A stretch of DNA of 64,000 bases, from the NCBI GenBank assembly GCA_937924525.1, contig CALDSU010000004.1:1-64000 (forward strand), read 5' to 3'. Each line of letters begins with the position of its first letter. Position 1 is the stretch's first letter. The position numbers and the translations under genes are program-made. The notes below the pieces were generated by a model. That model did no database searches. It was not told where the DNA came from and was given only the letters and a program-made list of their open reading frames with translations. The DNA is from an uncultured Bryobacteraceae bacterium. GTDB taxonomy: Bacteria; Acidobacteriota; Terriglobia; Bryobacterales; Bryobacteraceae. This document shows positions 1 to 64,000 of the stretch, one piece after another.

Positions 1-1053
1 CGGCACCTTCGCCAGCCGCCGCCGAGCGGTCGCCAGTTCATTAGGGGTGTTGACGTTGGCGAGGGCGGGGGCGACGTCGGGCGGCAAGTCCGGGGTGAGG
101 ACCTTAGGGTGGGGGGCCACCAGCCGGGGGGCCACCTCGCCGCGCAGGAGGAGGTCTTCCAGCAGCGGTGCGGCCTGCGGTTCCCACAGGGCGGCCAGGG
201 GCTCCAGGTGCCCCTGGCAATCGCGGGGGATGACCGCCCACACTCCGGGCCGGCGATGGGAGAGCACCCAGGCCAGCGCCTGGGGCGTCAGGGCGGGCAT
301 GTCGCAGGCGGCGATCAACCAGGCCGCCGTGGGGTGAGAGCGCAGGGCGGCGAGGATCCCGGCCAGTGGACCGGCTACCCCCGGCGCGTCGGGCACCCGG
401 AGGTGGGAGGCGGTGCGCGGCGCTTCACCCAGCAGCACCACTCCCTGCGCATGGGGGGAGAGGGCGTCTGCCACCCGTTGCAGGAGGGAGCGCCCGCCGA
501 CCCGGGCAAGGTGCTTGGGTCTGCCCATGCGCGTCGAGGCTCCCCCCACCAGCGCTCCCCCCAGCAGCGGGCGGGCGGCGAAGTGCCTCTGGACCACCTG
601 CTCCGCCAGGTTCAGGAAGACGGCCAGGCGGCCGTCGTCATCGGGCAGGGTGGCCAGGAGGTGGGTAAGGGAAGGGGGTGGCGGCGTTCCGTCCTCGTGC
701 TCTAGCCACACCTTGGGCAAAGGGGTGTCCTTGTGTCCCTCCACCAGCACCAGGTCGTGGGTGGCGGCCAGGGCGCGCAAGGCCCGCTCCAGGCCGGTGT
801 CACTGCCGGCGGGCAGGCGGGCGAAGCACTCCGAGGGGGAGCGCAGCACGACGCTGGCGCCGGCGCGGAAGAGGCGGTCGGAATCCTTGCCGGGCCGGTC
901 CACCTGGACGCCGTGGGCGTCGTGTTTGACCGCGGCCACCCGCAACCCCGAGGCGAGAAGCCGCGGGATGGCGGCCTCCAGGAGGGTGGTCTTACCGGCG
1001 CCGCTCCAGCCGCAGGCGGCCAGCACGGGGGCGGGAAGGAGATCACATCGCAC
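1..1053 (-). CDS. mobBA: MobB-MobA fusion, molybdenum cofactor guanylyltransferase (3' end outside window)
   Basis: The reading frame starts at GTG 1053 and is open to base 1, so the C-terminus is missing (351 codons visible). Residues 1-160 are MobB-like: the P-loop GWSGAGKTT is at 15-23 and VEGHK at 104-108. From about 163 the protein is MobA-like: GGASTRMGRPK at 170-180 matches the nucleotide-binding loop, followed by GPLAGIL (228-234) and ACDMP (249-253). MobA transfers GMP from GTP to Mo-molybdopterin to make the MGD cofactor of DMSO-reductase-family enzymes; MobB binds GTP and assists. The order is MobB first, then MobA. No Shine-Dalgarno sequence is obvious before the GTG. The canonical LAGG of MobA is LVGG here, still compatible with activity. 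No molybdoenzyme gene lies within the window. Confidence 0.88.
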   Translation of the reverse strand, partial: MRCDLLPAPVLAACGWSGAGKTTLLEAAIPRLLASGLRVAAVKHDAHGVQVDRPGKDSDRLFRAGASVVLRSPSECFARLPAGSDTGLERALRALAATHDLVLVEGHKDTPLPKVWLEHEDGTPPPPSLTHLLATLPDDDGRLAVFLNLAEQVVQRHFAARPLLGGALVGGASTRMGRPKHLARVGGRSLLQRVADALSPHAQGVVLLGEAPRTASHLRVPDAPGVAGPLAGILAALRSHPTAAWLIAACDMPALTPQALAWVLSHRRPGVWAVIPRDCQGHLEPLAALWEPQAAPLLEDLLLRGEVAPRLVAPHPKVLTPDLPPDVAPALANVNTPNELATARRRLAKVP

Positions 1054-1115
1054 GGCGGCAGTGTACGTTTTTCCGCCCTCCGCGACGCGACCTGGCGGTT
1101 GCGGAGCGCAGGCCC

Positions 1116-1550
1116 TTAGGTGCTGGGGCCCGTCGCTTTGCGGGGGCGGATGGCGATGGTGCAGCGGGCGGCGCATACCAGGTCGCCGCTCTCGTCGATG
1201 ACGTCGATGGCGTAGACGTGGGTGGTGCGGCCGCGGTAGAGCGGTCGGGCGGTGGCCACTACCGTGCCGGTGCGTTTGGCCTTGAGGTGGGTGGCGTTGA
1301 GGTCCACCCCGGCGACGATGGTGCGGGTGAGGTCGACGCTCATGGCGGCGGCGAAGGAGGCGGCGGACTCGGCCAGCAGCGCCGAGACCCCGCCGTGCAG
1401 GATGCCGAAGGGTTGCCGGTGGCGGTCGTCGATGTCGAGGGCGACCTGAAAGTTCTCGGGGTCGTAGCACTGTACGCGGATCCCCAGGGGGGCGAAAACC
1501 GTGTACGGCAAAAGCTGCTCGGCGTGGCGAATGAAGATGTCGCGGTCCAC
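1116..1550 (-). CDS. PaaI-type hotdog thioesterase
   Basis: 144 residues, the normal size of a single hotdog domain. GILHGGVSALLAES (49-62) contains the HGG loop and the acidic residue on the central helix that define the PaaI/DHNA-CoA thioesterase family (PF03061). The C-terminal half has the usual strand pattern (GTVVATARPLYRGRTTHVY). Such enzymes hydrolyse acyl-CoA thioesters in the cytoplasm; the substrate cannot be told from sequence. The GTG start at 1550 has an AAGGGG ribosome site about 9 bases upstream. The gene is divergent from the membrane-protein gene at 1630 and runs toward mobBA, 62 bases away. Confidence 0.85.
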   Translation of the reverse strand: MDRDIFIRHAEQLLPYTVFAPLGIRVQCYDPENFQVALDIDDRHRQPFGILHGGVSALLAESAASFAAAMSVDLTRTIVAGVDLNATHLKAKRTGTVVATARPLYRGRTTHVYAIDVIDESGDLVCAARCTIAIRPRKATGPST

Positions 1551-1629
1551 CGCTGGCCCCTTTTCCAGGCGGATCGTAGCACCACCGCGGATTGACGAGC
1601 GTGGGTGCGCCTCCTAAAGTGCTGAGGCG

Positions 1630-2805
1630 ATGAGACGGCTCCTGACGAAACCATGGATACCGGCGATGCTGGCGTGCGCGGTGGCGTGGGCGGTGCTGCT
1701 GGTGGCGCTGGCCTGGGGGAGGTTCGACGGAGATGCGCGCGGGTTCATCTTCGCCGGTGCCGCCTTCCGGCGACCGGCGGTACTGGCCGATGTGCCGGTG
1801 CTCTCCCAGTACGGCTACGACGGTCAGTTCTACGCCGTACTCGCCACCGATCCGCTGCTCCTGCGTCCCGCGACCCCGGGGTACCTGGACACGGCGGCCT
1901 ACCGGGCCGCCCGCGTCGGCGCGCCGCTGGCGGCGTGGCTGCTGGGCCTGGGGCAACCGGCAACGGCGGTGTGGGCATACCTGCTGCTGTGCTGGGCGGG
2001 GGCGCTGGCGCTGGTGGGGGTGCTGGCCGCCTGGCTGGGCGAGCGGGGCATCTCACCGTGGTGGGCGGTAGCCATTGGGGTCAGCGGGGGCGTGGCTGCC
2101 TCGGTGCTGCGCGCCACGCCCGACGCCCTGGCGGTGGCGTTGGCGCTGGGAGGGTTGTGGGCGTTGGAGCGGCAGCGACACGGCTGGGCCCTGGGGCTGA
2201 TGAGCGCGGCGACGTTGACGCGGGAGACCATGGTGTTGGTGGCGCTGGGGGTGGCGGTGGCCGAACTGGTGGCGGGGCGGCGCCGGCACGGGGCGTTGTA
2301 CGCCCTGATTCCTGCCGGGGTGTACGGCGTCTGGCGGGGGGTGCTGGCGCTGATGCTGGAGGACGCAGCACTGCTGGCGGGGGGGAACTTGGGCTGGCCG
2401 CTGGCGTGGCTGGCCGGCAAGTTTGCCAGCCTGGGGCGCGGCGGTGCGGGGGCGGTGGGGATGGAGTTGTGGGGGGTGCTGGCGATGATCGCTGGGTTAG
2501 GGGGGGCAGTGGTACTGGCCCGGCGCGCCCTGCGGGAGGCACCGGCGGCCGCCTATCTGCTGTTCGCCCTGTTGGCGGTGGTGCTGTCGAGTCAGGTGCT
2601 GGTTGAGGCCTACGCCTATGCGCGGGTCCTGTTGCCCATGGCGGCGCTGGGGCTGGTGCTGGCTTCGGAAGGCAAACCACTGTCAAGGCTTTGGTTCCAT
2701 TTCCAGGCGGGCTTCCAGGCGCTGGTGGGCCTCGCCATGGTGCGGGTGGAGCTGGGCGCCACGTTTCCGGCCCTGGCGAACCTCAAGGGATATCTTTTCG
2801 GGTAG
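1630..2805 (+). CDS. polytopic membrane protein, GT-C glycosyltransferase-like
   Basis: 391 residues, mostly hydrophobic, with about ten predicted membrane segments beginning at residues 9-30. Near the N-terminus the loop VLSQYGYDGQFYAVLATDP (58-76) resembles the YDGQFYY motif in the first periplasmic loop of a family annotated as AZOBR_p60025-type cell-surface glycopolymer proteins. These are related to GT-C glycosyltransferases that use polyprenyl-phosphate sugars. A TRE(T) motif follows segment 6. This is family-level recognition from memory; substrate is unknown. The ATG at 1630 lies 79 bases from the divergent thioesterase start. The C-terminus (LWFHFQAG...) is less hydrophobic. Confidence 0.6.
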   Translation: MRRLLTKPWIPAMLACAVAWAVLLVALAWGRFDGDARGFIFAGAAFRRPAVLADVPVLSQYGYDGQFYAVLATDPLLLRPATPGYLDTAAYRAARVGAPLAAWLLGLGQPATAVWAYLLLCWAGALALVGVLAAWLGERGISPWWAVAIGVSGGVAASVLRATPDALAVALALGGLWALERQRHGWALGLMSAATLTRETMVLVALGVAVAELVAGRRRHGALYALIPAGVYGVWRGVLALMLEDAALLAGGNLGWPLAWLAGKFASLGRGGAGAVGMELWGVLAMIAGLGGAVVLARRALREAPAAAYLLFALLAVVLSSQVLVEAYAYARVLLPMAALGLVLASEGKPLSRLWFHFQAGFQALVGLAMVRVELGATFPALANLKGYLFG

Positions 2806-2918
2806 CTCGGCCGCCTGGAAATCGTAGGAATCTTTTTCTTCCTTCTCAACGTCGAACTAGGCGCGAACGGCCAGCGATGAGGGTGGCACGTGCAGCTCGG
2901 CGGTCTCCGCATCACAGC

Positions 2919-2924
2919 TATACT
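2919..2924 (+). promoter_or_regulatory. -10-like hexamer of a possible leaderless promoter
   Basis: TATACT lies 8 bases before the GTG start of the NamZ-type gene at 2933. A transcript starting 7-8 bases after the hexamer would begin at or within two bases of the start codon. No Shine-Dalgarno is visible there, and no good -35 box is seen. Confidence 0.4.
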
Positions 2925-2932
2925 GCCCGCCC

Positions 2933-4111
2933 GTGACCAAGGTCTCGACCGGGCTGGATGTGTTGTGCCGCGATCCGGCGCTGCTGGCGGGTCGTCGCTT
3001 CGCGCTGCTGGCCAACCAGGCGGCGGTGACCGTCGAGCTGGAGCCGGCCTGGGAGGTTCTGACGCGGACGGCGGGGCGGCTGGTTCGTCTTTTCGCCCCG
3101 GAACACGGGCTGTACGGCGTCGCCCAGGACATGGAGGCGGTGGGCGACGAGGTACTCGCCGGGGTGCCGGTGCGCTCCCTCTACGGCACCGATGAATCGA
3201 CGCTGGCCCCGCCCCCGCGGGAGTTGGAGGAGGTGGAGGCAGTGGTGGTGGATCTGCCGGACATCGGCTGCCGCCACTACACCTTCGCCGCCACCATGGC
3301 GCACATGATGGCGGCGTGCGAAGCCGCAGGCGTGGAGGTGATCGTCTGCGATCGCCCCAACCCGCTGGGTGGCCTGGCTCTGGAGGGCGGGCCGGTGGAG
3401 GAGGGGTATCGCTCCTTCGTCTCGGAGCTGCCGGTGCCGGTGCGCCACGGCATGACCCTGGGGGAGCTGGCGTTGCTGCTGCGCGAGGAACGCCACCCCG
3501 ATCTGGCCCTGACGGTCGTGCCGTGCCAGGGGTGGCGGAGGGAGTGGTGGTGGGACGAGACGGGTCTGCCGTGGGTGGCGCCCTCGCCCAACATGCCGAC
3601 TCTGACCACCGCCGCCGTGTACCCGGGGGCGTGTCTGGTGGAAGCGACGGATCTCTCGGAGGGGCGGGGGACGACCCGGCCGTTTCAGCTCATCGGCGCC
3701 CCCTGGCTGGACGGCGAGGAGCTGGCGCGGCGGCTGAACCGGCGCGAGCTTCCCGGTTGCCGCTTCCGCTCCTGCCGGTTTCGGCCGGAGTTCGGCAAGT
3801 GGGCCGGGACAGTGTGCGGCGGGGTGGAGTGGCATGTGCTGGACCGCCCGGCAATGCGCCCGTTGGCCACCGGGGTGACGCTGCTGGAGGAGGCTCGCGC
3901 CCTGGCGCCGGAGCGCTTCGCCTGGCGGCGGGAACCCTACGAGTTCGTGGCCGACGTGCCGGCCATCGACCTGCTCACCGGTTCGCCCGCGGCGCGGGCG
4001 GTGGTGGAAGGACAGGGGGACGCGTCGGTACTGTTTTCGCAGTGGGATGAGTACTGTCGACGGTTTCGCCGCCGGCGCCGTGCCTATCTCCTGTATCCGG
4101 AGGGGGAATGA
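2933..4111 (+). CDS. NamZ-type exo-beta-N-acetylmuramidase (DUF1343)
   Basis: 392 residues, full length for DUF1343. Hallmarks are present in order: FAPEHGLYG (54-62, with the conserved Glu-His), a VVDLPDIGCRHYTF segment, DRPNPLGG (140-147), and the central block PSPNMPTLTTAAVYPG followed by EATDLSEGRGTTRPFQ. In Bacillus, NamZ removes non-reducing terminal N-acetylmuramic acid from peptidoglycan fragments, a cell-wall recycling step. No signal peptide is seen with this GTG start, so a cytoplasmic role on imported muropeptides or a missed upstream start are both possible. Its stop overlaps the next start (ATGA, 4108-4111), making it the first gene of a four-gene operon that ends in ddl, which supports a peptidoglycan role. 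Confidence 0.88.
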   Translation: MTKVSTGLDVLCRDPALLAGRRFALLANQAAVTVELEPAWEVLTRTAGRLVRLFAPEHGLYGVAQDMEAVGDEVLAGVPVRSLYGTDESTLAPPPRELEEVEAVVVDLPDIGCRHYTFAATMAHMMAACEAAGVEVIVCDRPNPLGGLALEGGPVEEGYRSFVSELPVPVRHGMTLGELALLLREERHPDLALTVVPCQGWRREWWWDETGLPWVAPSPNMPTLTTAAVYPGACLVEATDLSEGRGTTRPFQLIGAPWLDGEELARRLNRRELPGCRFRSCRFRPEFGKWAGTVCGGVEWHVLDRPAMRPLATGVTLLEEARALAPERFAWRREPYEFVADVPAIDLLTGSPAARAVVEGQGDASVLFSQWDEYCRRFRRRRRAYLLYPEGE

Positions 4112-4824
4112 CCGAGTCCAGGTGGCCGGAGGCGGTGCTGTTCGATCTCGACGGTACGCTCGCCGACTCGTTTTTCGGCATTCAGGCGGCGCTGGCGCGG
4201 GCGCTGGAGTCGCTCGGATTGCCGCAGCGCGATGTGGACTGGGTGCGGCGGCACGTCGGACGGGGCGCCCGCCCGTTGCTCGAAGACGCCCTGGGCGGGG
4301 AACACGCTCACCTGCTGTCGGCGCTGGGCGAAAGATTTCAGCGGCTGTACATCGCCACCTATCTCGACAACACCCCGCCGCGGCAGGGTGCTGCCGAGCT
4401 GCTCGCCCTGGCCCATGCCAACACTTCCGGACGGGTGGCGGTGGTGTCCAACAAGGTGGCGCCTTTGTGCCGCACTTGGCTGGAGCATGTGGGACTGCTG
4501 CGCTGGGTGGCGCTGGTGGCGGGCCCGGACACCTACGGGGCGGCCAAGCCCGATCCGGCCGCGGTGCTGCCGGTGCTGGAGGCTTTCGGGGTACCGCCGG
4601 AGGCCGGGTTGCTGGTGGGCGATATGCCCATCGACGCGGAAACCGCGGCCAACGCCGGGATGGCGTCGCTTTTGGTGGAGGGCGGCGCGGCGGACCGGGA
4701 CGAGCTGCGGCAGGCGCATCCCCGCAGCGTCGTCGGCGACCTCGGCGAGGTCAGGGAGTGGCTGCTGCAACATGCTCGCGGGTGGGGCTACCATGTGTCC
4801 TCGGAAGGGAGAAGCGGCGAATGA
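4108..4824 (+). CDS. HAD-superfamily phosphatase, phosphoglycolate-phosphatase-like
   Basis: 238 residues with all four HAD motifs: LFDLDGTLAD (nucleophile Asp13, acid Asp15), VVSNK (Ser114, Lys116), AKPDP (Lys147) and GDMPIDAETA (Asp172). The alpha-helical cap between residues 20 and 85 is typical of the Gph/PPase group, which dephosphorylates small phosphometabolites in the cytoplasm. In MurNAc recycling, Gph-like enzymes such as MupP remove the 6-phosphate from MurNAc-6-P; the translational coupling to the NamZ-type gene makes that a plausible but unproven role. Starts inside the stop of the upstream gene and overlaps the next gene by ATGA. Confidence 0.87.
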   Translation: MTESRWPEAVLFDLDGTLADSFFGIQAALARALESLGLPQRDVDWVRRHVGRGARPLLEDALGGEHAHLLSALGERFQRLYIATYLDNTPPRQGAAELLALAHANTSGRVAVVSNKVAPLCRTWLEHVGLLRWVALVAGPDTYGAAKPDPAAVLPVLEAFGVPPEAGLLVGDMPIDAETAANAGMASLLVEGGAADRDELRQAHPRSVVGDLGEVREWLLQHARGWGYHVSSEGRSGE

Positions 4825-5141
4825 TCGATCGGCCCAGCGACAAGGAACAGGAGTACTTCATGAAGCAGGAGCTGGAGCGCCTCGCCAAGCTGCGCGAGGA
4901 GCACCGCAGGAAGCTGGAGCAGGCCGAGCGCCAGAAACGCAAGGAGTTGTTCTGGATGCACTGCCCGAAGTGCGGCGACGATCTGGAAGTGACGCAGCTG
5001 GGGGGCGTGGAGGTGGACGTGTGCCCCGACTGCGGCGGCCTCTATCTGGATGCCGGCGAGCTGGACAAGATCCTCGAGGAAAAGACCCGCGGCCCCTTCG
5101 CCAAGGCGCTGAGATCGCTGCGCTCGGTGTTCGGTGGCTGA
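4821..5141 (+). CDS. small TFIIB-type zinc-ribbon protein
   Basis: 106 residues. Residues 5-45 form a highly charged helix (many Glu, Lys, Arg, probably coiled coil). Residues 48-71 hold four cysteines, CPKCG and CPDCGG, in the zf-TFIIB arrangement (PF13453), followed by LYLDAGELDKI, the usual helical end of that domain. Function of the family is not established. The start ATG overlaps the HAD stop by 4 bases, and the stop overlaps the ddl GTG by 8 bases, so it is translated as part of the cell-wall operon. Confidence 0.8.
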   Translation: MIDRPSDKEQEYFMKQELERLAKLREEHRRKLEQAERQKRKELFWMHCPKCGDDLEVTQLGGVEVDVCPDCGGLYLDAGELDKILEEKTRGPFAKALRSLRSVFGG

Positions 5142-6303
5142 GTCCGACGCCCGGGGGCAGGGGGAGAACATCCCAACGGCGGGCACCGGCCGGCAGCGCC
5201 TGCGGGTGGCGCTGGTCTTCGGGGGGCGCTCGGGGGAGCACGAGGTGTCCGTCGTGTCCGCGGGCTCGGTGGCCGCCGCCCTGGACCCGCAGGAGTTCGA
5301 GGTGGTGCCCATGGTCATCGATCGGGCGGGGAGGTGGACCAGCCCCGAAGAGGCGTGCCGGGTGCTCGCGGCGGCGGGCAGACGCAGCGATCAGGTACCC
5401 GACGTGCGCGGCGAGCTGGGCCTGGATCTCCGCCTGGTGGCTCGGCAGGTGGACGTGGTGATGCCGATCTTGCACGGGCCCTTCGGCGAGGATGGCACCA
5501 TCCAGGGGCTGTGCGAGATGCTGGATCTGCCCTACACGGGGTGTGACGTGGCCGCCTCGGCGGTGACCATGAACAAGGTATTGACGAAGCGGTTGCTGCG
5601 CGAGGCGGGGCTGCCCACGCCGCGCTTCGTCGCCGTGGCGGAGGCGCAGTGGCGGGCGTCTCCGCAGAAGGTTGGAGAGGCCTGTCGCCAGCTGCCGTTG
5701 CCCGTTTTCGTCAAGCCCGCCCGCCTGGGGTCGTCGGTGGGGATCAGCAAGGTGCGGGAGTGGGAAGGGCTGGCCGCCGCCCTGGAGATCGCCTTCGGCT
5801 ACGATGAGTTGGCGGTGGTGGAAGAGGGGATTCCGGCGCGGGAGATCGAGGTGGCGGTCCTGGGCGGGGAGCCTCCTCTCGCCTCGTTGCCGGGGGAGGT
5901 GGTGCCCGGCCGGGAATTCTACGACTATGTGGACAAGTATCTGGCGGACTCCTGCCAGCTGTTGGCCCCGGCCCCGCTCGATGAAGGCCAGGTGGAGCGG
6001 GTGCGGGAGCTGGCCCTGGACGCCTTCGCGACGTTGGGGTGCGAGGGGATGGCCCGGGTCGATCTGTTTCTCGACCAGCGCGACGGTTGCTTTCTCGTCA
6101 ACGAGGTCAACGCCATCCCGGGCTTTACCCCGATTTCCATGTATCCGCGGCTGCTGGCCCTGAGTGGGGTGCCCTACCCCGAGCTGCTCCGCCGCCTGAT
6201 CGACCATGCGCTGACCCGCCACGGAAGGCGGCGGCGCACCGCCGACGCGGCGCTACGTCCCCTCGCCCAGCGTGCCGGGTTCGAATCGGTGGGTGCGGAG
6301 TAA
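5134..6303 (+). CDS. ddl: D-alanine--D-alanine ligase
   Basis: 389 residues, close to the long (DdlA-like) form. Motifs: FGGRSGEHEVS near residue 30 (N-terminal substrate-binding glutamate), PILHGPFGEDGTIQG (near 115), KPARLGSSVGISKV (ATP-grasp loop near 190-203), EVVPGREFYDYVDKY (omega loop) and NEVNAIPGFTPISMYP (metal-binding Asn/Glu and product loop, near 330). The enzyme makes the D-Ala-D-Ala dipeptide for the peptidoglycan stem using ATP. The YDYVDKY loop argues for a true D-Ala ligase and not a D-lactate or D-serine ligase. GTG start, overlapping the zinc-ribbon gene by 8 bases. The C-terminal 30 residues are basic and not conserved in the family. Confidence 0.95.
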   Translation: MAESDARGQGENIPTAGTGRQRLRVALVFGGRSGEHEVSVVSAGSVAAALDPQEFEVVPMVIDRAGRWTSPEEACRVLAAAGRRSDQVPDVRGELGLDLRLVARQVDVVMPILHGPFGEDGTIQGLCEMLDLPYTGCDVAASAVTMNKVLTKRLLREAGLPTPRFVAVAEAQWRASPQKVGEACRQLPLPVFVKPARLGSSVGISKVREWEGLAAALEIAFGYDELAVVEEGIPAREIEVAVLGGEPPLASLPGEVVPGREFYDYVDKYLADSCQLLAPAPLDEGQVERVRELALDAFATLGCEGMARVDLFLDQRDGCFLVNEVNAIPGFTPISMYPRLLALSGVPYPELLRRLIDHALTRHGRRRRTADAALRPLAQRAGFESVGAE

Positions 6304-6338
6304 GAGTTTCGGGGAACAGGGTTTAGTTTCCTTGGAGG

Positions 6339-6368
6339 TTGACCGGCGGGGAAAGGGCGAAGTAGGAT
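6339..6368 (+). promoter_or_regulatory. predicted sigma70-type promoter of maeB
   Basis: TTGACC (6339-6344) and TAGGAT (6363-6368) with an 18-base spacer, 61 bases before the maeB start. It lies in the 125-base gap after ddl and gives maeB its own promoter. Prediction from sequence only. Confidence 0.4.
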
Positions 6369-6392
6369 GCAGCTTGTGCTTTTTTTCATTTT

Positions 6393-6416
6393 ACCCCTCG
6401 ACCACAGGTCGGGGGT
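6393..6416 (+). promoter_or_regulatory. hairpin abutting the maeB ribosome-binding site
   Basis: ACCCC-T-CGACC / ACA / GGTCG-GGGGT forms a ten-pair stem with one bulged T and a 3-base loop. It ends two bases before the GGAGG (6419-6423) of maeB. The T-run (CTTTTTTTCATTTT) lies before and not after the stem, so it is not a terminator for either strand. A role in translation control is possible. Confidence 0.4.
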
Positions 6417-6428
6417 GCGGAGGACGAG

Positions 6429-8756
6429 ATGACCATGAAGAAGATCACGCGCGAGGAGGCCCTCGCCTACCACACCGGGAAACGCCACGGCAAGCTGGCC
6501 GTGGTGCCCACTAAGCCCTGCGCCACCCAACGCGATCTGTCGTTGGCGTATACGCCGGGTGTGGCGGAACCGTGTTTGGAGATCCACCGGGACGCCGCCC
6601 TGGCCTACGAGTACACCAACAAGGGCAACCTCGTCGCGGTGATTTCCAACGGCACGGCGGTGCTGGGACTGGGCAACATCGGGGCGCTTGCCGGCAAGCC
6701 GGTGATGGAGGGCAAGGGAGTCCTCTTCAAGCGCTTCGCCGATATCGACGTGTTCGACATCGAGGTGGCCAGCGAGGACCCCCAGGAGGTGATTCGCTTC
6801 TGCCAGCTGATCGAGCCGACCCTGGGCGGTATCAACCTCGAAGACATCAAGGCGCCGGACTGCTTTGTTATCGAGGAAGAACTGCGGCGCACCCTGCGAA
6901 TCCCCGTCTTCCATGACGATCAACACGGTACGGCCATCATCTCCGGCGCCGCTCTGCTCAACGCCTTGGAACTGGCCGGCAAGAAGATCTCGGAAGTCCG
7001 GATTGTCTTCAATGGCGCCGGAGCCTCGGCGATTGCTTGCGCGGAACATGTGGTCCGCCTCGGCGCCCGCCGCGAGAACATCCTGATGTGCGACTCGACC
7101 GGGGTCATCTACGAGGGCCGCGTCAAAGGCATGAATGAGTACAAGAGGAGGTTTGCCCGGGAAACGGACGCCCGCACGCTCAGCGACGCGTTCCGCGGCG
7201 CTGATGTGTTCCTCGGACTCTCCGTGGCGAACTGCGTAACTCCGGGCATGCTCAAGACGATGGCCGCGAATCCGATTGTTTTCGCCATGGCGAACCCGGA
7301 CCCGGAAATCCCCTACGACGTCGCTTTGGAGGCTCGTCCCGACGCGATTGTCGCCACCGGCCGCAGTGACTTCCCCAATCAGGTGAACAACGTCCTCGGG
7401 TTCCCGTTCATCTTCCGCGGCGCGCTGGACGTCCGGGCCACCGCGATTAACGATGAAATGAAACTCGCCGCTACGCACGCACTGGCCATGCTGGCGCGCC
7501 AGGACGTGCCGGACTCGGTGCGCCGGGCATACGGCGTCGAGGATCTGCGCTTCGGGCGCGAGTACATCATTCCCAAGCCGTTCGACCCCCGGGTGCTGAT
7601 CTGGGAGGCGTCCGCCGTGGCCCGTGCGGCCATGGAAACCGGAGTCGCGCAGCAACCCGTCGACCTGGAAGAATACCGCGACCAACTCGACCGGCGCTTG
7701 GGCCCCGCGCACCACATCATGCGGGTCATGATCCACAAAGCCCAGCGCAAGCCGATGCGCATCGTTTTCCCGGAGGGAGACGAGGACAAGATCCTACGCG
7801 CCGCGCAGGTCATCGCAGACGAGAAGATCGGCGAGCCGATCCTGCTCGGAAGCGAGCCAGTGATTCGTGAGCGCATGGCCGCTCTCCGCATCTCGGCCAA
7901 TGGCATGCGCATCGTCGATCCCGCGGCGTCGCCGCTGATGGCGCGCTATGCCGAGGAACTGCACCGGATGCGCTGCCGCAAGGGGGTCACCCGGCAGGAA
8001 GCGCCCGAATGGCTACGCAACGCCAACCTGTTTGGCTGCATGATGGTGCAGATGGGCGACGCCGACGCTCTGCTCGGCGGCTTCACCCATCATTATCCCG
8101 ACACGATCCGGCCCGCGCTGCAGGTGATCAAAGCCCGGGAGGGCCTGCGCAAGGTTTCCGGCATGTACCTGTTGATCACCCCGCGAGGAGATCTGTACTT
8201 TCTGGCGGACACGACGGTGAACATCGAACCCACCGCCGAAGACTTGGCCGAAATCGCCCTGGAAGCGGCCGACACCGCGCGCCGGTTCGATGTGGAGCCG
8301 AGGGTGGCGATGCTGTCGTTCTCGAATTTCGGCAGCACGCCGCATCCGCTGTCGCTCAAGGTGAAACGCGCCGTGGAGATTGTGAAGGCTCGATCTCCCC
8401 AGCTGATGATTGACGGGGAAATGCAGGCCGACACGGCGGTGGCCCCCGCGATCCTGGAGAACACCTACCCGTTCAGCACCCTCAAAGGCGGCGCCAACGT
8501 GCTGATCTTCCCCAACCTGGAGGCGGGCAACATCGCTTACAAACTGCTCCACCACTTGGGAAACGGCGAAATCATCGGCCCCATTCTGATGGGTCTGTCC
8601 AAACCCGTGCACGTACTGCAACGGGGTTGCGAGGTGAACGACATCGTCCACATGGCCGCCATCGCGGTGGTGGACGCGCAGGAGGCAGCCCGGCAAACGG
8701 GGAGCAAAGCACCCGCGGCCGCCCCCGCGGACGTCAGTCTTGCGCCGGCGACGTGA
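6429..8756 (+). CDS. maeB: NADP-type malic enzyme fused to phosphotransacetylase-like domain
   Basis: 775 residues, the usual size of MaeB fusions. Residues 1-420 are malic enzyme: SLAYTPGVAEPC (catalytic Tyr), VISNGTAVLGLGNIG, KRFADIDVFDIE, FHDDQHGTAI (metal/substrate site) and the Rossmann loop FNGAGASAIAC. From about 435 to 755 the protein is phosphotransacetylase-like: RIVFPEGDEDKILRAAQV, LTPRGDLYFLADTTVN-type segment, MLSFSNFGS and IFPNLEAGNIAYKLL. It oxidatively decarboxylates malate to pyruvate; in studied homologues the C-terminal domain is regulatory (acetyl-CoA sensing) and lacks transferase activity. Start ATG 6429 has GGAGG five bases upstream. A divergent acetate kinase lies about 4 kb away. 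The last 20 residues are Ala/Pro-rich. Confidence 0.95.
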   Translation: MTMKKITREEALAYHTGKRHGKLAVVPTKPCATQRDLSLAYTPGVAEPCLEIHRDAALAYEYTNKGNLVAVISNGTAVLGLGNIGALAGKPVMEGKGVLFKRFADIDVFDIEVASEDPQEVIRFCQLIEPTLGGINLEDIKAPDCFVIEEELRRTLRIPVFHDDQHGTAIISGAALLNALELAGKKISEVRIVFNGAGASAIACAEHVVRLGARRENILMCDSTGVIYEGRVKGMNEYKRRFARETDARTLSDAFRGADVFLGLSVANCVTPGMLKTMAANPIVFAMANPDPEIPYDVALEARPDAIVATGRSDFPNQVNNVLGFPFIFRGALDVRATAINDEMKLAATHALAMLARQDVPDSVRRAYGVEDLRFGREYIIPKPFDPRVLIWEASAVARAAMETGVAQQPVDLEEYRDQLDRRLGPAHHIMRVMIHKAQRKPMRIVFPEGDEDKILRAAQVIADEKIGEPILLGSEPVIRERMAALRISANGMRIVDPAASPLMARYAEELHRMRCRKGVTRQEAPEWLRNANLFGCMMVQMGDADALLGGFTHHYPDTIRPALQVIKAREGLRKVSGMYLLITPRGDLYFLADTTVNIEPTAEDLAEIALEAADTARRFDVEPRVAMLSFSNFGSTPHPLSLKVKRAVEIVKARSPQLMIDGEMQADTAVAPAILENTYPFSTLKGGANVLIFPNLEAGNIAYKLLHHLGNGEIIGPILMGLSKPVHVLQRGCEVNDIVHMAAIAVVDAQEAARQTGSKAPAAAPADVSLAPAT

Positions 8757-8814
8757 GGATGCGGCGCGCCGGGCGCCCGCGCCCGGCGCGCGACAGGACG
8801 ATACGCTCGAGGTC
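8756..8814 (-). pseudogene. decayed copy of the purU 3' end
   Basis: These 59 bases align without gaps to 9103-9161 inside purU, with about 50 identical positions. Translated on the minus strand it gives DLERIVLSRAGRGRPARRIL, against DLERMVLSRAVRWHLEHRIL in PurU. The core GGCGCGCGACAGGAC is identical. The match ends sharply on both sides. It begins at the last base of the maeB stop codon. It is a partial duplication or the trace of an earlier purU end. Confidence 0.65.
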
Positions 8815-9068
8815 TCAGCAAAGGGCTCCGAGAGGCCTACGGCTGAGGCGCCTCCCCGCAGATTTGGACGCCATCAATCATACCCGGGTCGGCGTGCGCC
8901 CTGGAAATCCGTGGCTAGACCGAAGCTCACCGTCAGATTGAACCGAGTCGCGGCGGGGTAAGGTCACACGCCGGGGTAGCTGGAGGAATGACCTTCCGCC
9001 CTCGAAAGTCGATCGGGTGAATGGGCGAGGCGCACCAGCACGTCCGCTTCAGAAAAGGGGCAGCAACG
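8757..9068. other. 312-base gap with decayed coding fragments
   Basis: No intact gene seen. It contains the purU-end copy described at 8756-8814. On the minus strand at 8874-8960 there is a 28-codon stretch reading YPAATRFNLTVSFGLATDF and ending GYD-stop, with alternating hydrophobic residues like an outer-membrane beta-strand C-terminus; it could be chance or the tail of a lost gene. A short motif CTCAGCAAAG..GC..CCG (8813-8830) resembles one at 35656. Confidence 0.5.
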
Positions 9069-9920
9069 TCAGTCGAACACCACCGTCTTGTTCGCGTAGC
9101 AAAGGATGCGGTGTTCCAGGTGCCAGCGCACGGCGCGCGACAGGACCATGCGCTCGAGGTCGCGGCCCTTCTGGATCAGGTCTTCCAGGCGGTCGCGGTG
9201 GGAGATGCGGGTCACGTCCTGCTCGATGATGGGGCCGTCGTCGAGCACCTCGGTGACATAGTGACTGGTGGCGCCGATCAGCTTGACGCCGCGCGCGTAG
9301 GCCGCGTGATAGGGCCGCGCGCCGCTGAACGCCGGCAGGAACGAATGGTGCACGTTGATGATCGATTGCGGGTAGGCGGCGACGAAGCGCGGCGAAAGAA
9401 CCTGCATGTAACGGGCCAGCACCACCAGGTCCACCTCGTGGGCCGCGAGCAGGTCGAGTTGCGCCGTTTCCGCTGCCTCCTTGCGGGCGGGGTCTACGGC
9501 GATGTGATGAAAGGGAACCTCGTAAAAGCGCGCGAGCGGTTCCGCGTCCGGGTGGTTGCTGACGATCAAGGCCAGGACGCAAGGTAATTCTCCCGTCTGG
9601 TGGCGATGCAACAGGTCGGTGAGGCAGTGCAGATAACGGGACACAAACAGCGCCACACGCAACGGGCGGGACGAGTCTTCCACCCGCCAGCGCATTCCGA
9701 ACTCGCGCGCGAGGGGAGCGAAGGCCGCCGCGAACTCGCCCAGGCTGAGCGCGAAATCGTCCAGCGCCCACTCGACCCGCATGAAAAACAATCCCAGCCC
9801 GTCGTCCCGGTGCTGGTCGGCGTGGATGATGTTGGCGTTGTGACCGTACAGAAAGTTGGCCACGGAGGCCACGATGCCCTTGCGGTCCGGGCAGTCGAGC
9901 AGAAGGATGGCCGTGTTCAT
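9069..9920 (-). CDS. purU: formyltetrahydrofolate deformylase
   Basis: 283 residues from ATG 9920, the usual PurU length; a longer reading from 9977 is possible but adds 19 residues with no family match. Residues 1-85 are an ACT domain (LLLDCPDRKGIVASVANFLY), residues 90-283 the formyltransferase-like fold with NVHHSFLPAF (catalytic Asn and His) and VLDDGPIIEQD (catalytic Asp). The enzyme hydrolyses 10-formyl-THF to THF and formate, balancing one-carbon pools; the ACT domain usually responds to Met/Gly. It is divergent from the S9 peptidase gene and convergent with maeB. Confidence 0.95.
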   Translation of the reverse strand: MNTAILLLDCPDRKGIVASVANFLYGHNANIIHADQHRDDGLGLFFMRVEWALDDFALSLGEFAAAFAPLAREFGMRWRVEDSSRPLRVALFVSRYLHCLTDLLHRHQTGELPCVLALIVSNHPDAEPLARFYEVPFHHIAVDPARKEAAETAQLDLLAAHEVDLVVLARYMQVLSPRFVAAYPQSIINVHHSFLPAFSGARPYHAAYARGVKLIGATSHYVTEVLDDGPIIEQDVTRISHRDRLEDLIQKGRDLERMVLSRAVRWHLEHRILCYANKTVVFD

Positions 9921-9988
9921 CGCAGTGCAACCCGCATTTCCGCAGTGTGCCACAGCGGCCGCCGCAGTGCGCGACAATCACTACGTGT

Positions 9989-10009
9989 CCGGACCGCAAC
10001 CCGGTCCGG
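9989..10009 (+). promoter_or_regulatory. hairpin abutting the ribosome site of the S9 peptidase gene
   Basis: CCGGACC (9989-9995) and GGTCCGG (10003-10009) form a perfect 7-pair stem with a 7-base loop. Its 3' arm overlaps the start of the GGGAGG ribosome site (10008-10013) of the gene at 10019. A similar arrangement precedes maeB. Confidence 0.35.
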
Positions 10010-10018
10010 GAGGCAACC

Positions 10019-12061
10019 ATGAAATTTCGCCTTCTCCTGTGTTTGGCGGCAACGATCGCGTCGGCCCAGACCAGCCGCCTGACCCTCGCCGACATCTTCT
10101 CTTTCGAAATCGCGTCCGACCCGCAGGTTTCGCCCGATGGGCGGCGGGTGGTCTATGTCCGGCAGTACGCGGACGTGAGGACCGACAAGCGGTACTCGAA
10201 CCTGTGGCTGGTGAACCGCGACGGCAGCGGGCACCGCGCGTTGACCAGCGGTTTGTCCACCGACACCGCGCCCCGCTGGTCGCCTGACGGTTCCCAGCTT
10301 CTGTTTCTGTCCGACCGGGGCGGCGCCCGGCAGATTTACCGGCTGTGGCTCGACAGCGGCGTGAGCGCGCGGGTGACCGAGTCGGCCTCTCCGCCCTCCG
10401 GCGCCGCCTGGTCGCCCGATGGGAAGTGGATTTCCTTTACCGCGCTCGTTGCCGAGGACCCGCCCCAACTGGCGGCGCTGCCGAAAGCCCCGGAGGGCGC
10501 AAAGTGGGCCAGCCCGGCCAAAGTAATCGACCGCCTGGTCTACCGCTTTGACGGCGCGGGCTACCTGAAACCGGGCTACACGCAACTGTTTGTCGTGCCG
10601 GCCGAGGGCGGCACGGCGCGGCAGATTTCCCAAGGCAAGTTCGACCACGCCGGGCCGATCGTGCGGGCGAGCGAGCCGGTGTGGACGCCGGACGGCGCGG
10701 CCATTGTGCTTTCGACCAACCGGCATCCGGACTGGGAGCGCGCGCCGCTGAACACGGAGGTCTACGAGTTTCGGGTGGCGGACGGGACGGTGCGGGCGCT
10801 GACGTCCCGCGCTGGTCCGGACGGCAACGCCGTGGTGTCGCCGGACGGAACGAAGATCGCCTACACGGGGTTTGACGATCGCCGCCAGGGCTATCAGGTG
10901 ACGCGGCTATACGTGATGAATCGCGACGGCAGCGGCGCCCGCGTCCTGACCGCCAGCCTCGACCGCGACGTCCATCAGCCCCGCTGGGCGGCCGATTCCC
11001 TGGGGATTTACTTCCTGTCGGACGACCGGGGCAATACGGGCATTTTCTATTGCGGGCTGGACGGAAGGATCCGGAGCGTCGCGCGCGACTCCGGCGGCGG
11101 CGTGTTCGCCTCGGGCGGCGGGTCGTTCAGCGTGGCCCGGGACGGCGCCATCGCCTATACCTATACGCGGCCGGACCGGCCGGCGGACGTGGCAGTGGCG
11201 CGGGAGGGAGCGCCCGTCCAGGTGCTGACCGCGCTCAACGACGACCTGTTCGCCGGTAAGACCCTGGCCGCTCTCGAGGAGATCTGGTACAAGTCCGCCA
11301 AGGATCAGCGCGACATCCAAGGCTGGATTCTGAAGCCGCCCGGGTTCGACCCCGCCAAAAAGTATCCGCTGATTCTTGAAATCCACGGCGGGCCGTTCGC
11401 CAACTACGGCGACCGTTTTGACCTGGAAAAACAGTTGATGGCGGCGGCTGGTTACGTGGTGCTCTACACCAACCCGCGCGGCAGCACCAGCTATGGCGAG
11501 GAGTTCGGCAACCTGATCCACCACGCCTACCCCGGCGATGACTTCTACGACCTCAACTCGGGAGTCGACGCGATGCTCGCCAAAGGTTACATCGACCCCG
11601 AGCGGCTCTACGTCACCGGCGGCAGCGGCGGCGGCGTGCTCACCTGCTGGATGATCGGCCGCACCACCCGGTTTCGCGCCGCGGTGACGGTGTATCCGGT
11701 CGTAAACTGGTACAGTTTCATCCTGACCTCGGACATTGGCAACTGGACCAGCCAGTACTGGTTTCCAGGAATGCCCTGGGATCACGTGGCGCATTACGAG
11801 CAGCGGTCGCTGTTGTCGGTGGTGAAGAACGTGAAGACGCCCACCATGGTGCTGACGGGCGAAGCCGACTACCGGACGCCGATGTCGGATTCCGAGCAGT
11901 ATTACCAGGCCTTGAAGCTGCTGGGCGTGGAAGCGGCCCTGGTGCGCCTGCCCGACGAACCCCACGGGGCGCGGGTGCGGCCCAGCCATCACGTCAGCAA
12001 GGTCGGCCACATCATCGGTTGGTTCGACCGCCACCGGCCGGGACCGCCGGAGCAGCGCTGA
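10019..12061 (+). CDS. exported S9-family prolyl oligopeptidase-like peptidase
   Basis: 680 residues from ATG 10019 (GGGAGG five bases upstream). MKFRLLLCLAATIASA is a Sec signal peptide. Residues 30-390 contain several WD40-like PD40 propeller repeats (SPDGRRVVYV, SPDGSQLLFL, SPDGKWISFT, SPDGTKIAYT). Residues 410-680 are an alpha/beta hydrolase with GGSGGG (Ser536), GEADYRTP (Asp617) and DEPHG (His649), a complete S9 triad. Closest type is S9C acylaminoacyl peptidase / dipeptidyl peptidase. It probably digests peptides in the periplasm. The 3' end overlaps the convergent hydrolase gene by 50 bases. Confidence 0.92.
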   Translation: MKFRLLLCLAATIASAQTSRLTLADIFSFEIASDPQVSPDGRRVVYVRQYADVRTDKRYSNLWLVNRDGSGHRALTSGLSTDTAPRWSPDGSQLLFLSDRGGARQIYRLWLDSGVSARVTESASPPSGAAWSPDGKWISFTALVAEDPPQLAALPKAPEGAKWASPAKVIDRLVYRFDGAGYLKPGYTQLFVVPAEGGTARQISQGKFDHAGPIVRASEPVWTPDGAAIVLSTNRHPDWERAPLNTEVYEFRVADGTVRALTSRAGPDGNAVVSPDGTKIAYTGFDDRRQGYQVTRLYVMNRDGSGARVLTASLDRDVHQPRWAADSLGIYFLSDDRGNTGIFYCGLDGRIRSVARDSGGGVFASGGGSFSVARDGAIAYTYTRPDRPADVAVAREGAPVQVLTALNDDLFAGKTLAALEEIWYKSAKDQRDIQGWILKPPGFDPAKKYPLILEIHGGPFANYGDRFDLEKQLMAAAGYVVLYTNPRGSTSYGEEFGNLIHHAYPGDDFYDLNSGVDAMLAKGYIDPERLYVTGGSGGGVLTCWMIGRTTRFRAAVTVYPVVNWYSFILTSDIGNWTSQYWFPGMPWDHVAHYEQRSLLSVVKNVKTPTMVLTGEADYRTPMSDSEQYYQALKLLGVEAALVRLPDEPHGARVRPSHHVSKVGHIIGWFDRHRPGPPEQR

Positions 12062-12758
12062 CGGCGGCCAGCGCCTCTTCCAGATACCGGTTGACTTCGC
12101 GGGCGTGCGTGAACGTGATCAGGTGCTTGGCGCCCGCCAGCAGGCGGTCCGGATGGCCGGGATGCGGCGGAATGACCCAATCCGCCGCGCCGTGAATCTG
12201 GAAAATGGGTGCGCCGAGGCTCTGGGCGTCGGCCGCGGTGAAGCGCCAGGCGGAGGCGGCCTGCGCGCCCCACCGCAACGTGCCGATGTCCGCTTCGGCG
12301 GCCATCTGTTCGAGCATCCGGCGCGCTTCCGGGTCCAGTCCTTCGCGGAGACCGAACAGTGCTGCCAACCGGCGCAGTCCGAACCGAATCAGGGCGTGCG
12401 GCAACCGCCGGCCGCGCGCCTGCTGACTCCGGAAGCGGGGCGGGATGGAATCCGAAGTGCGATTCGAGGCGATCAGGACGATGGCGGCCGGCTTCGCCTG
12501 CGCGGCGCGGGCGATCTCCAGCGCCACTTGCCCCCCGAACGACATCCCGCCCAGCACCAACGGCGGCGCCAAGAGACCTTCGCTTTCCAGCAGCGAGGCC
12601 CAGCGCGCCGCGTAAGCAGGGAGATCCTCGCTTTCGCGCGGCCGAAGCACGGCGGGAGTGATCAGGCGCGCGCCAAAGTGCGCCTGCTGGCGGAAGAACA
12701 GGCGGGCGTCGGCGCCCAAGCCAGGAAACAGAATCAAACGGGAACCAGCGGCGGACAT
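12012..12758 (-). CDS. alpha/beta-fold hydrolase
   Basis: 248 residues from ATG 12758; the frame is open further upstream but that part overlaps ackA antisense and has no family signal. LILFPGLGADARLF carries the oxyanion-hole region, GGMSFGGQVA (nucleophile Ser), IHGAADWVIPP (Asp) and ITFTHAREVN (His) complete a catalytic triad. It fits the broad esterase/lipase/thioesterase group; substrate unknown. A helical cap lies between the Ser and Asp motifs. The end overlaps the S9 peptidase gene tail-to-tail by 50 bases, so the last residues (AGGGRTNR) are probably recent read-through. Confidence 0.8.
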   Translation of the reverse strand: MSAAGSRLILFPGLGADARLFFRQQAHFGARLITPAVLRPRESEDLPAYAARWASLLESEGLLAPPLVLGGMSFGGQVALEIARAAQAKPAAIVLIASNRTSDSIPPRFRSQQARGRRLPHALIRFGLRRLAALFGLREGLDPEARRMLEQMAAEADIGTLRWGAQAASAWRFTAADAQSLGAPIFQIHGAADWVIPPHPGHPDRLLAGAKHLITFTHAREVNRYLEEALAAVSAAPAVPAGGGRTNR

Positions 12759-12816
12759 CACCGGGGGGATGCCGCGGTCCCGGCGCTGGATGGATTTGTT
12801 CGCCGCGCCGGGCCGT

Positions 12817-13905
12817 TCAGCGTCCGGCCAGGACCCGATAAGCCCGGCGAGCCACGATGCGCTCTTCGTCCGTCGCCAGCGTGACCACCGCCACGCGAGC
12901 GCCGGTGGCGGAGACCACCCGGTCCCCCGCGCCGCCTTCATTGGCCGAGGCGTCCAACTCGACGCCCAGGAATTCCAGCCCCGCGCAGCAGGCCGCGCGC
13001 AAGCGGGCCGAGTTTTCGCCGATGCCGCCGGTAAAGGCGATGGCGTCCAGGCCGCCCATCGCGGCCGCGTACGCGCCGATGGCCTTGCGCACGCCGTAGG
13101 AAAACACGGCCAGCGCCAGGCGGGCCGCGGGCGTATGGGCGGCTTCCAGGTCCCGCACGTCGCCGCCGGGAATGCCCGACAGGCCCGCCAACCCCCCGCC
13201 TTTCGCCAGTTGCTCGCTGACCTCGGCGGGACCCCATCCTTCCCGCTGCATCATGAAGAGCACTGCGAAGACGTCCAGATCGCCGTGCCGGGTAGCGTTC
13301 TCCAAGCCGGATTGCGGAGAGAAGCCCATGGTGGTGTCGACACTGCGGCCCCGTTCGATGGCGCACAGCGAGGAACTGCCGCCCAGGTGGCAACTGACGA
13401 TCCGCAGTTCGTCGGCGGCGCGGCCGAGCAGTTCGGGCACGCGGCCCGCCACGAATTGGTGCGAAGCCCCGTGGAAGCCGTAGCGCGCCACGCCGCGCTC
13501 GCGCCAGGCTTGCGGCACGCCGTACTCGCGCGCGTAGTCCGGTATGGTGGCGTGGAATTCGGTTTCGAAGGCCGCCACCAGCGGCACGCCGGGCATCGCC
13601 TGACGGAACGCCCGCATGCCGGCCAGGTAGATTGCGTTGTGCACCGGCGCGGCGGGCAGGAACTCTTCCATCGCCCGGAACAGCTCATCATCGGCGAGGA
13701 ACGTGCCGCGGTACCGCGGTCCGGCGTGCACCGCTTTGAACGCCAACGCGTCAATGCGCGCGTCGCCGGTCTGGATTTGCTGGATCGCGGTGGCGTAGTC
13801 CGTGACCCGTTCCAGCCGGCCTTTGGCCAGCGTCCGTTCCGCCGGCATTTCCAGAAGCTGATACTTAAGTGAAGTGGACCCGAGATTCGGTACCAGAATG
13901 TTCAT
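12817..13905 (-). CDS. divergent acetate kinase-family protein
   Basis: 362 residues, shorter than typical AckA (about 400). ASKHA-fold landmarks are recognisable but altered: NLGSTSLKYQLL for the usual NCGSSSLKF; AVHAGPRYRG for the VHGG region; GFHGASHQFV (conserved GFHGxSH); CHLGGSSSLCAIERGRSVD for HLGNGASVCAI; ATRHGDLD for GTRSGDID; and FTGGIGENSA (conserved). AckA interconverts acetate/ATP and acetyl phosphate/ADP. With the maeB fusion nearby an acetate-overflow role is possible, but the substitutions leave room for a different carboxylate kinase. A TPR gene starts upstream on the same strand; the gap is 0 bases, so they are probably co-transcribed. Confidence 0.8.
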   Translation of the reverse strand: MNILVPNLGSTSLKYQLLEMPAERTLAKGRLERVTDYATAIQQIQTGDARIDALAFKAVHAGPRYRGTFLADDELFRAMEEFLPAAPVHNAIYLAGMRAFRQAMPGVPLVAAFETEFHATIPDYAREYGVPQAWRERGVARYGFHGASHQFVAGRVPELLGRAADELRIVSCHLGGSSSLCAIERGRSVDTTMGFSPQSGLENATRHGDLDVFAVLFMMQREGWGPAEVSEQLAKGGGLAGLSGIPGGDVRDLEAAHTPAARLALAVFSYGVRKAIGAYAAAMGGLDAIAFTGGIGENSARLRAACCAGLEFLGVELDASANEGGAGDRVVSATGARVAVVTLATDEERIVARRAYRVLAGR

Positions 13906-15021
13906 TTATTTTCCCGCGCGGATCAGCGCCACGTTCTTGGTCGCGGTGGGCTGAAACGGGCTCTTGATTTTCGCGCACTGCTCGTTATACGCCAGCGCCG
14001 CCTTGCGGTTGCCCATCTGGTAGTTCGCCAGTCCCAGGTAGAACAGCACGGCGGCCTTCAACTGGTCGTTGGCGTCCACCGAAGGAAGCGCCGCGCGCAG
14101 CGCCTCGTCGGCCTGCTTCAGCTTTTTCTGGTTGAAGTAGGTGGTTCCGATGAGAAAATTGGCCAGGCCGGAGAGTGACATTTTCTTGTTCGTCCAGGCG
14201 GCGTCGTCCAGGCCTTCCGGTTTCGGCTTGGTGTTCACCAACTCGACCACCTTCTGGGAATAGGCGATCACTTTGTCCGGCTCTTTCTTCTGCTGCATGT
14301 AATGATCCGCGAGAAAAATCAGCATGTCCTCGCTGGACTGGTCCGTGGCGACCACGCGTTCGGCGGTCGCCAGGGCGGCGGCCTGGTTATTCAACTGGCG
14401 GTGGGCGTTGAATTCGAATTCCGCGGTTTTGGGCAAGTATTGGCTGTCGGCGTTCAACTGCCGGAGTCCGTCGATCAAGGCCAAACGCTGGGTGGGATCC
14501 GCCGTTTGCAGGATCTGCGCGAACAGAGCGTACTCCGCGTAATTGTCCACCTGCTTGGCGAAATCGACGCGCGCCTTCCAATCATCGTCCTCGACATCCT
14601 CCGGCTGGGGGCCGGTGGCGATGGCGCGGGCCAGTTTGGAGGACTGTTGGGCCCACTTGAGCACCAGCGCCGGGTCTTTCTTGCCTTCGCTGGCTTTCAG
14701 CGTCAGGTGCGCGGCGGCCAGATCCTGCGGATCCTTCCCCAGGATCGCCTCGCCGGCGGCCAACGCCTGGTCAAACGCATTCGCCTTCAGGTAGAGGTCC
14801 TGAAGTTGCGAACGCACCCACAAGACCGCGTCGTGCTGGGCGTGGTTCGTCACAAACTGCTCATACAGAGCGGTCTTCTTGGCCGGGTCGTCGGCCTGCG
14901 CGGCTTCCTGCAAAAGCTGGCCTTCCGGGGTTTCGGCATTAACGACGGCAAGCTTCTGCTGCGCCGCCGCCGGGAGCCAGGCGGTCAGGGCAAACCAGGT
15001 GATCATCAGCGCTGTTTTCAT
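13906..15021 (-). CDS. exported tetratricopeptide-repeat protein
   Basis: 371 residues from ATG 15021, chosen because MKTALMITWFALTAWLPAAAQ is a clean signal peptide and GGAG lies 6-9 bases upstream. The mature part is almost wholly helical with degenerate TPR pairs, clearest at the C-terminus (AAVLFYLGLANYQMGNRKAALAYNEQCAKI). No enzyme motif is seen. TPR proteins act as scaffolds; this one is presumably periplasmic. The stop abuts the acetate-kinase-like start. Confidence 0.75.
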   Translation of the reverse strand: MKTALMITWFALTAWLPAAAQQKLAVVNAETPEGQLLQEAAQADDPAKKTALYEQFVTNHAQHDAVLWVRSQLQDLYLKANAFDQALAAGEAILGKDPQDLAAAHLTLKASEGKKDPALVLKWAQQSSKLARAIATGPQPEDVEDDDWKARVDFAKQVDNYAEYALFAQILQTADPTQRLALIDGLRQLNADSQYLPKTAEFEFNAHRQLNNQAAALATAERVVATDQSSEDMLIFLADHYMQQKKEPDKVIAYSQKVVELVNTKPKPEGLDDAAWTNKKMSLSGLANFLIGTTYFNQKKLKQADEALRAALPSVDANDQLKAAVLFYLGLANYQMGNRKAALAYNEQCAKIKSPFQPTATKNVALIRAGK

Positions 15022-15125
15022 CGGAGGGCTCCGTTCGATGAGGGATCTTACCACACGCCCGCCGCTGCTGGATAGCGAAGCCACCCGCCGTCCCGCGGGA
15101 CAGGAGAAGCCACCGGCGCGACCTG

Positions 15126-15818
15126 TCATTTCGCGCGTGAACGCGCTCGATCAACCAGCAGAATCCACCACACGGAAATCGCGCAGTAACCGAGGACCGG
15201 CTGCCATGGGAAAGTCCGATCGGTGAACGCAAGGCCCAACGCGTAGAGCGCCGCGGCGCCCGCCAAGCAGAACACTCCGACTCCGAGCACGAGCGCGATG
15301 ACCAGGCCAAACCAAGTGCCGGCGACGAACTGGAAAGCGGAGACAGGTTTGTTTCCCACGATGGCGGCGTTTCCGGCTTGACGAAGGTGCGCCGCGACGA
15401 TCGCAGCCAGCTCTTCGACATCGGGACGAAAACCGTTGACCTGTAAGCTGCGCCGCCGCGCCTGGATCACCAGCGCGGCGTCTTCCGGCGCGTGGGCGAC
15501 CGACACTATCTGTGCGCTGAGTATGTCGTCCCAGGGCAGGAAGGGCGACAGCCCAGGGATCAGTTTGACAGAGCGCATCACCTGGAAGCGCAGCCCCTCG
15601 GGCTCGACGGTGACCACGACCGGCACCCGTGAGAGCCACGCCCCGGCGACTACGCCGGCCATGTACAGGGCGGCGACGCCCACCACGACGGTGGCGTCGC
15701 TCAGCGGGGTGAACTCCAGCCCGGCAAAGATGAGCGGCACCGCCAGCATCGCTCCGATCAGCAGCGCGGCGGGCAGCGCGGTGGGATGCTCGTAATGGAA
15801 CGGGCAGCGGAAGGGCAT
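15126..15818 (-). CDS. membrane protein with PH-like domain
   Basis: 230 residues from ATG 15818. Two membrane segments lie at about 16-65 (LPAALLIGAMLAVPLIFAG and VVVGVAALYMAGVVAGAWL). A soluble beta-rich segment of about 75 residues follows, with WDDI and LVIQARRRSL that resemble bacterial PH domains. Two more membrane segments come at the C-terminus. I do not recognise a precise family. It lies between the exopolysaccharide locus and the TPR gene on the same strand, 59 bases downstream of the WecA-like gene. Confidence 0.6.
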   Translation of the reverse strand: MPFRCPFHYEHPTALPAALLIGAMLAVPLIFAGLEFTPLSDATVVVGVAALYMAGVVAGAWLSRVPVVVTVEPEGLRFQVMRSVKLIPGLSPFLPWDDILSAQIVSVAHAPEDAALVIQARRRSLQVNGFRPDVEELAAIVAAHLRQAGNAAIVGNKPVSAFQFVAGTWFGLVIALVLGVGVFCLAGAAALYALGLAFTDRTFPWQPVLGYCAISVWWILLVDRARSRAK

Positions 15819-15877
15819 TCCCGGAGGATACCAAGTAGAGGAGGGACGCTGCGGGAACCACGCCGGCGCAAGGCCGG

Positions 15878-17419
15878 TCAGTCCGCCCCGGAGAACCCGA
15901 CGGCGGGTTCGCCCAGCTTGGGCGGCGCCGTCGTGCCGGGACCCTCCTCCGTACGGCTTCGTCGCTGCTCTTCCAGTTCGGCCAGACGCCTGCCCAGCGC
16001 GGCCACCTGTGGGTCGGGCGCGAAGCTGGGCAGGAGTTGTTCGGCGCGGGAGCGCAACTCCCGCGAGATCACCTGCGAGGACATAGCCAGGCCCAGCGGG
16101 AGGTTGGCGTCTTCGTGGCGGAACCAGCAGTCCACCCATTCTCGCTCGCGGACTGGAATCCGCAAGTGCGGAAGGTTCTGCCCGGGGGCCTCGGGCGCGC
16201 CGAAGGTCTCTCCCGCCAGATACAGCCGCAGCTTGACGACACCCAAACCCGGGGCCGCGTCACGCAGCGCTTGCCAGCACTCGAAAGGAGTCCGGGCGGC
16301 GCGGATCGATTCGCTCAGTTGGGTGAGGTGAATCTGCTCGGTCAGCAGCCGGCGCCACGCGCCGCCCCAAAGCACGCGGTGCGCTGCCGCGAATTCGACG
16401 TAACCCAGTTTGCGCACTCCCCACCAGGCGCCCAGGCAGAAGATCACGAGGATCAAGCCCGAGAAACGGTTGTCCGCCAGGCTGGCCAGCAGCGACAGCG
16501 CCGCGCCCATGCCGCAAAGGGCGTACAGCACCAGGGCGGCCCGGCGCGGGGACAGGCCACGATCCAGCAGGCGGTGATGGATGTGGCCGCGGTCCGCCCC
16601 GAAGATCGGGAGCCCCCGGAGAAAGCGCCGGCAAATCGCCAACAAGACGTCCAGGATGGGAATCGCCAGCACCATCAGCGGGGCGGTCATCCCGAGCGCG
16701 GTGGCCGACTTCTGGCTCCACAGCGCACCGTAGCAACCGAGCAGAAAGCCGATCAGCAGCGAGCCGGAATCCCCCAGAAAGATCGATGCGGGGTTGAAGT
16801 TGTAGCGTAAGAAGGCCAGCAGTGCGCCGGCCAGCGGCGCCGTGGCCAGCGCGAGGGAAAGGCTGCCGTGCAGCAGCGCCGCCGCCAGCATGGTCAGCGT
16901 GGCGAAAAACCCGATGCCGGCCGCCAGTCCGTCAATCCCGTCGATGAGATTGAAGGCGTTGGCGCAGCCAGCCAGCCAGATCAAGGTGAGCGGCAGGCTG
17001 AGCCAGTCGGGCAACGCCCATCCGGCCACGGAGCTCACCTGCACGCCGCCTGCCCAGGCCAGCAGCGCTGCGGCGATCTGTCCGCCGAGCTTCTGCCAGG
17101 GACGCACGTTCCATAAGTCGTCGCATAAGCCGGTCGCAAAGACCACGCACGCCGCGGGCAGAAGCCGCAAGGCGGCCGACAGGTGCTCGCCCACGATCGC
17201 GCCGCCGGACAGGGGCGTGGCCAACAACAGCCCGAACGCACCCACATAGGCGATCGCCAGCGGGATGCCGCCCACCCGCGGCACCGCGCGGGTGTGAAGC
17301 TTGCGCACCCGGTCCGGCTGGTCTACCAGCCCGAGCCGGAGACAGCCCAGGCGAAACACCGGCGTCAGCGCCAGGCAGAGCAGGAACGCGACTGCCGAGA
17401 GGAAAAGCAGGGAGAGCAT
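15878..17419 (-). CDS. WecA/MraY-family polyprenyl-phosphate sugar-1-phosphate transferase with C-terminal extension
   Basis: 513 residues. Residues 1-335 are a polytopic GT4/MraY-WecA domain with GLCDDLW (Asp pair), NAFNLIDGIDGLAAG, FLGDSGSL and DRGHIHHRLLDRGLS, the HIHH motif of the WecA branch. This enzyme puts the first sugar-1-phosphate on undecaprenyl phosphate at the inner membrane, initiating polysaccharide repeat units. Residues about 345-513 are an extra soluble cytoplasmic domain (helix, then a small alpha/beta region around GVVKLRLYLAGETF, then a Glu/Arg-rich tail) not present in normal WecA (about 360 residues). It reads like a small sensor (GAF-like) fold, which is only a guess. 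Last biosynthetic gene of the exopolysaccharide locus. Confidence 0.87.
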   Translation of the reverse strand: MLSLLFLSAVAFLLCLALTPVFRLGCLRLGLVDQPDRVRKLHTRAVPRVGGIPLAIAYVGAFGLLLATPLSGGAIVGEHLSAALRLLPAACVVFATGLCDDLWNVRPWQKLGGQIAAALLAWAGGVQVSSVAGWALPDWLSLPLTLIWLAGCANAFNLIDGIDGLAAGIGFFATLTMLAAALLHGSLSLALATAPLAGALLAFLRYNFNPASIFLGDSGSLLIGFLLGCYGALWSQKSATALGMTAPLMVLAIPILDVLLAICRRFLRGLPIFGADRGHIHHRLLDRGLSPRRAALVLYALCGMGAALSLLASLADNRFSGLILVIFCLGAWWGVRKLGYVEFAAAHRVLWGGAWRRLLTEQIHLTQLSESIRAARTPFECWQALRDAAPGLGVVKLRLYLAGETFGAPEAPGQNLPHLRIPVREREWVDCWFRHEDANLPLGLAMSSQVISRELRSRAEQLLPSFAPDPQVAALGRRLAELEEQRRSRTEEGPGTTAPPKLGEPAVGFSGAD

Positions 17420-17423
17420 AGAA

Positions 17424-18881
17424 TCACCCGACCGCTGGTTTGTGCCGCTGGTGTGTCCTGTTCATCGGCGCCTCCACGGGACCGCCTCCTACTTTCTCTA
17501 TCGTCGGCTCGCCCGGCGGCCAACAGGGCGGCGCGGCGGGTTGTGCCCCGTCCGGGACGCCGGCGCGCCCTGCTACGAGAGCGCTCCCCGGCGCGAGGAA
17601 TTTTGACGGAGCAACCGCCCGCGCAAGGTCCAGCACGGAAGCCGCCCACGTGGACGCGGCGCCCGCTCCGCGACGGCGGGCCAGCAACTCCGCGTACAGC
17701 CCCTCCAGATCGTGCACGAGACGCTCGAAATCGAAGCGGACCGCGAACGTCCGGCTCGCCTGGCTCATGCGTTCCAGCCTTTCCCGGTCCTCGGCCAGCG
17801 TGTGCAGGACTCGGACGAACGCCTCGGGGCTGGGCGGGCACAGCACCGCGTTGCGGCGCCAGTCGCCGCCGGGTGGACCGGCAAGCGGCGCGGGATCCAC
17901 CAGATCGACGACGCCGCCGGCAGGCGTCGACACGAAGGTTCGTCCCGCAGCCATCGCTTGGATCAGCGCGACGGGCGTGCCTTCGTTGCGGGAGGTAAGG
18001 ATCAGCGCGTGGCACTGCCGGATCACTGCCCGCACGTCCTGCTGCCAGCCGAGAAAACGGCACCGCCGCTCGCCGGTCTCCGCGACGAGGCGCTCCACAA
18101 GCGGGCGTTCCGGGCCATCGCCTGCGAGCACGAAGCGAATCCGTGGAATCTCGCGGACCGCGGCGCGGACCACCGCGCAAAGCAGGGGGATATTTTTGAC
18201 CGGCACCAGGCGCCCGAGCCAGCCGACCACCAGGTCCGGGCCGGGTGGCGGAGGCGCCAGGCGCCTCCACGGCTCGAGGTCGATGCCGAGGGGGAGAATG
18301 CGCACCCGGTTCGGCGGGGCGATGCCGAACCGGCGGGTGATTTCTTCGGCCTGTTGAGGCGAAAGCACGCAGATCGTGTCGGTGATCGCCGCCAGCGCCC
18401 GCTCGACCCCCCGGAGAAGCCAATTTACTGGCCGGGGGAAATATGCCGACAGCACATTCCCATGGAAAGTGTGGAGCACCACCGGCACGCCGGCCAGACG
18501 CGCCGCGACGCGCCCGAGGACACCGGCCTTCGCCGTGTGCGTATGCACGACGTCGGGGCGCAGCCGGCGGAACAGGCGGTAAAGGCGCCAGAGTGCGGCG
18601 GCGTCGCGCCACGGAGACACTGCACGTATCATCTCGGGTACGCGCACGATCGGATCGCCCGGTTGAAGCAGGTACGACATTTCCTGCTCGCCGGCGGCGC
18701 AGGACCCGGTCACCAGCGACCAGGCGTGACCACGCTGGCGCATGCGCCGCGCCACCAGCACGGCTTGTATCGGAGGTCCGCCGGCGCCCAGGCGCGTGAG
18801 CACCGCGCAGACCTGCGCGGAACCCGGCGGGCGCGGGCCCGCGCCGGAAGACACTCGGGATTCTAGCGAACGAGGCTGCAT
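17424..18881 (-). CDS. GT4-type glycosyltransferase (exopolysaccharide)
   Basis: 485 residues from ATG 18881 (GGAG about 10 bases upstream); it overlaps the preceding gene by 19 bases. GT-B fold: DVVHTHTAKAGVLGR and VLHTFHGNVL in the N-domain, GWLGRLVPVKNI at the linker, AGDGPERP, FLGW, and SRNEGTPVALIQAMAAG with the E-x7-E type donor site in the C-domain. The last 75 residues (after ELLARRRG) are Ala/Pro/Gly-rich and unlike the family, so the natural end has probably been lost by a frameshift or stop mutation and the frame runs on to within 4 bases of the WecA-like start. It adds a sugar to the lipid-linked repeat unit. Confidence 0.83.
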   Translation of the reverse strand: MQPRSLESRVSSGAGPRPPGSAQVCAVLTRLGAGGPPIQAVLVARRMRQRGHAWSLVTGSCAAGEQEMSYLLQPGDPIVRVPEMIRAVSPWRDAAALWRLYRLFRRLRPDVVHTHTAKAGVLGRVAARLAGVPVVLHTFHGNVLSAYFPRPVNWLLRGVERALAAITDTICVLSPQQAEEITRRFGIAPPNRVRILPLGIDLEPWRRLAPPPPGPDLVVGWLGRLVPVKNIPLLCAVVRAAVREIPRIRFVLAGDGPERPLVERLVAETGERRCRFLGWQQDVRAVIRQCHALILTSRNEGTPVALIQAMAAGRTFVSTPAGGVVDLVDPAPLAGPPGGDWRRNAVLCPPSPEAFVRVLHTLAEDRERLERMSQASRTFAVRFDFERLVHDLEGLYAELLARRRGAGAASTWAASVLDLARAVAPSKFLAPGSALVAGRAGVPDGAQPAAPPCWPPGEPTIEKVGGGPVEAPMNRTHQRHKPAVG

Positions 18882-20035
18882 ATGCGAGTCTCCTGCGAAA
18901 CCTCTCTGTCTCGAGTCAGGCGCCGGTAAAGCCGTTCGTACTCCCGGGCCACGGCTGGCAGCGAGAAGTGGGTGAGGATGCGGTCCCGGGCGAGCAACCC
19001 CAGCGCCCGGCGGCGCTCCGGACCGGCGCTGATCAGTTCCTGGCACGCCGCGGCCAGGGCTTGCGGATCCTGCGGGGGCGCCACCAGGCCCGCGCCGCCC
19101 ACCAGCAACGGGGCGTCGCCGGCCCGCGTCACCACGCAGGGAACGCCACAAGCCATCGCCTCGCCGATGCTCAGCGGAAAACACTCCGAAACCGATGACG
19201 AAACAGCGATGTCCAGCGCGGGCAGCAAGGCGGGCAGGTCCGCCCGCTCCCCAAGCAGGTGGACACGGCCCCGCAACCCAAGCCGCTCGATCAATGCAGA
19301 CAGCGCGGGGTTGGCCGAGTCCACCCCGCGGCCGGCGAGGACGAAGCGCACGCTCGCCTGCGGGATCCGCGCCGCCGCCTCCAGGAAGTTCCGGTGGTCC
19401 TTCACCGGATGGTAGCGCCCGATCATCCCGACCAGCAGCGTTTCCGGCGCCGCGCCCAATTCCTCGCGGACGCGCAGGCGCGCTCGCGCGTCCGGCGCGA
19501 ACAGCAACGGATCGAAACCGTTCGGGATCCGCTCCCAGCGGGCGCGGCGGTAGCCCAACGCCTCGGCGTGGATGGCGGCGGCCGCCTGCGTAGGGGCCAC
19601 CACGGCGCCTACGGTCCCGGCCAGAAGGCCGCCGAGGCGGATGACAAGGCGCGTGCCGGGCTTCTCGCGGCGAAGGTTCCCGTTCATGCCGTGCACGCTC
19701 CAAAGTACGGGAATCGGCGGCCGCTGGAGCCGGCCTGCCAGCCAGGCGGCGAGGTTGCCATGGTACAGCCAGCCGTGCAACAGGCTGGGACGCAGTTGCG
19801 AAACAATCCGCAGCAGACGCGCCACCGACCGGACGCCGGGAGCCGGCTTCGCCATCCGGCAGGCAAACACCGGGACGCCTAACTCCCGGATACGGTCGCC
19901 GAGGGGGCCCTCTTCGGCCGTGAGGGTGACGACGGCGTGGCCGGCGTCCGCCCGGCGCCAGTGGCGGAGCAACCGGTACAGCATCGTCTCGGCGCCGCCG
20001 GTGAGCAGATTGGGGATCACGTGGCAGATCAGCAT
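18863..20035 (-). CDS. GT4-type glycosyltransferase (exopolysaccharide)
   Basis: 390 residues from ATG 20035, chosen because MLICHVIPNLLTGGAETML is the family's usual N-terminus. GGAE nucleotide-loop, HGWLYHGNLAAW, IPNGFDPLLF, GMIGRYHPVKDHRNFL, LLGERADLPALL and SSSVSECFPLSIGEAMACGVP (E-x7-E) are all present. Overlaps the genes on both sides (19 bases downstream, 7 upstream), which supports translational coupling within the locus. Acceptor and donor sugars cannot be assigned. Confidence 0.88.
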   Translation of the reverse strand: MLICHVIPNLLTGGAETMLYRLLRHWRRADAGHAVVTLTAEEGPLGDRIRELGVPVFACRMAKPAPGVRSVARLLRIVSQLRPSLLHGWLYHGNLAAWLAGRLQRPPIPVLWSVHGMNGNLRREKPGTRLVIRLGGLLAGTVGAVVAPTQAAAAIHAEALGYRRARWERIPNGFDPLLFAPDARARLRVREELGAAPETLLVGMIGRYHPVKDHRNFLEAAARIPQASVRFVLAGRGVDSANPALSALIERLGLRGRVHLLGERADLPALLPALDIAVSSSVSECFPLSIGEAMACGVPCVVTRAGDAPLLVGGAGLVAPPQDPQALAAACQELISAGPERRRALGLLARDRILTHFSLPAVAREYERLYRRLTRDREVSQETRICSLVR

Positions 20036-21057
20036 GGCGAACCCTCTCGGGCGCCGCGCAAGATCCGGGCGAGGCGCGGAGCCAGCGCCGCCACGCTGTA
20101 GCGTTCTTCCACCACCCGGCGCGCGGCCGCGGCGCGCGCCCGCGCCTCGCCGCTCCGCAGGATCGCCCAGTCCATCCCTTCCACCCACTGGTCGAGCGAA
20201 GAAGCCGCGACGCCGCCGGTAGCCTCCAGCACCTCGCGATTCATCCCGACCGGCGACGCCACGGCGGGCACGCCGCATGCCGCGTAGCAGAGGAGCTTGA
20301 AACTGCACTTGCCTCGCGACCACTCCGAGTCGTCCAGGGGCATCAGGCCCACCGTCATCTGCTGGAGCGCGGCGACCTCGCCGGACTCGGACCACGGCAC
20401 AAACTCGATCCGCTCCGGTGGCAGATCCAGCGCCGGCGCCCGGTCAGAAACGATCCGGAGCACCGCGTCGCGCCGCCGGTTCAGGATCTCCCGGAGGGCG
20501 GGCGCGATCAAACGCAGGTAGCGAAACCCGCTGCTGCTGCCCGACCAGCCCAGGCGCGGCCGGTCCGGAGGCGTCGGAGCCGGCGCGAACCGCGTCGTGT
20601 CGACCGCCGTGGGCAGCACCGCCACCCGCTCCGACCAGCGGCGAAACCGCTCGGCCAAAAATTCACTGCCGCAGACCACCCAGTCGCACAGCCGCGCCAG
20701 TCGCGGCGCAGCGATCCCCCGGCCATGCAGCCAGATGGCGTCGTCGACGTCCAGCACGCGCGGACGGCGGGTGAGCCATTCGGCGGTGAGCAGCGAGGAG
20801 ACCATCTCCCGCTGGATCAGACTGACGTCGGCATCGCGCGCGCGCACGGCCGCCCCCGCGCGCTCGGCCGCCGCGGCCACAACCCAGAAGGGGCGTTTCC
20901 ATGCCGCCGCGGGCGGAAAGCTTCCCAGCGGGTGGGGGTACTCGCGGATCCGGACGCCCAGCGGCGCCAGGACGGGAGCGTACTGCCGCACCCGGAAGCG
21001 CGCGCTCGGCGTGTTGCGCCCCCCCGTGAACGCCGCTACGGTCAACGCGCGGGCCAT
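20029..21057 (-). CDS. glycosyltransferase, GT4-like
   Basis: 342 residues from ATG 21057. The N-terminal half has SARFRVRQYAPVL and PRVLDVDDAIW, motifs seen in a GT4 subgroup found in capsule and lipopolysaccharide clusters. The C-terminal half has GWSGSSSGFRYL, IEFVPWSE, GLMPLDDSEWSRGKCSFKLLCYAACGVP and SPVGMNREV. The fold is GT-B. Start overlaps the Wzy-like gene end by 16 bases. Confidence 0.82.
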   Translation of the reverse strand: MARALTVAAFTGGRNTPSARFRVRQYAPVLAPLGVRIREYPHPLGSFPPAAAWKRPFWVVAAAAERAGAAVRARDADVSLIQREMVSSLLTAEWLTRRPRVLDVDDAIWLHGRGIAAPRLARLCDWVVCGSEFLAERFRRWSERVAVLPTAVDTTRFAPAPTPPDRPRLGWSGSSSGFRYLRLIAPALREILNRRRDAVLRIVSDRAPALDLPPERIEFVPWSESGEVAALQQMTVGLMPLDDSEWSRGKCSFKLLCYAACGVPAVASPVGMNREVLEATGGVAASSLDQWVEGMDWAILRSGEARARAAAARRVVEERYSVAALAPRLARILRGAREGSPC

Positions 21058-22289
21058 GCCGCCCCCCCCGGCCTCCACCCCGCCCGGGCGGCTGCGCCCG
21101 CGGTCCGTTGCGCGTGGAGGAACTCGACGCCGTTCAGGAAGATCACCATGAACGGCAAAAACAACATCGTGCGCGGGTAGCGCAGGTTCGAATACCCGAT
21201 CTCAAATCCCAGGTAGACCAGGAACAGGATCCAGGCGTGACGCGAGGACCACAGGTTTCGCCGCAGGAACACGAACAAACCGGCGTACACCGCAATCAGC
21301 AGCGGAAACGAGCCGCGCATCAGATAGTCGACCGGCCCGGAATCGGCAAAGAAAAGCTGGTCTGAAAAACCCAAGCCGATGGGCGAGAACGGATGTTGCG
21401 CGATGAAAGACAGGTTCGGCGCCAGCGCGCCCGCGGCCGAGTACCGTCCCAACAAACCGTTTTCTGAAGACTTCATCACCGCCGACAACTGCTCCACCAG
21501 CCCGGCCGCCGCGCTCAAGTCGTGGCCCGCCCAGGCGTACAGACAAACGCCGGCCGTCGACAGCAGCGCCGCGCCGAGCCGGTCCGCCCAGCCGGCCGTG
21601 GCCAGCAACTGCGCCAGCGCCACGCCCGCGAAAATGTACGAGGTGACCGAATTCAGCGCAACCATCAGCGGAATCCAAGGCACGCCGGCCAGCAGCACCG
21701 CGCGCCGCCGTGTGGCCCGGTAAAGCTCCAGCGCCAGCAGGAAGAAAGCGTAAAAGAAGAACCCGGCCAGCGAATGACTCCCAAACATCAGCACGGGTTT
21801 TCCGCTGGCGAGCATGGACGGCACCAGTTCCGGGTAGCCCATGGAGTAGTTCTCAATCACAAAATCGACCAGCCACGGCGTCCGAAACGTCAACAACGCC
21901 GCCGCGGCCAAGTTCACCAGGTTCACCAGGAAGAACAGCCGGAACACCGCCCGGCCGGCGACCAGGTCGCGGAGGCGCACGCAAAGGAGGACCGAGAGCA
22001 GCACAAACGAGATCCCGGCGCCCCAGGCGTATTCGAGCAGCGGCGACAACAGCGTGCAGGTGAGCAGCACGGCGTGGGTGGCGGCGGCCAGCAATAGAGG
22101 AACGCCGCCGAACATTCCCGAGCGCCGGCACAGCAGCGCCGCCAGCACGATGAAGCTCACGGCCGAGTGCGCAAAATAGAGCGGCATCGAGATGGCGCCG
22201 CCGCGGGCGGAGGGGAAATAGAGCCCGCCGAGCAACAGCGCGGCGGCGAGCCAGGGCGAGATGGTGCGCAGCGTGGCCAGCGGCGGCAT
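21042..22289 (-). CDS. Wzy-like O-antigen/exopolysaccharide polymerase
   Basis: 415 residues with ten to twelve membrane segments and a large periplasmic loop between about residues 245 and 300 (AVMKSSENGLLGRYSAAG...HPFSPIGLG). The short hydrophobic repeats and that loop are the signs used to call Wzy/ligase-type proteins, which have little sequence conservation. Location between the Wzc-type kinase gene and three glycosyltransferases supports polymerase. A WaaL-type ligase cannot be excluded. The last 20 residues are Ala/Gly/Arg-rich and overlap the next gene. Confidence 0.7.
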   Translation of the reverse strand: MPPLATLRTISPWLAAALLLGGLYFPSARGGAISMPLYFAHSAVSFIVLAALLCRRSGMFGGVPLLLAAATHAVLLTCTLLSPLLEYAWGAGISFVLLSVLLCVRLRDLVAGRAVFRLFFLVNLVNLAAAALLTFRTPWLVDFVIENYSMGYPELVPSMLASGKPVLMFGSHSLAGFFFYAFFLLALELYRATRRRAVLLAGVPWIPLMVALNSVTSYIFAGVALAQLLATAGWADRLGAALLSTAGVCLYAWAGHDLSAAAGLVEQLSAVMKSSENGLLGRYSAAGALAPNLSFIAQHPFSPIGLGFSDQLFFADSGPVDYLMRGSFPLLIAVYAGLFVFLRRNLWSSRHAWILFLVYLGFEIGYSNLRYPRTMLFLPFMVIFLNGVEFLHAQRTAGAAARAGWRPGGAAWPAR

Positions 22290-22332
22290 GGGTTCCTCCG
22301 GAGCAGCCGGCGCTTACCGCGCGACGGCGTTC

Positions 22333-24516
22333 CTAAGCTTCGGCGCCGCGGGGACGGTAATACTTGCGGTAGTGGCCGTAGTAGGCATAGCTGTCGCTCA
22401 TCTCCTTGTGCACTTCGTTCAAGACCAATCCAATGACGTTCGCGCGGAGCCGGCTCAGCGTACTCAGCACCGCCCCGATCGCCTTGCGGCTCGTCTGACC
22501 CGCGCGACCCACCACCACCACGCCGTCCACGGAGGTGGCCATGTGGAGGCACTCGGCGAAACCCAGCAGGGGCGGCGCGTCCAGAATCACCAGATCGTAT
22601 TCTGCAGCCGCTTCTTCGAGCACGTGCAACAGACGCTTCTCAAGGAGTTCGGAGGCGCGTCGCATCAGCGGACCGGCGGTGATGACGTCGAGGTCGGGCA
22701 GGTGGGGGGGCCGGGTAATGGCTTCGCGCCAGGGCATCTCGCTCGACAGCAGGTTGGAAAGCCCCACCGCTGGCGTCAGGCCCAATTGCCGGTGCACGCT
22801 CGGACGGCGCAGGTCTCCGTCAATGAGCAGGGTGCGGCGGCGTTGCCCGGCGTGCGCCAGCGCCAGGCGTACGGCGATGGTGGACTTGCCTTCCGCCGGC
22901 GCCGCGCTCGTGATGAGAATGGAGCGCAGCCGCCGGTCGAAATCCGCCAGCAGAATCGAATTGCGCAACGTGCGGATCGCCTCGTCGTAGCCGGCCGCGT
23001 CGGGCTCGACGGAAGGCAGCGCCGTCAGCTCCTGGCCTTTGGCCGGCGCCGGCAGGCTCCGCCATGGCTTGACCGCGGGCAGCGTGCCCACCACTTCCGT
23101 AGACAGGATCCGCGCCGCCTGCTCAGGATCCCGGATGGTGTCGTCCAGGTAATCGCTGAGCAGGGCCACCGACACCGCCAGCAGCAAGGAAGCCAGGAAC
23201 GCCAGCATCAAGTTCAGCGGAATGCGGGGATAGACCGGGCGGTCCGGAGGCCGGGCCATGTCGGCGATCCGGATGGCGCTGTTCTGGAAACTCGCGTTGA
23301 TGCTCGCCTCTTTGATCTTCCGCACCAGTTCCTCATAGAGCTTCTTGTCGGCCTCGGCCTCGCGCTTCAGAATCTGATATTCGAGCGAGCGCGCGTTCAA
23401 GCGGTCGAACTCCGCTTTCTGCTCGGCCACGGCGGTGCGCAGCATGTTCTCCCGGTTCACCGCCTCACGGTATTCGACATCGACCCGGCGGGCGATGTTC
23501 TCCCTGGTCTGCTGAAAGAGGCGTTCGGCCTCGGCCAGTTGCGCCTGCGCCTTGCGGTATTCGGGATGGTTCGGCCCCAAATGCGTCCGGACCTCCGCAA
23601 ACCGGGCCTGCGCGTCCTCCACCTTCTCCCCGAGGCGGCGGAGCGACTCCCCTTGGGTGGATACCTGGGCGGCTTCGAGAGAACCCGATCGCACGGACTG
23701 ATAAGCCGCCTCCTTGCGGACGCGATCGGCCTGGGCGGCCGTGTATTCGGTATTCAACTGCAGCAGACGGGCCGAAATGATGCTGGTCTTTTCTTCCGGG
23801 TTGATGACGTTCAACTCCCGCTCGAATTGCAGGAGCGCGGCCGACGAGCGGTCGACGTTGCTTTTGAGCTCCTCGAGTTGGCGTTCCATGAAGGACGACA
23901 GACCCAGCGTGGACCGGTAGCGAATATGAAAGGTGTGTTCCAGGTAGGACTGCGCGACGGCATTGGCCACGTCGGCCGCCAGGCGCGGATCGGTCGAACG
24001 GTAACTGACCAGCATCAGGTAGGTGTTCCGGGGGCGCTCCACTTTGAGCCTTTTGAGCACGACGGGCGCCTCCCGCGCCTCGCCGGAGACCGGCGGGCCG
24101 CCGGTCTGCTCGGCCTCGAGCAGCCGGAATTTCTGCGCGACCGGCCGGAGCACCGAATCGGATTGAATCAACTTGATCTGCGTCGCCAGGAACTGGTCGC
24201 TGTCGTGGGTGGCCGTGCGGGTGGCATCCTGGCCGATCACCCCGGTCGGCATCTGCCGGTCGACGTCGATCGTCGCGGTCGCCTCATACACGGGCTGCAA
24301 ACGCGAGGAGACCAGCAGGGTCGCCAGGACGCTGGCGGCGACGAAGGCGGCGATCCGCCAGCGGTGACGCTTGCACACCCAAAGCGCATGTTGCAGCGGC
24401 AGGGCCTGATCGCCGTAGTCGGGCTCAAAGCCGCCCGGGCCCGGAAAGCGCACCGGTTCCAGGCTGCGCCCGGCGTCGGCCAGAGCGGGGAGGCTGCGAT
24501 GGAGATCTTCTTGCAT
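22333..24516 (-). CDS. Wzc-type polysaccharide co-polymerase and tyrosine autokinase
   Basis: 727 residues. A Wzz domain lies between two membrane segments (about 55-72 and 430-450); the periplasmic part has long coiled coils (about 200-410). The C-terminal BY-kinase has Walker A APAEGKST (539-546), Walker A' LLIDGDLRRP (about 563-572), Walker B LVILDAPP (about 642-649) and a tyrosine cluster of six Tyr between 710 and 720 ending the protein. Autophosphorylation of that cluster controls chain length and export with Wza. The kinase is fused, as in Proteobacteria, and not split as in Firmicutes. Confidence 0.93.
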   Translation of the reverse strand: MQEDLHRSLPALADAGRSLEPVRFPGPGGFEPDYGDQALPLQHALWVCKRHRWRIAAFVAASVLATLLVSSRLQPVYEATATIDVDRQMPTGVIGQDATRTATHDSDQFLATQIKLIQSDSVLRPVAQKFRLLEAEQTGGPPVSGEAREAPVVLKRLKVERPRNTYLMLVSYRSTDPRLAADVANAVAQSYLEHTFHIRYRSTLGLSSFMERQLEELKSNVDRSSAALLQFERELNVINPEEKTSIISARLLQLNTEYTAAQADRVRKEAAYQSVRSGSLEAAQVSTQGESLRRLGEKVEDAQARFAEVRTHLGPNHPEYRKAQAQLAEAERLFQQTRENIARRVDVEYREAVNRENMLRTAVAEQKAEFDRLNARSLEYQILKREAEADKKLYEELVRKIKEASINASFQNSAIRIADMARPPDRPVYPRIPLNLMLAFLASLLLAVSVALLSDYLDDTIRDPEQAARILSTEVVGTLPAVKPWRSLPAPAKGQELTALPSVEPDAAGYDEAIRTLRNSILLADFDRRLRSILITSAAPAEGKSTIAVRLALAHAGQRRRTLLIDGDLRRPSVHRQLGLTPAVGLSNLLSSEMPWREAITRPPHLPDLDVITAGPLMRRASELLEKRLLHVLEEAAAEYDLVILDAPPLLGFAECLHMATSVDGVVVVGRAGQTSRKAIGAVLSTLSRLRANVIGLVLNEVHKEMSDSYAYYGHYRKYYRPRGAEA

Positions 24517-24567
24517 TGGGAGATGGAGGACTGTTTCAGTGAGCCAGCGTGCTGCCCTTCGGCGTCG

Positions 24568-25530
24568 CTAACGGAAAATCAACGCCGTCGCGCCGGCCGT
24601 GCTGCCGAACAGCACCATCCTTTCGAGCGCATGGAGCGCCACGCGGCGGTTGGTGTTGTCCGGCACATAGAGAATATCGTTCGCCTGCAAGGGCACGTCG
24701 GGCGCCTTGCGTTCCAGGATGCGGCGCAACTCGATGGGGATTTCATGCTTAGACCCCGCTCCCCCCTCGCGACGGTAAATGTAGGCCTGTTTGCCCGCGA
24801 AGGGCGCCAACCCCTCGGAGAGCGCCAGCACTTTGAGCACGCTGGTCTCGGTCTCGTCGTGCAACCGGTAGGCGCCGGGCTTGCGTACGTTTCCCACTAC
24901 GAACACGCGGCCCACCTCGGGCACCCGGATCTCCTCGCCGCCCGCCAGCCGCAGGTTCAACTCCGGGTCGGCCGCGTCGATCAGCCCTTTTACGGGAATG
25001 CGCTGCACCAGCGGGGGCCGCGTCTGGCCGGTGCTGTCGGGAGCCGCCGGCCGCGTCACCAGGATTTCCGAACCCGCATCGGCGCTTAGTCCTTCCGCGC
25101 GCGCGATCGCTTCCAGCAGCGTCACCGGGCCCGCCGCCTGAAAGGTCACCGGGCGTCGCACAGCGCCGGCCACGCTGATCGGCCGGCTATGGTACTCGAT
25201 GATCGTCACCGTCACCACCGGGTCCACAATCAGCCCCTCGTTTTGCAATGCCTGCGCGATCGAGGATTCCAACTCCGCGGGAAAAAGGCCGCCGGCGCGG
25301 ATCCGCTGCCGCAGCATCGGCAGGCGAATGGCGCCGTCCGGATCGACGCGCAGCGTGCGGCTGAACTCCGGAGCATCGTAAACCGCCACCGAGAGCAGAT
25401 CGTTCGCTCCGATTCTTTCCACCGGCAGATTCGCCGGCAGGCTACTCGTTGTGATCTCCGGGGTGACCGCCGGACGCGACTGCGGAAAGCCAACCGCAGT
25501 GAGCGCAAGCACGAGCCAGAAGCGCGCCAT
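24568..25530 (-). CDS. Wza-type polysaccharide export protein
   Basis: 320 residues from ATG 25530 (a GTG two codons upstream is also possible). A signal peptide is followed by the Poly_export domain (IGANDLLSVAVYDAPEFSRTLRVDPDGAIRLPML) and SLBB-type domains (ISVAGAVRRPVTF; VFVVGNVRKPGAYRL). No lipobox Cys is seen at the signal-peptide end, unlike E. coli Wza. The end, MVLFGSTAGATALIF, could be the amphipathic outer-membrane helix. It forms the export channel partnered with the Wzc-type protein 51 bases downstream. Confidence 0.9.
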   Translation of the reverse strand: MARFWLVLALTAVGFPQSRPAVTPEITTSSLPANLPVERIGANDLLSVAVYDAPEFSRTLRVDPDGAIRLPMLRQRIRAGGLFPAELESSIAQALQNEGLIVDPVVTVTIIEYHSRPISVAGAVRRPVTFQAAGPVTLLEAIARAEGLSADAGSEILVTRPAAPDSTGQTRPPLVQRIPVKGLIDAADPELNLRLAGGEEIRVPEVGRVFVVGNVRKPGAYRLHDETETSVLKVLALSEGLAPFAGKQAYIYRREGGAGSKHEIPIELRRILERKAPDVPLQANDILYVPDNTNRRVALHALERMVLFGSTAGATALIFR

Positions 25531-25671
25531 ACTCACTTAGTTCATCGGCGGAACCCGAAAAAACTTTTGGGTATCTGTTCGGCCAGCTTGGGCTACCCCT
25601 CCCGCATGTCTGGTCCAAGCGCCAACCCCGCCGGCCTGGGGCCGCGACCGGCAGGCCCCAAGCCGACGTTC

Positions 25672-25885
25672 CGTATGGTGGATCTGGTCGCCGAAGATTT
25701 CCGGGCAGTCGTCCAGTCCGAACCTCGCCACAGGGCTTCCGGCCGCCTCCTCGAAGCCCACGCGCAGATTCCCAGCGGCGGACGTGGCGGAGGTGACGAT
25801 CAGCCGGGAACCGGTGAACCGGACTGGCTTGGTTCGCGCCGCTCCGCTTTGGTAAGAAGCCCGCAGCGACACCAGGCCGTCCTCG
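25672..25885 (-). pseudogene. fragment of a secreted beta-sandwich domain
   Basis: The minus-strand frame reads DGLVSLRASYQSG, then KPVRFTGSRLIVTSATSAAG, NLRVGFEEAAGSPVARF and GLDDCPEIFGDQIHH. This matches, from memory, a beta-sandwich tail found in secreted glycosidase-like proteins of Acidobacteria and Planctomycetes (pattern DGFVSL..G, TKP..F.GS.LFVN, SLRVE, DC..I.GD). The expected continuation (V.W..G..L....G) is missing and the frame turns to nonsense. No start is available. It is a gene remnant. Confidence 0.6.
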
Positions 25886-26041
25886 CGCGAGACCGCCCGG
25901 CGCGCGGAAGCGCTCCGGCGGGCTGTTGATCGCCGGTCCCCAGGGGAATCGTGTCGTGGCCGGTTTAACTGCTCGGAATCGGATCGGCGGCTAAGCCATG
26001 GAGCAGGAAGCAGAACGTTCGGCGAGTTGCCCGGCGTTATT

Positions 26042-26300
26042 TCATTTTTCGGTGCTCCCCGACGATTTGCCCCTTGGCGTTGACTCCGGTGAAAGTCGTG
26101 GCGTCGCGAGCCCCGCAGGATGCTCCCAGGTGAGGACGGATCCGAACTTGTCGCGCACGAACCCGCGGGGGCGGGGAATAGACCTGCACTCTCCCGCGGT
26201 GCAGGAGTAGCCAACCACGGTTCCGTTGGGGGCGATGCCACTGGCGAATGTCCGGCCTTCGGCTCCACCGAGATCGATGGTTGGATAGTCGCTCAGGTCA
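26042..26300 (-). pseudogene. frameshifted HAF-repeat protein fragment
   Basis: The minus strand reads YPTIDLGGAEGRTFASGI, then APNGTVVGYSC, RGFVRDKFGSVLTWEHPAG. After a frameshift near 26118 it continues GARDATTFTGVNAKGQIVGEH. This is the HAF repeat pattern (T..GIN..G.IVGY...G...GF), typical of large extracellular proteins, here without a start and with the end out of frame. It is a remnant of a larger gene. Confidence 0.65.
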
Positions 26301-26375
26301 CGCTTCTTGCGGGCTCCGGGCGGGTCGGCCGCGGCCAGTCCGACGGTTCCGCGCCGCGTCGGCGGGTCCGAGGGG

Positions 26376-27506
26376 CTACTCCCAGCGGAGGTGGGGCAGG
26401 TGGTGATGGAGGGGCCGCAACCGGTGGAGCGCGGCGAGCGTGATTTCCGCGGTCCGCCGCCAGGAAAACTGGCGGGCGCGGGCGGGTCCGGCGGCGGCCA
26501 GGCGGGCGCGCAGCACGTCGTCCCACAAGACGCGCCGCAGGGCCTCGGCCATCGCCGCCGGATCGTCGGGCGCGAATTGCCAGGCGGCGTCGCCCGCGAT
26601 GGACTTGACCGGCTCGATATTCGAGCAGGCCGTGGGGATGCCCGCCGCCAGCGCTTCCACCACCGGAAGCCCGAAGCCCTCGAACCGCGTCGGGTAGACG
26701 AAGGCGCGCGCCCCGGCGAATCGCTCGTATAACTCCTCCCGCGGCAGCCAGCCCGTGAACTCCACGGCGCTGTCCAACTCCAGCCACGCGCGCAACTGCT
26801 CCAGTTGCCGGGCGGCGAAGCCGCGCACGCCGGTGACCACCAGCCGCAACTCCGGCGCCTCGGCCCGCAAGGCCGCGAACACGCGCAGCAGGCCATCCAG
26901 GTTCTTGTGCGGATGCAGGGTGGAGGCGGCCAGCAGGTAGGGAGGATGCGCCTCGCGCCGCCGCAGCGCAAAGAAGCGGGGGTCCACGCCCAGCGGCGCC
27001 ACGGTGACTTTCTCCGGAGCCAGGCGATAGAACTGTAGCAGGTCGTCCCGCGTCTGCTCTGAATCGGCCAGCAACGCCTGCGAACGGCGCGCCGCGGCCC
27101 AGAGCAGCAACCGCCAGAAGGGCAGATCGAACCAGCGGAAATTCTCCGGCTGGCGTTTGTGCTGCAAGTCGTGAAACACGGTGAGCTGGGGACAGGGCGG
27201 CGCGACGGGCGCGGTGAAGCCGGGATTTAGCAGCGCGTCCAGCCGCAGCCGCATGCACTCGGCGGGCAGCACGGATTGCTCCCACAGAATCCTTGCTGGC
27301 CGGAGGACGGCGCGTACCGGCTGCGGCACGGTGGCAAAGCGCGGATGGGAGGGCGTCAGCTCACCGCCGGTTTCGCGGTTGGTGAAGACAAAGAATTCGT
27401 CTTCCCCCTCGATCTCCGCGAAGGCTTCCAACAGATGGCGCAGGTAGATTTCCGTCCCGCCCACGCCGCCGGGAATCAGGTACAGAGCGTTGATGCCGAT
27501 CCGCAT
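26376..27506 (-). CDS. GT4-type glycosyltransferase
   Basis: 376 residues. MRIGINALYLIPGGVGGTEIYLRHLL is the classic GT4 N-terminus; HDLQHKRQPENF, LADSEQTRDDLL, APLGVDPRFF, AASTLHPHKNLDGLL, FTGWLPREELYERFAGARAFVYPTRFEGFGLPVVEALAAG (E-x7-E) follow. It resembles mannosyl/rhamnosyl transferases of O-antigen clusters. The start is 6 bases after the stop of the TMTC-like gene upstream. The C-terminal tail is His/Leu-rich. Confidence 0.9.
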   Translation of the reverse strand: MRIGINALYLIPGGVGGTEIYLRHLLEAFAEIEGEDEFFVFTNRETGGELTPSHPRFATVPQPVRAVLRPARILWEQSVLPAECMRLRLDALLNPGFTAPVAPPCPQLTVFHDLQHKRQPENFRWFDLPFWRLLLWAAARRSQALLADSEQTRDDLLQFYRLAPEKVTVAPLGVDPRFFALRRREAHPPYLLAASTLHPHKNLDGLLRVFAALRAEAPELRLVVTGVRGFAARQLEQLRAWLELDSAVEFTGWLPREELYERFAGARAFVYPTRFEGFGLPVVEALAAGIPTACSNIEPVKSIAGDAAWQFAPDDPAAMAEALRRVLWDDVLRARLAAAGPARARQFSWRRTAEITLAALHRLRPLHHHLPHLRWE

Positions 27507-27512
27507 GGACGC

Positions 27513-29279
27513 CTAGCGGGGCGCCGGCGTGGGCGTGATGGTGACGCCCGGCGCGGGCGTCTGCACCTGCTGCCGGATCCGCTCCTCGGCCTGCGCCAGA
27601 AACTGCGGCGCCACCGGGTTGCCCGGATTCAACTCCAGCGCCTTCTTGTACAGCCGCGCCGCTTCCCGCGGGTCGTTTTGCAGCGAGAAATGACCCAGGT
27701 AGACATACGTCATGTCGTAGTTGGCGTCGATCCGCTGCGCCTCCTCCAGCGCCTGGCGCGCTTCGGCGGCGCGATTGGCTTTGCCGTAAGCCATCGCGAT
27801 CTGGGTGTAGACGTGGGCAGTGGGCTCCAGCGCCGCGGCCGCGCGCAGCTTCTCGACCGCCTGCTCCGTCCGGTCCAGACACACATACGCCAACCCCCAA
27901 TCCACCAGGAGCCGGTGATCGGGCTTCTGCAACTGGGCCACCCGCTCGTAGGCGGCGAGCGCGTCGAGGCAGCGGCCGGCGGAATAATACGCGTGCGCCA
28001 GCTGGAAATGCGCCCGGGCGTTGTGCGGCGACTTGCGCACGGTGTCCTCCCACAGCGTCAAGGGGTGGCCCCACACCTGCGCCCGCTGGTACGTCCCCAC
28101 CCCGAGGACCGCGGCGGCCAGCGCCATCGCGCCGCCGAGGGCCCTGCGGTCCACCGGCAGCCGCCGCAGCCCGTCGATCACCATCAGCAGCAGGCCGAGC
28201 ATCGGCAGGTACAGGCGACGGTCAACCAGCGGATCCTTGATGGGCATGATCGACGAGGTCGGCGCGAGCATCAGCAGAAACGCCAGCCAGCCGAACGCCG
28301 CCAGGGGCGCGCGCCGCGCCGCCCACACGGCCGCTCCGGTCGCCGCGATCAAACCGCCCAGACCCAGCAGCACCGCGGGTTCGGCCAGGCTGCGCGCCAC
28401 CGGATAGTCGTAGTCAGCCGATTGTCCCACCGGCAGCAGGAACATCCGGACGTAGATCCAGATGACTTTGCACTGGGTGAACAGGTACTCATACCAGCGA
28501 ATCCCCTCCGTCGAGAAGCCCGCGCTGGTATCGCCCAGCGTCCGCTTCAGCAGCAGGATCGCACCCGCCAGCGCGCCGGCCAGCACCGGGGCGTGCAGGC
28601 GCCAGTTCCGCCGGATGCCGGCGACCGAGAAGCCGGGGTTGAAAAAATAGTCTGTCAGCAGCAGCAGGAGCGGGAGCGTGACCGTATGCTCCTTGCAAGC
28701 CAGCGCCGCGCCGAGCAGCAGAAAGACGCCCGCCGCCAGCCCCCACGTCACGGCCTCCGTCCGGCGGTACAGGAACAGGGCGAAGGCGGCAAAGTAGCAG
28801 AGCGCGCTCAGCGTCTCCGAACGCCCCGCGATGTAGGCCACCGCTTCGGTCTGCATCGGGTGCAGCAGAAAGACTGCGGCGGCGAACCAGGCGAAGTCGG
28901 CGCGCGCGCCTGCCCGCTGGCACAGGCGCCGCGTGACCAGAAACAACAGGAAAGCATTGGCGACGTGAAACAGCACGTTCCACACATGGAAGCCGAACGT
29001 GCTGGTCCGGGCGATGGTGTGGTTCAGCCAGTAGGTGGCCATCAGCAGCGGCCGCACCCCGCTGACCCAATCGCTCAAGCCCTTGTCCGCCAGTTGCGGA
29101 CTGTTCATGGGCAGATAGGCGTCGTCAAACACGAACGGGCCGTTCAGGGCCGGGGCGTAAGCCTGAAACGCGACGGCCAGCGCCAGCGCCGCCGCCAGTC
29201 CGTAGCGCCAGACATTCCCGCCGCTCGCAGACGGCGGGGCGGCCGCCGCGCGCTTGCCGTCCTTGCGTTTGCCCTTCAT
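27513..29279 (-). CDS. TMTC-like GT-C membrane protein with C-terminal TPRs
   Basis: 588 residues. About eleven membrane segments between residues 25 and 400 include the GT-C hallmarks of TMTC/DUF1736 proteins: FVFDDAYLPMNSPQL (acidic first loop), RPLLMATYWLNH, GFHVWNVLFHVANAF, LHPMQTEAVAYIAGRSE, CKEHTVTLP and DRRLYLPMLG. From about 420 come four or five TPRs (AHFQLAHAYYSAGRCLDALAAYERV etc.). The Pro/Thr-rich tail ends the protein. TMTC relatives transfer mannose from a lipid carrier to proteins; in bacteria the acceptor is unknown. Overlaps the DUF2304 gene by 4 bases. Confidence 0.85.
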   Translation of the reverse strand: MKGKRKDGKRAAAAPPSASGGNVWRYGLAAALALAVAFQAYAPALNGPFVFDDAYLPMNSPQLADKGLSDWVSGVRPLLMATYWLNHTIARTSTFGFHVWNVLFHVANAFLLFLVTRRLCQRAGARADFAWFAAAVFLLHPMQTEAVAYIAGRSETLSALCYFAAFALFLYRRTEAVTWGLAAGVFLLLGAALACKEHTVTLPLLLLLTDYFFNPGFSVAGIRRNWRLHAPVLAGALAGAILLLKRTLGDTSAGFSTEGIRWYEYLFTQCKVIWIYVRMFLLPVGQSADYDYPVARSLAEPAVLLGLGGLIAATGAAVWAARRAPLAAFGWLAFLLMLAPTSSIMPIKDPLVDRRLYLPMLGLLLMVIDGLRRLPVDRRALGGAMALAAAVLGVGTYQRAQVWGHPLTLWEDTVRKSPHNARAHFQLAHAYYSAGRCLDALAAYERVAQLQKPDHRLLVDWGLAYVCLDRTEQAVEKLRAAAALEPTAHVYTQIAMAYGKANRAAEARQALEEAQRIDANYDMTYVYLGHFSLQNDPREAARLYKKALELNPGNPVAPQFLAQAEERIRQQVQTPAPGVTITPTPAPR

Positions 29280-29638
29280 TCCGGGATCCGCGATTGCGCC
29301 TGGAGCGATTGCAGATGGAACTCCAGAATCGCCACCCGTTGCGCCAGGGCGATGTTGTCGTCTTTGAGTTGCGAGATGATCACCGAAAACCGGAACAGAA
29401 TCACCAGGAGAAGACAGCCGGCCACCAGGACCAGCGCGAGCGGTGCGTCGGCCAGCCCGATCCAGCCGGCCGCGCGCTCCAGCAAGGCGGGCGAGCGCGA
29501 GACGGCGAACAACGCCAGCGCGCCCGCCAGCCAGCTCACCGAGTACTCGACCCGGATGTGCGCGCGCCGGATGGAGGCCAGCACCAGCGCCCCCAACACC
29601 ACGCTCAATCCCGCCGTGAGGTCCAGCAGCCGGTCCAT
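29276..29638 (-). CDS. DUF2304-type small membrane protein
   Basis: 120 residues with three membrane segments (about 10-22, 35-48, 65-90) followed by a coiled-coil helix (LKDDNIALAQRVAILEFHLQ). This is the layout of DUF2304, usually encoded beside polyprenyl-phosphate-mannose synthase-like or GT-C enzymes. It is coupled to the TMTC-like gene by an ATGA overlap, suggesting a partner role. First gene of the minus-strand exopolysaccharide run. Confidence 0.7.
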   Translation of the reverse strand: MDRLLDLTAGLSVVLGALVLASIRRAHIRVEYSVSWLAGALALFAVSRSPALLERAAGWIGLADAPLALVLVAGCLLLVILFRFSVIISQLKDDNIALAQRVAILEFHLQSLQAQSRIPE

Positions 29639-29759
29639 AGCAAACTTCTCCCTCTCAGAGAAAAAAAACGGAGAGCGGCAAAAATGTTTCCGGCGCCGCC
29701 CGCCGTTTCTCTTATCCTAGCAGCCGCGCGGAGCGCTCCCCCCAACGCGGGACCGGCCG

Positions 29760-30944
<1,185 letters not shown>

Positions 30945-31037
30945 AAGGTCTCGGAGAAGCGGGAGTTGCTCTTATGGTAACCCGCGCCCCCGGGCCGAGG
31001 GAACTTTTGCGCCCGTGGCGCGTATCCTTGGATCGAG

Positions 31038-31232
31038 ATGATCAAGTTCCTGTTGTGGTGCATCCTGCTGGCGCTTTGCTGGCCGCTAGCGCTGCTGGCC
31101 TTGATCCTGTACCCGGTGGTGTGGCTGCTGTTGCTGCCCTTCAAGCTGGTAGGTATCGCCGTGGGAGGGGCGCTGGCCCTCCTGTGGGCGGTGGTGACGC
31201 TGCCGCTCCGGATGGTGCGCGCGATCGGCTGA
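31038..31232 (+). CDS. small hydrophobic membrane protein
   Basis: 64 residues with two or three membrane segments (IKFLLWCILLALCWPLALLA, VVWLLLLPFKLVGIAV, ALLWAVVTL). ATG 31038 is preceded by GGATCGAG. It ends in the basic PLRMVRAIG. Codon use is as in neighbours. No family recognised; similar short proteins are common in Acidobacteria from memory. Divergent from kbl. Confidence 0.6.
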   Translation: MIKFLLWCILLALCWPLALLALILYPVVWLLLLPFKLVGIAVGGALALLWAVVTLPLRMVRAIG

Positions 31233-31241
31233 CCCGCCGGG

Positions 31242-32237
31242 TCAGGGTTCCGGCGTCAGCGTGGCGTAGCCGATCTGGCCGTTGACGCGCTCATCCGGCC
31301 GCGGGGCGTCGCCGCCGCCGAACCAGACGCGCCATCGGCCGCCGGCGTCGGGGAGGACGGTGGCGTCGCACACCACGGCGTGATTCCAGGGCTGTTCGCC
31401 GGCAATCGCCGGGGGAACTTTGCGCCAGCGCACGCCGTCGGCGGAGCGCGCCATACCTATCCGGCGCGTTTCGTCCCGGGCGCGTCCCGTGTAGATCATC
31501 CAGTACTCCCCGCCCGCCGCGAAGACCGCCGGTTCACCCAGCCCGTTTTCGTCGAACTGTCCGTAGTCGCCGAGTTCCAGCACGGGATTGGCGCGCAGTT
31601 TCTCCCAGCGCACGCCGTCGCGTGAGCGGGCGACGCCGACGCGCTGTCGCCGGGCGCGATCCTGACCCAGGTAAAACAGGTACAAGGCGCCCTGCGTTTC
31701 GAGGACATACGGATCGGCTACGCCCCGCTCGTCCCAACTTCCGCGCGGGCCCGGCGCGAGCGCCGCTTCCGGATGTTTCCGCCAGTTTCGGCCATCGGTC
31801 GAGGTGGCCAAGCCAAGGACGGGCCGTTCGCGCGGTCCCGTCTGATACCAGTAATGCAACCGGTCTCCCGAGGCGAGCGCCGCGCCGTTGGCCGCGATAT
31901 AGGCGCCCTCCCATCCGCCGCCGGGCGAGAGGATGCGCCCCTGCTTGCGCCACGCGCGCCCGTCGGCGGAGACGGCGACGCCGGTATGCCAGACCGCGCC
32001 GTCGAATCCGGAATAGAGGTTCCAGTATTGTCCCTGGAAGCGGACTACGGACGGGTTCAGGACGTCGACGCTGTCCCATTCGCCGGCGGCGCCGCGGCCC
32101 AGTACGGGCAGCGCTTCGGCGGTCCACCGGAAAGACGCGATCGCGGGCCCGGCCGGAGGCGGCGGCAGGGTGAAGTCCGCGTAGCGCCCGCAGGAGGCGG
32201 CGCACGCCGCCACCGCCGCCAGCAGCGCCCGGCGCAC
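31242..32237 (-). CDS. GH43/GH32-like five-bladed propeller lipoprotein
   Basis: 331 residues from GTG 32237, overlapping the kinase gene stop by one base. MRRALLAAVAACAASC is a signal with candidate lipobox Cys at 12 or 16. The body shows five blade repeats with motifs such as DVLNPSVVRFQGQYWNLYSG, ISPGGGWEGAYIAANGAA-type turn, GVADPYVLETQGALYLFYLG and GLGEPAVFAAGGEYWMIYTG, each with R(D/A)GxxW strands. The Asn/Asp-Pro starts are the catalytic positions in GH43/GH32/GH62 clans. Probably an anchored periplasmic or surface glycosidase; the sugar is unknown and loss of activity is possible. Confidence 0.7.
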   Translation of the reverse strand: MRRALLAAVAACAASCGRYADFTLPPPPAGPAIASFRWTAEALPVLGRGAAGEWDSVDVLNPSVVRFQGQYWNLYSGFDGAVWHTGVAVSADGRAWRKQGRILSPGGGWEGAYIAANGAALASGDRLHYWYQTGPRERPVLGLATSTDGRNWRKHPEAALAPGPRGSWDERGVADPYVLETQGALYLFYLGQDRARRQRVGVARSRDGVRWEKLRANPVLELGDYGQFDENGLGEPAVFAAGGEYWMIYTGRARDETRRIGMARSADGVRWRKVPPAIAGEQPWNHAVVCDATVLPDAGGRWRVWFGGGDAPRPDERVNGQIGYATLTPEP

Positions 32238-33394
32238 TAGACCGGCACCCGCAACTTCAGGCCCGCGCCCCGCCCGGGCCGCGATTCCAGCAGCATCTCC
32301 GCGCCGAGCGAGCGCGCCCGGCGCTTGAGGCTGATGGGCCCCAACCGCAGCAGATCCAGCTCATCGAGCGAGTAGGTGCCCGAGAAATGAAAACCCACGC
32401 CGTTGTCGTCGACGGAGATCTCCAGCAGCTTGCCCACTTTCTCGAGCGACACGGCCACGCGCGTGGCTTTGGAATGCTTCTGCACGTTGTGCAGCGCCTC
32501 GCGGATCATGTACAGCACGTCGGTGCAGGTTTCCGGCGCGGCGGAAAACGTGCGGTCGCCGCCCAGGAACGTCACGGGAATGCCGCTCTCCTTCTGGAAG
32601 TCGTCTAGCAGACGCCGGATGGCGGCGGTCAAGCCGGCGCCGTCCACGTCGAGCGGCCGCATGTTGCGTACGAAGGTGCGCATGTCCCGCACCTGCGTCT
32701 TGGCCATCTCCTGGAGTTGCTCGAGTTCGCGCAAGCCCGCGTTGCGGTCGCGTTCGAACAGCTTGCGGAGGATCTCCAACCGCATCTGGATGCTGATCAT
32801 GCTTTGCAGCGGTCCGTCGTGGAAATCGGCGGCGATGCGCTGCTGTTCGGCTTCCCGCGCCGCCGCCGCCACGTCTTCGGACTGGTGCGCCTGCTCCATC
32901 AGTTCCTCCAGGCGCTGTTCCAGGCGCCGCTTCTGGAACGAGAACGCGCAGGCGAACGCTCCCGCCACCAGGATGGTCTCACGCAGCACGAATTGCGGTC
33001 CGGGGTGCGTCGTGGCGAAGAACAGCGTGCAGCCGACGCACACAATCAACACCTCGCGGGGCGTGTACAACGACACCGCCGATAGCAGAAGATAAATGTA
33101 GAACAGCGGCGCCAGCCACAGGGTTTCCATCGAGCCGTAACGGGCGAGGAGGATGAAGAAGAGAGTATCGACAAAAAGAACAAAAGCGCCGAAGCGTCCC
33201 TCCAGGCGATGCCGCTTCCGGAGCGCGTAGTAGCTGAGGACGGCGAACACGCCGATGGAGAGCGTGACCAGCCAGGTGCCCACCGGGGCGAAAAACAACT
33301 GAATCAGCAGGCAGGCCGAGGCCAGAACCAGCCGCGCGACCGACAGATACCGGGTGGTCTGCGCCCGGTTCAGCGAGAAATCCATCGTCCACAT
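32237..33394 (-). CDS. membrane sensor histidine kinase, HisKA_3 (NarX/DegS) type
   Basis: 385 residues from ATG 33394, which has GGAGG eight bases upstream. Four to six membrane segments (residues 15-150) form the sensor, with no sizeable periplasmic domain. A coiled coil follows. EQQRIAADFHDGPLQSMISI holds the phospho-His of HisKA_3, and the HATPase_c has REALHNVQKHSKAT (N box) and VDDNGVGF (G1). No response regulator gene is adjacent; the only LuxR-type regulator in the window is at 48070. It shares a transcript with the GH43-like gene. Confidence 0.87.
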   Translation of the reverse strand: MWTMDFSLNRAQTTRYLSVARLVLASACLLIQLFFAPVGTWLVTLSIGVFAVLSYYALRKRHRLEGRFGAFVLFVDTLFFILLARYGSMETLWLAPLFYIYLLLSAVSLYTPREVLIVCVGCTLFFATTHPGPQFVLRETILVAGAFACAFSFQKRRLEQRLEELMEQAHQSEDVAAAAREAEQQRIAADFHDGPLQSMISIQMRLEILRKLFERDRNAGLRELEQLQEMAKTQVRDMRTFVRNMRPLDVDGAGLTAAIRRLLDDFQKESGIPVTFLGGDRTFSAAPETCTDVLYMIREALHNVQKHSKATRVAVSLEKVGKLLEISVDDNGVGFHFSGTYSLDELDLLRLGPISLKRRARSLGAEMLLESRPGRGAGLKLRVPV

Positions 33395-33430
33395 ACCGCC
33401 TGCCTCCACCGCCGCCGGGGCGGTCCGGGC

Positions 33431-33967
33431 TCACCGGACGTACAGATACAGGGTGTGGCTGCGGCCTTCGCCGTCGTCGTCGATCGTCTCCACTTTCACC
33501 GGACTCCAGTCCCGGAACTCGAAATCGTGGGCGACGACCCGCGCGCCCTTGCGAAGCTGCTTTTCCAGAATCGGCCGGACCTTGTCGTTGGACAGCGGCA
33601 GCAGATACACAGTGACCACGTCCGCGGAAGTGTAGTCCTGCGCCAGAATGTCGCCGTTGATGATCCGCGCGGTTTTCTGGAGCCGCAGTTCCTGAATCCG
33701 GTCCAGGCTCTGGCGGTAGAGGTCCCTGTCCAGTTCGACGCCGATCGCCCGGGCGCGGAACTTCTCCGCCGCCATGATGACAATCCGACCGTCGCCGCTG
33801 CCCAGGTCGAAGAGGGTCTCTCCCGCCTTGACGCCGCCCAATTGCAGCATCTTCTCGACGATTGTTTCGGGGGTCGGATAGTAGGGCGCCAGTTTCTCCG
33901 GCTCCCTTCCGTTCTGCGCCAAGAGCAGCGGGAGGAGGGCGATCGACAAGAACAGACTCTTCTTCAT
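33431..33967 (-). CDS. exported class I SAM-dependent methyltransferase, FAM173-like
   Basis: 178 residues. MKKSLFLSIALLPLLLAQ looks like a signal peptide or N-terminal anchor. The remainder is a small Rossmann methyltransferase: LFDLGSGDGRIVI (SAM loop), GVELDRDLYRQSL (acidic residue for ribose), INGDILAQDY, VVTVYLLPLSND and VVAHDFEFRDW. The DLGSGDGR plus VYLLP pattern recalls FAM173/ATPSCKMT-type lysine methyltransferases. SAM is not expected outside the cytoplasm, so the N-terminus may be a membrane anchor with the domain inside. Lies 37 bases upstream of the kinase gene. Confidence 0.75.
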   Translation of the reverse strand: MKKSLFLSIALLPLLLAQNGREPEKLAPYYPTPETIVEKMLQLGGVKAGETLFDLGSGDGRIVIMAAEKFRARAIGVELDRDLYRQSLDRIQELRLQKTARIINGDILAQDYTSADVVTVYLLPLSNDKVRPILEKQLRKGARVVAHDFEFRDWSPVKVETIDDDGEGRSHTLYLYVR

Positions 33968-34048
33968 AACAAACAAGGCCGGCCCACACCCGGCGTCCCT
34001 ACGATCGTAACACTCCCGCCGGGGGGGGCCGGACCGTGCGCCAAGCGG

Positions 34049-34459
34049 TTAATTGGTGATCTGATGCGACGTGCTCTGCTCGCGGATGGGGAGGTAGATC
34101 TGCTCCCAGGCGCGGTGCGCCGGATGATCCACGTAACGGTCAGCGGCGGCCTGGTCTTCGAACTCGATCACGAACGCGGCCTGATAAGGCCGGCCGGGTT
34201 TGCCGTCGCGCGCCGGTCCCCGGCCTTGCACTTTGGTCGCCTTGATCCACACATTCTTAATACCCGGAATCTCCGCCGCCATCTTCTTGACTCCCTCCAG
34301 CGCGGCCTGTTGCTGCTCTGGCGTCGAGTCGGCTTTCCAGAGAATGGTCACCACGTGCACGATCGATTTCGGCGTGCCGTACTGGTTGGCGGCCGGCGCG
34401 CTGGCGCAGGCCAGCAGCGCCGCGCCCGCCAGCAGCAGGGTCCTGGTCAATTTCTTCAT
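34049..34459 (-). CDS. exported Dabb-domain protein
   Basis: 136 residues from ATG 34459 (AAGGAG six bases upstream). MKKLTRTLLLAGAALLACASAPA is a signal peptide. The mature part is a single stress-responsive A/B barrel (Dabb, PF07876): SIVHVVTILWKADSTPEQ, EIPGIKNVWI, YQAAFVIEFEDQAAADRYVDHPAHRAWEQIY. Dabb domains dimerise and have varied or unknown roles; exported ones are common in Acidobacteria and Planctomycetes. Overlaps the upstream gene by 4 bases. Confidence 0.82.
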   Translation of the reverse strand: MKKLTRTLLLAGAALLACASAPAANQYGTPKSIVHVVTILWKADSTPEQQQAALEGVKKMAAEIPGIKNVWIKATKVQGRGPARDGKPGRPYQAAFVIEFEDQAAADRYVDHPAHRAWEQIYLPIREQSTSHQITN

Positions 34460-34854
34460 GCGATCTCCTTTTCTTCTTCTTCTTTGCAAACCGAGCGGAG
34501 GGCGGTCCGCAGACCACTCCATTCTTCACACAGCAAAATCGAATTCGCCGGATTCTTCGGATGATACTTGATCGCGGCCTGTCCGATGAGACTTGCGGGG
34601 TCGGGCGGCAGCCAGGGCCGCAACGCCGTCACCTGCTGCGACGCCACGTACGCGACGCCCCGCACCTCGTACTCGTAATGCAGGATGTCGTCGCGGTAAT
34701 CGGTGACCACCGCCTCGCCCATGCGGCCGTGCCGGTGCACCATCAGGCGGCGATGCCGCTCGCGCTCTTCCGGAGTCCGCCGGCTCTTCCACAGCATCCA
34801 CGCGCCCAGGGCCGCCGTCAGCAGTCCGATGCAGCTCAGCAGCAATTCCGGCAT
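34456..34854 (-). CDS. DUF3592-like membrane protein
   Basis: 132 residues. One membrane segment (residues 3-22) is followed by a soluble domain with GEAVVTDYRDDILHYEYEVRGVAYVASQQV and IKYHPKNPANSIL. This is the DUF3592 pattern (strand-rich, G..V......Y.Y.v.G..y). Function unknown. The tail is unusually acidic (EEEEKE) and overlaps the Dabb gene start by ATGA, so the two are coupled. Confidence 0.65.
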   Translation of the reverse strand: MPELLLSCIGLLTAALGAWMLWKSRRTPEERERHRRLMVHRHGRMGEAVVTDYRDDILHYEYEVRGVAYVASQQVTALRPWLPPDPASLIGQAAIKYHPKNPANSILLCEEWSGLRTALRSVCKEEEEKEIA

Positions 34855-34890
34855 CGCTCCTCACCCGGCATGCGCGGAATCCCGTGCGGC

Positions 34891-35550
34891 CTAGCCGACG
34901 GAAGTCTCCTGGAACACCTTGGCGTAATCCTTGAGGAATTGCTCCAGCCCTTTGTCCGTAAGGGGGTGGTTGAACAGTTGATCGAGCACCTTGAAAGGCA
35001 ACGTGCCGATGTGTGCGCCGGCCCGGGCCGCTTCGACCACGTGGATGGGGTGCCGGATGGAGGCCGCGAGAATCTGCGTCTTGAAACCGTAATTCCGGTA
35101 AATCAGCGCAATGTCGCGGATGAGATCCATCCCGTTGCTGCCGATGTCGTCCAGGCGGCCGACAAACGGGCTGATAATATAGGCTCCCGCCTTGGCCGCC
35201 AGCAGCGCCTGCGCTGCGGTAAAACACAGCGTGACGTTGACGCGGATGCCTTCCTGCGCGAAGGTCTTCGTCGCCCGGATACCGTCCCGCGTGAGCGGAC
35301 ACTTCACCACGATGTTCGGATGGAGCTGGGCCAGCGCGCGGCCCTCGCGGAGCATGCCTTCCGTGTCGGTGGCCAGCACTTCCGCGCTGATGTCGCCGTC
35401 GACGATCTCACAGATCCGCCGGATTTGCTCCTCGAGCGGCCGCCCCTCCCGGGCAATCAGGGTGGGGTTGGTGGTGACGCCGTCGACAATGCCCCAGTTG
35501 GCGCCTTTCTTCAACTCGTCCAGGTTCGCCGTATCGAGAAAGAACTTCAT
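34891..35550 (-). CDS. tal: small transaldolase / fructose-6-phosphate aldolase family protein
   Basis: 219 residues, the size of the TalC/MipB short transaldolases. [39 protein letters not shown] (Schiff-base Lys), [32 protein letters not shown] and [10 protein letters not shown] are all conserved. GGAG lies upstream of the ATG. It transfers dihydroxyacetone units in the non-oxidative pentose phosphate pathway; some members are F6P aldolases. The FxxR/Q switch cannot be judged with confidence, so the exact activity is open. Confidence 0.92.
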
Positions 35551-35655
35551 GGCTGGTTTCTCCGCAGGATCAGTGGGGTGGCGGCTGCCCGGTTCGCGGC
35601 CGCTGACTCTCTATCTTAACAGCCCCGCGTCCCAAATCGCGATCCTTCCTCTAAT

Positions 35656-35709
35656 ACTCTCAGCAAAGCGCCGCGACCGGGAGGGAGCGGGCCGCCTACG
35701 GCCGCAGGA
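35656..35709 (+). repeat. possible dispersed intergenic element
   Basis: CTCAGCAAAGCGCCGCGACC is followed by GGGAGGGAGCGG and GCCGCCTACGGCCGCAGG. A shorter relative (CTCAGCAAAGGGCTCCG, then GGCCTACGGCTGAGG) is at 8815-8846. I associate CAGCAAAGCGCCGCGACC-type sequences with intergenic repeats of Solibacter-like genomes, but this is from memory. It lies between tal and the GNAT gene. Confidence 0.3.
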
Positions 35710-35790
35710 GTACCCCCATGGTCCTGCGGGCCACGCTGACCGGCTTTTTACTTTTCTCATGGGAAACGACCGGCGGAAGGGCGCAGCTCA

Positions 35791-36354
35791 TCAGGTCTTC
35801 CGTCCGCGCTGCCACTCCTCGCGCAACATCGAATAAATGTGCAGATCGACGGGCCGACCCCGGATCCGCTGGCCGTGGCGCAAAACGCCTTCCCGCACGA
35901 AGCCGAGACGCTCGGGCACCGCGCAACTGCGCTTGTTGCCGGCCGCGCACCGGATCTCGACGCGGTCGAGGCCCAGGCAGTCGAACAGATAACTCAGCAC
36001 CGCGCGGCAGGCCGCGGTGACCAGGCCTTGGCCCTGATGACCGCGGTCCACCCAATAGCCGATGCTGGTGGAGAGGTTGGGCCAGTCGATCCGGTGGATG
36101 CCGACCGCCCCGGCCAACTCGCCGCGGTGCCAGATGCCGGCATGAAAGCCTTCGTTGCGGGCGTGCTGCTCCAGCGCGTTTTGAATGAAACTGGCGGCGT
36201 CCGCTTCGGATGCGGTGTGCTCGGCCCAGGGCAGCCACTCCGCCAGGTAGTCGCGATTGTGCTCGACCAGGCGGAACAGTGCGGCCGCGTCCCGCTGGTC
36301 GAACAGGCGCAATTCGAGCTTCTCGTTGATCCGATGACTGAAGGTCAAACCCAA
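35791..36354 (-). CDS. GNAT acetyltransferase, RimJ/RimL type
   Basis: 187 residues from TTG 36354; a TTG two codons later is also possible. The RimJ/L layout is clear: LELRLFDQRDAAALFRLV, YLAEWLPWAEH, GAVGIHRIDW, STSIGYWVDRGHQGQGLVTAACRAVLSYLF (acetyl-CoA loop Q/R-G-x-G) and RVEIRCAAGNKRSCAVPERLGFVREGVLR. Such enzymes acetylate N-termini of ribosomal proteins or other amines. CATAAT directly upstream may be a -10 hexamer. Divergent from the sialidase-like gene. Confidence 0.87.
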   Translation of the reverse strand: MGLTFSHRINEKLELRLFDQRDAAALFRLVEHNRDYLAEWLPWAEHTASEADAASFIQNALEQHARNEGFHAGIWHRGELAGAVGIHRIDWPNLSTSIGYWVDRGHQGQGLVTAACRAVLSYLFDCLGLDRVEIRCAAGNKRSCAVPERLGFVREGVLRHGQRIRGRPVDLHIYSMLREEWQRGRKT

Positions 36355-36410
36355 TTATGCCGCAGTGGACAACCGGCCGGGCGATCGGATACAAACATAG
36401 GTCGTTACCC

Positions 36411-37412
36411 ATGCGAAGGACGCTACTGCCTTGGATTGCTTTCGTGGCGGCGGCCGGATACGTCCCGGCCCAGGAACCCACGCTGGTCGAGGTCCGCAAG
36501 ATCTGGGATCAGGGACCCCATAACGCGTTCACCGACCTCATCCGGTTTCGCGGGAAATTCTTCTGCACGTTCCGCGAGGGGGAGGGGCACGTCGGCGGCG
36601 ACGGGACGATTCGTGTGCTGTCGTCGAAGAACGGGCAGTCGTGGCGGTCGGCCGCGCTCCTCAAGGAAGACGGCATTGATCTGCGGGATCCCAAATTCTC
36701 GATTACCCCCGACGGACGGCTCATGATCGTCGCCGGAGGGTCGGTCTACCGCGGAGGACGGAAACTACTGGGGAGGCAGCCGCGCGTGTCCTTCTCCCAG
36801 GACGGATCGAGCTGGTCAGCGCCGCAGCGCGTCCTGACGGAAGGCGAATGGCTCTGGCGCGTCACCTGGCGCCAGGGAAAGGCGTACGGCATCAGCTACC
36901 ACTCGATGCTCGGGGAAGACCGGGATTGGGGCTTGAAACTCGTGGTTTCCGACGACGGAATTCACTACACCGATGTCGCCAGGCTGGACGTGCCCGGGCG
37001 TCCCAATGAGACGACGATCCGGTTCCGGGACGATGGAACGATGGTGGCGCTGGTGCGGAGGGAAGGAACCCCGGAGCACAAGCCCATGGCGTGGATCGGG
37101 GTGAGCCCCCCGCCTTACACCGAATGGACCTGGAAAGAGACCGGCATGCAGGTCGGCGGACCGAACTTCCTGATTCTGCCGGATGGTGCGATGTGGGCGG
37201 TCACGCGCGACTATACCCGTAAACCGCAGTATACGACGGTTCTGGCGCGGATGGACCTCGCCTCGCTCTCCCCCGTGCTCACCCTGCCGAGTGGCGGGGA
37301 CACCAGCTATGGGGGCCTGGTCTGGCACCAGAACCTGCTGTGGATCAGCTACTACTCCGGGCACGAGGGCAAGGACAGCATCTACCTGGCGAAGGTGCGC
37401 CTGCCAAAGTAA
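36411..37412 (+). CDS. exported sialidase-like propeller protein
   Basis: 333 residues from ATG 36411. MRRTLLPWIAFVAAAGYVPAQ is a signal peptide. The rest is a six-bladed propeller with Asp-box-like turns (SSKNGQSW, SQDGSSW, SDDGIHY) and DLRDPKFSITPDGRLM, as in family GH33-like/BNR proteins. FREGEGH and a final ISYYSGHEGKDSIYLAKVRLP match the many uncharacterised exo-sialidase-like proteins of Acidobacteria and Planctomycetes. A full sialidase Arg triad and Tyr nucleophile cannot be confirmed by eye. The short signal and location argue for periplasmic sugar handling. Confidence 0.75.
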   Translation: MRRTLLPWIAFVAAAGYVPAQEPTLVEVRKIWDQGPHNAFTDLIRFRGKFFCTFREGEGHVGGDGTIRVLSSKNGQSWRSAALLKEDGIDLRDPKFSITPDGRLMIVAGGSVYRGGRKLLGRQPRVSFSQDGSSWSAPQRVLTEGEWLWRVTWRQGKAYGISYHSMLGEDRDWGLKLVVSDDGIHYTDVARLDVPGRPNETTIRFRDDGTMVALVRREGTPEHKPMAWIGVSPPPYTEWTWKETGMQVGGPNFLILPDGAMWAVTRDYTRKPQYTTVLARMDLASLSPVLTLPSGGDTSYGGLVWHQNLLWISYYSGHEGKDSIYLAKVRLPK

Positions 37413-37425
37413 TCTACCTCTACTA

Positions 37426-37456
37426 TTGACGAACCACCACCGAGGTTCGGTATACT
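37426..37456 (+). promoter_or_regulatory. predicted promoter giving a leaderless transcript
   Basis: TTGACG (37426-37431) and TATACT (37451-37456) with a 19-base spacer. The start codon GTG 37463 lies 6 bases after the -10 box, exactly where transcription would begin, and no Shine-Dalgarno sequence is present. Confidence 0.55.
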
Positions 37457-37462
37457 CGCGCC

Positions 37463-39136
37463 GTGTCGGTTGCTTCCGAATCTCGCTATGACGTGGTGAT
37501 TGTAGGCGCCGGATTAGCCGGGTTGACCCTGGCGAGGCATCTGCTGCTGTACACGGACAAGACGGTCCTGCTGCTGGACAAGCGTGCGGATCCTCCGGGA
37601 CCTTCGCAAAAGGTCGGCGAATCGCTCGTGCAGCTGAGCGGGTATTACTTCTCGAAGGTTCTGGACCTGGAGGAGTACCTGCTAAGAAATCATTACCTGA
37701 AGTACAACTTGAGGTTTCACTGGCCCACGAGCGGCAAAGCCAACCAGGCTCTGGAGGACTACAGCCGCTCGTTCATCCGCTTCAGCTCGAATCTGGCGAC
37801 GTTTCAGCTTGACCGGAACAAGTTCGAGGAGCACCTGCTGGCCACCGCCCGGGAGCACCCCCGGTGCCGGTTCGTGGGCGGCGTGCAGAATCTGGACGCG
37901 AAATTGAATCCGGGCGGGCCGCACCGGATCTCCTTCAACGGCAGCGCGGCCGAGTGCTCCTGGGTAGTGGACTGCTCGGGGCGCGGGGGATTCCTCAAGC
38001 GGAAGATGGGGCTGGCGCAGAGCAACAACATCCGGCACGGGTCTACCTGGTGCTGGGTCGAAGGCCTAGTCAACATCGAGAAACTGACGGACCGCTCGTG
38101 GACGGAAGTACGGCTGAGCCGGGATCGGATGAAGCAGGGGAATTTCCCTTTCTTTCTGGCCACCAACCACTTCTGCGCCGAGGGCATGTGGTTTTGGATC
38201 ATCCCGCTACACGGCATCACGAGTTTGGGCTTGGTGTATGACAAAGCGGTGCTCGATTCGGACCGTGTCTCTACGGCCAGGAAGATGCTGGAGTTCGTCT
38301 GTGAGAAATGGCCTGTCTTCCAGCGCGACCTTCCGCAGCGGAAGGTCGTGGACGAAGGGCGCTACTACGATTTTTCCTATGACGCCCGCCAGACCATCAG
38401 CGCGGAGCGCTGGGCGATCAGCGGCGAGGCGGGCCGCTTTTCCGATCCGCTCTACAGCCCGGGAAGCGACCTGATCTCGATCTACAACACGCTGATTGTG
38501 GATGCGATCCAGGCCCGCCCTGCGGACCTGAAGCGGAAAGAGAGCGTGTACGAACTCGTGATGCGCGTCATGTACAGCGCCTACGTGCCCTCGTATGCGC
38601 TGAGTTACGACTGCCTGGGCGACCGGCAGGCCTTCACCTACAAGTACGGTTGGGAGCTGGCGATCTATTTCGGGTTCTATGTCCTGCCGTTCATCAACGA
38701 CTTGTTCACGGACGAAGAGTTCCTGCCGCACTTCCTGCGCAAGTTCGGGCTGTTGGGGCCGATCAACCGGAACCTGCAGAACTTTCTGAGCGATTTTTAC
38801 CGTTGGAAGCAAGCCCACGTGCCGCCCGAAACGGAGACAGGCATGAATGATTTCTACGAAATGCGCTGGTTGCGCGAGTCCGAGAAGCTGTTCTACCAGG
38901 TAGGACTCACCCGCGAGGAAGCGATCGAAACGCTGGACATGCATTTTCACCATCTGCGCGAGTATGCGCGCTGGATTGTGGCGCAGGTGTACGCGACGGT
39001 GCTGGGCAAGCCGGAGATCGGCGGCGACGCGGCGTTCCAGGAGCGGGTCAAACTGCGCGACCTGGCATTCGACCCGGAGAAGATGCGCATGGATTATGAA
39101 GCAATGCCGTCCCGGGCGGAGGCGGTGGCGGTATGA
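37463..39136 (+). CDS. FAD-dependent enzyme of the flavin-dependent halogenase family
   Basis: 557 residues. VVIVGAGLAGLTLARHL (GxGxxG, Gly15-17-20) binds FAD. VGESLVQLSGYYF (51-63) is the GES/GEA region. KYNLRFHW places Lys80 where tryptophan halogenase PrnA has its catalytic Lys79. GMWFWIIPLHG gives W243-x-W245-x-I-P248, the WxWxIP motif of flavin-dependent halogenases. GRFSDPLYSPGSDL (near 325) matches the FAD/chloride-loop region. The long helical C-terminal half (about 340-557) is larger than usual. It probably oxidises or halogenates an organic substrate with reduced FAD from a separate reductase. The stop overlaps the carotenoid oxygenase start (ATGA), so both act in one pathway. A non-halogenating monooxygenase or reductase remains possible. 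Confidence 0.78.
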   Translation: MSVASESRYDVVIVGAGLAGLTLARHLLLYTDKTVLLLDKRADPPGPSQKVGESLVQLSGYYFSKVLDLEEYLLRNHYLKYNLRFHWPTSGKANQALEDYSRSFIRFSSNLATFQLDRNKFEEHLLATAREHPRCRFVGGVQNLDAKLNPGGPHRISFNGSAAECSWVVDCSGRGGFLKRKMGLAQSNNIRHGSTWCWVEGLVNIEKLTDRSWTEVRLSRDRMKQGNFPFFLATNHFCAEGMWFWIIPLHGITSLGLVYDKAVLDSDRVSTARKMLEFVCEKWPVFQRDLPQRKVVDEGRYYDFSYDARQTISAERWAISGEAGRFSDPLYSPGSDLISIYNTLIVDAIQARPADLKRKESVYELVMRVMYSAYVPSYALSYDCLGDRQAFTYKYGWELAIYFGFYVLPFINDLFTDEEFLPHFLRKFGLLGPINRNLQNFLSDFYRWKQAHVPPETETGMNDFYEMRWLRESEKLFYQVGLTREEAIETLDMHFHHLREYARWIVAQVYATVLGKPEIGGDAAFQERVKLRDLAFDPEKMRMDYEAMPSRAEAVAV

Positions 39137-40551
39137 GCGCCCCGGCGGCGGTGGATCTGGCGCCGTTCCTCGAGCGGGCGTTTTTTTTTGATGCGGTCGA
39201 GGACTCCTACCGCATTACGGGCATCCAGGGAGACGTGCCCGCGGCGGTGCGCGGCACGTACTACGTGAACGGCCCCGCCCGTTTCACCCGCGCGGGCATG
39301 CAATATAAGCATTGGCTGGACGGCGACGGCATGGTGTGCGCCGCGCGATTCGACGACGCAGGAGTCACTTTCACCAACCGGTTTGTGCGCACGGCGAAGC
39401 TGAGGGACGAAGAAGCCGCGGGGCGTTTCCTGTATCGCGGATTCGGCACGGCGTTCGCCGACGACCGTCTCCGGCGCAACGTGATGCTGGAACCGCCGGT
39501 CAACGTGAGCGCCTATCCGTTTGCGGGCGTGCTGCTGGCTTTCGGCGAACAGTCGCTGCCCTACGAACTCGACCCCGTCACGCTCGAGACGCGCGGCGAG
39601 TACGATTTTCACGGCAAGCTGAACGGCTTGTCGCCGTTCGCGGCGCACGCCAAGTTCGATCCGGCGAATGGGCACATGCTGAACTTCGGGATTTCCTACG
39701 CGGCGGACCATCCCGTGGTCAACATTTACGAGTTCGCGCCGGACGCCTCGCTGATCCGCCGCCGGCGGCACCCGATCCGGATGCCGCACTCGAATCATGA
39801 TTTCGGCTTTACCGCCAACTGGACCTGTTTCTTTTTGAGCCCGCTGCTGATGAACTTTCCCAAGTTCTGGAACGAGCGGGTGAGCGTGATGGAGTCGCTG
39901 ACGTGGGAGCCGGAAAAGGGGTCGCGCATCCTGCTGGTTCCCCGGCAAGCCAGGGACGCGGCGGCCATCGAAGTTCCCGCCGGCTGCGGCTACTGTCTCC
40001 ACCTGATCAACTGTTTCGAGACCGAAGGCCACCTGGTGATGGACATTCTGGAACTGGAGGCTCCGGTTTATCCCGAGTACCAGCCGGTGCCGGATCTGTT
40101 CCCCACCGTGACGCCGTGCCGCCCGACTCGCTACGTGGTGGACCTGGCCAACGGCCAGTTGGCCGAGCGCCGCGTGATGGCGTACGATTGCGCGCCGGAC
40201 TTTCCGAACATCGACCCGCGCCTGCCGGGTCAGGCGTATAGCGACTTCTGGATGTTGGGCATCTCGCACTCCGGCAAGCCGGGGCGCAAATTCTTCGATC
40301 AGCTTGCGCACGGCTCGTGGAAAAAGGGCGAGGTTCACGACCTCTACCAGACCGAGCCGGGCGTCTATCTGGGCGGAGAACCCAACTACGTGAACGGCTA
40401 TATTCTCGTCGAACAACTGGACGCGCGGTCGCGCGAGGCGTCGCTGCTGCTGTTCGACGCCCGGCAGGTCGCCAACGGTCCGGTGACGCGCCTGCCCCTG
40501 CGGCATCCCATCCACCTGGGTTTTCATACCAGTTTCGCGCCCGCTGAGTAG
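39133..40551 (+). CDS. carotenoid cleavage oxygenase (RPE65/CCO family)
   Basis: 472 residues, normal length. The four iron-binding histidines are recognisable: His172 (AHAKFDP), His222 (NHDFGFT), His290 (CLHLINCFE) and His465 (GFHTSF). GTYYVNGPARF and HWLDGDGMV near the N-terminus are the family's opening motifs. These seven-bladed non-haem iron enzymes split double bonds of carotenoids or stilbenoids with O2. Translationally coupled to the halogenase-like gene. No carotenoid biosynthesis genes are in the window, so the substrate may be another conjugated or aromatic alkene. No signal peptide. Confidence 0.92.
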   Translation: MSAPAAVDLAPFLERAFFFDAVEDSYRITGIQGDVPAAVRGTYYVNGPARFTRAGMQYKHWLDGDGMVCAARFDDAGVTFTNRFVRTAKLRDEEAAGRFLYRGFGTAFADDRLRRNVMLEPPVNVSAYPFAGVLLAFGEQSLPYELDPVTLETRGEYDFHGKLNGLSPFAAHAKFDPANGHMLNFGISYAADHPVVNIYEFAPDASLIRRRRHPIRMPHSNHDFGFTANWTCFFLSPLLMNFPKFWNERVSVMESLTWEPEKGSRILLVPRQARDAAAIEVPAGCGYCLHLINCFETEGHLVMDILELEAPVYPEYQPVPDLFPTVTPCRPTRYVVDLANGQLAERRVMAYDCAPDFPNIDPRLPGQAYSDFWMLGISHSGKPGRKFFDQLAHGSWKKGEVHDLYQTEPGVYLGGEPNYVNGYILVEQLDARSREASLLLFDARQVANGPVTRLPLRHPIHLGFHTSFAPAE

Positions 40552-40603
40552 CCCTCGCTTGGCAAAACGCGGGCCTCCGCCGCGCCGCGACTGGGAGCGA
40601 GGG
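40552..40603 (+). terminator. inverted repeat after the carotenoid oxygenase gene
   Basis: CCCTCGCT (40552-40559) directly follows the stop codon and pairs with AGCGAGGG (40596-40603) across a 36-base loop. There is no U-tract, so intrinsic termination is uncertain. Confidence 0.3.
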
Positions 40604-40734
40604 GACCCTTACAATCCCGGCAGTGCTCTTCGCGCGCCGCCGCTCGCGGTTGTGGCGAAGACCCGGTTGTTGCGGTGGTAAACGCGCTCACTTTCGTTCG
40701 CGGCTCGGAGCATGCAGCATCGGTTGACGCTAGA

Positions 40735-41994
40735 TCAGACGGGGACGCTTTCGGGCGCGTGTTTGCGCAGCAGCCAGGTCGCCGTGAGCGCGAGCGCCAC
40801 GAAGCAGGTCGCCACCGGCACGCCCCGCAGCGGCGAAGGGTGAATGGCAAATTTGAGCAGCGCGTCGCCGACGGCGACCCACGTCAGCAGGAGAAACGAC
40901 CAGGCCACCATGGAGAGGCTGCGGCGATATCGCCGCCACACCAGGAACCAGATCGCCAGCGAGGCAGCCGCGGCCAGCGTCCAACCCATCCACTCGGGCC
41001 CGCGCCCCCACTCGCGGTGGTAGTACCGGCTCCAGTCGAAGAAGAAGGCGCAGCAGGTGAGGGTGATCGCGATGTGCCAGGACAGGCTCCGCGAACGACT
41101 GGCTGCCCACAACAGGAAAGCCCCGACCAGGGTGTAGGAGTACCGCACTGGGAAGAGCGGGTACGTGAACACCGTGACGGTGGCCAGGAATCCGACCGCC
41201 GCCAGGGTCAGCCAAAAGCCGGAAGGAGGCCGCTCGACGGCTGATTCAGGCGCCGCGAGCGCGTCGCGCACCAGCCAGGCCGCCCAGCCCAGGGCCCAGC
41301 CGAAGCAGAAGCCGAAGGTGAATTCCATGGTCTTCCACCAGTCGGACCAGATGGTGATCTTGGCCTGCTGAGCTAGCCCGAAAATCAACCCCCCGAGGCC
41401 GAAACCGATCCCGCCCCCCAGCAAGCCCAGGTAGGCAAACCAGGCGGGCGCGGGCCCGGCGCCGATCCGCCAGAAATACACGAGCAGCAGCAAGGCGCCG
41501 AGCAGCAGGCCGGCCCACAACTCCTCGCGCGGCCGGTCCAGGCGATGCGAAAAGTAGATCAGCTTGGGCTGATTCACCAGTTTCCAGCCAAGGTGCGTGC
41601 CCAGTATCATGAGCCCCACCGCGGCCAGGACATGGCGCGAGCCGAGGCGGTCGAGGCGGAAGGCGGCGCCCAGCACCGCCCCGCCGAGCAGTCCCCAAAC
41701 CGCGCCTTTCAGCGCTAGCCCGAGGACTCCCCACCACATGGTTTCCGCCTCGCGCGTAAAACCCACCGTCTGGCCGTACGTCTCCTGGCCGCCGAAGCCA
41801 ATGCCGACCGCGCCGAAGGCGGCGATGATGGCGACGTCCGGATCGCGCCGCCCAAGGGCAAGACACAGCGCGAGGGCGACCATCGCGCCCGGAATCATGG
41901 CGCCGAGCGGTCCACCGCCGATAAACCCGCGCAGTCCCCACCCGAGCGACATGGTCACGGCGGGGAACAGCAAGCAGCGAAACAACGGGGGCAT
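40735..41994 (-). CDS. polytopic membrane protein of unknown family
   Basis: 419 residues with about ten to twelve membrane segments. The N-terminus has a Gly-rich SLGWGLRGFIGGGPLGAMIPG and later FGAVGIGFGGQETYGQTVGF, a pattern I have seen in uncharacterised proteins of Acidobacteria and Planctomycetes. Charged residues in loops (RREWGRGPEW) are few. No transporter signature is recognised. It lies 7 bases downstream of the GH88 gene on the same strand, so it may move or sense the products of that enzyme. Confidence 0.65.
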   Translation of the reverse strand: MPPLFRCLLFPAVTMSLGWGLRGFIGGGPLGAMIPGAMVALALCLALGRRDPDVAIIAAFGAVGIGFGGQETYGQTVGFTREAETMWWGVLGLALKGAVWGLLGGAVLGAAFRLDRLGSRHVLAAVGLMILGTHLGWKLVNQPKLIYFSHRLDRPREELWAGLLLGALLLLVYFWRIGAGPAPAWFAYLGLLGGGIGFGLGGLIFGLAQQAKITIWSDWWKTMEFTFGFCFGWALGWAAWLVRDALAAPESAVERPPSGFWLTLAAVGFLATVTVFTYPLFPVRYSYTLVGAFLLWAASRSRSLSWHIAITLTCCAFFFDWSRYYHREWGRGPEWMGWTLAAAASLAIWFLVWRRYRRSLSMVAWSFLLLTWVAVGDALLKFAIHPSPLRGVPVATCFVALALTATWLLRKHAPESVPV

Positions 41995-42001
41995 AGAGGG
42001 A

Positions 42002-43138
42002 CTACTGTCCCACAGGCCCGAGCGCGGTGTCGAGGGCTTCCACGAAGAAGTGCTCGCCCCACATCACCGACTCGTTCACCCCCAGCCCCTTGTGGATGTG
42101 GTAGACGCCCCCTTTGAGGATGCCTTCCCACTCAGGGTCGTCAAAGGCGGCGTACTTGGCGCACAGGCTGGTCAGCACATGCCGCGCCACCGCTTCGTAA
42201 TAGGCGCCCTTCACGGGGTCGGGCGTCAACCGGGCCAGCCGCAGCAGTCCCGAGGCCGCAATCGCGGAGGCGGACGTGTCCACCTGTTTGCGGCTTTCCT
42301 CCGGCGCGTCGTAATCCCAGGGGGCCACGCCGTCGGCGGGCGTATGCAGAATGAAGAAGTCCGCGCAGGCCTGGGCCGTTTGCAGGAACCGGGGATCGCG
42401 CGTGTAGTGATAACAGGTGCCGAAGCCGTAGAGGGCCCACGCCAGGCCGCGCGACCAGCAGGAATCGCCGCGATAACCCTGATGCGTGGACTGCCGCAGG
42501 AACTCGCCGGTTTTCAGGTCAAACAACCCTTCGTGCGCCGTCGAGCCGTCGCCGCGCACCAGCACCCGCCGCGACGTCAGCGTATGGCGCATCGCCACGT
42601 CCATCAGCCGGGCGTCGCCGGTTTCCCGCGCGGCATAAAAAATGATGCCCACATTCATCATGATGTCGATGAACAAAGAGTCGTCGCTGACGAACGAGCG
42701 CAGGTAGGCGCCCTTTTCCTTAAAGCGCAGAGCCATCGTCTTGCCCGCCTCGACGAGCACGGCTTTAAGGGTGGGATCCTGGGTGAGCTGATGCCAGCGG
42801 TAGTACGTGGAAATGAAGATGAAGCCCAGGTCATGCACGTTGCGGTCGAGTTTGCGGGGCTCGAGAGGTTTGGAGTAGCGGATCGCCTGTTCGCGCCACC
42901 AGCGGTTCTCCTCGCTGCCGAACGGCGTGCGCTGGTGCAGGATCCACATCATGCCCGGCAGGAAGCCGTCGCACCAGTGGGTCCAGGCTTCGCCCTGGTG
43001 CTTCCATTTGCCCTGCCGGGTATACATTGGGTAAAAATCGGGATGCCGCTGGATCAGGCCGCGGATCTTCTCGCCCGCCAAGCTGAGCGTGCGCAGAAAC
43101 AACTCCCGGGAAGAAGAAGCAGTTTGAATTTCGATCAC
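42002..43138 (-). CDS. GH88-type unsaturated glucuronyl hydrolase
   Basis: 378 residues from GTG 43138. (alpha/alpha)6-barrel motifs of GH88: [32 protein letters not shown] (catalytic Asp of NxHDLGF), [49 protein letters not shown] and [15 protein letters not shown]. The enzyme hydrates the double bond of unsaturated uronic acid ends left by polysaccharide lyases. No signal peptide is visible, so it should act in the cytoplasm on imported oligomers. TATAAT at 43147-43152 lies 8 bases before the GTG, another leaderless-looking start. Confidence 0.9.
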
Positions 43139-43146
43139 ACCATGCC

Positions 43147-43152
43147 ATTATA
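43147..43152 (-). promoter_or_regulatory. -10 hexamer before the GH88 gene
   Basis: A perfect TATAAT on the minus strand, eight bases before GTG 43138. Transcription starting 7-8 bases downstream would begin at or next to the start codon. No clear -35 box. Confidence 0.45.
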
Positions 43153-43181
43153 TTGGTTCGCCTCCCCCGTTCCGCTTGTGT

Positions 43182-43640
43182 ATGCCTCATGCGAACAACG
43201 GCTCTAAGCCCACGATCGACCCGCGGTACGCCTGTTTTCGCCTCCTGGTCGGGCCTTCCCGGATTCACCGGTGGGGTGTCTTCGCCGGAGAGGACATTCC
43301 GAAGGGCCGGAAGGTGATCGAGTATACCGGCGAGAAGATCAGCCGGCGGGAGACCAAGCGCCGCTCGGAGAACAGCCCGCTGATCTACCTGTTCACGCTG
43401 GACAAGTATTGGACCATCGACGGAGCGGTGGGAGGCAGCGGCGCCGAGTACATCAATCATTGTTGCGACCCGAATATCCGCGTGTGGATTCACAAAGGCC
43501 ACATCCTGTACATGGCCAAGCGGGACATCCGGCGCGGGGAAGAGCTGACCGTGGACTATCACTTTTCCAAGGACGTAGAGATTGTGCCCTGTAGCTGTGG
43601 CGCGGCGAATTGCCGCGGCACGATCAATTTGAAGGAATAG
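43182..43640 (+). CDS. SET-domain protein lysine methyltransferase
   Basis: 152 residues from ATG 43182 (a GTG two codons earlier is possible). A complete SET plus post-SET: SRIHRWGVFAGEDIPKGRKVIEYTGE, AEYINHCCDPNIRVW (the NHxCxPN motif), RGEELTVDYHF and the Zn-binding post-SET CSCGAANCRGTIN. The domain makes up nearly the whole protein. SET enzymes methylate lysine on proteins; bacterial ones are rarer than eukaryotic and their targets are mostly unknown. Ends 53 bases before the HAD gene. Confidence 0.9.
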   Translation: MPHANNGSKPTIDPRYACFRLLVGPSRIHRWGVFAGEDIPKGRKVIEYTGEKISRRETKRRSENSPLIYLFTLDKYWTIDGAVGGSGAEYINHCCDPNIRVWIHKGHILYMAKRDIRRGEELTVDYHFSKDVEIVPCSCGAANCRGTINLKE

Positions 43641-43692
43641 CCGGGCGGCGGGCGGTTCGCGCAAGCGGTTCTCCACCTCCTAGACTGAAAGG

Positions 43693-44328
43693 GTGAAGAT
43701 CCTGGTTTCCGATTTCGACGGCACCATCACGCGCCGTGATTTCTACGCGTTGCTGGCCGAGCGCTACGTGCCGGCCTCCGCCCCCGATTACTTTGCCGAG
43801 TACCGCGCGGGCCGGCTGAGCCATTTCGACGCCATGGCCGCGTATTTCGCGCACGCGCCCACCGATGAAGCATCCCTGGAGGCGTTGTTGCGGGACACGG
43901 AGCCGGATCCCGGCTTCGGCCAGGCGGCGGCAAGATTAGCCGCGGCGGGCTGGGAACTGGTGATCGTCTCGGCGGGTTGCCGGTGGTATATCGACCGGAT
44001 CTTGCAGGCGCATGGGGTCCAGGCGGCGGTGCATGCGAATCCGGGGCGGATCGTGCCCGGGCGCGGACTGGTGCTGGAGCGGCCCGTCGCATCGCCCTTC
44101 TTTGCGCCGGACGTGGGCATCGACAAAGCGGCGGTGACGCGGGATGCGCTGGCCCGCGGGGAGGTGGTGGCGTTCGCCGGGGATGGCCCGCCGGATGTCG
44201 AGCCGGCGCGGCTGGTGCCGGCGCCGCGGCGGTTCGCGCGCGGATTTCTGGCGGAGGAATTGCGCCGCCGCGGCGAGGGTTTCCGGTGGTACCACCGCTG
44301 GCCGGAGGTGGTGGAGGCGTTGCTGTGA
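43693..44328 (+). CDS. HAD phosphatase, MtnX/PSP-like
   Basis: 211 residues from GTG 43693. KILVSDFDGTITRRD carries the DxD nucleophile pair, VIVSAGCRWYIDRIL the second motif, and FAGDGPPDVEPARL the acidic motif IV. The helical cap and size match MtnX and phosphoserine-phosphatase-like enzymes (type IB HAD). TAGACT at 43681-43686 may be a -10 box. The stop codon overlaps the GTG of the glycerol-1-phosphate dehydrogenase-like gene by 4 bases, so the two enzymes probably act on the same small phosphate ester. Confidence 0.8.
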   Translation: MKILVSDFDGTITRRDFYALLAERYVPASAPDYFAEYRAGRLSHFDAMAAYFAHAPTDEASLEALLRDTEPDPGFGQAAARLAAAGWELVIVSAGCRWYIDRILQAHGVQAAVHANPGRIVPGRGLVLERPVASPFFAPDVGIDKAAVTRDALARGEVVAFAGDGPPDVEPARLVPAPRRFARGFLAEELRRRGEGFRWYHRWPEVVEALL

Positions 44329-45377
44329 GAAAGCCGCATATCCAGGTGCCGGAAGTAGTACGGATGAAGCCGGGGGCGCTGGCGCGGCTGGGGCTCTATC
44401 TGGCGCGCCCCGGCTTGCGCCAGGTGCTGCTGCTGCACAGCCAGGGGTTGCGATCGTCCATTCTCGATCAGGCGCGGCACAGCCTGAGCGCCTATGGGGT
44501 GGAGTTGCAGGCCGCGGCCGAGGTCACCGAAGCCAGCGTCGAGAACGCCGTCGAGCGGCTGGGAGCGCTGCCGAAAGGAACGCAGGCGATCGCCGGCCTG
44601 GGCGGCGGCAAAGCGCTCGATGTCGCCAAATATGTCGCCGCGCTGGCGGGACTGCCCTACTACGCCGTGCCGACTTCGGTGTCCAACGACGGGTTTTGTT
44701 CGCCGCAGGCGAGCCTGACGCTGCGGGGCCGCCGGAAGTCGCTGCCGACGGGTCTGCCCTACGCCGTGATCGTGGATCTGGAGGTTTGCGCGGGCGCGCC
44801 CGTGCCGCTCTGGCACTCCGGCGTCGGCGACCTGATCGCCAAGCTGACCGCCGTGACGGACTGGAAGCTGGCGTTCCATGCGCGCGGCGCCCCGGTGAAC
44901 GACCTGGCGGCGTTGCTGTCGGACGCGACCGTGTACCAGTTTCTGGCCAGCCCGACGCGGGATGAGGAAGGCATCCGGCTGCTGGCCACCGCCCTGATGC
45001 TGAACGGGGTGGCCATGGAAATTGCCGGCTCGTCGCGGCCGGCGAGCGGTTCGGAGCACCTGATCTCGCACGCGCTGGACACGGTGGCCGCGCGGCCGGC
45101 GCTCCACGGCTTGCAAACGGGCACAGCCGCCTATCTCCTCAGTCGCATCCAGGGCCGCGGGCAGCACGAGCGGATCGCGGAGGCGCTCGCGCGTACGCGC
45201 TTTTGGGAGTCGGTGCGGCAAGCTCCGTTTTCGCTGGCCGATTGGCGGGCCGCGGTCGCGCTGGCGCCGTCGATCAAGGACGATTTCTACACCATTCTTT
45301 CCGAGCGGGATTGCTGGCCGGAGATGGAGGCGTGGATCGCGGAAGATCCGCACCTGCGGGGGTGCTTCACGCCGTAG
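44325..45377 (+). CDS. sn-glycerol-1-phosphate dehydrogenase-like enzyme
   Basis: 350 residues from GTG 44325, matching EgsA/AraM length. Motifs: IAGLGGGKALDVAKYVA (dinucleotide site GGGxxxDxxK), YYAVPTSVSNDGFCSPQASL, SGVGDLIAKLTAVTDW (metal-ligand Asp) and SSRPASGSEHLISHALD (metal-ligand His residues). The family reduces dihydroxyacetone phosphate to sn-glycerol-1-phosphate with NAD(P)H; in archaea this sets membrane-lipid stereochemistry, in Bacillus it feeds heptaprenylglyceryl phosphate. A PcrB/GGGPS prenyltransferase is not in the window. The C-terminus overlaps the convergent MFS gene by 11 bases. Confidence 0.82.
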   Translation: MRKPHIQVPEVVRMKPGALARLGLYLARPGLRQVLLLHSQGLRSSILDQARHSLSAYGVELQAAAEVTEASVENAVERLGALPKGTQAIAGLGGGKALDVAKYVAALAGLPYYAVPTSVSNDGFCSPQASLTLRGRRKSLPTGLPYAVIVDLEVCAGAPVPLWHSGVGDLIAKLTAVTDWKLAFHARGAPVNDLAALLSDATVYQFLASPTRDEEGIRLLATALMLNGVAMEIAGSSRPASGSEHLISHALDTVAARPALHGLQTGTAAYLLSRIQGRGQHERIAEALARTRFWESVRQAPFSLADWRAAVALAPSIKDDFYTILSERDCWPEMEAWIAEDPHLRGCFTP

Positions 45378-46617
45378 GAGGAGATTCCGCACGCGCGGCC
45401 TTGGCCAGATCGCGCGGCAGGATTCTCCAGCAGGCGAACAGCAGCAGCAACGAAACCGCGACGACCACTACGGTCAGGCTGGAGAACGAGCGCGCCAGCC
45501 CGACGTCGCTTTTGAGCGCGCCGGCCAGCAGCACCCCCGCGCCGCCGACGATGCAACTGCTCATATTCATGATGCCGATGGCCGTGGAGCGGACGCGCAC
45601 CGGGAGGAACTCGCACAGCAGCGGCTGGGCGTTGACGTAGCCCATGCCGACCAGGAGGTTGTAGAAGAAGATCGCCGCGGTGACCGCGACGAACGAGTTG
45701 GTGGCCTGAAAGGTAAGCAGAATGGGCGCGGCGGCCAGGTAGAGAGTGGCCATCAGCAGCATGCGGTGGCGAGGGTTGCGGCGCGCCAGACGGTCGGAGG
45801 GCAGCCCCCCGAGCACGGTGCCGGAAATGCGGCCGCCCTGGATCCAGAGGGTGCCGTGGAGTCCCGCCATGGCGAGGCTGAGCGAAAACGTCTCCTTGAA
45901 GAACAGGGGCAGCCAGTTGATGAAAACCCAATTGGCGGTGCCGGAAAGCACCAGTTCCACGGTGAGTACGACGAAGGAGGGGACGCGGAGCAAATCCCGG
46001 AGCGTGGCCCACAAGGAGGGGGCGGGCCCGGCCGGTCCGGCGCCGGGGATCGGTGCGGCGTCGCCGAGGGTAAGCAAGCACAGGACGCTGAGGCCGACTC
46101 CGGCGGCGCCCAGGATGGCGAACGAGGGGCGCCAGCCCACCAAGTCGCCGAGGTAGCCGGCCAGCCATCCGCCCGCCACCATGCCGAAGCTGAAGCCGGC
46201 CAGATGAATCCCGATGGCTTTGGCGCGGGTGTCGGAGCCATGATGGTCGGCAATCAGCGCGGTGGCCGCCGGAATGTAGGCCGCCTCGGCGACGCCCAGT
46301 ACGACGCGGAGCGCGAGCAACTGGGTGGCGTTGGCGGCCAGCGAACTGAGCAGCATGACCAGACTCCAGGCGGCCAGGCTGAAGCTGAGCAGCCGCGCGC
46401 GCGAAACGCGGTCACCCAGAAATCCCGCCAGCGGCGACACGACAGCGTAACTCCAGAGGAAGAGCGTGCCCGTGGCCGCCAGCGCCATGTCGGACATGCC
46501 CAGGTCGCGGCGCAGCAGGGGAAACACGGCCGTGACCGCCGTGCGATCGCCGTAGTTGAGGGCCGCGGCCCCGAACAACAGGGCCATGACATACCACTTG
46601 TAGCGGGAGGGGGACAT
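45367..46617 (-). CDS. MFS transporter, anion:cation symporter type
   Basis: 416 residues, twelve membrane segments. LNYGDRTAVTAVFPLLRRDLGMSD is the typical segment 1 of the ACS/hexuronate-sulfonate group, GFLGDRVSRARLLSF the A-like loop motif after segment 2, and RVVLGVAEAAYIPAATALIADH segment 4 of the family. Members carry organic anions such as hexuronates or glucarate. The GH88 gene 3 kb away would be consistent with a uronate substrate; this is inference. Confidence 0.87.
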   Translation of the reverse strand: MSPSRYKWYVMALLFGAAALNYGDRTAVTAVFPLLRRDLGMSDMALAATGTLFLWSYAVVSPLAGFLGDRVSRARLLSFSLAAWSLVMLLSSLAANATQLLALRVVLGVAEAAYIPAATALIADHHGSDTRAKAIGIHLAGFSFGMVAGGWLAGYLGDLVGWRPSFAILGAAGVGLSVLCLLTLGDAAPIPGAGPAGPAPSLWATLRDLLRVPSFVVLTVELVLSGTANWVFINWLPLFFKETFSLSLAMAGLHGTLWIQGGRISGTVLGGLPSDRLARRNPRHRMLLMATLYLAAAPILLTFQATNSFVAVTAAIFFYNLLVGMGYVNAQPLLCEFLPVRVRSTAIGIMNMSSCIVGGAGVLLAGALKSDVGLARSFSSLTVVVVAVSLLLLFACWRILPRDLAKAARAESPPTA

Positions 46618-46671
46618 GACGGGAGAGGACGGAAGGGGCAGTATATCGCGGACCGGATCCGGTCCGCGGGC

Positions 46672-47871
46672 CTAGCGGTCGAATAAGGTGCGGAAGCTGA
46701 ACCAGCTCTTGCGGGCGGACGACCCGGGCTTGACGCCGCTGAGGCGGCTGGCCAGATTGCCCAACCCCTTGCCCAGGGGGGAATTGGGCAACACCGGTTT
46801 GCCGTCGAGCAAGGACTTCTGAACCGAGTCATAGTCGTTCGGCAGCACCTCGTACACGTCCAGGTGCAGCGCCATTTCGATGGCTTCCCGCCCCAGGCCC
46901 GCCTCCGAGTTATGGCGGTTGACAATCAGGCGGATGCGCGAACGCTCGATGCCGGACCGGTCCAGGTGGGCAATGGCCCGCTGGGCGGCATGGAGCATGG
47001 GGAGTTCATTGGTGGTGACCAGCAGGATCTCGTCGGAGTTGCGGGCGATGGTCAGCCCCCACTCTCCATAAGGGCTTTTCGAGTCGAGGACGACCCACTG
47101 GTAGCGTTCGCGGGCAAAGTGAATCAGGGTGGCGACCTCGCGCGACTCGGCCAGCGAGTCGACCGGAGATTCCGGTGACAGCAGGATGTCGATGCCTTGG
47201 TAGGAGGCCACCACCGTGCTCCAGATGCTTTCGTCAAGGTTGGAGGAATTCGACAACACATCGACGAAGCTGTACTGGGAGCGGAGCTTGAGTTGAAACG
47301 AGATGGTTCCGGTGGTGGGGTCCAGGTCAGCCAGCAGGACTTTTTCCTCAGGCTTGAGACGTTTCAGGTGATAAGCCAGCCCGCAGGCGACGGTGGAGGC
47401 GCCCGACGCGCCCTTGCCGGGGATCACGCAGAAGACCTTGGCTGACGGCACGGCGGCGGGGACCGTCAGGAACCTCGACAGCCGCTCGAGCGCCCCGGCG
47501 ATCTGGTCCGCCGAGAACGGCGTGAAGAGGAATTCGCGGGCGCCCTGACGCAGGCAAAGCAGAATGAGATCGGGATGATTGGAATGGTGCAGGGCGACGA
47601 CTGGCAGATCAGGTCGGAGCTGGCCGATTTCCTGCAAGGCGGCGAGGGCCTTGTCGCGGTCCGAGGCGACGTCGAGGAAACAGAGGGTGGGGGGCTGCAC
47701 GGAGAGGAGGTCTTGAAGCGAGCGCCGCTGGGGGTAGGCGGGCAGATCGACGACGGCGGCGGTGGGGATTAACTCGGAGAGGTGGCCGGTAACCTGTTGA
47801 AAAAGTTCGCGGTCCGGGCAGATGATGAGAAGCTTCCACTGGCCGGCATGGCGAACCTGAATTTGACGCAT
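46672..47871 (-). CDS. CpaE/TadZ-like ATPase
   Basis: 399 residues from ATG 47871; a GTG ten codons upstream is possible. Residues 10-130 are a receiver-like fold (WKLLIICPDRELFQQV, PTLCFLDVASD), residues 145-380 a MinD/ParA-type ATPase: VFCVIPGKGASGASTVACGLA in place of the KGGxGKT Walker A, VLLADLDPTTGTISFQL, WVVLDSKSPYGEW and LIVNRHNSEAGLG. The P-loop lacks the usual lysines, as in TadZ proteins that localise type IV tad pili. No other tad/cpa genes are in the window. Divergent from the LuxR-type regulator. Confidence 0.82.
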   Translation of the reverse strand: MRQIQVRHAGQWKLLIICPDRELFQQVTGHLSELIPTAAVVDLPAYPQRRSLQDLLSVQPPTLCFLDVASDRDKALAALQEIGQLRPDLPVVALHHSNHPDLILLCLRQGAREFLFTPFSADQIAGALERLSRFLTVPAAVPSAKVFCVIPGKGASGASTVACGLAYHLKRLKPEEKVLLADLDPTTGTISFQLKLRSQYSFVDVLSNSSNLDESIWSTVVASYQGIDILLSPESPVDSLAESREVATLIHFARERYQWVVLDSKSPYGEWGLTIARNSDEILLVTTNELPMLHAAQRAIAHLDRSGIERSRIRLIVNRHNSEAGLGREAIEMALHLDVYEVLPNDYDSVQKSLLDGKPVLPNSPLGKGLGNLASRLSGVKPGSSARKSWFSFRTLFDR

Positions 47872-48069
47872 TTCCGCAGGCAGGACTGGGCACCCTTCCA
47901 CGTAGAGATCGGCGCAGCCTAAGAAATTATGAGAGTACCACAGATTCTTCCCACTAAATCTCTGAGGATCGGTATCCGATATGGGGAAAGAAGGGTGCGC
48001 GGCTCGGCGGTGGCTGGACGATGAGCGCGGACGGAGGCGCTAACGTCGGAGGCGCGAAGGAAGAAGAAG

Positions 48070-48822
48070 ATGGCGACCTGGAAAGGGATGGAGACCGTAT
48101 GCGAGCCGGCGGTTGAGGAACTGGCCGGGAGGCGCCCGGTGCTTCGGCCGCAACCGGAAGAGAGGCCTTGGGTGGCGGCGGCGCCGGGGCTGAAGACGGT
48201 GCTGGTGTGCGAGACCCAGCCGCTCACGATGGAGGGCGTGCGCAGCCTGCTGCGCACCACCGGCGACTTGAAGCTGATGGCGGCGATCACGTCGCTGTCC
48301 GCCTCGTTCGAGTTGTGGCGCGAACGGCGGCCGGACGTGGTGGTGCTGGACAAGGGATTCGGGCTGCCGGCGGTGATGGACTGGATCACGGCGGCGCGCG
48401 CGCGGGAGACGCCGGCCCGGGTGGTGGTGTGGGGCGTATCGGTCAGCGAGGCGGAAGCGGTGCGCCTGGTGCAGACGGGCGCCATGGGAGTCGTACGCAA
48501 GTCGGTGGACAGCAACGAGTTTCTGGCCTGTTTGCGGGCGGTGGCGGCGGGGCGGACCTGGATGGAGGATGCGCTGCTGACGGCCACCGAACACCGGACC
48601 CGTCCGGGGCGGTCGAACCTGACGGCGCGCGAGCAGCAGGTGGTCGAATTGGTCGAGCAGGGCTTAAAGAATAAGGAAATCGCGAAGGAAATGGGGATTC
48701 AGCCGGGAACGGTAAAAATCCACCTCAAGCATATTTTTGAGAAAACCGGCGTGCGGGGGCGCTTTGGGTTGGCGCTGGCCGGTCTCCGGGAGAAAGGGTT
48801 CTTGTCTTACCCGCCGGCCTGA
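48070..48822 (+). CDS. LuxR-family response regulator with degenerate receiver
   Basis: 250 residues. A 40-residue Pro/Glu-rich N-terminal extension precedes a receiver domain ([19 protein letters not shown]) whose acidic pocket is reduced to one Glu; the acceptor position is VVVLDKGFG and the conserved Lys is in VVRKSV. The C-terminal LuxR helix-turn-helix is intact ([45 protein letters not shown]). It could work without phosphorylation. AAGGAAG precedes the ATG. 74 bases before the hybrid kinase gene on the same strand. Confidence 0.87.
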
Positions 48823-48896
48823 ACGGTCCGGGGCGGGAAGGCGGGGCCAGGGCGCAGGGACACGGGGCGCGGGGACGCGAGAAGAGCGGGACAACC

Positions 48897-50579
48897 ATGG
48901 ATCGCCGGACCCAGGAGAAGCTGCCGGCGGAGACTCCCGCGCGGCTCGACCCGCTGGCCTACGTTCGCGAACTGGCGCTGGCGCGCGAGGCGCAGGAGCG
49001 CATCAGCGCCGAAAAAGATCGCCTCCTGGACGCGCTGACCCGGGAGCAGCGCCGGGCGGAAGCAGCCACGCGGGCCAAGAGCGATTTTCTCGCCTCGATG
49101 AGCCATGAGATCCGGACGCCCCTCAACGGCATCCTGGGCATGACGACGCTGCTGCTGGATACCGCCCTCAACCCGGAACAGCGCAGTTACGCCGAGACAG
49201 CGATGCGCTCCGCCGAGGCGCTGTTGTCGATTGTGAACGATATCCTCGACTTCTCCAAGCTGGAAGCCGGGAAACTCACCCTCGAGCGGATTCCCTTCGA
49301 TCTCCGGGCGCTGCTGGAGGATCTGCTGGACTTAACCGGCGTCCAGGCGCTCGATCGCGGACTGGATTTGGTTCTGGCCTATCGCCCCGGCACGCCCCGG
49401 CACGTCATCGGCGATCCGGGACGCGTCCGGCAGGTGGTGTTGAACTTTCTGAGCAACGCCATCAAGTTCACCGAGCAGGGTTATGTCCGGGTGGAGGCGC
49501 GTCTGGAGGAGGAGAACGGCCCACAGGTGCAGGTGGCGATCTCCGTCGAGGACAGCGGCATCGGCATCGGGCCGGAGCAACTTCGGCATCTCTTCTCGCG
49601 TTTCACCCAGGCGGATGCTTCCACCACGCGCAAATACGGCGGCACGGGGCTCGGGTTGTCGATCGCCAAGCAACTGACCGAGTTGATGCGCGGCCGGGTC
49701 TACGCCACCAGTGAAGCCGGGCGAGGCTCGCGGTTCGGCTGCGTGCTCCCCTTTGATCGCGCTCCGGAGCCGCGGATCGCCGAGGCGGGCTTTCCCGGCC
49801 GGCGGATCTTGCTGGTTGACGATTGCAACGTGCGGCGGCAGGCCCTGGCGGAACGCTGCGCGGAGTGGGGTATGGAGACGACAGCCCTTCCTTCGTCCCT
49901 GGCGCTGCCCTGGCTGGCCCAAGCGGACACGCCGGCGCCCGACGTCCTGCTGGAGGGGCCTTTGGTGGATCACGACGCCATCGCCGCCGCGCTCCGCCCC
50001 CGGGCGACCCCGCCTCGAGTGGTGATCCTGGATGCCCAGCACCGGCTTCGCCAGCCCGTTTCCGAAAACGAGCGAACCTGGCGCATTGCCCAGCCGGTGA
50101 AAGACGCGGTGCTGCGGAAGGCCTTGGAAGAGGCGCTGACAGCGCCGGCAGCCGGCGCACCCGGTCCGGCGGCCGCCTGTCCCGCGCCGCCCCGCGTGCT
50201 GCTGGCGGAAGACAACGTGGTCAACCAGAAGGTCGCCTCCCGCCTGCTGGAAAAGCTCGGCTGCGCCGTCGAAGTCGCCGCGGATGGCCGCGCCGCCATC
50301 CGCATGGCCGCCGCCGGCCGGTACGACCTGGTGTTCATGGACTGCCACATGCCCGAGGTCGACGGACTGGCCGCCACCCGTGAAATCCGGCGTCACGAGC
50401 CACCCGGCCTCCATACCCCGATCATCGCCATGACCGCGCTGGCGCTGGCGGAAGACCGCACCCGGTGCCTCGCCGCCGGCATGGACGACTATGTGTGTAA
50501 ACCCATCCGGCCCGAAGTGTTGCGGGAGTTGTTGCAGCGCTGGCTGCCGCTCCGCCCTCGCGCCGCGCCGCCGTCGTGA
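48897..50579 (+). CDS. soluble hybrid histidine kinase with two receivers, first degenerate
   Basis: 560 residues, no membrane segment. A coiled coil (20-58) leads to [13 protein letters not shown] (His70), then HATPase_c with [21 protein letters not shown] and [11 protein letters not shown]. The first receiver (about 300-410) begins [11 protein letters not shown] but has VLLEGPLVD where the phospho-Asp should be, so it cannot be phosphorylated normally. The second (about 432-550) is complete: [25 protein letters not shown] (Asp482) and DDYVCKPI. No sensory domain is obvious; input may come through the N-terminal coil. Probably paired with the LuxR-type regulator upstream. Confidence 0.9.
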
Positions 50580-50955
50580 CCTCGGAACGCTCGCCAAGCC
50601 CCGGCGTTCCGCGAGCTGGTCTTCCTCGCTCCTCTTGCAGCTCGATGCTTTCGACGCGAATCGTCTCGCGATCCAAGCTTCCGGACACCTTGGCTTTCAG
50701 GTGCTTCTCTTTATTCGTAGCCTTCAGCGGCGCGAGCGCCTTGGCGTACCCGCCCTCGTTGAACTTCACGAACTTCCCATCAGCAAGCACCAGACCAAAT
50801 CCCCCTTTGGCGCAGGCGAGCGCGCATTGGGTGGTGTGGCTGGCCAGATCCCCTCCCTTGTACATCACATCCACGAGGGTTCCCGTCCCGGTTTCCGCAT
50901 GAACCAGGGACGTCACGAGCGCAAAGAATAGGATTTTTCCACCGGATTGGAACAA
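50422..50955 (-). CDS. small exported protein, Cys-containing, TTG start
   Basis: 177 codons from TTG 50955, chosen because GAGGAGG lies nine bases upstream and the frame then gives a signal peptide ([16 protein letters not shown]). Residues 20-105 ([73 protein letters not shown]) match a short periplasmic protein common in Bryobacter/Solibacter-like genomes, from memory. The family should end at about residue 107 (base ~50635). The remaining 70 residues lie antisense to the hybrid kinase gene and look random, so the natural stop has probably been lost. Confidence 0.6.
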
Positions 50956-51129
50956 GTTTGCGTGCCTCCTCGCCCATGATGGTATGCAAGGGCCGCGACG
51001 GGCAATTTCGGAACAACGGGGCGTTTCAAAGCGGAACGCAATGTGCCGGAAGGAAACGCCGGAGGGGCGCACCGCACGGTTTTGGCCAGGGTTTCGCCCA
51101 CTGGTTTCTCGCGTGCAAGCGAACCGGTT

Positions 51130-51279
51130 GTGATTTGGGAATCCCTTCTTACTGGAGCCGGCGTGACCGTCGCGGTACTGGTCTACCGGCTGTGGGCTCA
51201 GCGCAAGGCCCGGGAAACGCGGCTGATGATCAAACGCATCGCATACCTGGAATGGCCAGGCAGCGAGGGAATCGAATGA
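51130..51279 (+). CDS. possible small single-span membrane protein
   Basis: 49 residues from GTG 51130: a short hydrophobic segment (ESLLTGAGVTVAVLVYRLW) followed by a basic stretch (AQRKARETRLMIKRIAYLEW). No clear ribosome site. The frame is open further upstream to 51043 but that part is not convincing. No family recognised. Confidence 0.35.
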   Translation: MIWESLLTGAGVTVAVLVYRLWAQRKARETRLMIKRIAYLEWPGSEGIE

Positions 51280-51312
51280 GCCCTCCCGGCTGCGGCGCGG
51301 GCGGAACCAACT

Positions 51313-52317
51313 TCACGGCGCCGGGATGGCGACGGGTTCCGAGCGGTCCCCTTCGTTACCGGCCTCGTCCACCGCGCTGACCGCGTAACTGTAGACCGTT
51401 CCCGTCTCGACGCTCTGGTCGCGGTAGGCGGGCGACTCTGGTTCCGCGATGGGGACCCAGGACTGGCCGGCAGTGGAACGATAGAGGCGATAGCGGGACA
51501 GATCCGGCTCGGGCGAAGGTTCCCACGCCAGTTCAATGGCGCCCAAACCGCCCACCGCCCGCAGTCCGCTGGGGGCCGCTGGCGCCGCTACATCTGCCGC
51601 CAGGAGCTCGACGGTCGCCGACAACTCGCTCTCCGCCTCTCCGGCGCCAGCCTGCTGGACCGCCTGCACCTGATACCGGTAGCGGCGGCCAGGCAAGGCC
51701 GAGGCATCGGCGTACTGCGTACCTTCCACCGTGTCGAGCAGCGTCGCTTCCTGGTTGTGTGGTTCTTGGCGGAACACCCGGTACCGAGTAGCGGCGCCTT
51801 GCCAGCGCACCTCGATCCCGGCGGCGACATTCCTCGCGGCGAGATCGACTGGCGCAGCTAACGGAGGGACTACCGTGAGCACGGCGAACGGAGACCAGCC
51901 GGCGTCGCGGCCGTTAGCCCCGATGGCTTTCACCGCCAGGATAAGTTCCCGTCCGATCCATGACGCCGCGGGAATCTCGGCGCGCATGCTGCCATTCTCG
52001 CCCGGTTCCACCGGATAGGCCGGCGCGCTCGCGGCCCACACCTGCGCATCGAATGCGCCCGCCGGACCCGGACCGGCCCGCAACTCGAACCGCACCGGAC
52101 GCCGGATGGCCATGCCTTCCGTGGTGAAGACGGGTGGCGCGAACGAGACGAGAATGCGATCGCCACGCTGGACGGCTTGCAGCCCGCGGACGGGTTCAGG
52201 AATGTTGACCAGGGGCGGCTGCGGATCGCCCACGTACCCGCAAGCCGCCAGGAGGGCGGCGAACACGGCCGGCACGGCGGTCCGAAGCATTCGATTGCGC
52301 CAGCGCCGGCCGGTCAC
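51313..52317 (-). CDS. fibronectin type III lipoprotein
   Basis: 334 residues from GTG 52317, overlapping the hslU stop by 4 bases. [24 protein letters not shown] contains a signal peptide and lipobox LAAC. Three Ig/FN3-like beta domains follow; the last two are clear FN3 ([75 protein letters not shown]). A surface or periplasmic binding role is likely. Coupling to hslVU is unusual in function but similar lipoproteins after hslU are plausible in this lineage. Confidence 0.82.
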
Positions 52318-53672
52318 AGAATGTAACGGCTGAGATCCTGGTCCTTGACGATATCGGCAAGCTGCTTGCGCACATACGCCGCGTCGACCCGGACGGTCTT
52401 CTTCTTCAGATTCGGCCCCTCGAAGGAGATTTCTTCGAGCAGCTTCTCCATGATGGTGTGCAGGCGGCGCGCGCCGATATTCTCGCTGCTCTGGTTGACT
52501 TCCGCCGCGAACCGCGCCACTTCGGCAACGGCCTCGTCGGTAAACGTCAGCTTGATTCCTTCGGTCTCCAGCAGCGCGGCGTACTGTTTTACCAGCGCGT
52601 TCTTGGGTTCCTTCAGGATGCGGACGAAGTCTTCCACCGTAAGCGATTTCAACTCGACGCGAATCGGGAAACGCCCTTGCAGTTCGGGAATCAGATCGCT
52701 CGGTTTGGAGACGTGGAAGGCGCCGGCGGCGATAAACAGGATATGGTCGGTGCGGACAAAGCCATGCCGTGTATTGACGGTGGTGCCCTCGACAATGGGC
52801 AGGATGTCGCGCTGCACGCCTTCCCGGCTGACGTCGGGCCCATGGCCGCTTTCGCGTCCGGCGATCTTGTCAATCTCATCTAGGAAGATGATGCCGCCGG
52901 ATTCGGCCCGCTCGATGGCGATCCGCACCACCTGGTCCATGTCGATGAGCTTTTGCTCCTCTTCCTGAACCAGGTAGTCCAGGGCGTCGGCCACCCGCAT
53001 GCTGCGCCGGCGGGTCCGGCCGCCAAAGAGGTTGGGCAGCATCTCCTTGATGTTGATATCCATCTCCTCGATGCCCGTGCTGGTGGCGATTTCGAAGGTG
53101 GGACCGCGCTCTTTGACGTCGAGTTCGACCATGCGCTCATCCAGTTTGCCGGCGCGAAGCCTTTCGCGGAGTTTCTCGCGGGTGCGCTCGGCGCTTTCGG
53201 TCTCCTCGGGCTGCGGCGGCATGAGCAGGTCCAAGAGGCGTTCCTCGGCGTTGGCTTCCGCCTGGTCGGCTACTTCGTCCAGGCGCTGTTCGCGGACCAT
53301 GTCAATGGACAGGTCGACCAGGTCGCGGATCATCGATTCGACGTCCCGCCCGACGTAGCCCACTTCGGTGAACTTGCTGGCCTCCACCTTCATGAACGGC
53401 GAGTTGGAGAGCTTGGCCAGCCGGCGGGCGATTTCGGTCTTGCCGACGCCCGTGGGCCCGATCATGAGGATGTTCTTGGGCATGACCTCTTCGGCCATGG
53501 CGGGCGGCAGTTTCTGGCGGCGAATCCGGTTGCGGAGGGCGATGGCCACGGCGCGTTTGGCCTCGGCCTGCCCGATCACGTGCTTGTCCAATTCCGCCAC
53601 GATCTCGCGCGGCGTCAACTCGTCAAGCAGCGGCGACTCGTCTTCGGGGGGGCTGGGCAGATAGATCACCAT
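52314..53672 (-). CDS. hslU: ATP-dependent protease ATPase subunit HslU
   Basis: 452 residues, normal size. [31 protein letters not shown], Walker [13 protein letters not shown], the pore loop region [19 protein letters not shown], Walker [17 protein letters not shown], sensor region [32 protein letters not shown] and the C-terminal DLSRYIL tail that docks into HslV are all present. An intermediate (I) domain spans about 110-240. It unfolds proteins and feeds them to HslV in the cytoplasm. The ribosome site GAGGAG lies within the end of hslV, three bases separating the genes. Confidence 0.97.
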
Positions 53673-53675
53673 GGC

Positions 53676-54215
53676 TTAGCCGAGCTCCTCATAATTGACC
53701 TGGTCATTCGTAAAGATGCAGATGCGGGCTGCAATAGCCATCGCCTCCTCGGCGATCTGGCGGGCGCTCAACTTGGTGTTCTTGAGCAGCGCGGTCGCCG
53801 CCGCCAAGGCAAACGGCCCGCCGGACCCCACTGCGGCGACGCCTTCATCCGGCTCGATGACGTCGCCATTGCCGCTGACAATGTAAGTGTTTTTCACGTC
53901 GGCGACCAGCAACAGGGCTTCCAGGTGCCGCAGCACCTTGTCCGTACGCCATTCCTTGGCGAGCTCGACCACCGCCCGCGAGAGGTTGCCGTTGAACTGC
54001 TCGAGCTTGGATTCGAACCGGGCGAACAGGGAAAAAGCGTCGGCGGTAGACCCGGCAAAACCCGCCATAATCCGGTCGTTGTAAAGACGGCGCAGCTTTC
54101 TGGCCGACGTTTTGACAACTTCATGGCCCATGGTCACCTGACCATCGGCGCCCATCACAACTTTTCCATCCCGGCGGACGCACAACACCGTCGTCGAGCG
54201 GATTTCCGTTTTCAT
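53676..54215 (-). CDS. hslV: ATP-dependent protease proteolytic subunit HslV
   Basis: 179 residues from ATG 54215; the frame is open upstream but only this start gives the family N-terminus. [30 protein letters not shown] is the proteasome-beta-like start, with the catalytic Thr exposed after removal of the short propeptide. Lys in [22 protein letters not shown] and the [15 protein letters not shown] segment are conserved. Twelve subunits form the core particle, gated by HslU encoded directly downstream. Confidence 0.96.
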
Positions 54216-54414
54216 AGATCCAGCGTTCCTCGCAGCCTGTCCGCCCTCGCGATCCGCCACTTCCTCCAACTCCCGAATCGATCTGTTGTCGGAATGCAGG
54301 CGCAGAACCGCGCCGGGCAGCGGGGTGCGCCCTTATTTTAGCGCAGGGCTGGCGGCCTTCCCGGCGCCTGCTGCGGTTCGGCCACGCGCGGACCTAACGG
54401 CTTCCGGACCGGGT

Positions 54415-54828
54415 TTAGGCGCTGTCCCCCCTGCGGCCTCCTTGCGGCTGCCCGTCGCTTCCGGCGTCGCCGTTGGATGGCTCCATCCACAGCGAACGTA
54501 CTTGCTCCACGGCGCTCCGGATCTGCTCATTGATCGCCAGATCGCCTTCGACAAAAGCCAAGCCCTGCAACAGCCAGTGCGCCATCGCCGGATGCGCAAG
54601 GTGATAGAAAACATGCCGGCCGTCGCGCCGTTCGACCACCAGACGGTGAGCGCGCAGTCCAGACAGGTGTTGGGAGACCCGGGAATGGCTCACGCCGAGG
54701 GCAGCTTGCAGCGAGTTTACATCCCTTTCGCCATTACGCAGTTCGGCCACGATGCGGACCCGGTCCGGATGCGAGAGAATCCCGAAGATACTGGCGAGTT
54801 CCTTGGCGACGAAAGCTCGGCTGGGCAT
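54415..54828 (-). CDS. ArsR-family transcriptional regulator (first of two paralogues)
   Basis: 137 residues. Winged helix-turn-helix: ELASIFGILSHPDRVRIVAELRNGERDVNSLQAALGVSHSRVSQHLSGLRAHRLVVERRDGRHVFYHL. The metal-site Cys residues of classical ArsR/SmtB are absent, so it is likely a non-metal sensor. It is divergent from the exporter operon at 54985 and about half identical to the regulator at 60080 (shared SLQAALGVS, VSQHL, GRHVFY, GLAFV, AVEQVR, LW). The element inside its promoter spacer suggests autoregulation. The C-terminal tail is Gly/Asp-rich. Confidence 0.88.
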   Translation of the reverse strand: MPSRAFVAKELASIFGILSHPDRVRIVAELRNGERDVNSLQAALGVSHSRVSQHLSGLRAHRLVVERRDGRHVFYHLAHPAMAHWLLQGLAFVEGDLAINEQIRSAVEQVRSLWMEPSNGDAGSDGQPQGGRRGDSA

Positions 54829-54837
54829 CCGGCCTAG

Positions 54838-54866
54838 AGTTTACACCAGTTTCATATTCAAGACAA
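54838..54866 (-). promoter_or_regulatory. predicted promoter of the ArsR gene with internal operator-like element
   Basis: On the minus strand: TTGTCT (54866-54861), 17-base spacer, TAAACT (54843-54838), ten bases before the start. The spacer contains GAATATGAAAC (54859-54849), nearly the same as the element at 54933-54945. Confidence 0.5.
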
Positions 54867-54885
54867 CGCCAAGTGCGAATGATCG

Positions 54886-54914
54886 TTGACAAGCACGTGG
54901 GAATCCTCTAAATT
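54886..54914 (+). promoter_or_regulatory. predicted promoter of the exporter operon
   Basis: TTGACA (54886-54891), 17-base spacer, TAAATT (54909-54914). The -35 box is perfect. It lies 70 bases before the ABC transporter ATG, in a markedly AT-rich patch. Confidence 0.55.
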
Positions 54915-54922
54915 TAGCGATT

Positions 54923-54945
54923 GGGAATATGCGAATATATGAAAC
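54923..54945 (+). promoter_or_regulatory. candidate ArsR operator
   Basis: GGGAATATGCGAATATATGA followed by AAC. It contains GAATAT twice and ends GAATATATGAAAC (54933-54945), repeating the GAATATGAAAC in the divergent promoter, each in its own transcription direction. It begins next to the expected transcription start, where a repressor would block initiation. Confidence 0.45.
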
Positions 54946-54984
54946 GGTTGATGGGATGCCCGCGTACTTCCCAAGGCGAGGCTA

Positions 54985-57201
54985 ATGGCAAAGGACTTCG
55001 ATTCGCACGTCTCCCCTGACCATCTGGACATTGAGGGTCTGGACCTCCTCCGCTCCGAGCAACTGATTGTCGTGCTGGAGTCTTTGGTGAGAGCGGCCGA
55101 AGTGGATGAACCGCACAGCGCGGTGGTCCGGGCGTTAAGGCTGGCCGTCCGGGAGATCAAGGGCGTCTTTGAGGAGCGGGCGGAGGAGTGGCTGGTCCGG
55201 GCGGGCTCGGAAGTAGGACTGAACATCTTCCGCATCGAGCGGCGGCTGTCGGAAGTCCTGCCGGCGGTGACCCCGAAAGCGCCGTGGGTGGCGAGGACGC
55301 CGAATGGGGGCTGGCTGGCCGTGCTGGAGCGTCGCGCCTTCCGGACCAAAGTGCGGGATCTGTCTCCGGATGGCGCCGAGGAATGGGTCGGCAGCCGCGA
55401 ATTGGCCCGTCGCTTAGGGATTGAAAGGCCGGGCCAGAGGATCGAATGGATTGTGGCGGAAGCCTCCGCTCCGCTGGCGGCGATGGAGTCGGGGCATGGG
55501 GACCGTGGGCACGGGCATGGCCACGCCCACATGACGCCGTTCGAGCGCGTTCGTTCGCTGCTGCGCGCGGAGAGAACCGACGTCTGGGTCGTGCTGATCT
55601 ACTCCCTGTTCATCGGGCTGCTGTCGCTGGTGGTGCCGATTGCCGTCCAGTGGCTGGTGAACACGGTGGCCTTTGGGACGATCCTGCAGCCTCTGGTCGT
55701 GTTGACGGTGTTTGTCTTCGTGGCGCTGGGATTCTCGTCCGTGCTCACGGGGCTGCGGGTGTGGGTGGTGGAGTTGATCCAGCAGCGGCTGATGGTGCGG
55801 GTTTCCACCGATGTCGTCTACCGTTTGCAGCGGGCGAGGCTGGACGCGTTCGACCGCACGCACGCGCCGGAACTGGTGAACCGCTTTTTCGACGTAGTGA
55901 CCGTGCAGAAAGCCGGCGCCACGCTGCTGGTAGACGGCGTGTCCATCGTCATGCAGGCGACCATCGGGCTGCTGCTGCTGGCCACTTACCACCCGCTGCT
56001 GCTGGTGTTCGGGTTCCTGCTGCTGGTGCTGGTGTTGCTGATCCTGTTCGTGGCGGGGCGGGGCGCCCAGCGCACCGCGATCGAGGAATCGATCTGCAAG
56101 TACTCGATTGCGGCGTGGCTGGAGACGGTGGCGGCCAATCTGATCACGTTCAAGTCCGGGAGCGGATCGGCTTTTGCGATTGAACAGGCGGATATGTTGG
56201 TGCGCAACTACCTGAGCGCGCGCAAGCGGCACTTCCGCGTGGTGATGCGGCAGATCGGGGGCTTTCTGGCATTGCAGGCGTTGGCGAGTTCGGTCCTGCT
56301 GGGGGTCGGCGGGTGGCTGGTGATCGAGCGCGAGCTGACGCTGGGGCAACTGGTGGCCGCGGAACTGGTGGTGACGCTGGTAGTGGGCGGCCTGGCGAAG
56401 TTTGGCAAGCACCTCGAATCCTTCTACGACATGCTGGCGGCCATGGACAAGTTGGGGCACTTGGTCGACCTGCCGCTGGAGCGCCACGGGGGCGAGTCGT
56501 TGCCGCCCCTGACGCGTCCGGCGGCGATCGAGATGCGCGAGGTGAGCTTTAGCTTCGGACCGAAGGCCAAGGTGATCGAGAAGGCGTCGTTGTCGATTCC
56601 GGAGGGAGCGCGCATTGGCCTGGTGGGTCCGATCGGCTCGGGTAAAAGCAGCGTGCTCGATCTGCTGTACGGCTTGCGGACGCCGGCAGCGGGCTCGATT
56701 GAGATTGACGGATGGGATTACCGGGAGATTTCACTGCATGATCTGCGGACGCACGTGGCGCTGGTGCGCAATAACGAGATTTTCGAAGGAACGGTGATCG
56801 ACAACGTGCGATTGGGCCGGCACGATCTGGGTTCGGCGGGCGTGCGAGAGGCCCTGGAACAGGTGGGACTGCTGGAAGAGATCCAGAACCTGCCGCAAGG
56901 GCTGAAGACGGTGCTTTCCACCGCGGGGCGGCCGTTATCCCCGGGGCAAGCCGGGCGGCTCATGCTGGCGCGGGCGATCGCGGGGCAGCCGCGCGTGCTG
57001 ATTCTGGACGAGACGATCGACTACTTTGACGATGTGCGAGACCGGGAATTCCTGTTCCAGACCCTATTTGGCGAAGACCGGCGCTGGACCATCGTCATCG
57101 CCTCGTCGAGTCCGGAGATTCTGGAACGTTGCGACCATGTGTACATGCTGGTGGACCACAACCTGGTCGAAACCGACGCGTTCCGCCGGCCGCGGAGATA
57201 G
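54985..57201 (+). CDS. ABC exporter with N-terminal extension and altered ATPase motifs
   Basis: 738 residues. Residues 1-190 are an extra soluble domain (HLDIEGLDLLRSEQLIVVLE; PNGGWLAVLERR; QRIEWIVAEAS) ending in a His-rich linker GHGDRGHGHGHAHM; it may be a degenerate C39-like domain, as no catalytic Cys is seen. About 195-460 are six membrane segments of the type I exporter fold. The ATPase domain has Walker A VGPIGSGKSS (about 546-555) and Walker B VLILDETID (about 671), but the signature is LSPGQAGR in place of LSGGQ and the H-loop reads IVIASSSP, with Ser where the switch His belongs. Partners with the HlyD and TolC genes downstream as a tripartite exporter. Substrate unknown. Confidence 0.87.
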   Translation: MAKDFDSHVSPDHLDIEGLDLLRSEQLIVVLESLVRAAEVDEPHSAVVRALRLAVREIKGVFEERAEEWLVRAGSEVGLNIFRIERRLSEVLPAVTPKAPWVARTPNGGWLAVLERRAFRTKVRDLSPDGAEEWVGSRELARRLGIERPGQRIEWIVAEASAPLAAMESGHGDRGHGHGHAHMTPFERVRSLLRAERTDVWVVLIYSLFIGLLSLVVPIAVQWLVNTVAFGTILQPLVVLTVFVFVALGFSSVLTGLRVWVVELIQQRLMVRVSTDVVYRLQRARLDAFDRTHAPELVNRFFDVVTVQKAGATLLVDGVSIVMQATIGLLLLATYHPLLLVFGFLLLVLVLLILFVAGRGAQRTAIEESICKYSIAAWLETVAANLITFKSGSGSAFAIEQADMLVRNYLSARKRHFRVVMRQIGGFLALQALASSVLLGVGGWLVIERELTLGQLVAAELVVTLVVGGLAKFGKHLESFYDMLAAMDKLGHLVDLPLERHGGESLPPLTRPAAIEMREVSFSFGPKAKVIEKASLSIPEGARIGLVGPIGSGKSSVLDLLYGLRTPAAGSIEIDGWDYREISLHDLRTHVALVRNNEIFEGTVIDNVRLGRHDLGSAGVREALEQVGLLEEIQNLPQGLKTVLSTAGRPLSPGQAGRLMLARAIAGQPRVLILDETIDYFDDVRDREFLFQTLFGEDRRWTIVIASSSPEILERCDHVYMLVDHNLVETDAFRRPRR

Positions 57202-57236
57202 GAAAGGAAGAGAGCGGGCAGGGGGAGAGAAGTGGT

Positions 57237-58592
57237 ATGGCGACCGCAGTAGGACATAAAGTACGAGAGACCGCGCGGCCGGTGCGCTCGAGCGTGGACT
57301 TAACGCTGCCGGCGATGCGCCTGGCCCGTTCGCCGCGGACGGTAAGGGTGCTGGGCTGGATGCTGGCGTGGTTCCTGATCGCAGTGCTGGTGGCGCTGAT
57401 CTGGACGCCGTGGCAGCAGAGCGTGACGGGTACCGGCCGGGTAGTGGCCTTTGCGCCCATTGAACGCCAGCAGGCCATTGACGCGCCGGTGGACGGCCGG
57501 GTGGTGCGCTGGTACGTGGTGGAAGGCCAGCAGGTCAAGAAGGGCGACCCGATTGTGGAGATCTCGGACAATGACCCGGACATCATGACCCGGCTGCGCA
57601 ACGAGCGGGAGGCAGTGGAGGGCACGATCCGCGAGTCCACACGGAGAATGCAGAGCCTCGAGGACCGGATCAAAGGCCTGGAGGACACGCGGACGACCGC
57701 CGTGGCGGCAGCCAAGATGCGCGTGCAGATGGCGATTGACCGGATCGCGGCGGCCGAGCAGGCCTTAGCGGCCGAGGAGGCCAAGCTCGAAGCGGCCAAA
57801 CTGAACATCGACCGGCAGAAGCGCCTCGGTTTGAAAGGCTTGACATCCACGCGAAACGTCGAAGTGGCCGAGGCGGAAGCGCGGCGGGCCGAGGCGGACG
57901 TGCTCCGGGCGCGGGCGCAGTTGAACGCGGCGCGCGCTGAGAAGATCTCGCTCGAATCGGAGCTGCTGCGGATCGACGCGGACGCCAAAGCGCGGCTGGA
58001 CGAGGGCTGGGCGGCGCACGCGTCGGCGGCTTCCGACGTCGCCAAAGCCCAGGCCGAACTGACCAAGCTGGAGGTCCGGATTGCGCGGCAGTCCACGCAG
58101 TCGATCACGGCGCCGATCGACGGCACGATTTTCCGCGTGAACGGGCGGCTCGGCGGCGAGTTCGTGAAGGCGGGCGAACCGTTGGCCACGCTGATTCCGG
58201 TCTCGAGCAGCGATGTGGTGGAACTGCTGGTTTCCGGCAACGACGTGCCGTTGATTTCCGAGGGACGCAAGGCCCGCCTGCAATTCGAGGGCTGGCCGGC
58301 GATTCAGTTTGTCGGCTGGCCGGCGGTGGCCGTGGGCACCTTCGGCGGCGAAGTGATCCTGGTGGACCCGACCGACAATGGGCAAGGGCAGTTCCGCGTG
58401 CTGATTCAGCCGGACAAGGACGACGAGCCGTGGCCCTCCAAGCGGATCCTGCGGCAGGGGGTGCGGGCGAACGGATGGATCCTGCTCAACCAGGTTCCGC
58501 TGTGGTTCGAGCTGTGGCGAACGTTTAACGGATTCCCGCCGGTGGTGGCGCTGGCGGACCCGACATCGGGAGAAAAGGGAAAGGGGAAGTAG
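57237..58592 (+). CDS. HlyD-family membrane fusion protein
   Basis: 451 residues from ATG 57237 (GGGGGAG upstream). One membrane segment (about 39-58, LGWMLAWFLIAVLVALIW), then a split lipoyl domain: DAPVDGRVVRWYVVEGQQVKKGDPIVEI on one side of a long coiled coil (about 120-290) and SITAPIDGTIFRVNGRLGGEFVKAGEPLATLIPV on the other. The C-terminus is beta-barrel. It links the inner-membrane ABC protein to the outer-membrane channel. The ABC stop is 35 bases upstream; the TolC gene starts 10 bases downstream. Confidence 0.92.
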   Translation: MATAVGHKVRETARPVRSSVDLTLPAMRLARSPRTVRVLGWMLAWFLIAVLVALIWTPWQQSVTGTGRVVAFAPIERQQAIDAPVDGRVVRWYVVEGQQVKKGDPIVEISDNDPDIMTRLRNEREAVEGTIRESTRRMQSLEDRIKGLEDTRTTAVAAAKMRVQMAIDRIAAAEQALAAEEAKLEAAKLNIDRQKRLGLKGLTSTRNVEVAEAEARRAEADVLRARAQLNAARAEKISLESELLRIDADAKARLDEGWAAHASAASDVAKAQAELTKLEVRIARQSTQSITAPIDGTIFRVNGRLGGEFVKAGEPLATLIPVSSSDVVELLVSGNDVPLISEGRKARLQFEGWPAIQFVGWPAVAVGTFGGEVILVDPTDNGQGQFRVLIQPDKDDEPWPSKRILRQGVRANGWILLNQVPLWFELWRTFNGFPPVVALADPTSGEKGKGK

Positions 58593-58602
58593 GAAGAAGG
58601 CC

Positions 58603-60063
58603 ATGATCCGTCACGTGGTCCTGATCGGGAGTTTGTCCGGGCTGGTGTGGGCGCAGACGCCCGCCGCAGGGGTGGCTGCCTCTGCGGCGGAGGCGCAGAC
58701 GGCGTCCCAGCCCGCGCCGGTCAAGCCGGCCTTGGTGCTGACCCTGGATCGCCTGCTCGAATCGGTCAACCGCCACTATCCGTCGCTGTTGGCCGCGCTC
58801 AAAGAGCGGGAGATTGCCGATGGAAAACTGCAAGCCGCCCAGGGCGAGTTCGATCTGAAGCTGAAATCGCAGGGTCTGTTTGATCCGAAGGGCTACTATA
58901 CTCACCGGCAATACCTGATCGGCCTGGAGCAGCCGACGCAGCTCTGGGGCACGACGTTCACGGGCGGCTATCGCCTGGGGACGGGCACTTTCTCCACTTC
59001 GGACATCACCAAGCTGGAAACGCTTTCGGCGGGCGAATGGCGGAGCGGAATCCGGGTGCCCCTGCTGCGGGATGGACCCACGGACCGGCGGCGGACCGAC
59101 CTGAGGCTGGCCGGGGTCGGCCAGCAGTTGGCGGACCTGACGGTGGCGCAGCAGCGCATCATCGTCACCCGCGCCGCTTCGCGCCGGTATTGGGACTGGG
59201 TAGCCGCTGGCAGACGGTATGCGATCGCCAAGGCGCTGCTGGACCTGGCCGAAGCGCGCGCGCAGCAGATCAAAGACTCGGCCGACGCCGGCCAGTTGGC
59301 GCCGATTGAAGCGGTCGAGAACGAGCGGCTGATCCTGAATCGTCAGGGCACGCTGGTGCTGGCCGACCGGATTCTGCAAGCGGCGGCGATTGAGCTGTCG
59401 CTCTACTGGCGGAACCACGCGGGGGATCCGCAGGTGCCGGGGCCCGAGCAGTTGCCGGCCGACTTCCCCGAGGTGGCGAGCTTTGACCTGAAGCGGCTGC
59501 GAGAAGACGTGGACCTGGCGCTCCAGCGGCGGCCCGAATTGCGGGAGCTGGAGGCCGAACGTGAGCAGTCGCGCCTGGAAGCCCGGCTGGCGCGCAATCA
59601 ACTCCTGCCGAACGTGGATGTGTTCTTTGGTTTTTCGCGGGACGTGGGTTCGGGCAGGCCGATCCTGCGTCCGGCGGAAGTCGAGACCGGGGTGCTGCTG
59701 GAAATCCCGCTCCAGCGGCGGAAGGCGCAAGGAAAGTTGCGCGCCGAGCAGGCCAAGATCGAGCAGATCGATCAGAAGAGCCGCCTGGCCCGGGATCGCG
59801 TGGTGGCCGATATCCAGGATGCCTATTCGGCCATGCAGGCCGCGTACGAACGCGTGCAGGTGGCGCGCCAGGAAGTGCAGGTGGCGCTGCGCCTGGAGGA
59901 CGCCGAGCGTACGCGGTTCGAACTCGGCGATTCGACGCTGTTTGTGGTGAACCTCCGCGAACTGGCGACTGCGGACGCCGCGTTTTTGGAAGTCAATGCC
60001 GTGGCGGACTATCACCGGTTTTACGCCGACTATCTCGCGGCCATCGCCGAGGCGGCGCGTTGA
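58603..60063 (+). CDS. TolC-family outer-membrane channel
   Basis: 486 residues with a signal peptide (MIRHVVLIGSLSGLVWAQ) and an Ala/Pro linker. Two OEP repeats: LDRLLESVNRHYPSLLAALKEREIADGKLQAAQGEFDL and KRLREDVDLALQRRPELRELEAEREQSRLEARLARNQLLPNVDVF. Long Ala/Arg/Glu-rich helices form the periplasmic tunnel. Third gene of the exporter operon, 19 bases before the second ArsR-type gene. Confidence 0.92.
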   Translation: MIRHVVLIGSLSGLVWAQTPAAGVAASAAEAQTASQPAPVKPALVLTLDRLLESVNRHYPSLLAALKEREIADGKLQAAQGEFDLKLKSQGLFDPKGYYTHRQYLIGLEQPTQLWGTTFTGGYRLGTGTFSTSDITKLETLSAGEWRSGIRVPLLRDGPTDRRRTDLRLAGVGQQLADLTVAQQRIIVTRAASRRYWDWVAAGRRYAIAKALLDLAEARAQQIKDSADAGQLAPIEAVENERLILNRQGTLVLADRILQAAAIELSLYWRNHAGDPQVPGPEQLPADFPEVASFDLKRLREDVDLALQRRPELRELEAEREQSRLEARLARNQLLPNVDVFFGFSRDVGSGRPILRPAEVETGVLLEIPLQRRKAQGKLRAEQAKIEQIDQKSRLARDRVVADIQDAYSAMQAAYERVQVARQEVQVALRLEDAERTRFELGDSTLFVVNLRELATADAAFLEVNAVADYHRFYADYLAAIAEAAR

Positions 60064-60079
60064 CAGAGAGGAGAGGATC

Positions 60080-60445
60080 GTGGACGAACGAGCGGTAGTC
60101 AAGAACGAACTGGCCCGCCTGCTCGGCGTGTTGTCGCATCCCCACCGGATCCGGATCGTCGAGGAGTTGCGCGACGGGGAAAAGGACGTCAGTGGATTGC
60201 AGGCAGCACTGGGAGTAAGCCAATCGGTGGTGTCGCAACACCTGGCCACGTTGCGTGCCAGCCGGATGGTGGCGGAGCGGCGCGAGGGCAGGCACGTGTT
60301 CTATCGCCTGGTGCAGCCGGAATTGTTCGCCTGGCTGGCGGACGGGCTGGCGTTTGTCTCCGGAGAGGAGCGGCGATTGGCCTCCGGCAGAAACGCTGTG
60401 GAGCAAGTGCGCGAGTTGTGGGCCGAACCGGTCAGCGGCGACTAG
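60080..60445 (+). CDS. ArsR-family transcriptional regulator (second paralogue)
   Basis: 121 residues from GTG 60080 (GAGAGGA upstream). ELARLLGVLSHPHRIRIVEELRDGEKDVSGLQAALGVSQSVVSQHLATLRASRMVAERREGRHVFYRL is the winged helix; no metal-binding Cys. About half identical to the regulator at 54415-54828, including the recognition helix region, so both may bind the same operators. It is the last gene of the exporter operon, while the paralogue is divergent at the front: the operon is bracketed by twin regulators, allowing two-input control or heterodimers. Confidence 0.88.
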   Translation: MDERAVVKNELARLLGVLSHPHRIRIVEELRDGEKDVSGLQAALGVSQSVVSQHLATLRASRMVAERREGRHVFYRLVQPELFAWLADGLAFVSGEERRLASGRNAVEQVRELWAEPVSGD

Positions 60446-60810
60446 CCCGGCCCGGCCTGCGCAGCTCGGCTCCGGCTACCGCCGCTTCCTGGACCGGTCT
60501 CCGACCGGCGCAGTGAGTTTTGCGCTGGCGCTGCGAGTTTATGAGGCCAGGCTATCCCGGCTTGCTCGTCAGGAGCCTCGCCTGCAATCCGGCGACACGC
60601 GTCCCAAAGCTCTCCCAGAGAAGCACCCGCATCGCCTTCGCGCGCGCTCTGGCCCTCTTCACCAAGGGTCTCCAGAGCCAGCAAGGTCCGCGCGACCCGC
60701 TCCGCCGCGTTCGCGCCTGCCAGTCCGCCGTCCGGTTGCAATTGAGTCGCGAGACTGCTTTTGATTCGCCATGGCGAATCCAGGGGAGCGCCGTAATATG
60801 AAAGTGGCAA
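60442..60810 (-). CDS. uncertain ORF, possibly a decayed gene
   Basis: 122 codons from TTG 60810, ending tail-to-tail with the second ArsR gene (stops share CTAG). The middle (LATQLQPDGGLAGANAAERVARTLLALETLGEEG) looks like genuine protein with a helix. In another frame ATG GCG AAT CAA gives MANQKQSR just upstream, so a frameshift could have split a gene. No family recognised with confidence. The rest of the 60446-60945 gap shows nothing else. Confidence 0.3.
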   Translation of the reverse strand: MPLSYYGAPLDSPWRIKSSLATQLQPDGGLAGANAAERVARTLLALETLGEEGQSAREGDAGASLGELWDACRRIAGEAPDEQAGIAWPHKLAAPAQNSLRRSETGPGSGGSRSRAAQAGPG

Positions 60811-60945
60811 GTGCGGTCAAACATAAAAACGGCTTGCACGGAGGGCGGGCGCGGGGAATGTCCGGCGGGGGCTGGAGAGCCGATCGGGCGGGGAAGGGAG
60901 AGCTTCTCTGCGCGGCGAAAGCTAACTGACGCGCGCGCCGCGGGC

Positions 60946-61455
60946 TCAGCAAATCGTCCCGGCGGCGCGGACCAGTTTGGCGGCGCTGACGGCCTGTCCC
61001 AGGTGCCGGAAGGCGTGCTCGGCGATGTGGAAGACCAGTCCCACGACGGTGGTGGGCAGGGCTTTGCGCCCGACCGCGCGCGGCTCGGTTAAACTGGCCG
61101 GATCGAGCGAGCGGAAGAGCGCTTCGGCCCGGTCGAGCGCGGCGTTGACTTCGGCGAGCAGTTCCTCGCGGGATGCGCCAGGTTCGCCTTCACGCCGCAT
61201 CGCGGCCAGCAGCGCCTCGCTCAATGGTTCGCCGCGCAGGTAGGCGCTGAGCCGGTCGGTGCTGCCCGCAAGGTGACGCAAATGGAAACCCAGGGACGTC
61301 AAGCCGTGGGGGCGGGCCCAGATCTGCTCGGAGGTCAGTCCTTCCGTGCACGCGGCCAATTCTTCCCTCACCTGTTGCAGGGTGCGGAGAGGCGGGGCGA
61401 GCAGCGGATGGACGCCCGGCAGCGGTCCGCGCAGCCACGGTTCGGGCGCCGTCAC
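60946..61455 (-). CDS. DinB-family protein
   Basis: 169 residues from GTG 61455, which overlaps the upstream stop by 4 bases. The DinB/YfiT four-helix bundle is recognised from PLLAPPLRTLQQVREELAACTEGLTSEQIW, SLGFHLRHLAGSTDRLSAYLRGEPL (first metal His residues) and GLVFHIAEHAFRHLGQAV (His pair in the last helix). These proteins bind a divalent metal and often transfer thiols. Co-transcribed with the TIM-barrel gene. Confidence 0.85.
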   Translation of the reverse strand: MTAPEPWLRGPLPGVHPLLAPPLRTLQQVREELAACTEGLTSEQIWARPHGLTSLGFHLRHLAGSTDRLSAYLRGEPLSEALLAAMRREGEPGASREELLAEVNAALDRAEALFRSLDPASLTEPRAVGRKALPTTVVGLVFHIAEHAFRHLGQAVSAAKLVRAAGTIC

Positions 61456-62297
61456 GCCGGCCTCACTTTCGACCGCAGAAACCGCACGATGCGGGGCATC
61501 GCGGTCTGAATGTCTTCGCCGGGATGGTTCGTGCGCCGGTCGCCGGGCTCGTAGACGATGTCGATGATGCCCTGGTAGTGCACGCCGTCGAGGATGCGGA
61601 AGACCTCGGCGTAGTCGATCCAGGGCTCGCTGCCGTCCGCGGCCGGGTTGTAGAACTTGACGCGCACGTGTTTGGCCAGCGGCGCGCACATGCGGATGCT
61701 TTCCAGGTAGTTCTCGTTGGCCAGTTCCGGGGGAACGTCTCCGCTGGCCCCCTTCGAGCCCGCGAACTGGCCGGTGTCGAGCAGCACGCTGAGGTTGGGA
61801 TGATTCACCGTGCGAATCATCCGTAGCACTTCCTCCCCGGTGCGGCAGAGCGCGCCATGGTTGTGGTTCTGCAAACCGACCGGGAGGCCCCATTCGGCGG
61901 CTTCTTCCACCACCTTGTAAACGCCCTCGGCGGCGCGCTGGAAAGCGGCGGCGCGATCCGCCTCGTTCCTGGGAGAGCCGGCGAAGACGCGGAGAATGGG
62001 CGCCCCCAGGAACATGCCGACCCGGATGGCTTCCAGCGCCCGGTCGAATTCCTGCCGGAGCGGGTTCCGGCCGAAGTCGGTGGTGACCGTCACCATGGAC
62101 ATGGAAAGACCCCGGTCCAGGTATGCGCTGCGGAGTTGTTTGAGGTACGCCGTGCCCACGTCCGGCAAGTCACGCAGATGCAGGCTGGCCGCCTCGACGT
62201 TGAGCTGCCGGCAAACGTCAAGGAACTGGAAGATCGTCAGGGAGCCTTGCGCGAGGGACCGCGCGTAATTGAGCGAATAGTTGCTGATCTTGATCAT
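61452..62297 (-). CDS. sugar phosphate isomerase/epimerase-like TIM barrel
   Basis: 281 residues, AP endonuclease family 2 fold (PF01261). MIKISNYSLNYARSL, VTVTTDFGRNPLRQEFDRALEAIRVGMFLGAPILRVFAGSP, LPVGLQNHNHGALCRTGEEVLRMI (metal-ligand His), SVLLDTGQFA (Asp) and GIIDIVYEPGD (Glu) give the usual metal-centred active site of xylose isomerase-like epimerases. Substrate unknown. No signal peptide. Head of a two-gene operon with DinB. Confidence 0.85.
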   Translation of the reverse strand: MIKISNYSLNYARSLAQGSLTIFQFLDVCRQLNVEAASLHLRDLPDVGTAYLKQLRSAYLDRGLSMSMVTVTTDFGRNPLRQEFDRALEAIRVGMFLGAPILRVFAGSPRNEADRAAAFQRAAEGVYKVVEEAAEWGLPVGLQNHNHGALCRTGEEVLRMIRTVNHPNLSVLLDTGQFAGSKGASGDVPPELANENYLESIRMCAPLAKHVRVKFYNPAADGSEPWIDYAEVFRILDGVHYQGIIDIVYEPGDRRTNHPGEDIQTAMPRIVRFLRSKVRPA

Positions 62298-62342
62298 GGC
62301 CGGGTCCGGGAGCTTTTCATCTTATAACAGCGCCTGAACGGG

Positions 62343-62348
62343 TATAAT
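62343..62348 (+). promoter_or_regulatory. -10 hexamer giving a leaderless start for the RidA-like gene
   Basis: Perfect TATAAT; seven bases follow before ATG 62356, where transcription should begin. The upstream ATG 62347 overlaps the hexamer and is a less likely start. No strong -35 box. Confidence 0.5.
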
Positions 62349-62355
62349 GCTGCGG

Positions 62356-62799
62356 ATGAAGCGCAGCATACTGGTGGTGCTCGTCAGCGGCGCGTTATGC
62401 GGGCTGGCGTGCGCAAGGAAGCCCATGAAAGAGTTCCTGAACCTGGACGACAAGCGCCCACCGGGGTACACCCACGTGGTCACCTCGCCGCCCGGCAAAA
62501 TGGTTTTCTTGTCGGGGATGGCGGGTGCGAATCCCGACGGGTCCATGCCGCCGGATTTCCGGACGCAGGCGGACAACACATTTCGGACGATCGGCCGCGC
62601 GTTGAAGATGGCCGGCGCCGACTTCCAGGACATCGTGAAGATCAACTACTTCCTGGCGGACATGAAGTACATCGGAGAACTGCGGGAGGTGCGGGCCAAC
62701 TACCTGAACATGGAGGCGCCGCCGGCGGCGACGGCGGTGCAGAGCGGCCTGACCGGGATCTTGTTGGAAGTCGAATGCATCGCAATGATTCCGGAATGA
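62356..62799 (+). CDS. RidA/YjgF-family lipoprotein
   Basis: 147 residues from ATG 62356. MKRSILVVLVSGALCGLACARK is a lipoprotein signal with lipobox GLAC, so the protein should be exported and anchored. The mature part is a RidA trimer-forming domain: YTHVVTSPPGKMVFLSGMAG, DFRTQADNTFRTIGRALKMAGADFQDIVKINYFLADM and VRANYLNMEAPPAATAVQSGL. The Arg that binds the imine carboxylate in true RidA (R105 in E. coli) is replaced in the PAATAV segment (PARxxV normally), so it is not a standard enamine deaminase. Overlaps the amidohydrolase start by ATGA. Confidence 0.85.
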   Translation: MKRSILVVLVSGALCGLACARKPMKEFLNLDDKRPPGYTHVVTSPPGKMVFLSGMAGANPDGSMPPDFRTQADNTFRTIGRALKMAGADFQDIVKINYFLADMKYIGELREVRANYLNMEAPPAATAVQSGLTGILLEVECIAMIPE

Positions 62800-63671
62800 G
62801 CCGGCGGACCTGTGTGGGGGCGGCGGTAGCGGCGGTCCTTTCCGCCGACGCGCCCGTGCCGATCATCGATATCCATCAACACACGCCCTACAGCACGCGT
62901 ACGCCGGAAGAACTGGTGCGCCATCAGCAGACCATGGGTGTGGCCAAGACGGTGCTGTTGCCTGCCGGGCGGGCCTATTCGCTCGCCGTCGGCATTGGCG
63001 GCAACGAGGCCGCGCTGGCCCTGGCGCGGCGCTACCCCGGCCAATACTATTTTTTCGCCAACGAACTGCCCGACATTCCCGAGACCAAAGCGACCCTGGA
63101 AAAGTACTTGAAACTGGGCGCCATCGGCATCGGCGAGCAGAAGTTTCACGTGGCGTGCGACGGCCCGGCGATGCAACTGGTGGCGTCGGTGGCGCAGGAA
63201 TTCAACGTCCCCGTGCTGATGCACTTCGAGCACGGGGCCTACAACCTGGAGTACGAGCGGTTCCCCAATCTGCTCAAGCGCTTTCCGAAGGTCAACTTCA
63301 TTGGTCACGCGCAGACCTTTTGGGCCAACATCGACCAAGGCCACATCCAAAGCATCCTCTATCCGCGCACGCGGGTGACGCCGGGAGGGTGGACGGACCG
63401 CTGGCTGGCCGACTACCCGAATTTCTATGGCGACCTGAGCGCTGGTTCCGGTCTGAACGCGTTGCAGCGCGACGAAGAGCACGCACGGGAATTCCTGAAG
63501 CGCCACCAGGACAAACTACTTTACGGGAGCGACTGCAACGACCGGATGGGGCGCGGCGGCGGCTGTTCCGGCTGGCAACAGATGGAAATGATCCGTAAGC
63601 TGGCGCCCGACCGGGGGGTGCAGCGGAAGATTTTCCACGACAACGCGGCGAGGATCATGCGCTTGAGTTGA
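62796..63671 (+). CDS. exported amidohydrolase, amidohydrolase_2 type
   Basis: 291 residues from ATG 62796. MSRRTCVGAAVAAVLSADA resembles a Tat or Sec signal (SRRTCVG). PIIDIHQHT carries the metal-binding HxH; QKFHVACDG, PVLMHFEHGAYN (His), KVNFIGHAQTFW (His) and LLYGSDCNDR (Asp) follow in the order of a TIM-barrel amidohydrolase_2 (PF04909). These enzymes hydrolyse or decarboxylate ring compounds. Translationally coupled to the RidA-like lipoprotein, so both probably work on the same compound outside the cytoplasm. Confidence 0.85.
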   Translation: MSRRTCVGAAVAAVLSADAPVPIIDIHQHTPYSTRTPEELVRHQQTMGVAKTVLLPAGRAYSLAVGIGGNEAALALARRYPGQYYFFANELPDIPETKATLEKYLKLGAIGIGEQKFHVACDGPAMQLVASVAQEFNVPVLMHFEHGAYNLEYERFPNLLKRFPKVNFIGHAQTFWANIDQGHIQSILYPRTRVTPGGWTDRWLADYPNFYGDLSAGSGLNALQRDEEHAREFLKRHQDKLLYGSDCNDRMGRGGGCSGWQQMEMIRKLAPDRGVQRKIFHDNAARIMRLS

Positions 63672-64000
63672 GGGTTGGCTCCGCGGCGCCCTTGCCGACC
63701 GGTTCGTCCGGGGCAGCGCCCGCCGCGGGCGCCCAGCGGTGCAGCGCGCCCCACAGATCCTCGGCCGTGACCGGCTTGGTGATGTAGTCGTTCATGCCCG
63801 CCTGCAAGGCTTTCCGCCGGTCGGAGTCCATGGCCGCCGCCGTGATGGCCACGATGGGGATGTCCCGGTTTGGTCCGGGCGTGTCGCGGATCTTCCGCGC
63901 CGCGCCGCAGCCGTCGAGCACGGGCATGAAGCAGTCCATGAAGATGACGTCATAACGCCAGGAAGCGGCTTTCTCTACCGCCTGCTGTCCGTTCTCGACG
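63655..64000 (-). CDS. C-terminal receiver domain of a kinase or regulator (5' end outside window)
   Basis: The frame is open at the window edge. It reads DVIFMDCFMPVLDGCGAARKI (phospho-Asp in MDC), IPIVAITAAAM and MNDYITKPV (Lys), the core of a receiver domain. The MDCxMP and NDYITKP motifs are typical of receivers at the end of hybrid histidine kinases, as in the gene at 48897. An Ala/Pro-rich tail ends the protein. The stop overlaps the amidohydrolase gene by 17 bases. Confidence 0.85.
   Translation of the reverse strand, partial: VENGQQAVEKAASWRYDVIFMDCFMPVLDGCGAARKIRDTPGPNRDIPIVAITAAAMDSDRRKALQAGMNDYITKPVTAEDLWGALHRWAPAAGAAPDEPVGKGAAEPTLNSSA

Follow-up and report, generated by a model that had tools for sequence, protein, structure and literature searches.

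Acidobacteriota abound in soils, but few studies have looked into their secondary metabolism. The flavin-dependent halogenases PltM, CtcP, PltA, Bmp2, CmlS and CndH have in common a GxGxxG motif, a WxWxIP motif, a catalytic lysine and a DPxxSxG loop, and we take the roles of this lysine and of the other residues to be those of PrnA and RebH. Among these enzymes PltA acts on a pyrrole loaded onto a carrier protein (PMC6424973). In the anammox 'ladderane' FASII cluster kuste3603-3608, two papers place an ACP, a FabF, a non-canonical FabF and a phytoene-desaturase-like enzyme (PMC4790861, PMC2649909); PMC4790861 does not contain the word halogenase, and PMC2649909 does not contain HMG. A search of the open-licence full-text literature found no described pathway that pairs a halogenase with a carotenoid oxygenase, in agreement with an earlier note on the DNA studied here, and no paper on an HMG-CoA reductase with a ketosynthase/chain length factor in Acidobacteriota. 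Here, we analyzed such a pair in a window of 64,000 nucleotides from an uncultured Bryobacteraceae bacterium and in related genomes. On balance, with slightly more speaking for it than against, we regard the pair as the module for oxidative tailoring in a carrier-bound polyene pathway of Acidobacteriota, a multi-gene system of type II FAS/PKS-like character.

The halogenase-like flavoenzyme gene of the window (37463..39136, + strand, GTG start, 557 aa) is followed by a gene of the carotenoid-cleavage-oxygenase (CCO) family (39133..40551, + strand, ATG start, 472 aa). As the earlier note had stated, stop and start share four bases; these are ATGA (39133..39136, + strand). The same overlap is possible in 15 of 26 loci with the start codons that we chose, and translational coupling of the two genes through ATGA is likely. 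A fusion of both genes was considered for loci L046 and L012 (frames of 1,040 and 1,056 aa) and rejected, since a frame-by-frame check resolved them into separate, neighbouring or overlapping genes. The single leaderless promoter proposed in the same note fared less clearly: a candidate promoter read by eye (37426..37456, + strand) consists of TTGACG (37426-31), a 19-base spacer and TATACT (37451-56), 6 bases 5' of the GTG at 37463, and among the 13 loci whose upstream stretches were compared the closest relatives L002 and L003 carry tgcTAGAAT 6 bases 5' of the start codon, whereas a consensus scan with spacers of 16-18 bases gave no match upstream of the gene. A leaderless start of the pair is plausible from these candidate elements.

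The first protein bears the halogenase hallmarks that had been claimed for it. It scored 38.7 bits against PF04820 Trp_halogenase (Pfam cut-off 21) and contains the GxGxxG motif, K80 within HYLKYNLRFHW, W243-F-W-I-I-P248 and the halide loop DPLYSPG. In alignment A1, which sets the window's protein against 27 orthologs of at least 45% identity and 9 distant relatives (37 sequences in all), K80, W245, I247, P248, G15 and G17 are invariant and W243 is conserved at 90% or above; in alignments with CmlS and PltA, the K80 column is that of their catalytic lysine, i.e. the halogenase active-site position. Structure prediction, which had been proposed as a check, gave an AlphaFold model with pLDDT 93.7, for which Foldseek ranked CtcP first and PltM and PltA next; VIA, whose lists comprise the matches ranked highest by Foldseek, superposed the model on PltM with Z 30.0 and rmsd 3.1 (426-430 aligned). 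A geranylgeranyl reductase identity is not supported: the ORF scored 38.6 bits against TIGR02032 (cut-off 158.8), and a family profile search of structures, which is a ranking and not a tree, placed halogenases first and returned no geranylgeranyl-reductase structure at E 1e-5. We conclude that the first enzyme has the fold, motif and lysine of flavin-dependent halogenases; halogenation itself is putative.

The second protein was described as a four-His carotenoid oxygenase, and this description holds. It scored 309 bits against PF03055 RPE65 (Pfam cut-off 27), and His 172, 222, 290 and 465 are present in 26, 26, 25 and 25 of 26 aligned rows, which is every row covering the respective column. 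The AlphaFold model (pLDDT 93.8) matched Synechocystis ACO on top in Foldseek (TM 0.87-0.90).

A neighbourhood search in other Acidobacteriota, likewise proposed earlier, showed that the pair is not unique to this genome: across the phylum, 26 of the 29 ortholog loci keep the CCO gene directly 3' of the halogenase-like one, which is more than chance. These counts leave out the short copies L001, L013-L024, L054-L064 and L077, which repeat other loci (the window, L002-L008, L042-L046 and L083-L094). Two genomes whose locus has no adjacent CCO gene, G371 and G531, carry one on another contig (52% and 46%), and no CCO match was found in the third, G424 (77% complete). Distances between the halogenase-like proteins and between the CCOs correlate (r=0.92, 25 loci; the CCO of G060, locus L003, was left out as frameshifted in its assembly). 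The scan of genome contigs relied on short peptide patterns, which confines it to near relatives, and the whole-genome searches, made within Acidobacteriota, scored for each genome the top few candidates from a loose first pass. Eleven wide loci (L047-L053 and L095-L098) with distant relatives of the halogenase-like protein (26-33% identity) are not part of the 29-locus counts, and no CCO gene was found in the stretch examined around them. Some of them adjoin a putative ACP or AMP-ligase-like gene (identified by eye) or an HpaB-type hydroxylase gene (Pfam), and with these neighbours they look like separate pathways.

Further genes accompany the pair. Ketosynthase (KS) genes lie near it in 13 of 29 loci, in operons whose gene sets vary among ACP, KS, a KS-like partner, an HMG-CoA-reductase (HMGR)-like enzyme, FabG, a CrtI-like enzyme and acyltransferases. 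In L004 the order is ACP-KS-KS'-HMGR-FabG-[CrtI+acyltransferase]-hal-CCO, and in L009, L010, G436 and G583 the halogenase-like gene directly follows the second KS gene. In 13 of the 29 loci, that of the window among them, gene calling in the examined stretch gave neither a KS nor a CrtI/acyltransferase gene (contig ends truncate L011 and G424); in the window genome G000 the operon, with an ACP identified by eye, is on contig C8, apart from the pair. The KS matched PDB chain 9s5h_B best (549 bits), followed by 6kxd (369 bits), which we take to be the ishigamide KS-CLF. Its partner, which lacks the active-site Cys, matched 9s5h_C best (257 bits). The acyltransferase is of PlsC type and the CrtI-like enzyme is a flavoenzyme of the CrtI/CrtISO family. 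A KS pair with ACP and ketoreductase, as in highly reducing type II PKSs, is present in L004, L009 and the window-genome operon; no dehydratase was found among the operon genes run through Pfam, a subset of the genes of the loci examined.

The HMGR-like and CrtI-like genes were used as markers, and they co-occur with the pair in nearly all cases. Within a family sample of 200 genomes, the halogenase-like gene (at least 52% identity) was found in 13, the HMGR-like gene (at least 58%) in these 13 plus G130 and G170 (15), and the CCO gene (at least 48%) in the 13 plus G170 (14). For a phylum sample of 396 genomes the halogenase-like gene (at least 47%) was found in 12, and the HMGR-like (at least 54%) and CCO genes (at least 40%) in 11 each, all within these 12. 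An HMGR-like gene without the halogenase-like gene thus occurs in two genomes of the first sample and none of the second, and a CrtI-like gene (at least 46%) is present in 24/24 genomes with the halogenase-like gene. The co-occurrence P values of 1e-18 and 1e-20 overstate independence, because the genomes are related. Genome searches found no HMGR-like match in G207, which has the pair, and no halogenase-like ortholog in G170 (96% complete), which has the HMGR-like and CCO genes. The pair is a conserved unit and, rather than a pathway of its own, appears to be one portion of a type II FAS/PKS-like pathway whose remaining genes have other locations in the genome.

In the pathway that we propose, KS, KS-like partner, ACP and FabG would build a carrier-bound chain, which the CrtI-like enzyme would convert to a conjugated polyene. 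The halogenase-like enzyme, with FADH2 and O2, would add halogen or oxygen to the chain, and the iron-dependent CCO would then cut one conjugated C=C bond to give two carbonyl products. The HMGR-like enzyme may reduce the thioester to an aldehyde or alcohol, and the PlsC-type acyltransferase may put the product onto lipid. Since no dehydratase was noticed in the operons examined, we call the putative chain a polyene on the strength of three features: the CrtI-like enzyme, the CCO and the resemblance of the KS. That the polyene is non-isoprenoid and made on type II FAS/PKS-like carriers, with CrtI-like desaturation, functionalization by the halogenase-fold enzyme, cleavage by the CCO and release by a repurposed HMGR-family enzyme, is a tentative proposal that we hold at rather less than an even chance.

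Three substrates had been offered for the pair: an apocarotenoid, a stilbenoid and an aryl polyene. In a stilbenoid or lignin-dimer module the CCO would be a lignostilbene-type dioxygenase and the flavoenzyme would halogenate or hydroxylate a phenol, and the best NCBIfam match of the CCO is indeed lignostilbene dioxygenase, at 165 bits far under the cut-off of 800 (the 8'-apo-carotenoid 13,14-cleaving dioxygenase model gave 100 bits, cut-off 675), as its best phmmer match is 5v2d, a lignostilbene dioxygenase. The Tyr and Lys of 5v2d, which presumably hold the phenol, are replaced by F104 (Phe in 26/26 rows) and G138 (Gly in 24/26 rows, Ala in 2), so that a stilbenoid substrate is disfavoured and we consider this module improbable. 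Somewhat less improbable, though still unlikely, is a stand-alone apocarotenoid module in which the flavoenzyme would halogenate or epoxidise a C40 carotenoid and cleavage by the CCO would yield a signal or pigment, independently of the operon. The closest fold to the CCO is an apocarotenoid oxygenase, and a carotenoid substrate is possible in the window genome and in G436, because contig C5 of the former bears CrtB- and CrtI-like genes and the latter probably has both too (a gene of the phytoene/squalene-synthase family adjoins a CrtI-like gene there). Against this, 12 of the 24 genomes with the halogenase-like gene have exactly two SQS_PSY genes, mutually adjacent and with no third; in G104, the one tested, these score as HpnC (359 bits, cut-off 250) and HpnD (277 bits, cut-off 278.6). 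The remaining genomes have 0-3 SQS_PSY genes, the type being assigned for G104 and the window genome only. C40 apocarotenoids are disfavoured because of these HpnC/HpnD-looking gene pairs. That the halogenase-like and CCO genes co-occur with two operon genes, the HMGR-like and the CrtI-like one, also speaks against a module of its own. With stilbenoids and C40 apocarotenoids disfavoured, a carrier-derived polyene is left of the three substrates. The HMGR-like gene might instead mark an isoprenoid (mevalonate) cluster, an ordinary HMG-CoA reductase feeding terpenes to the CrtI-like enzyme and the CCO: the protein of L004 scored 367 bits against PF00368, the catalytic Glu, Lys, Asp and His are kept in an alignment of 23 sequences (His not covered in the partial L130; L136, at 44% and not an operon copy, left out), and sub-cut-off matches to the mevalonate-kinase family occur in 24/24 genomes. 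In all 23 sequences, however, the DKK motif is replaced by EKR, EKK or EKH, and the Lys of the KNLLG loop is kept in 1/23, Arg in 2/23 and other residues in 20/23, i.e. lost in 22 of 23; we assume for both elements the roles that they have in HMGR. The pocket differs from that of five HMGRs of the same phylum next to mevalonate-kinase-like genes (139-161 bits), and such a second, canonical HMGR is present in G214, G444, G531, G436 and G565. The operon also contains KS, ACP and FabG, and mevalonate kinase exceeded the curated cut-off (163 bits) in 0/24 genomes, with a best score of 49 bits in the window genome and a maximum of 97 in its family, a range where other kinases may also match; this test is soft, because the kinase-like genes beside the canonical HMGR are below the cut-off as well. 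These sequence differences weaken the reading as an ordinary mevalonate-pathway HMGR, and a mevalonate cluster seems to us hardly probable.

Within the type II FAS/PKS-like pathway that we prefer, the first enzyme could be an FADH2-dependent oxygenase (epoxidase or hydroxylase) of halogenase-like fold that adds no halogen, and to this we give a chance just short of even. The halide loop reads SPG in 29/29 rows (the window and 28 relatives), with Pro at the first and Gly at the second position, as compared to SSG, SQG, STG or SRG in eight solved halogenases (a set without PltM, RadH, MalA' and PrnA). The canonical halide site is described as two backbone NH groups, of which Pro has none, but the same source calls the relevance of this site unclear (PMC7336383). 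The best halogenase equivalog of NCBIfam, CmlS, gave 49.2 bits against a cut-off of 900, and among the matches listed by VIA pHBH-type hydroxylases reach Z 26-27 and halogenases 26-30. Weak NCBIfam matches include LodB, GoxB and QhpG, which we assume do not halogenate. On the other hand, the catalytic Lys and WxWxIP are conserved, and halogenases rank first in the sequence as well as the fold comparisons. Halogenation or oxidation followed by cleavage of a conjugated alkene, as outlined in the earlier note, is still the best outline, with the halogen made less certain by the loop.

Through the analysis, what was an orphan gene pair can be tested as a pathway present in several Acidobacteriota families, and further genes of this pathway are named whether or not they adjoin the pair. 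If the proposal is true, CCO chemistry would also cover chains assembled on carrier proteins, as a polyketide counterpart of apocarotenoid formation, the halogenase-fold family with its altered halide site would offer a test of what this site does, and an HMG-CoA-reductase-family enzyme would function as part of a FAS/PKS-like operon, the HMGR fold taking on a new role in chain release by thioester reduction. Compared to the known halogenases, whose fold it shares (VIA Z 26-30 among the matches listed) together with all four sequence features named at the outset, the window flavoenzyme is 16-22% identical over the aligned part, has Pro at the first halide-site position and a CCO as companion. 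The CCO shares PF03055, the four His and TM 0.80-0.90 (query-normalised, among the matches listed) with its superfamily, which includes Synechocystis ACO and bacterial lignostilbene dioxygenases, at 21-26% identity, and it scores below the respective cut-off for all three NCBIfam models listed; a Tyr and a Lys present in a stilbene cleaver are replaced, and the partner genes are type II FAS/PKS-like. Aryl polyene/flexirubin clusters resemble the operon in the logic of the KS pair and in the match of FabG to FlxB (232 bits, cut-off 340), and differ in that the operon has HMGR-like, CrtI-like and CCO genes and no ammonia lyase or aryl-starter genes were noticed in it. In its described gene content, the anammox cluster kuste3603-3608 is alike in uniting ACP, two FabF-type enzymes and a phytoene-desaturase-like enzyme, and unlike the Acidobacteriota operon in having FabZ and a radical SAM enzyme. 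Highly reducing type II PKSs (6kxd; 9s5h/9s5i) share the KS with its Cys-less partner, ACP and FabG, and for the operon KS as for its partner the best match is a chain of one and the same entry, 9s5h. Compared to these systems, no dehydratase was noticed among the genes examined, and the Acidobacteriota set adds HMGR-like, CrtI-like, PlsC-type, UbiB-like, halogenase-like and CCO genes.

Two open reading frames on the plus strand of the window make up the pair: a flavin-dependent-halogenase-like gene, hal (37463-39136, GTG start, 557 aa), and a carotenoid-cleavage-oxygenase-family gene, CCO (39133-40551, ATG start, 472 aa), which overlap in the sequence ATGA. In Pfam, hal matches Trp_halogenase (PF04820, 38.7 bits, cut-off 21) and CCO matches RPE65/CCO (PF03055, 309 bits, cut-off 27); the overlapping pair and the halogenase motif are as the earlier note had claimed. 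The neighbouring 351- and 418-aa ORFs and GH88-family protein (36357-37412 and 40735-43138) did not cluster with genes at the pair loci of relatives, and the two ORFs had no Pfam match. A 154-aa SET-domain protein (43176-43640, plus strand; PF00856, 86 bits) is notable as a gene of a bacterial genome.

A pattern-based scan across 84,980 species genomes returned 11 loci, all in lineages labelled Acidobacteriota; further loci came from whole-genome searches at family and phylum level, and removal of duplicates left 29, window included (L numbers denote fetched loci, G numbers genomes). CCO lies directly downstream of hal in 26 of them, with start codons permitting the 4-base overlap in 15 of these 26; in G371 and G531 it sits on a contig other than that of hal, and no match was found in the genome G424 (77% complete). 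Protein distances of hal and CCO were correlated (r = 0.92; 25 loci, 300 pairs), as expected for jointly inherited genes. No CCO was found in the stretches examined around hal relatives at 26-33% identity, and the open-licence literature searched yielded no description of the pair. In G060 a frameshift breaks the CCO into two overlapping tblastn pieces (L003:9767-11189), reflecting an assembly error or a decaying gene. Distant hal relatives at L047:1154-4751, L048 and L053 adjoin a putative ACP, an HpaB-type hydroxylase (L047) or an AMP-ligase-like gene (L048, recognised by eye), and these loci are possibly separate halometabolite clusters in Acidobacteriota.

KS genes were present in the examined flanks of 13 of the 29 pair loci (G087, G117, G121, G583, G315, G436, G531, G565, one of two loci in G444, G515, L004, L009 and L010), and a second KS immediately precedes hal in L009, L010, G436 and G583. 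The fullest set, in L004, comprises ACP, KS, a KS-like partner lacking the active-site Cys, an HMGR-family enzyme, FabG, a CrtI-like/acyltransferase fusion, hal and CCO. At three loci (in G023, in G214 and the second one of G444) no KS was called, but a gene for a CrtI-like protein or an acyltransferase lies close by; neither a KS nor such a gene was called in 13 loci including the window, of which L011 and G424 end at contig edges. Pfam and NCBIfam assigned PF00550, PF00109/PF02801, PF00368 and PF01553 to the operon genes of L009 and L004, where FabG scored 232 bits to FlxB (cut-off 340) and the CrtI-like protein 162 bits to crtI_fam (cut-off 238). The window genome carries the same operon on the minus strand of contig C8 (L161): cNMP/patatin protein, ACP (recognised by eye), KS, KS-like, HMGR-family, FabG, CrtI-like, TetR, acyltransferase and, at L161:3665-7983, two ABC1/UbiB-like proteins and a polyketide-cyclase/START-type protein, as in quinone/lipid pathways. 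A short protein, phasin-like by eye, had no Pfam match. FG-GAP/TPR proteins adjoin the KS operon in L174 (3995-7222) and, by eye, in L161 (18637-19899), and one with UnbV_ASPIC adjoins the stand-alone hal-CCO locus L007 (5622-7979).

Using the HMGR-family gene as a marker of this operon, we found hal in 13, the marker in 15 and the CCO clade in 14 of 200 family genomes (identity at least 52%, 58% and 48%, respectively), with marker and CCO present in all 13 hal genomes. G170 (96% complete) has the marker and a CCO matching from residue 115 onward, with no hal ortholog found, and G130 (73% complete) has the marker alone. Within genus g41, hal, marker and CCO occur together in G096, G141, G178, G193 and G198, whereas in G123 and G186 the halogenase relatives found are all distant (best 32%), with neither marker nor CCO. 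Among 396 phylum genomes the numbers were 12, 11 and 11 (at least 47%, 54% and 40%), all marker and CCO genomes falling within the 12; of these, G207 lacks the marker and G424 CCO. A CrtI-like protein (at least 46%) was found in 24/24 hal genomes and the marker in 23/24. Fisher P values for hal and marker were 1e-18 and 1e-20 in the two samples, the genomes being related and hence not independent. The most useful result of this analysis is that the pair appears to be part of a specific gene set that is conserved yet often unlinked.

In the HMGR-family enzyme (L161:12503-13828, minus strand; orthologs in 22 further genomes) the catalytic residues Glu, Lys, Asp and His are all retained, one partial row not reaching the His. 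EK(R/K/H) replaces DKK in 23/23 sequences, and the KNLLG-loop Lys is kept in one of 23 and is Arg in two, whereas five same-phylum HMGRs adjoining a mevalonate-kinase-like gene are canonical at both sites; five genomes with the operon enzyme also hold that canonical HMGR. Given this altered substrate pocket, we infer a different thioester substrate.

The KS of the window genome matches 9s5h_B (549 bits) and 6kxd (369 bits) in the PDB, and for the KS-like partner the top match is 9s5h_C (257 bits). Passages of PMC4790861 describe an anammox cluster, kuste3603-3608, of ACP, FabZ, FabF, non-canonical FabF, phytoene-desaturase-like protein and radical SAM enzyme, and report no CrtI activity for two anammox CrtI homologs tested; PMC2649909 proposes fatty chains as the substrate of such proteins. 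By analogy with this cluster, the pathway would build a conjugated chain on the ACP. Phytoene synthase does not appear to be general among the 24 hal genomes: in 12 of them (G105, G060, G104, G096, G141, G198, G178, G193, G023, G087, G117 and G315) the SQS_PSY genes number exactly two and lie side by side; in G104 one scores as HpnC and the other just below the HpnD cut-off. Two genomes count against this argument, however: in G436 an SQS_PSY gene adjoins a CrtI-like gene, and contig C5 of the window genome carries CrtB-like and CrtI-like genes (L175, region G000:C5:161615-163875; CrtI 600 bits to crtI_fam), so that this genome also seems equipped for the first steps of ordinary carotenoid synthesis. 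The earlier proposal that a conjugated alkene is oxidised or halogenated and then cleaved is partly right: it keeps its outline, with the putative substrate narrowed to a carrier-derived polyene and halogenation as a candidate step.

The CCO model (AlphaFold, pLDDT 93.8) matched Synechocystis apocarotenoid oxygenase best (TM 0.87-0.90), with aromatic/lignostilbene dioxygenases lower in the list. Its four His are kept in every row covering their columns. Lignostilbene dioxygenase 5v2d has a Tyr and a Lys that hold the phenol; at the aligned positions the CCO has F104 (26/26 rows) and G138 (24/26, Ala in two).

For the hal model (pLDDT 93.7, built with 37 sequences), Foldseek returned the halogenase CtcP, then PltM and PltA. 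Realignment gave, among the matches listed, PltM (Z 30.0, rmsd 3.1, 426-430 residues), Bmp2 (29.8) and CtcP (29.5), closely followed by 3nix (28.7) and p-hydroxybenzoate-hydroxylase-type monooxygenases (26-27); the fold alone therefore does not tell halogenase from hydroxylase. Halogenase-like features are kept at the active site: K80, at the alignment position of the CmlS and PltA Lys, is invariant in 37/37 sequences (window, 27 orthologs of at least 45% identity and nine distant relatives), as are W245, I247 and P248, and W243 is conserved in at least 90%. The canonical halide site consists, according to passages of PMC7336383, of a pair of backbone NH groups, of which Gly usually provides the second, and the same structure paper calls the relevance of the site unclear. 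At this loop hal reads DPLYSPG, with SPG in 29/29 rows (window and 28 relatives); a Pro cannot supply the first NH, and we regard the loop sequence as a real but indecisive argument against ordinary halogenation. The eight solved halogenases compared have SSG (PltA, CndH, Mpy16, ChlB4 and Bmp2), SQG (CmlS), STG (8zop) or SRG (CtcP) where hal has SPG.
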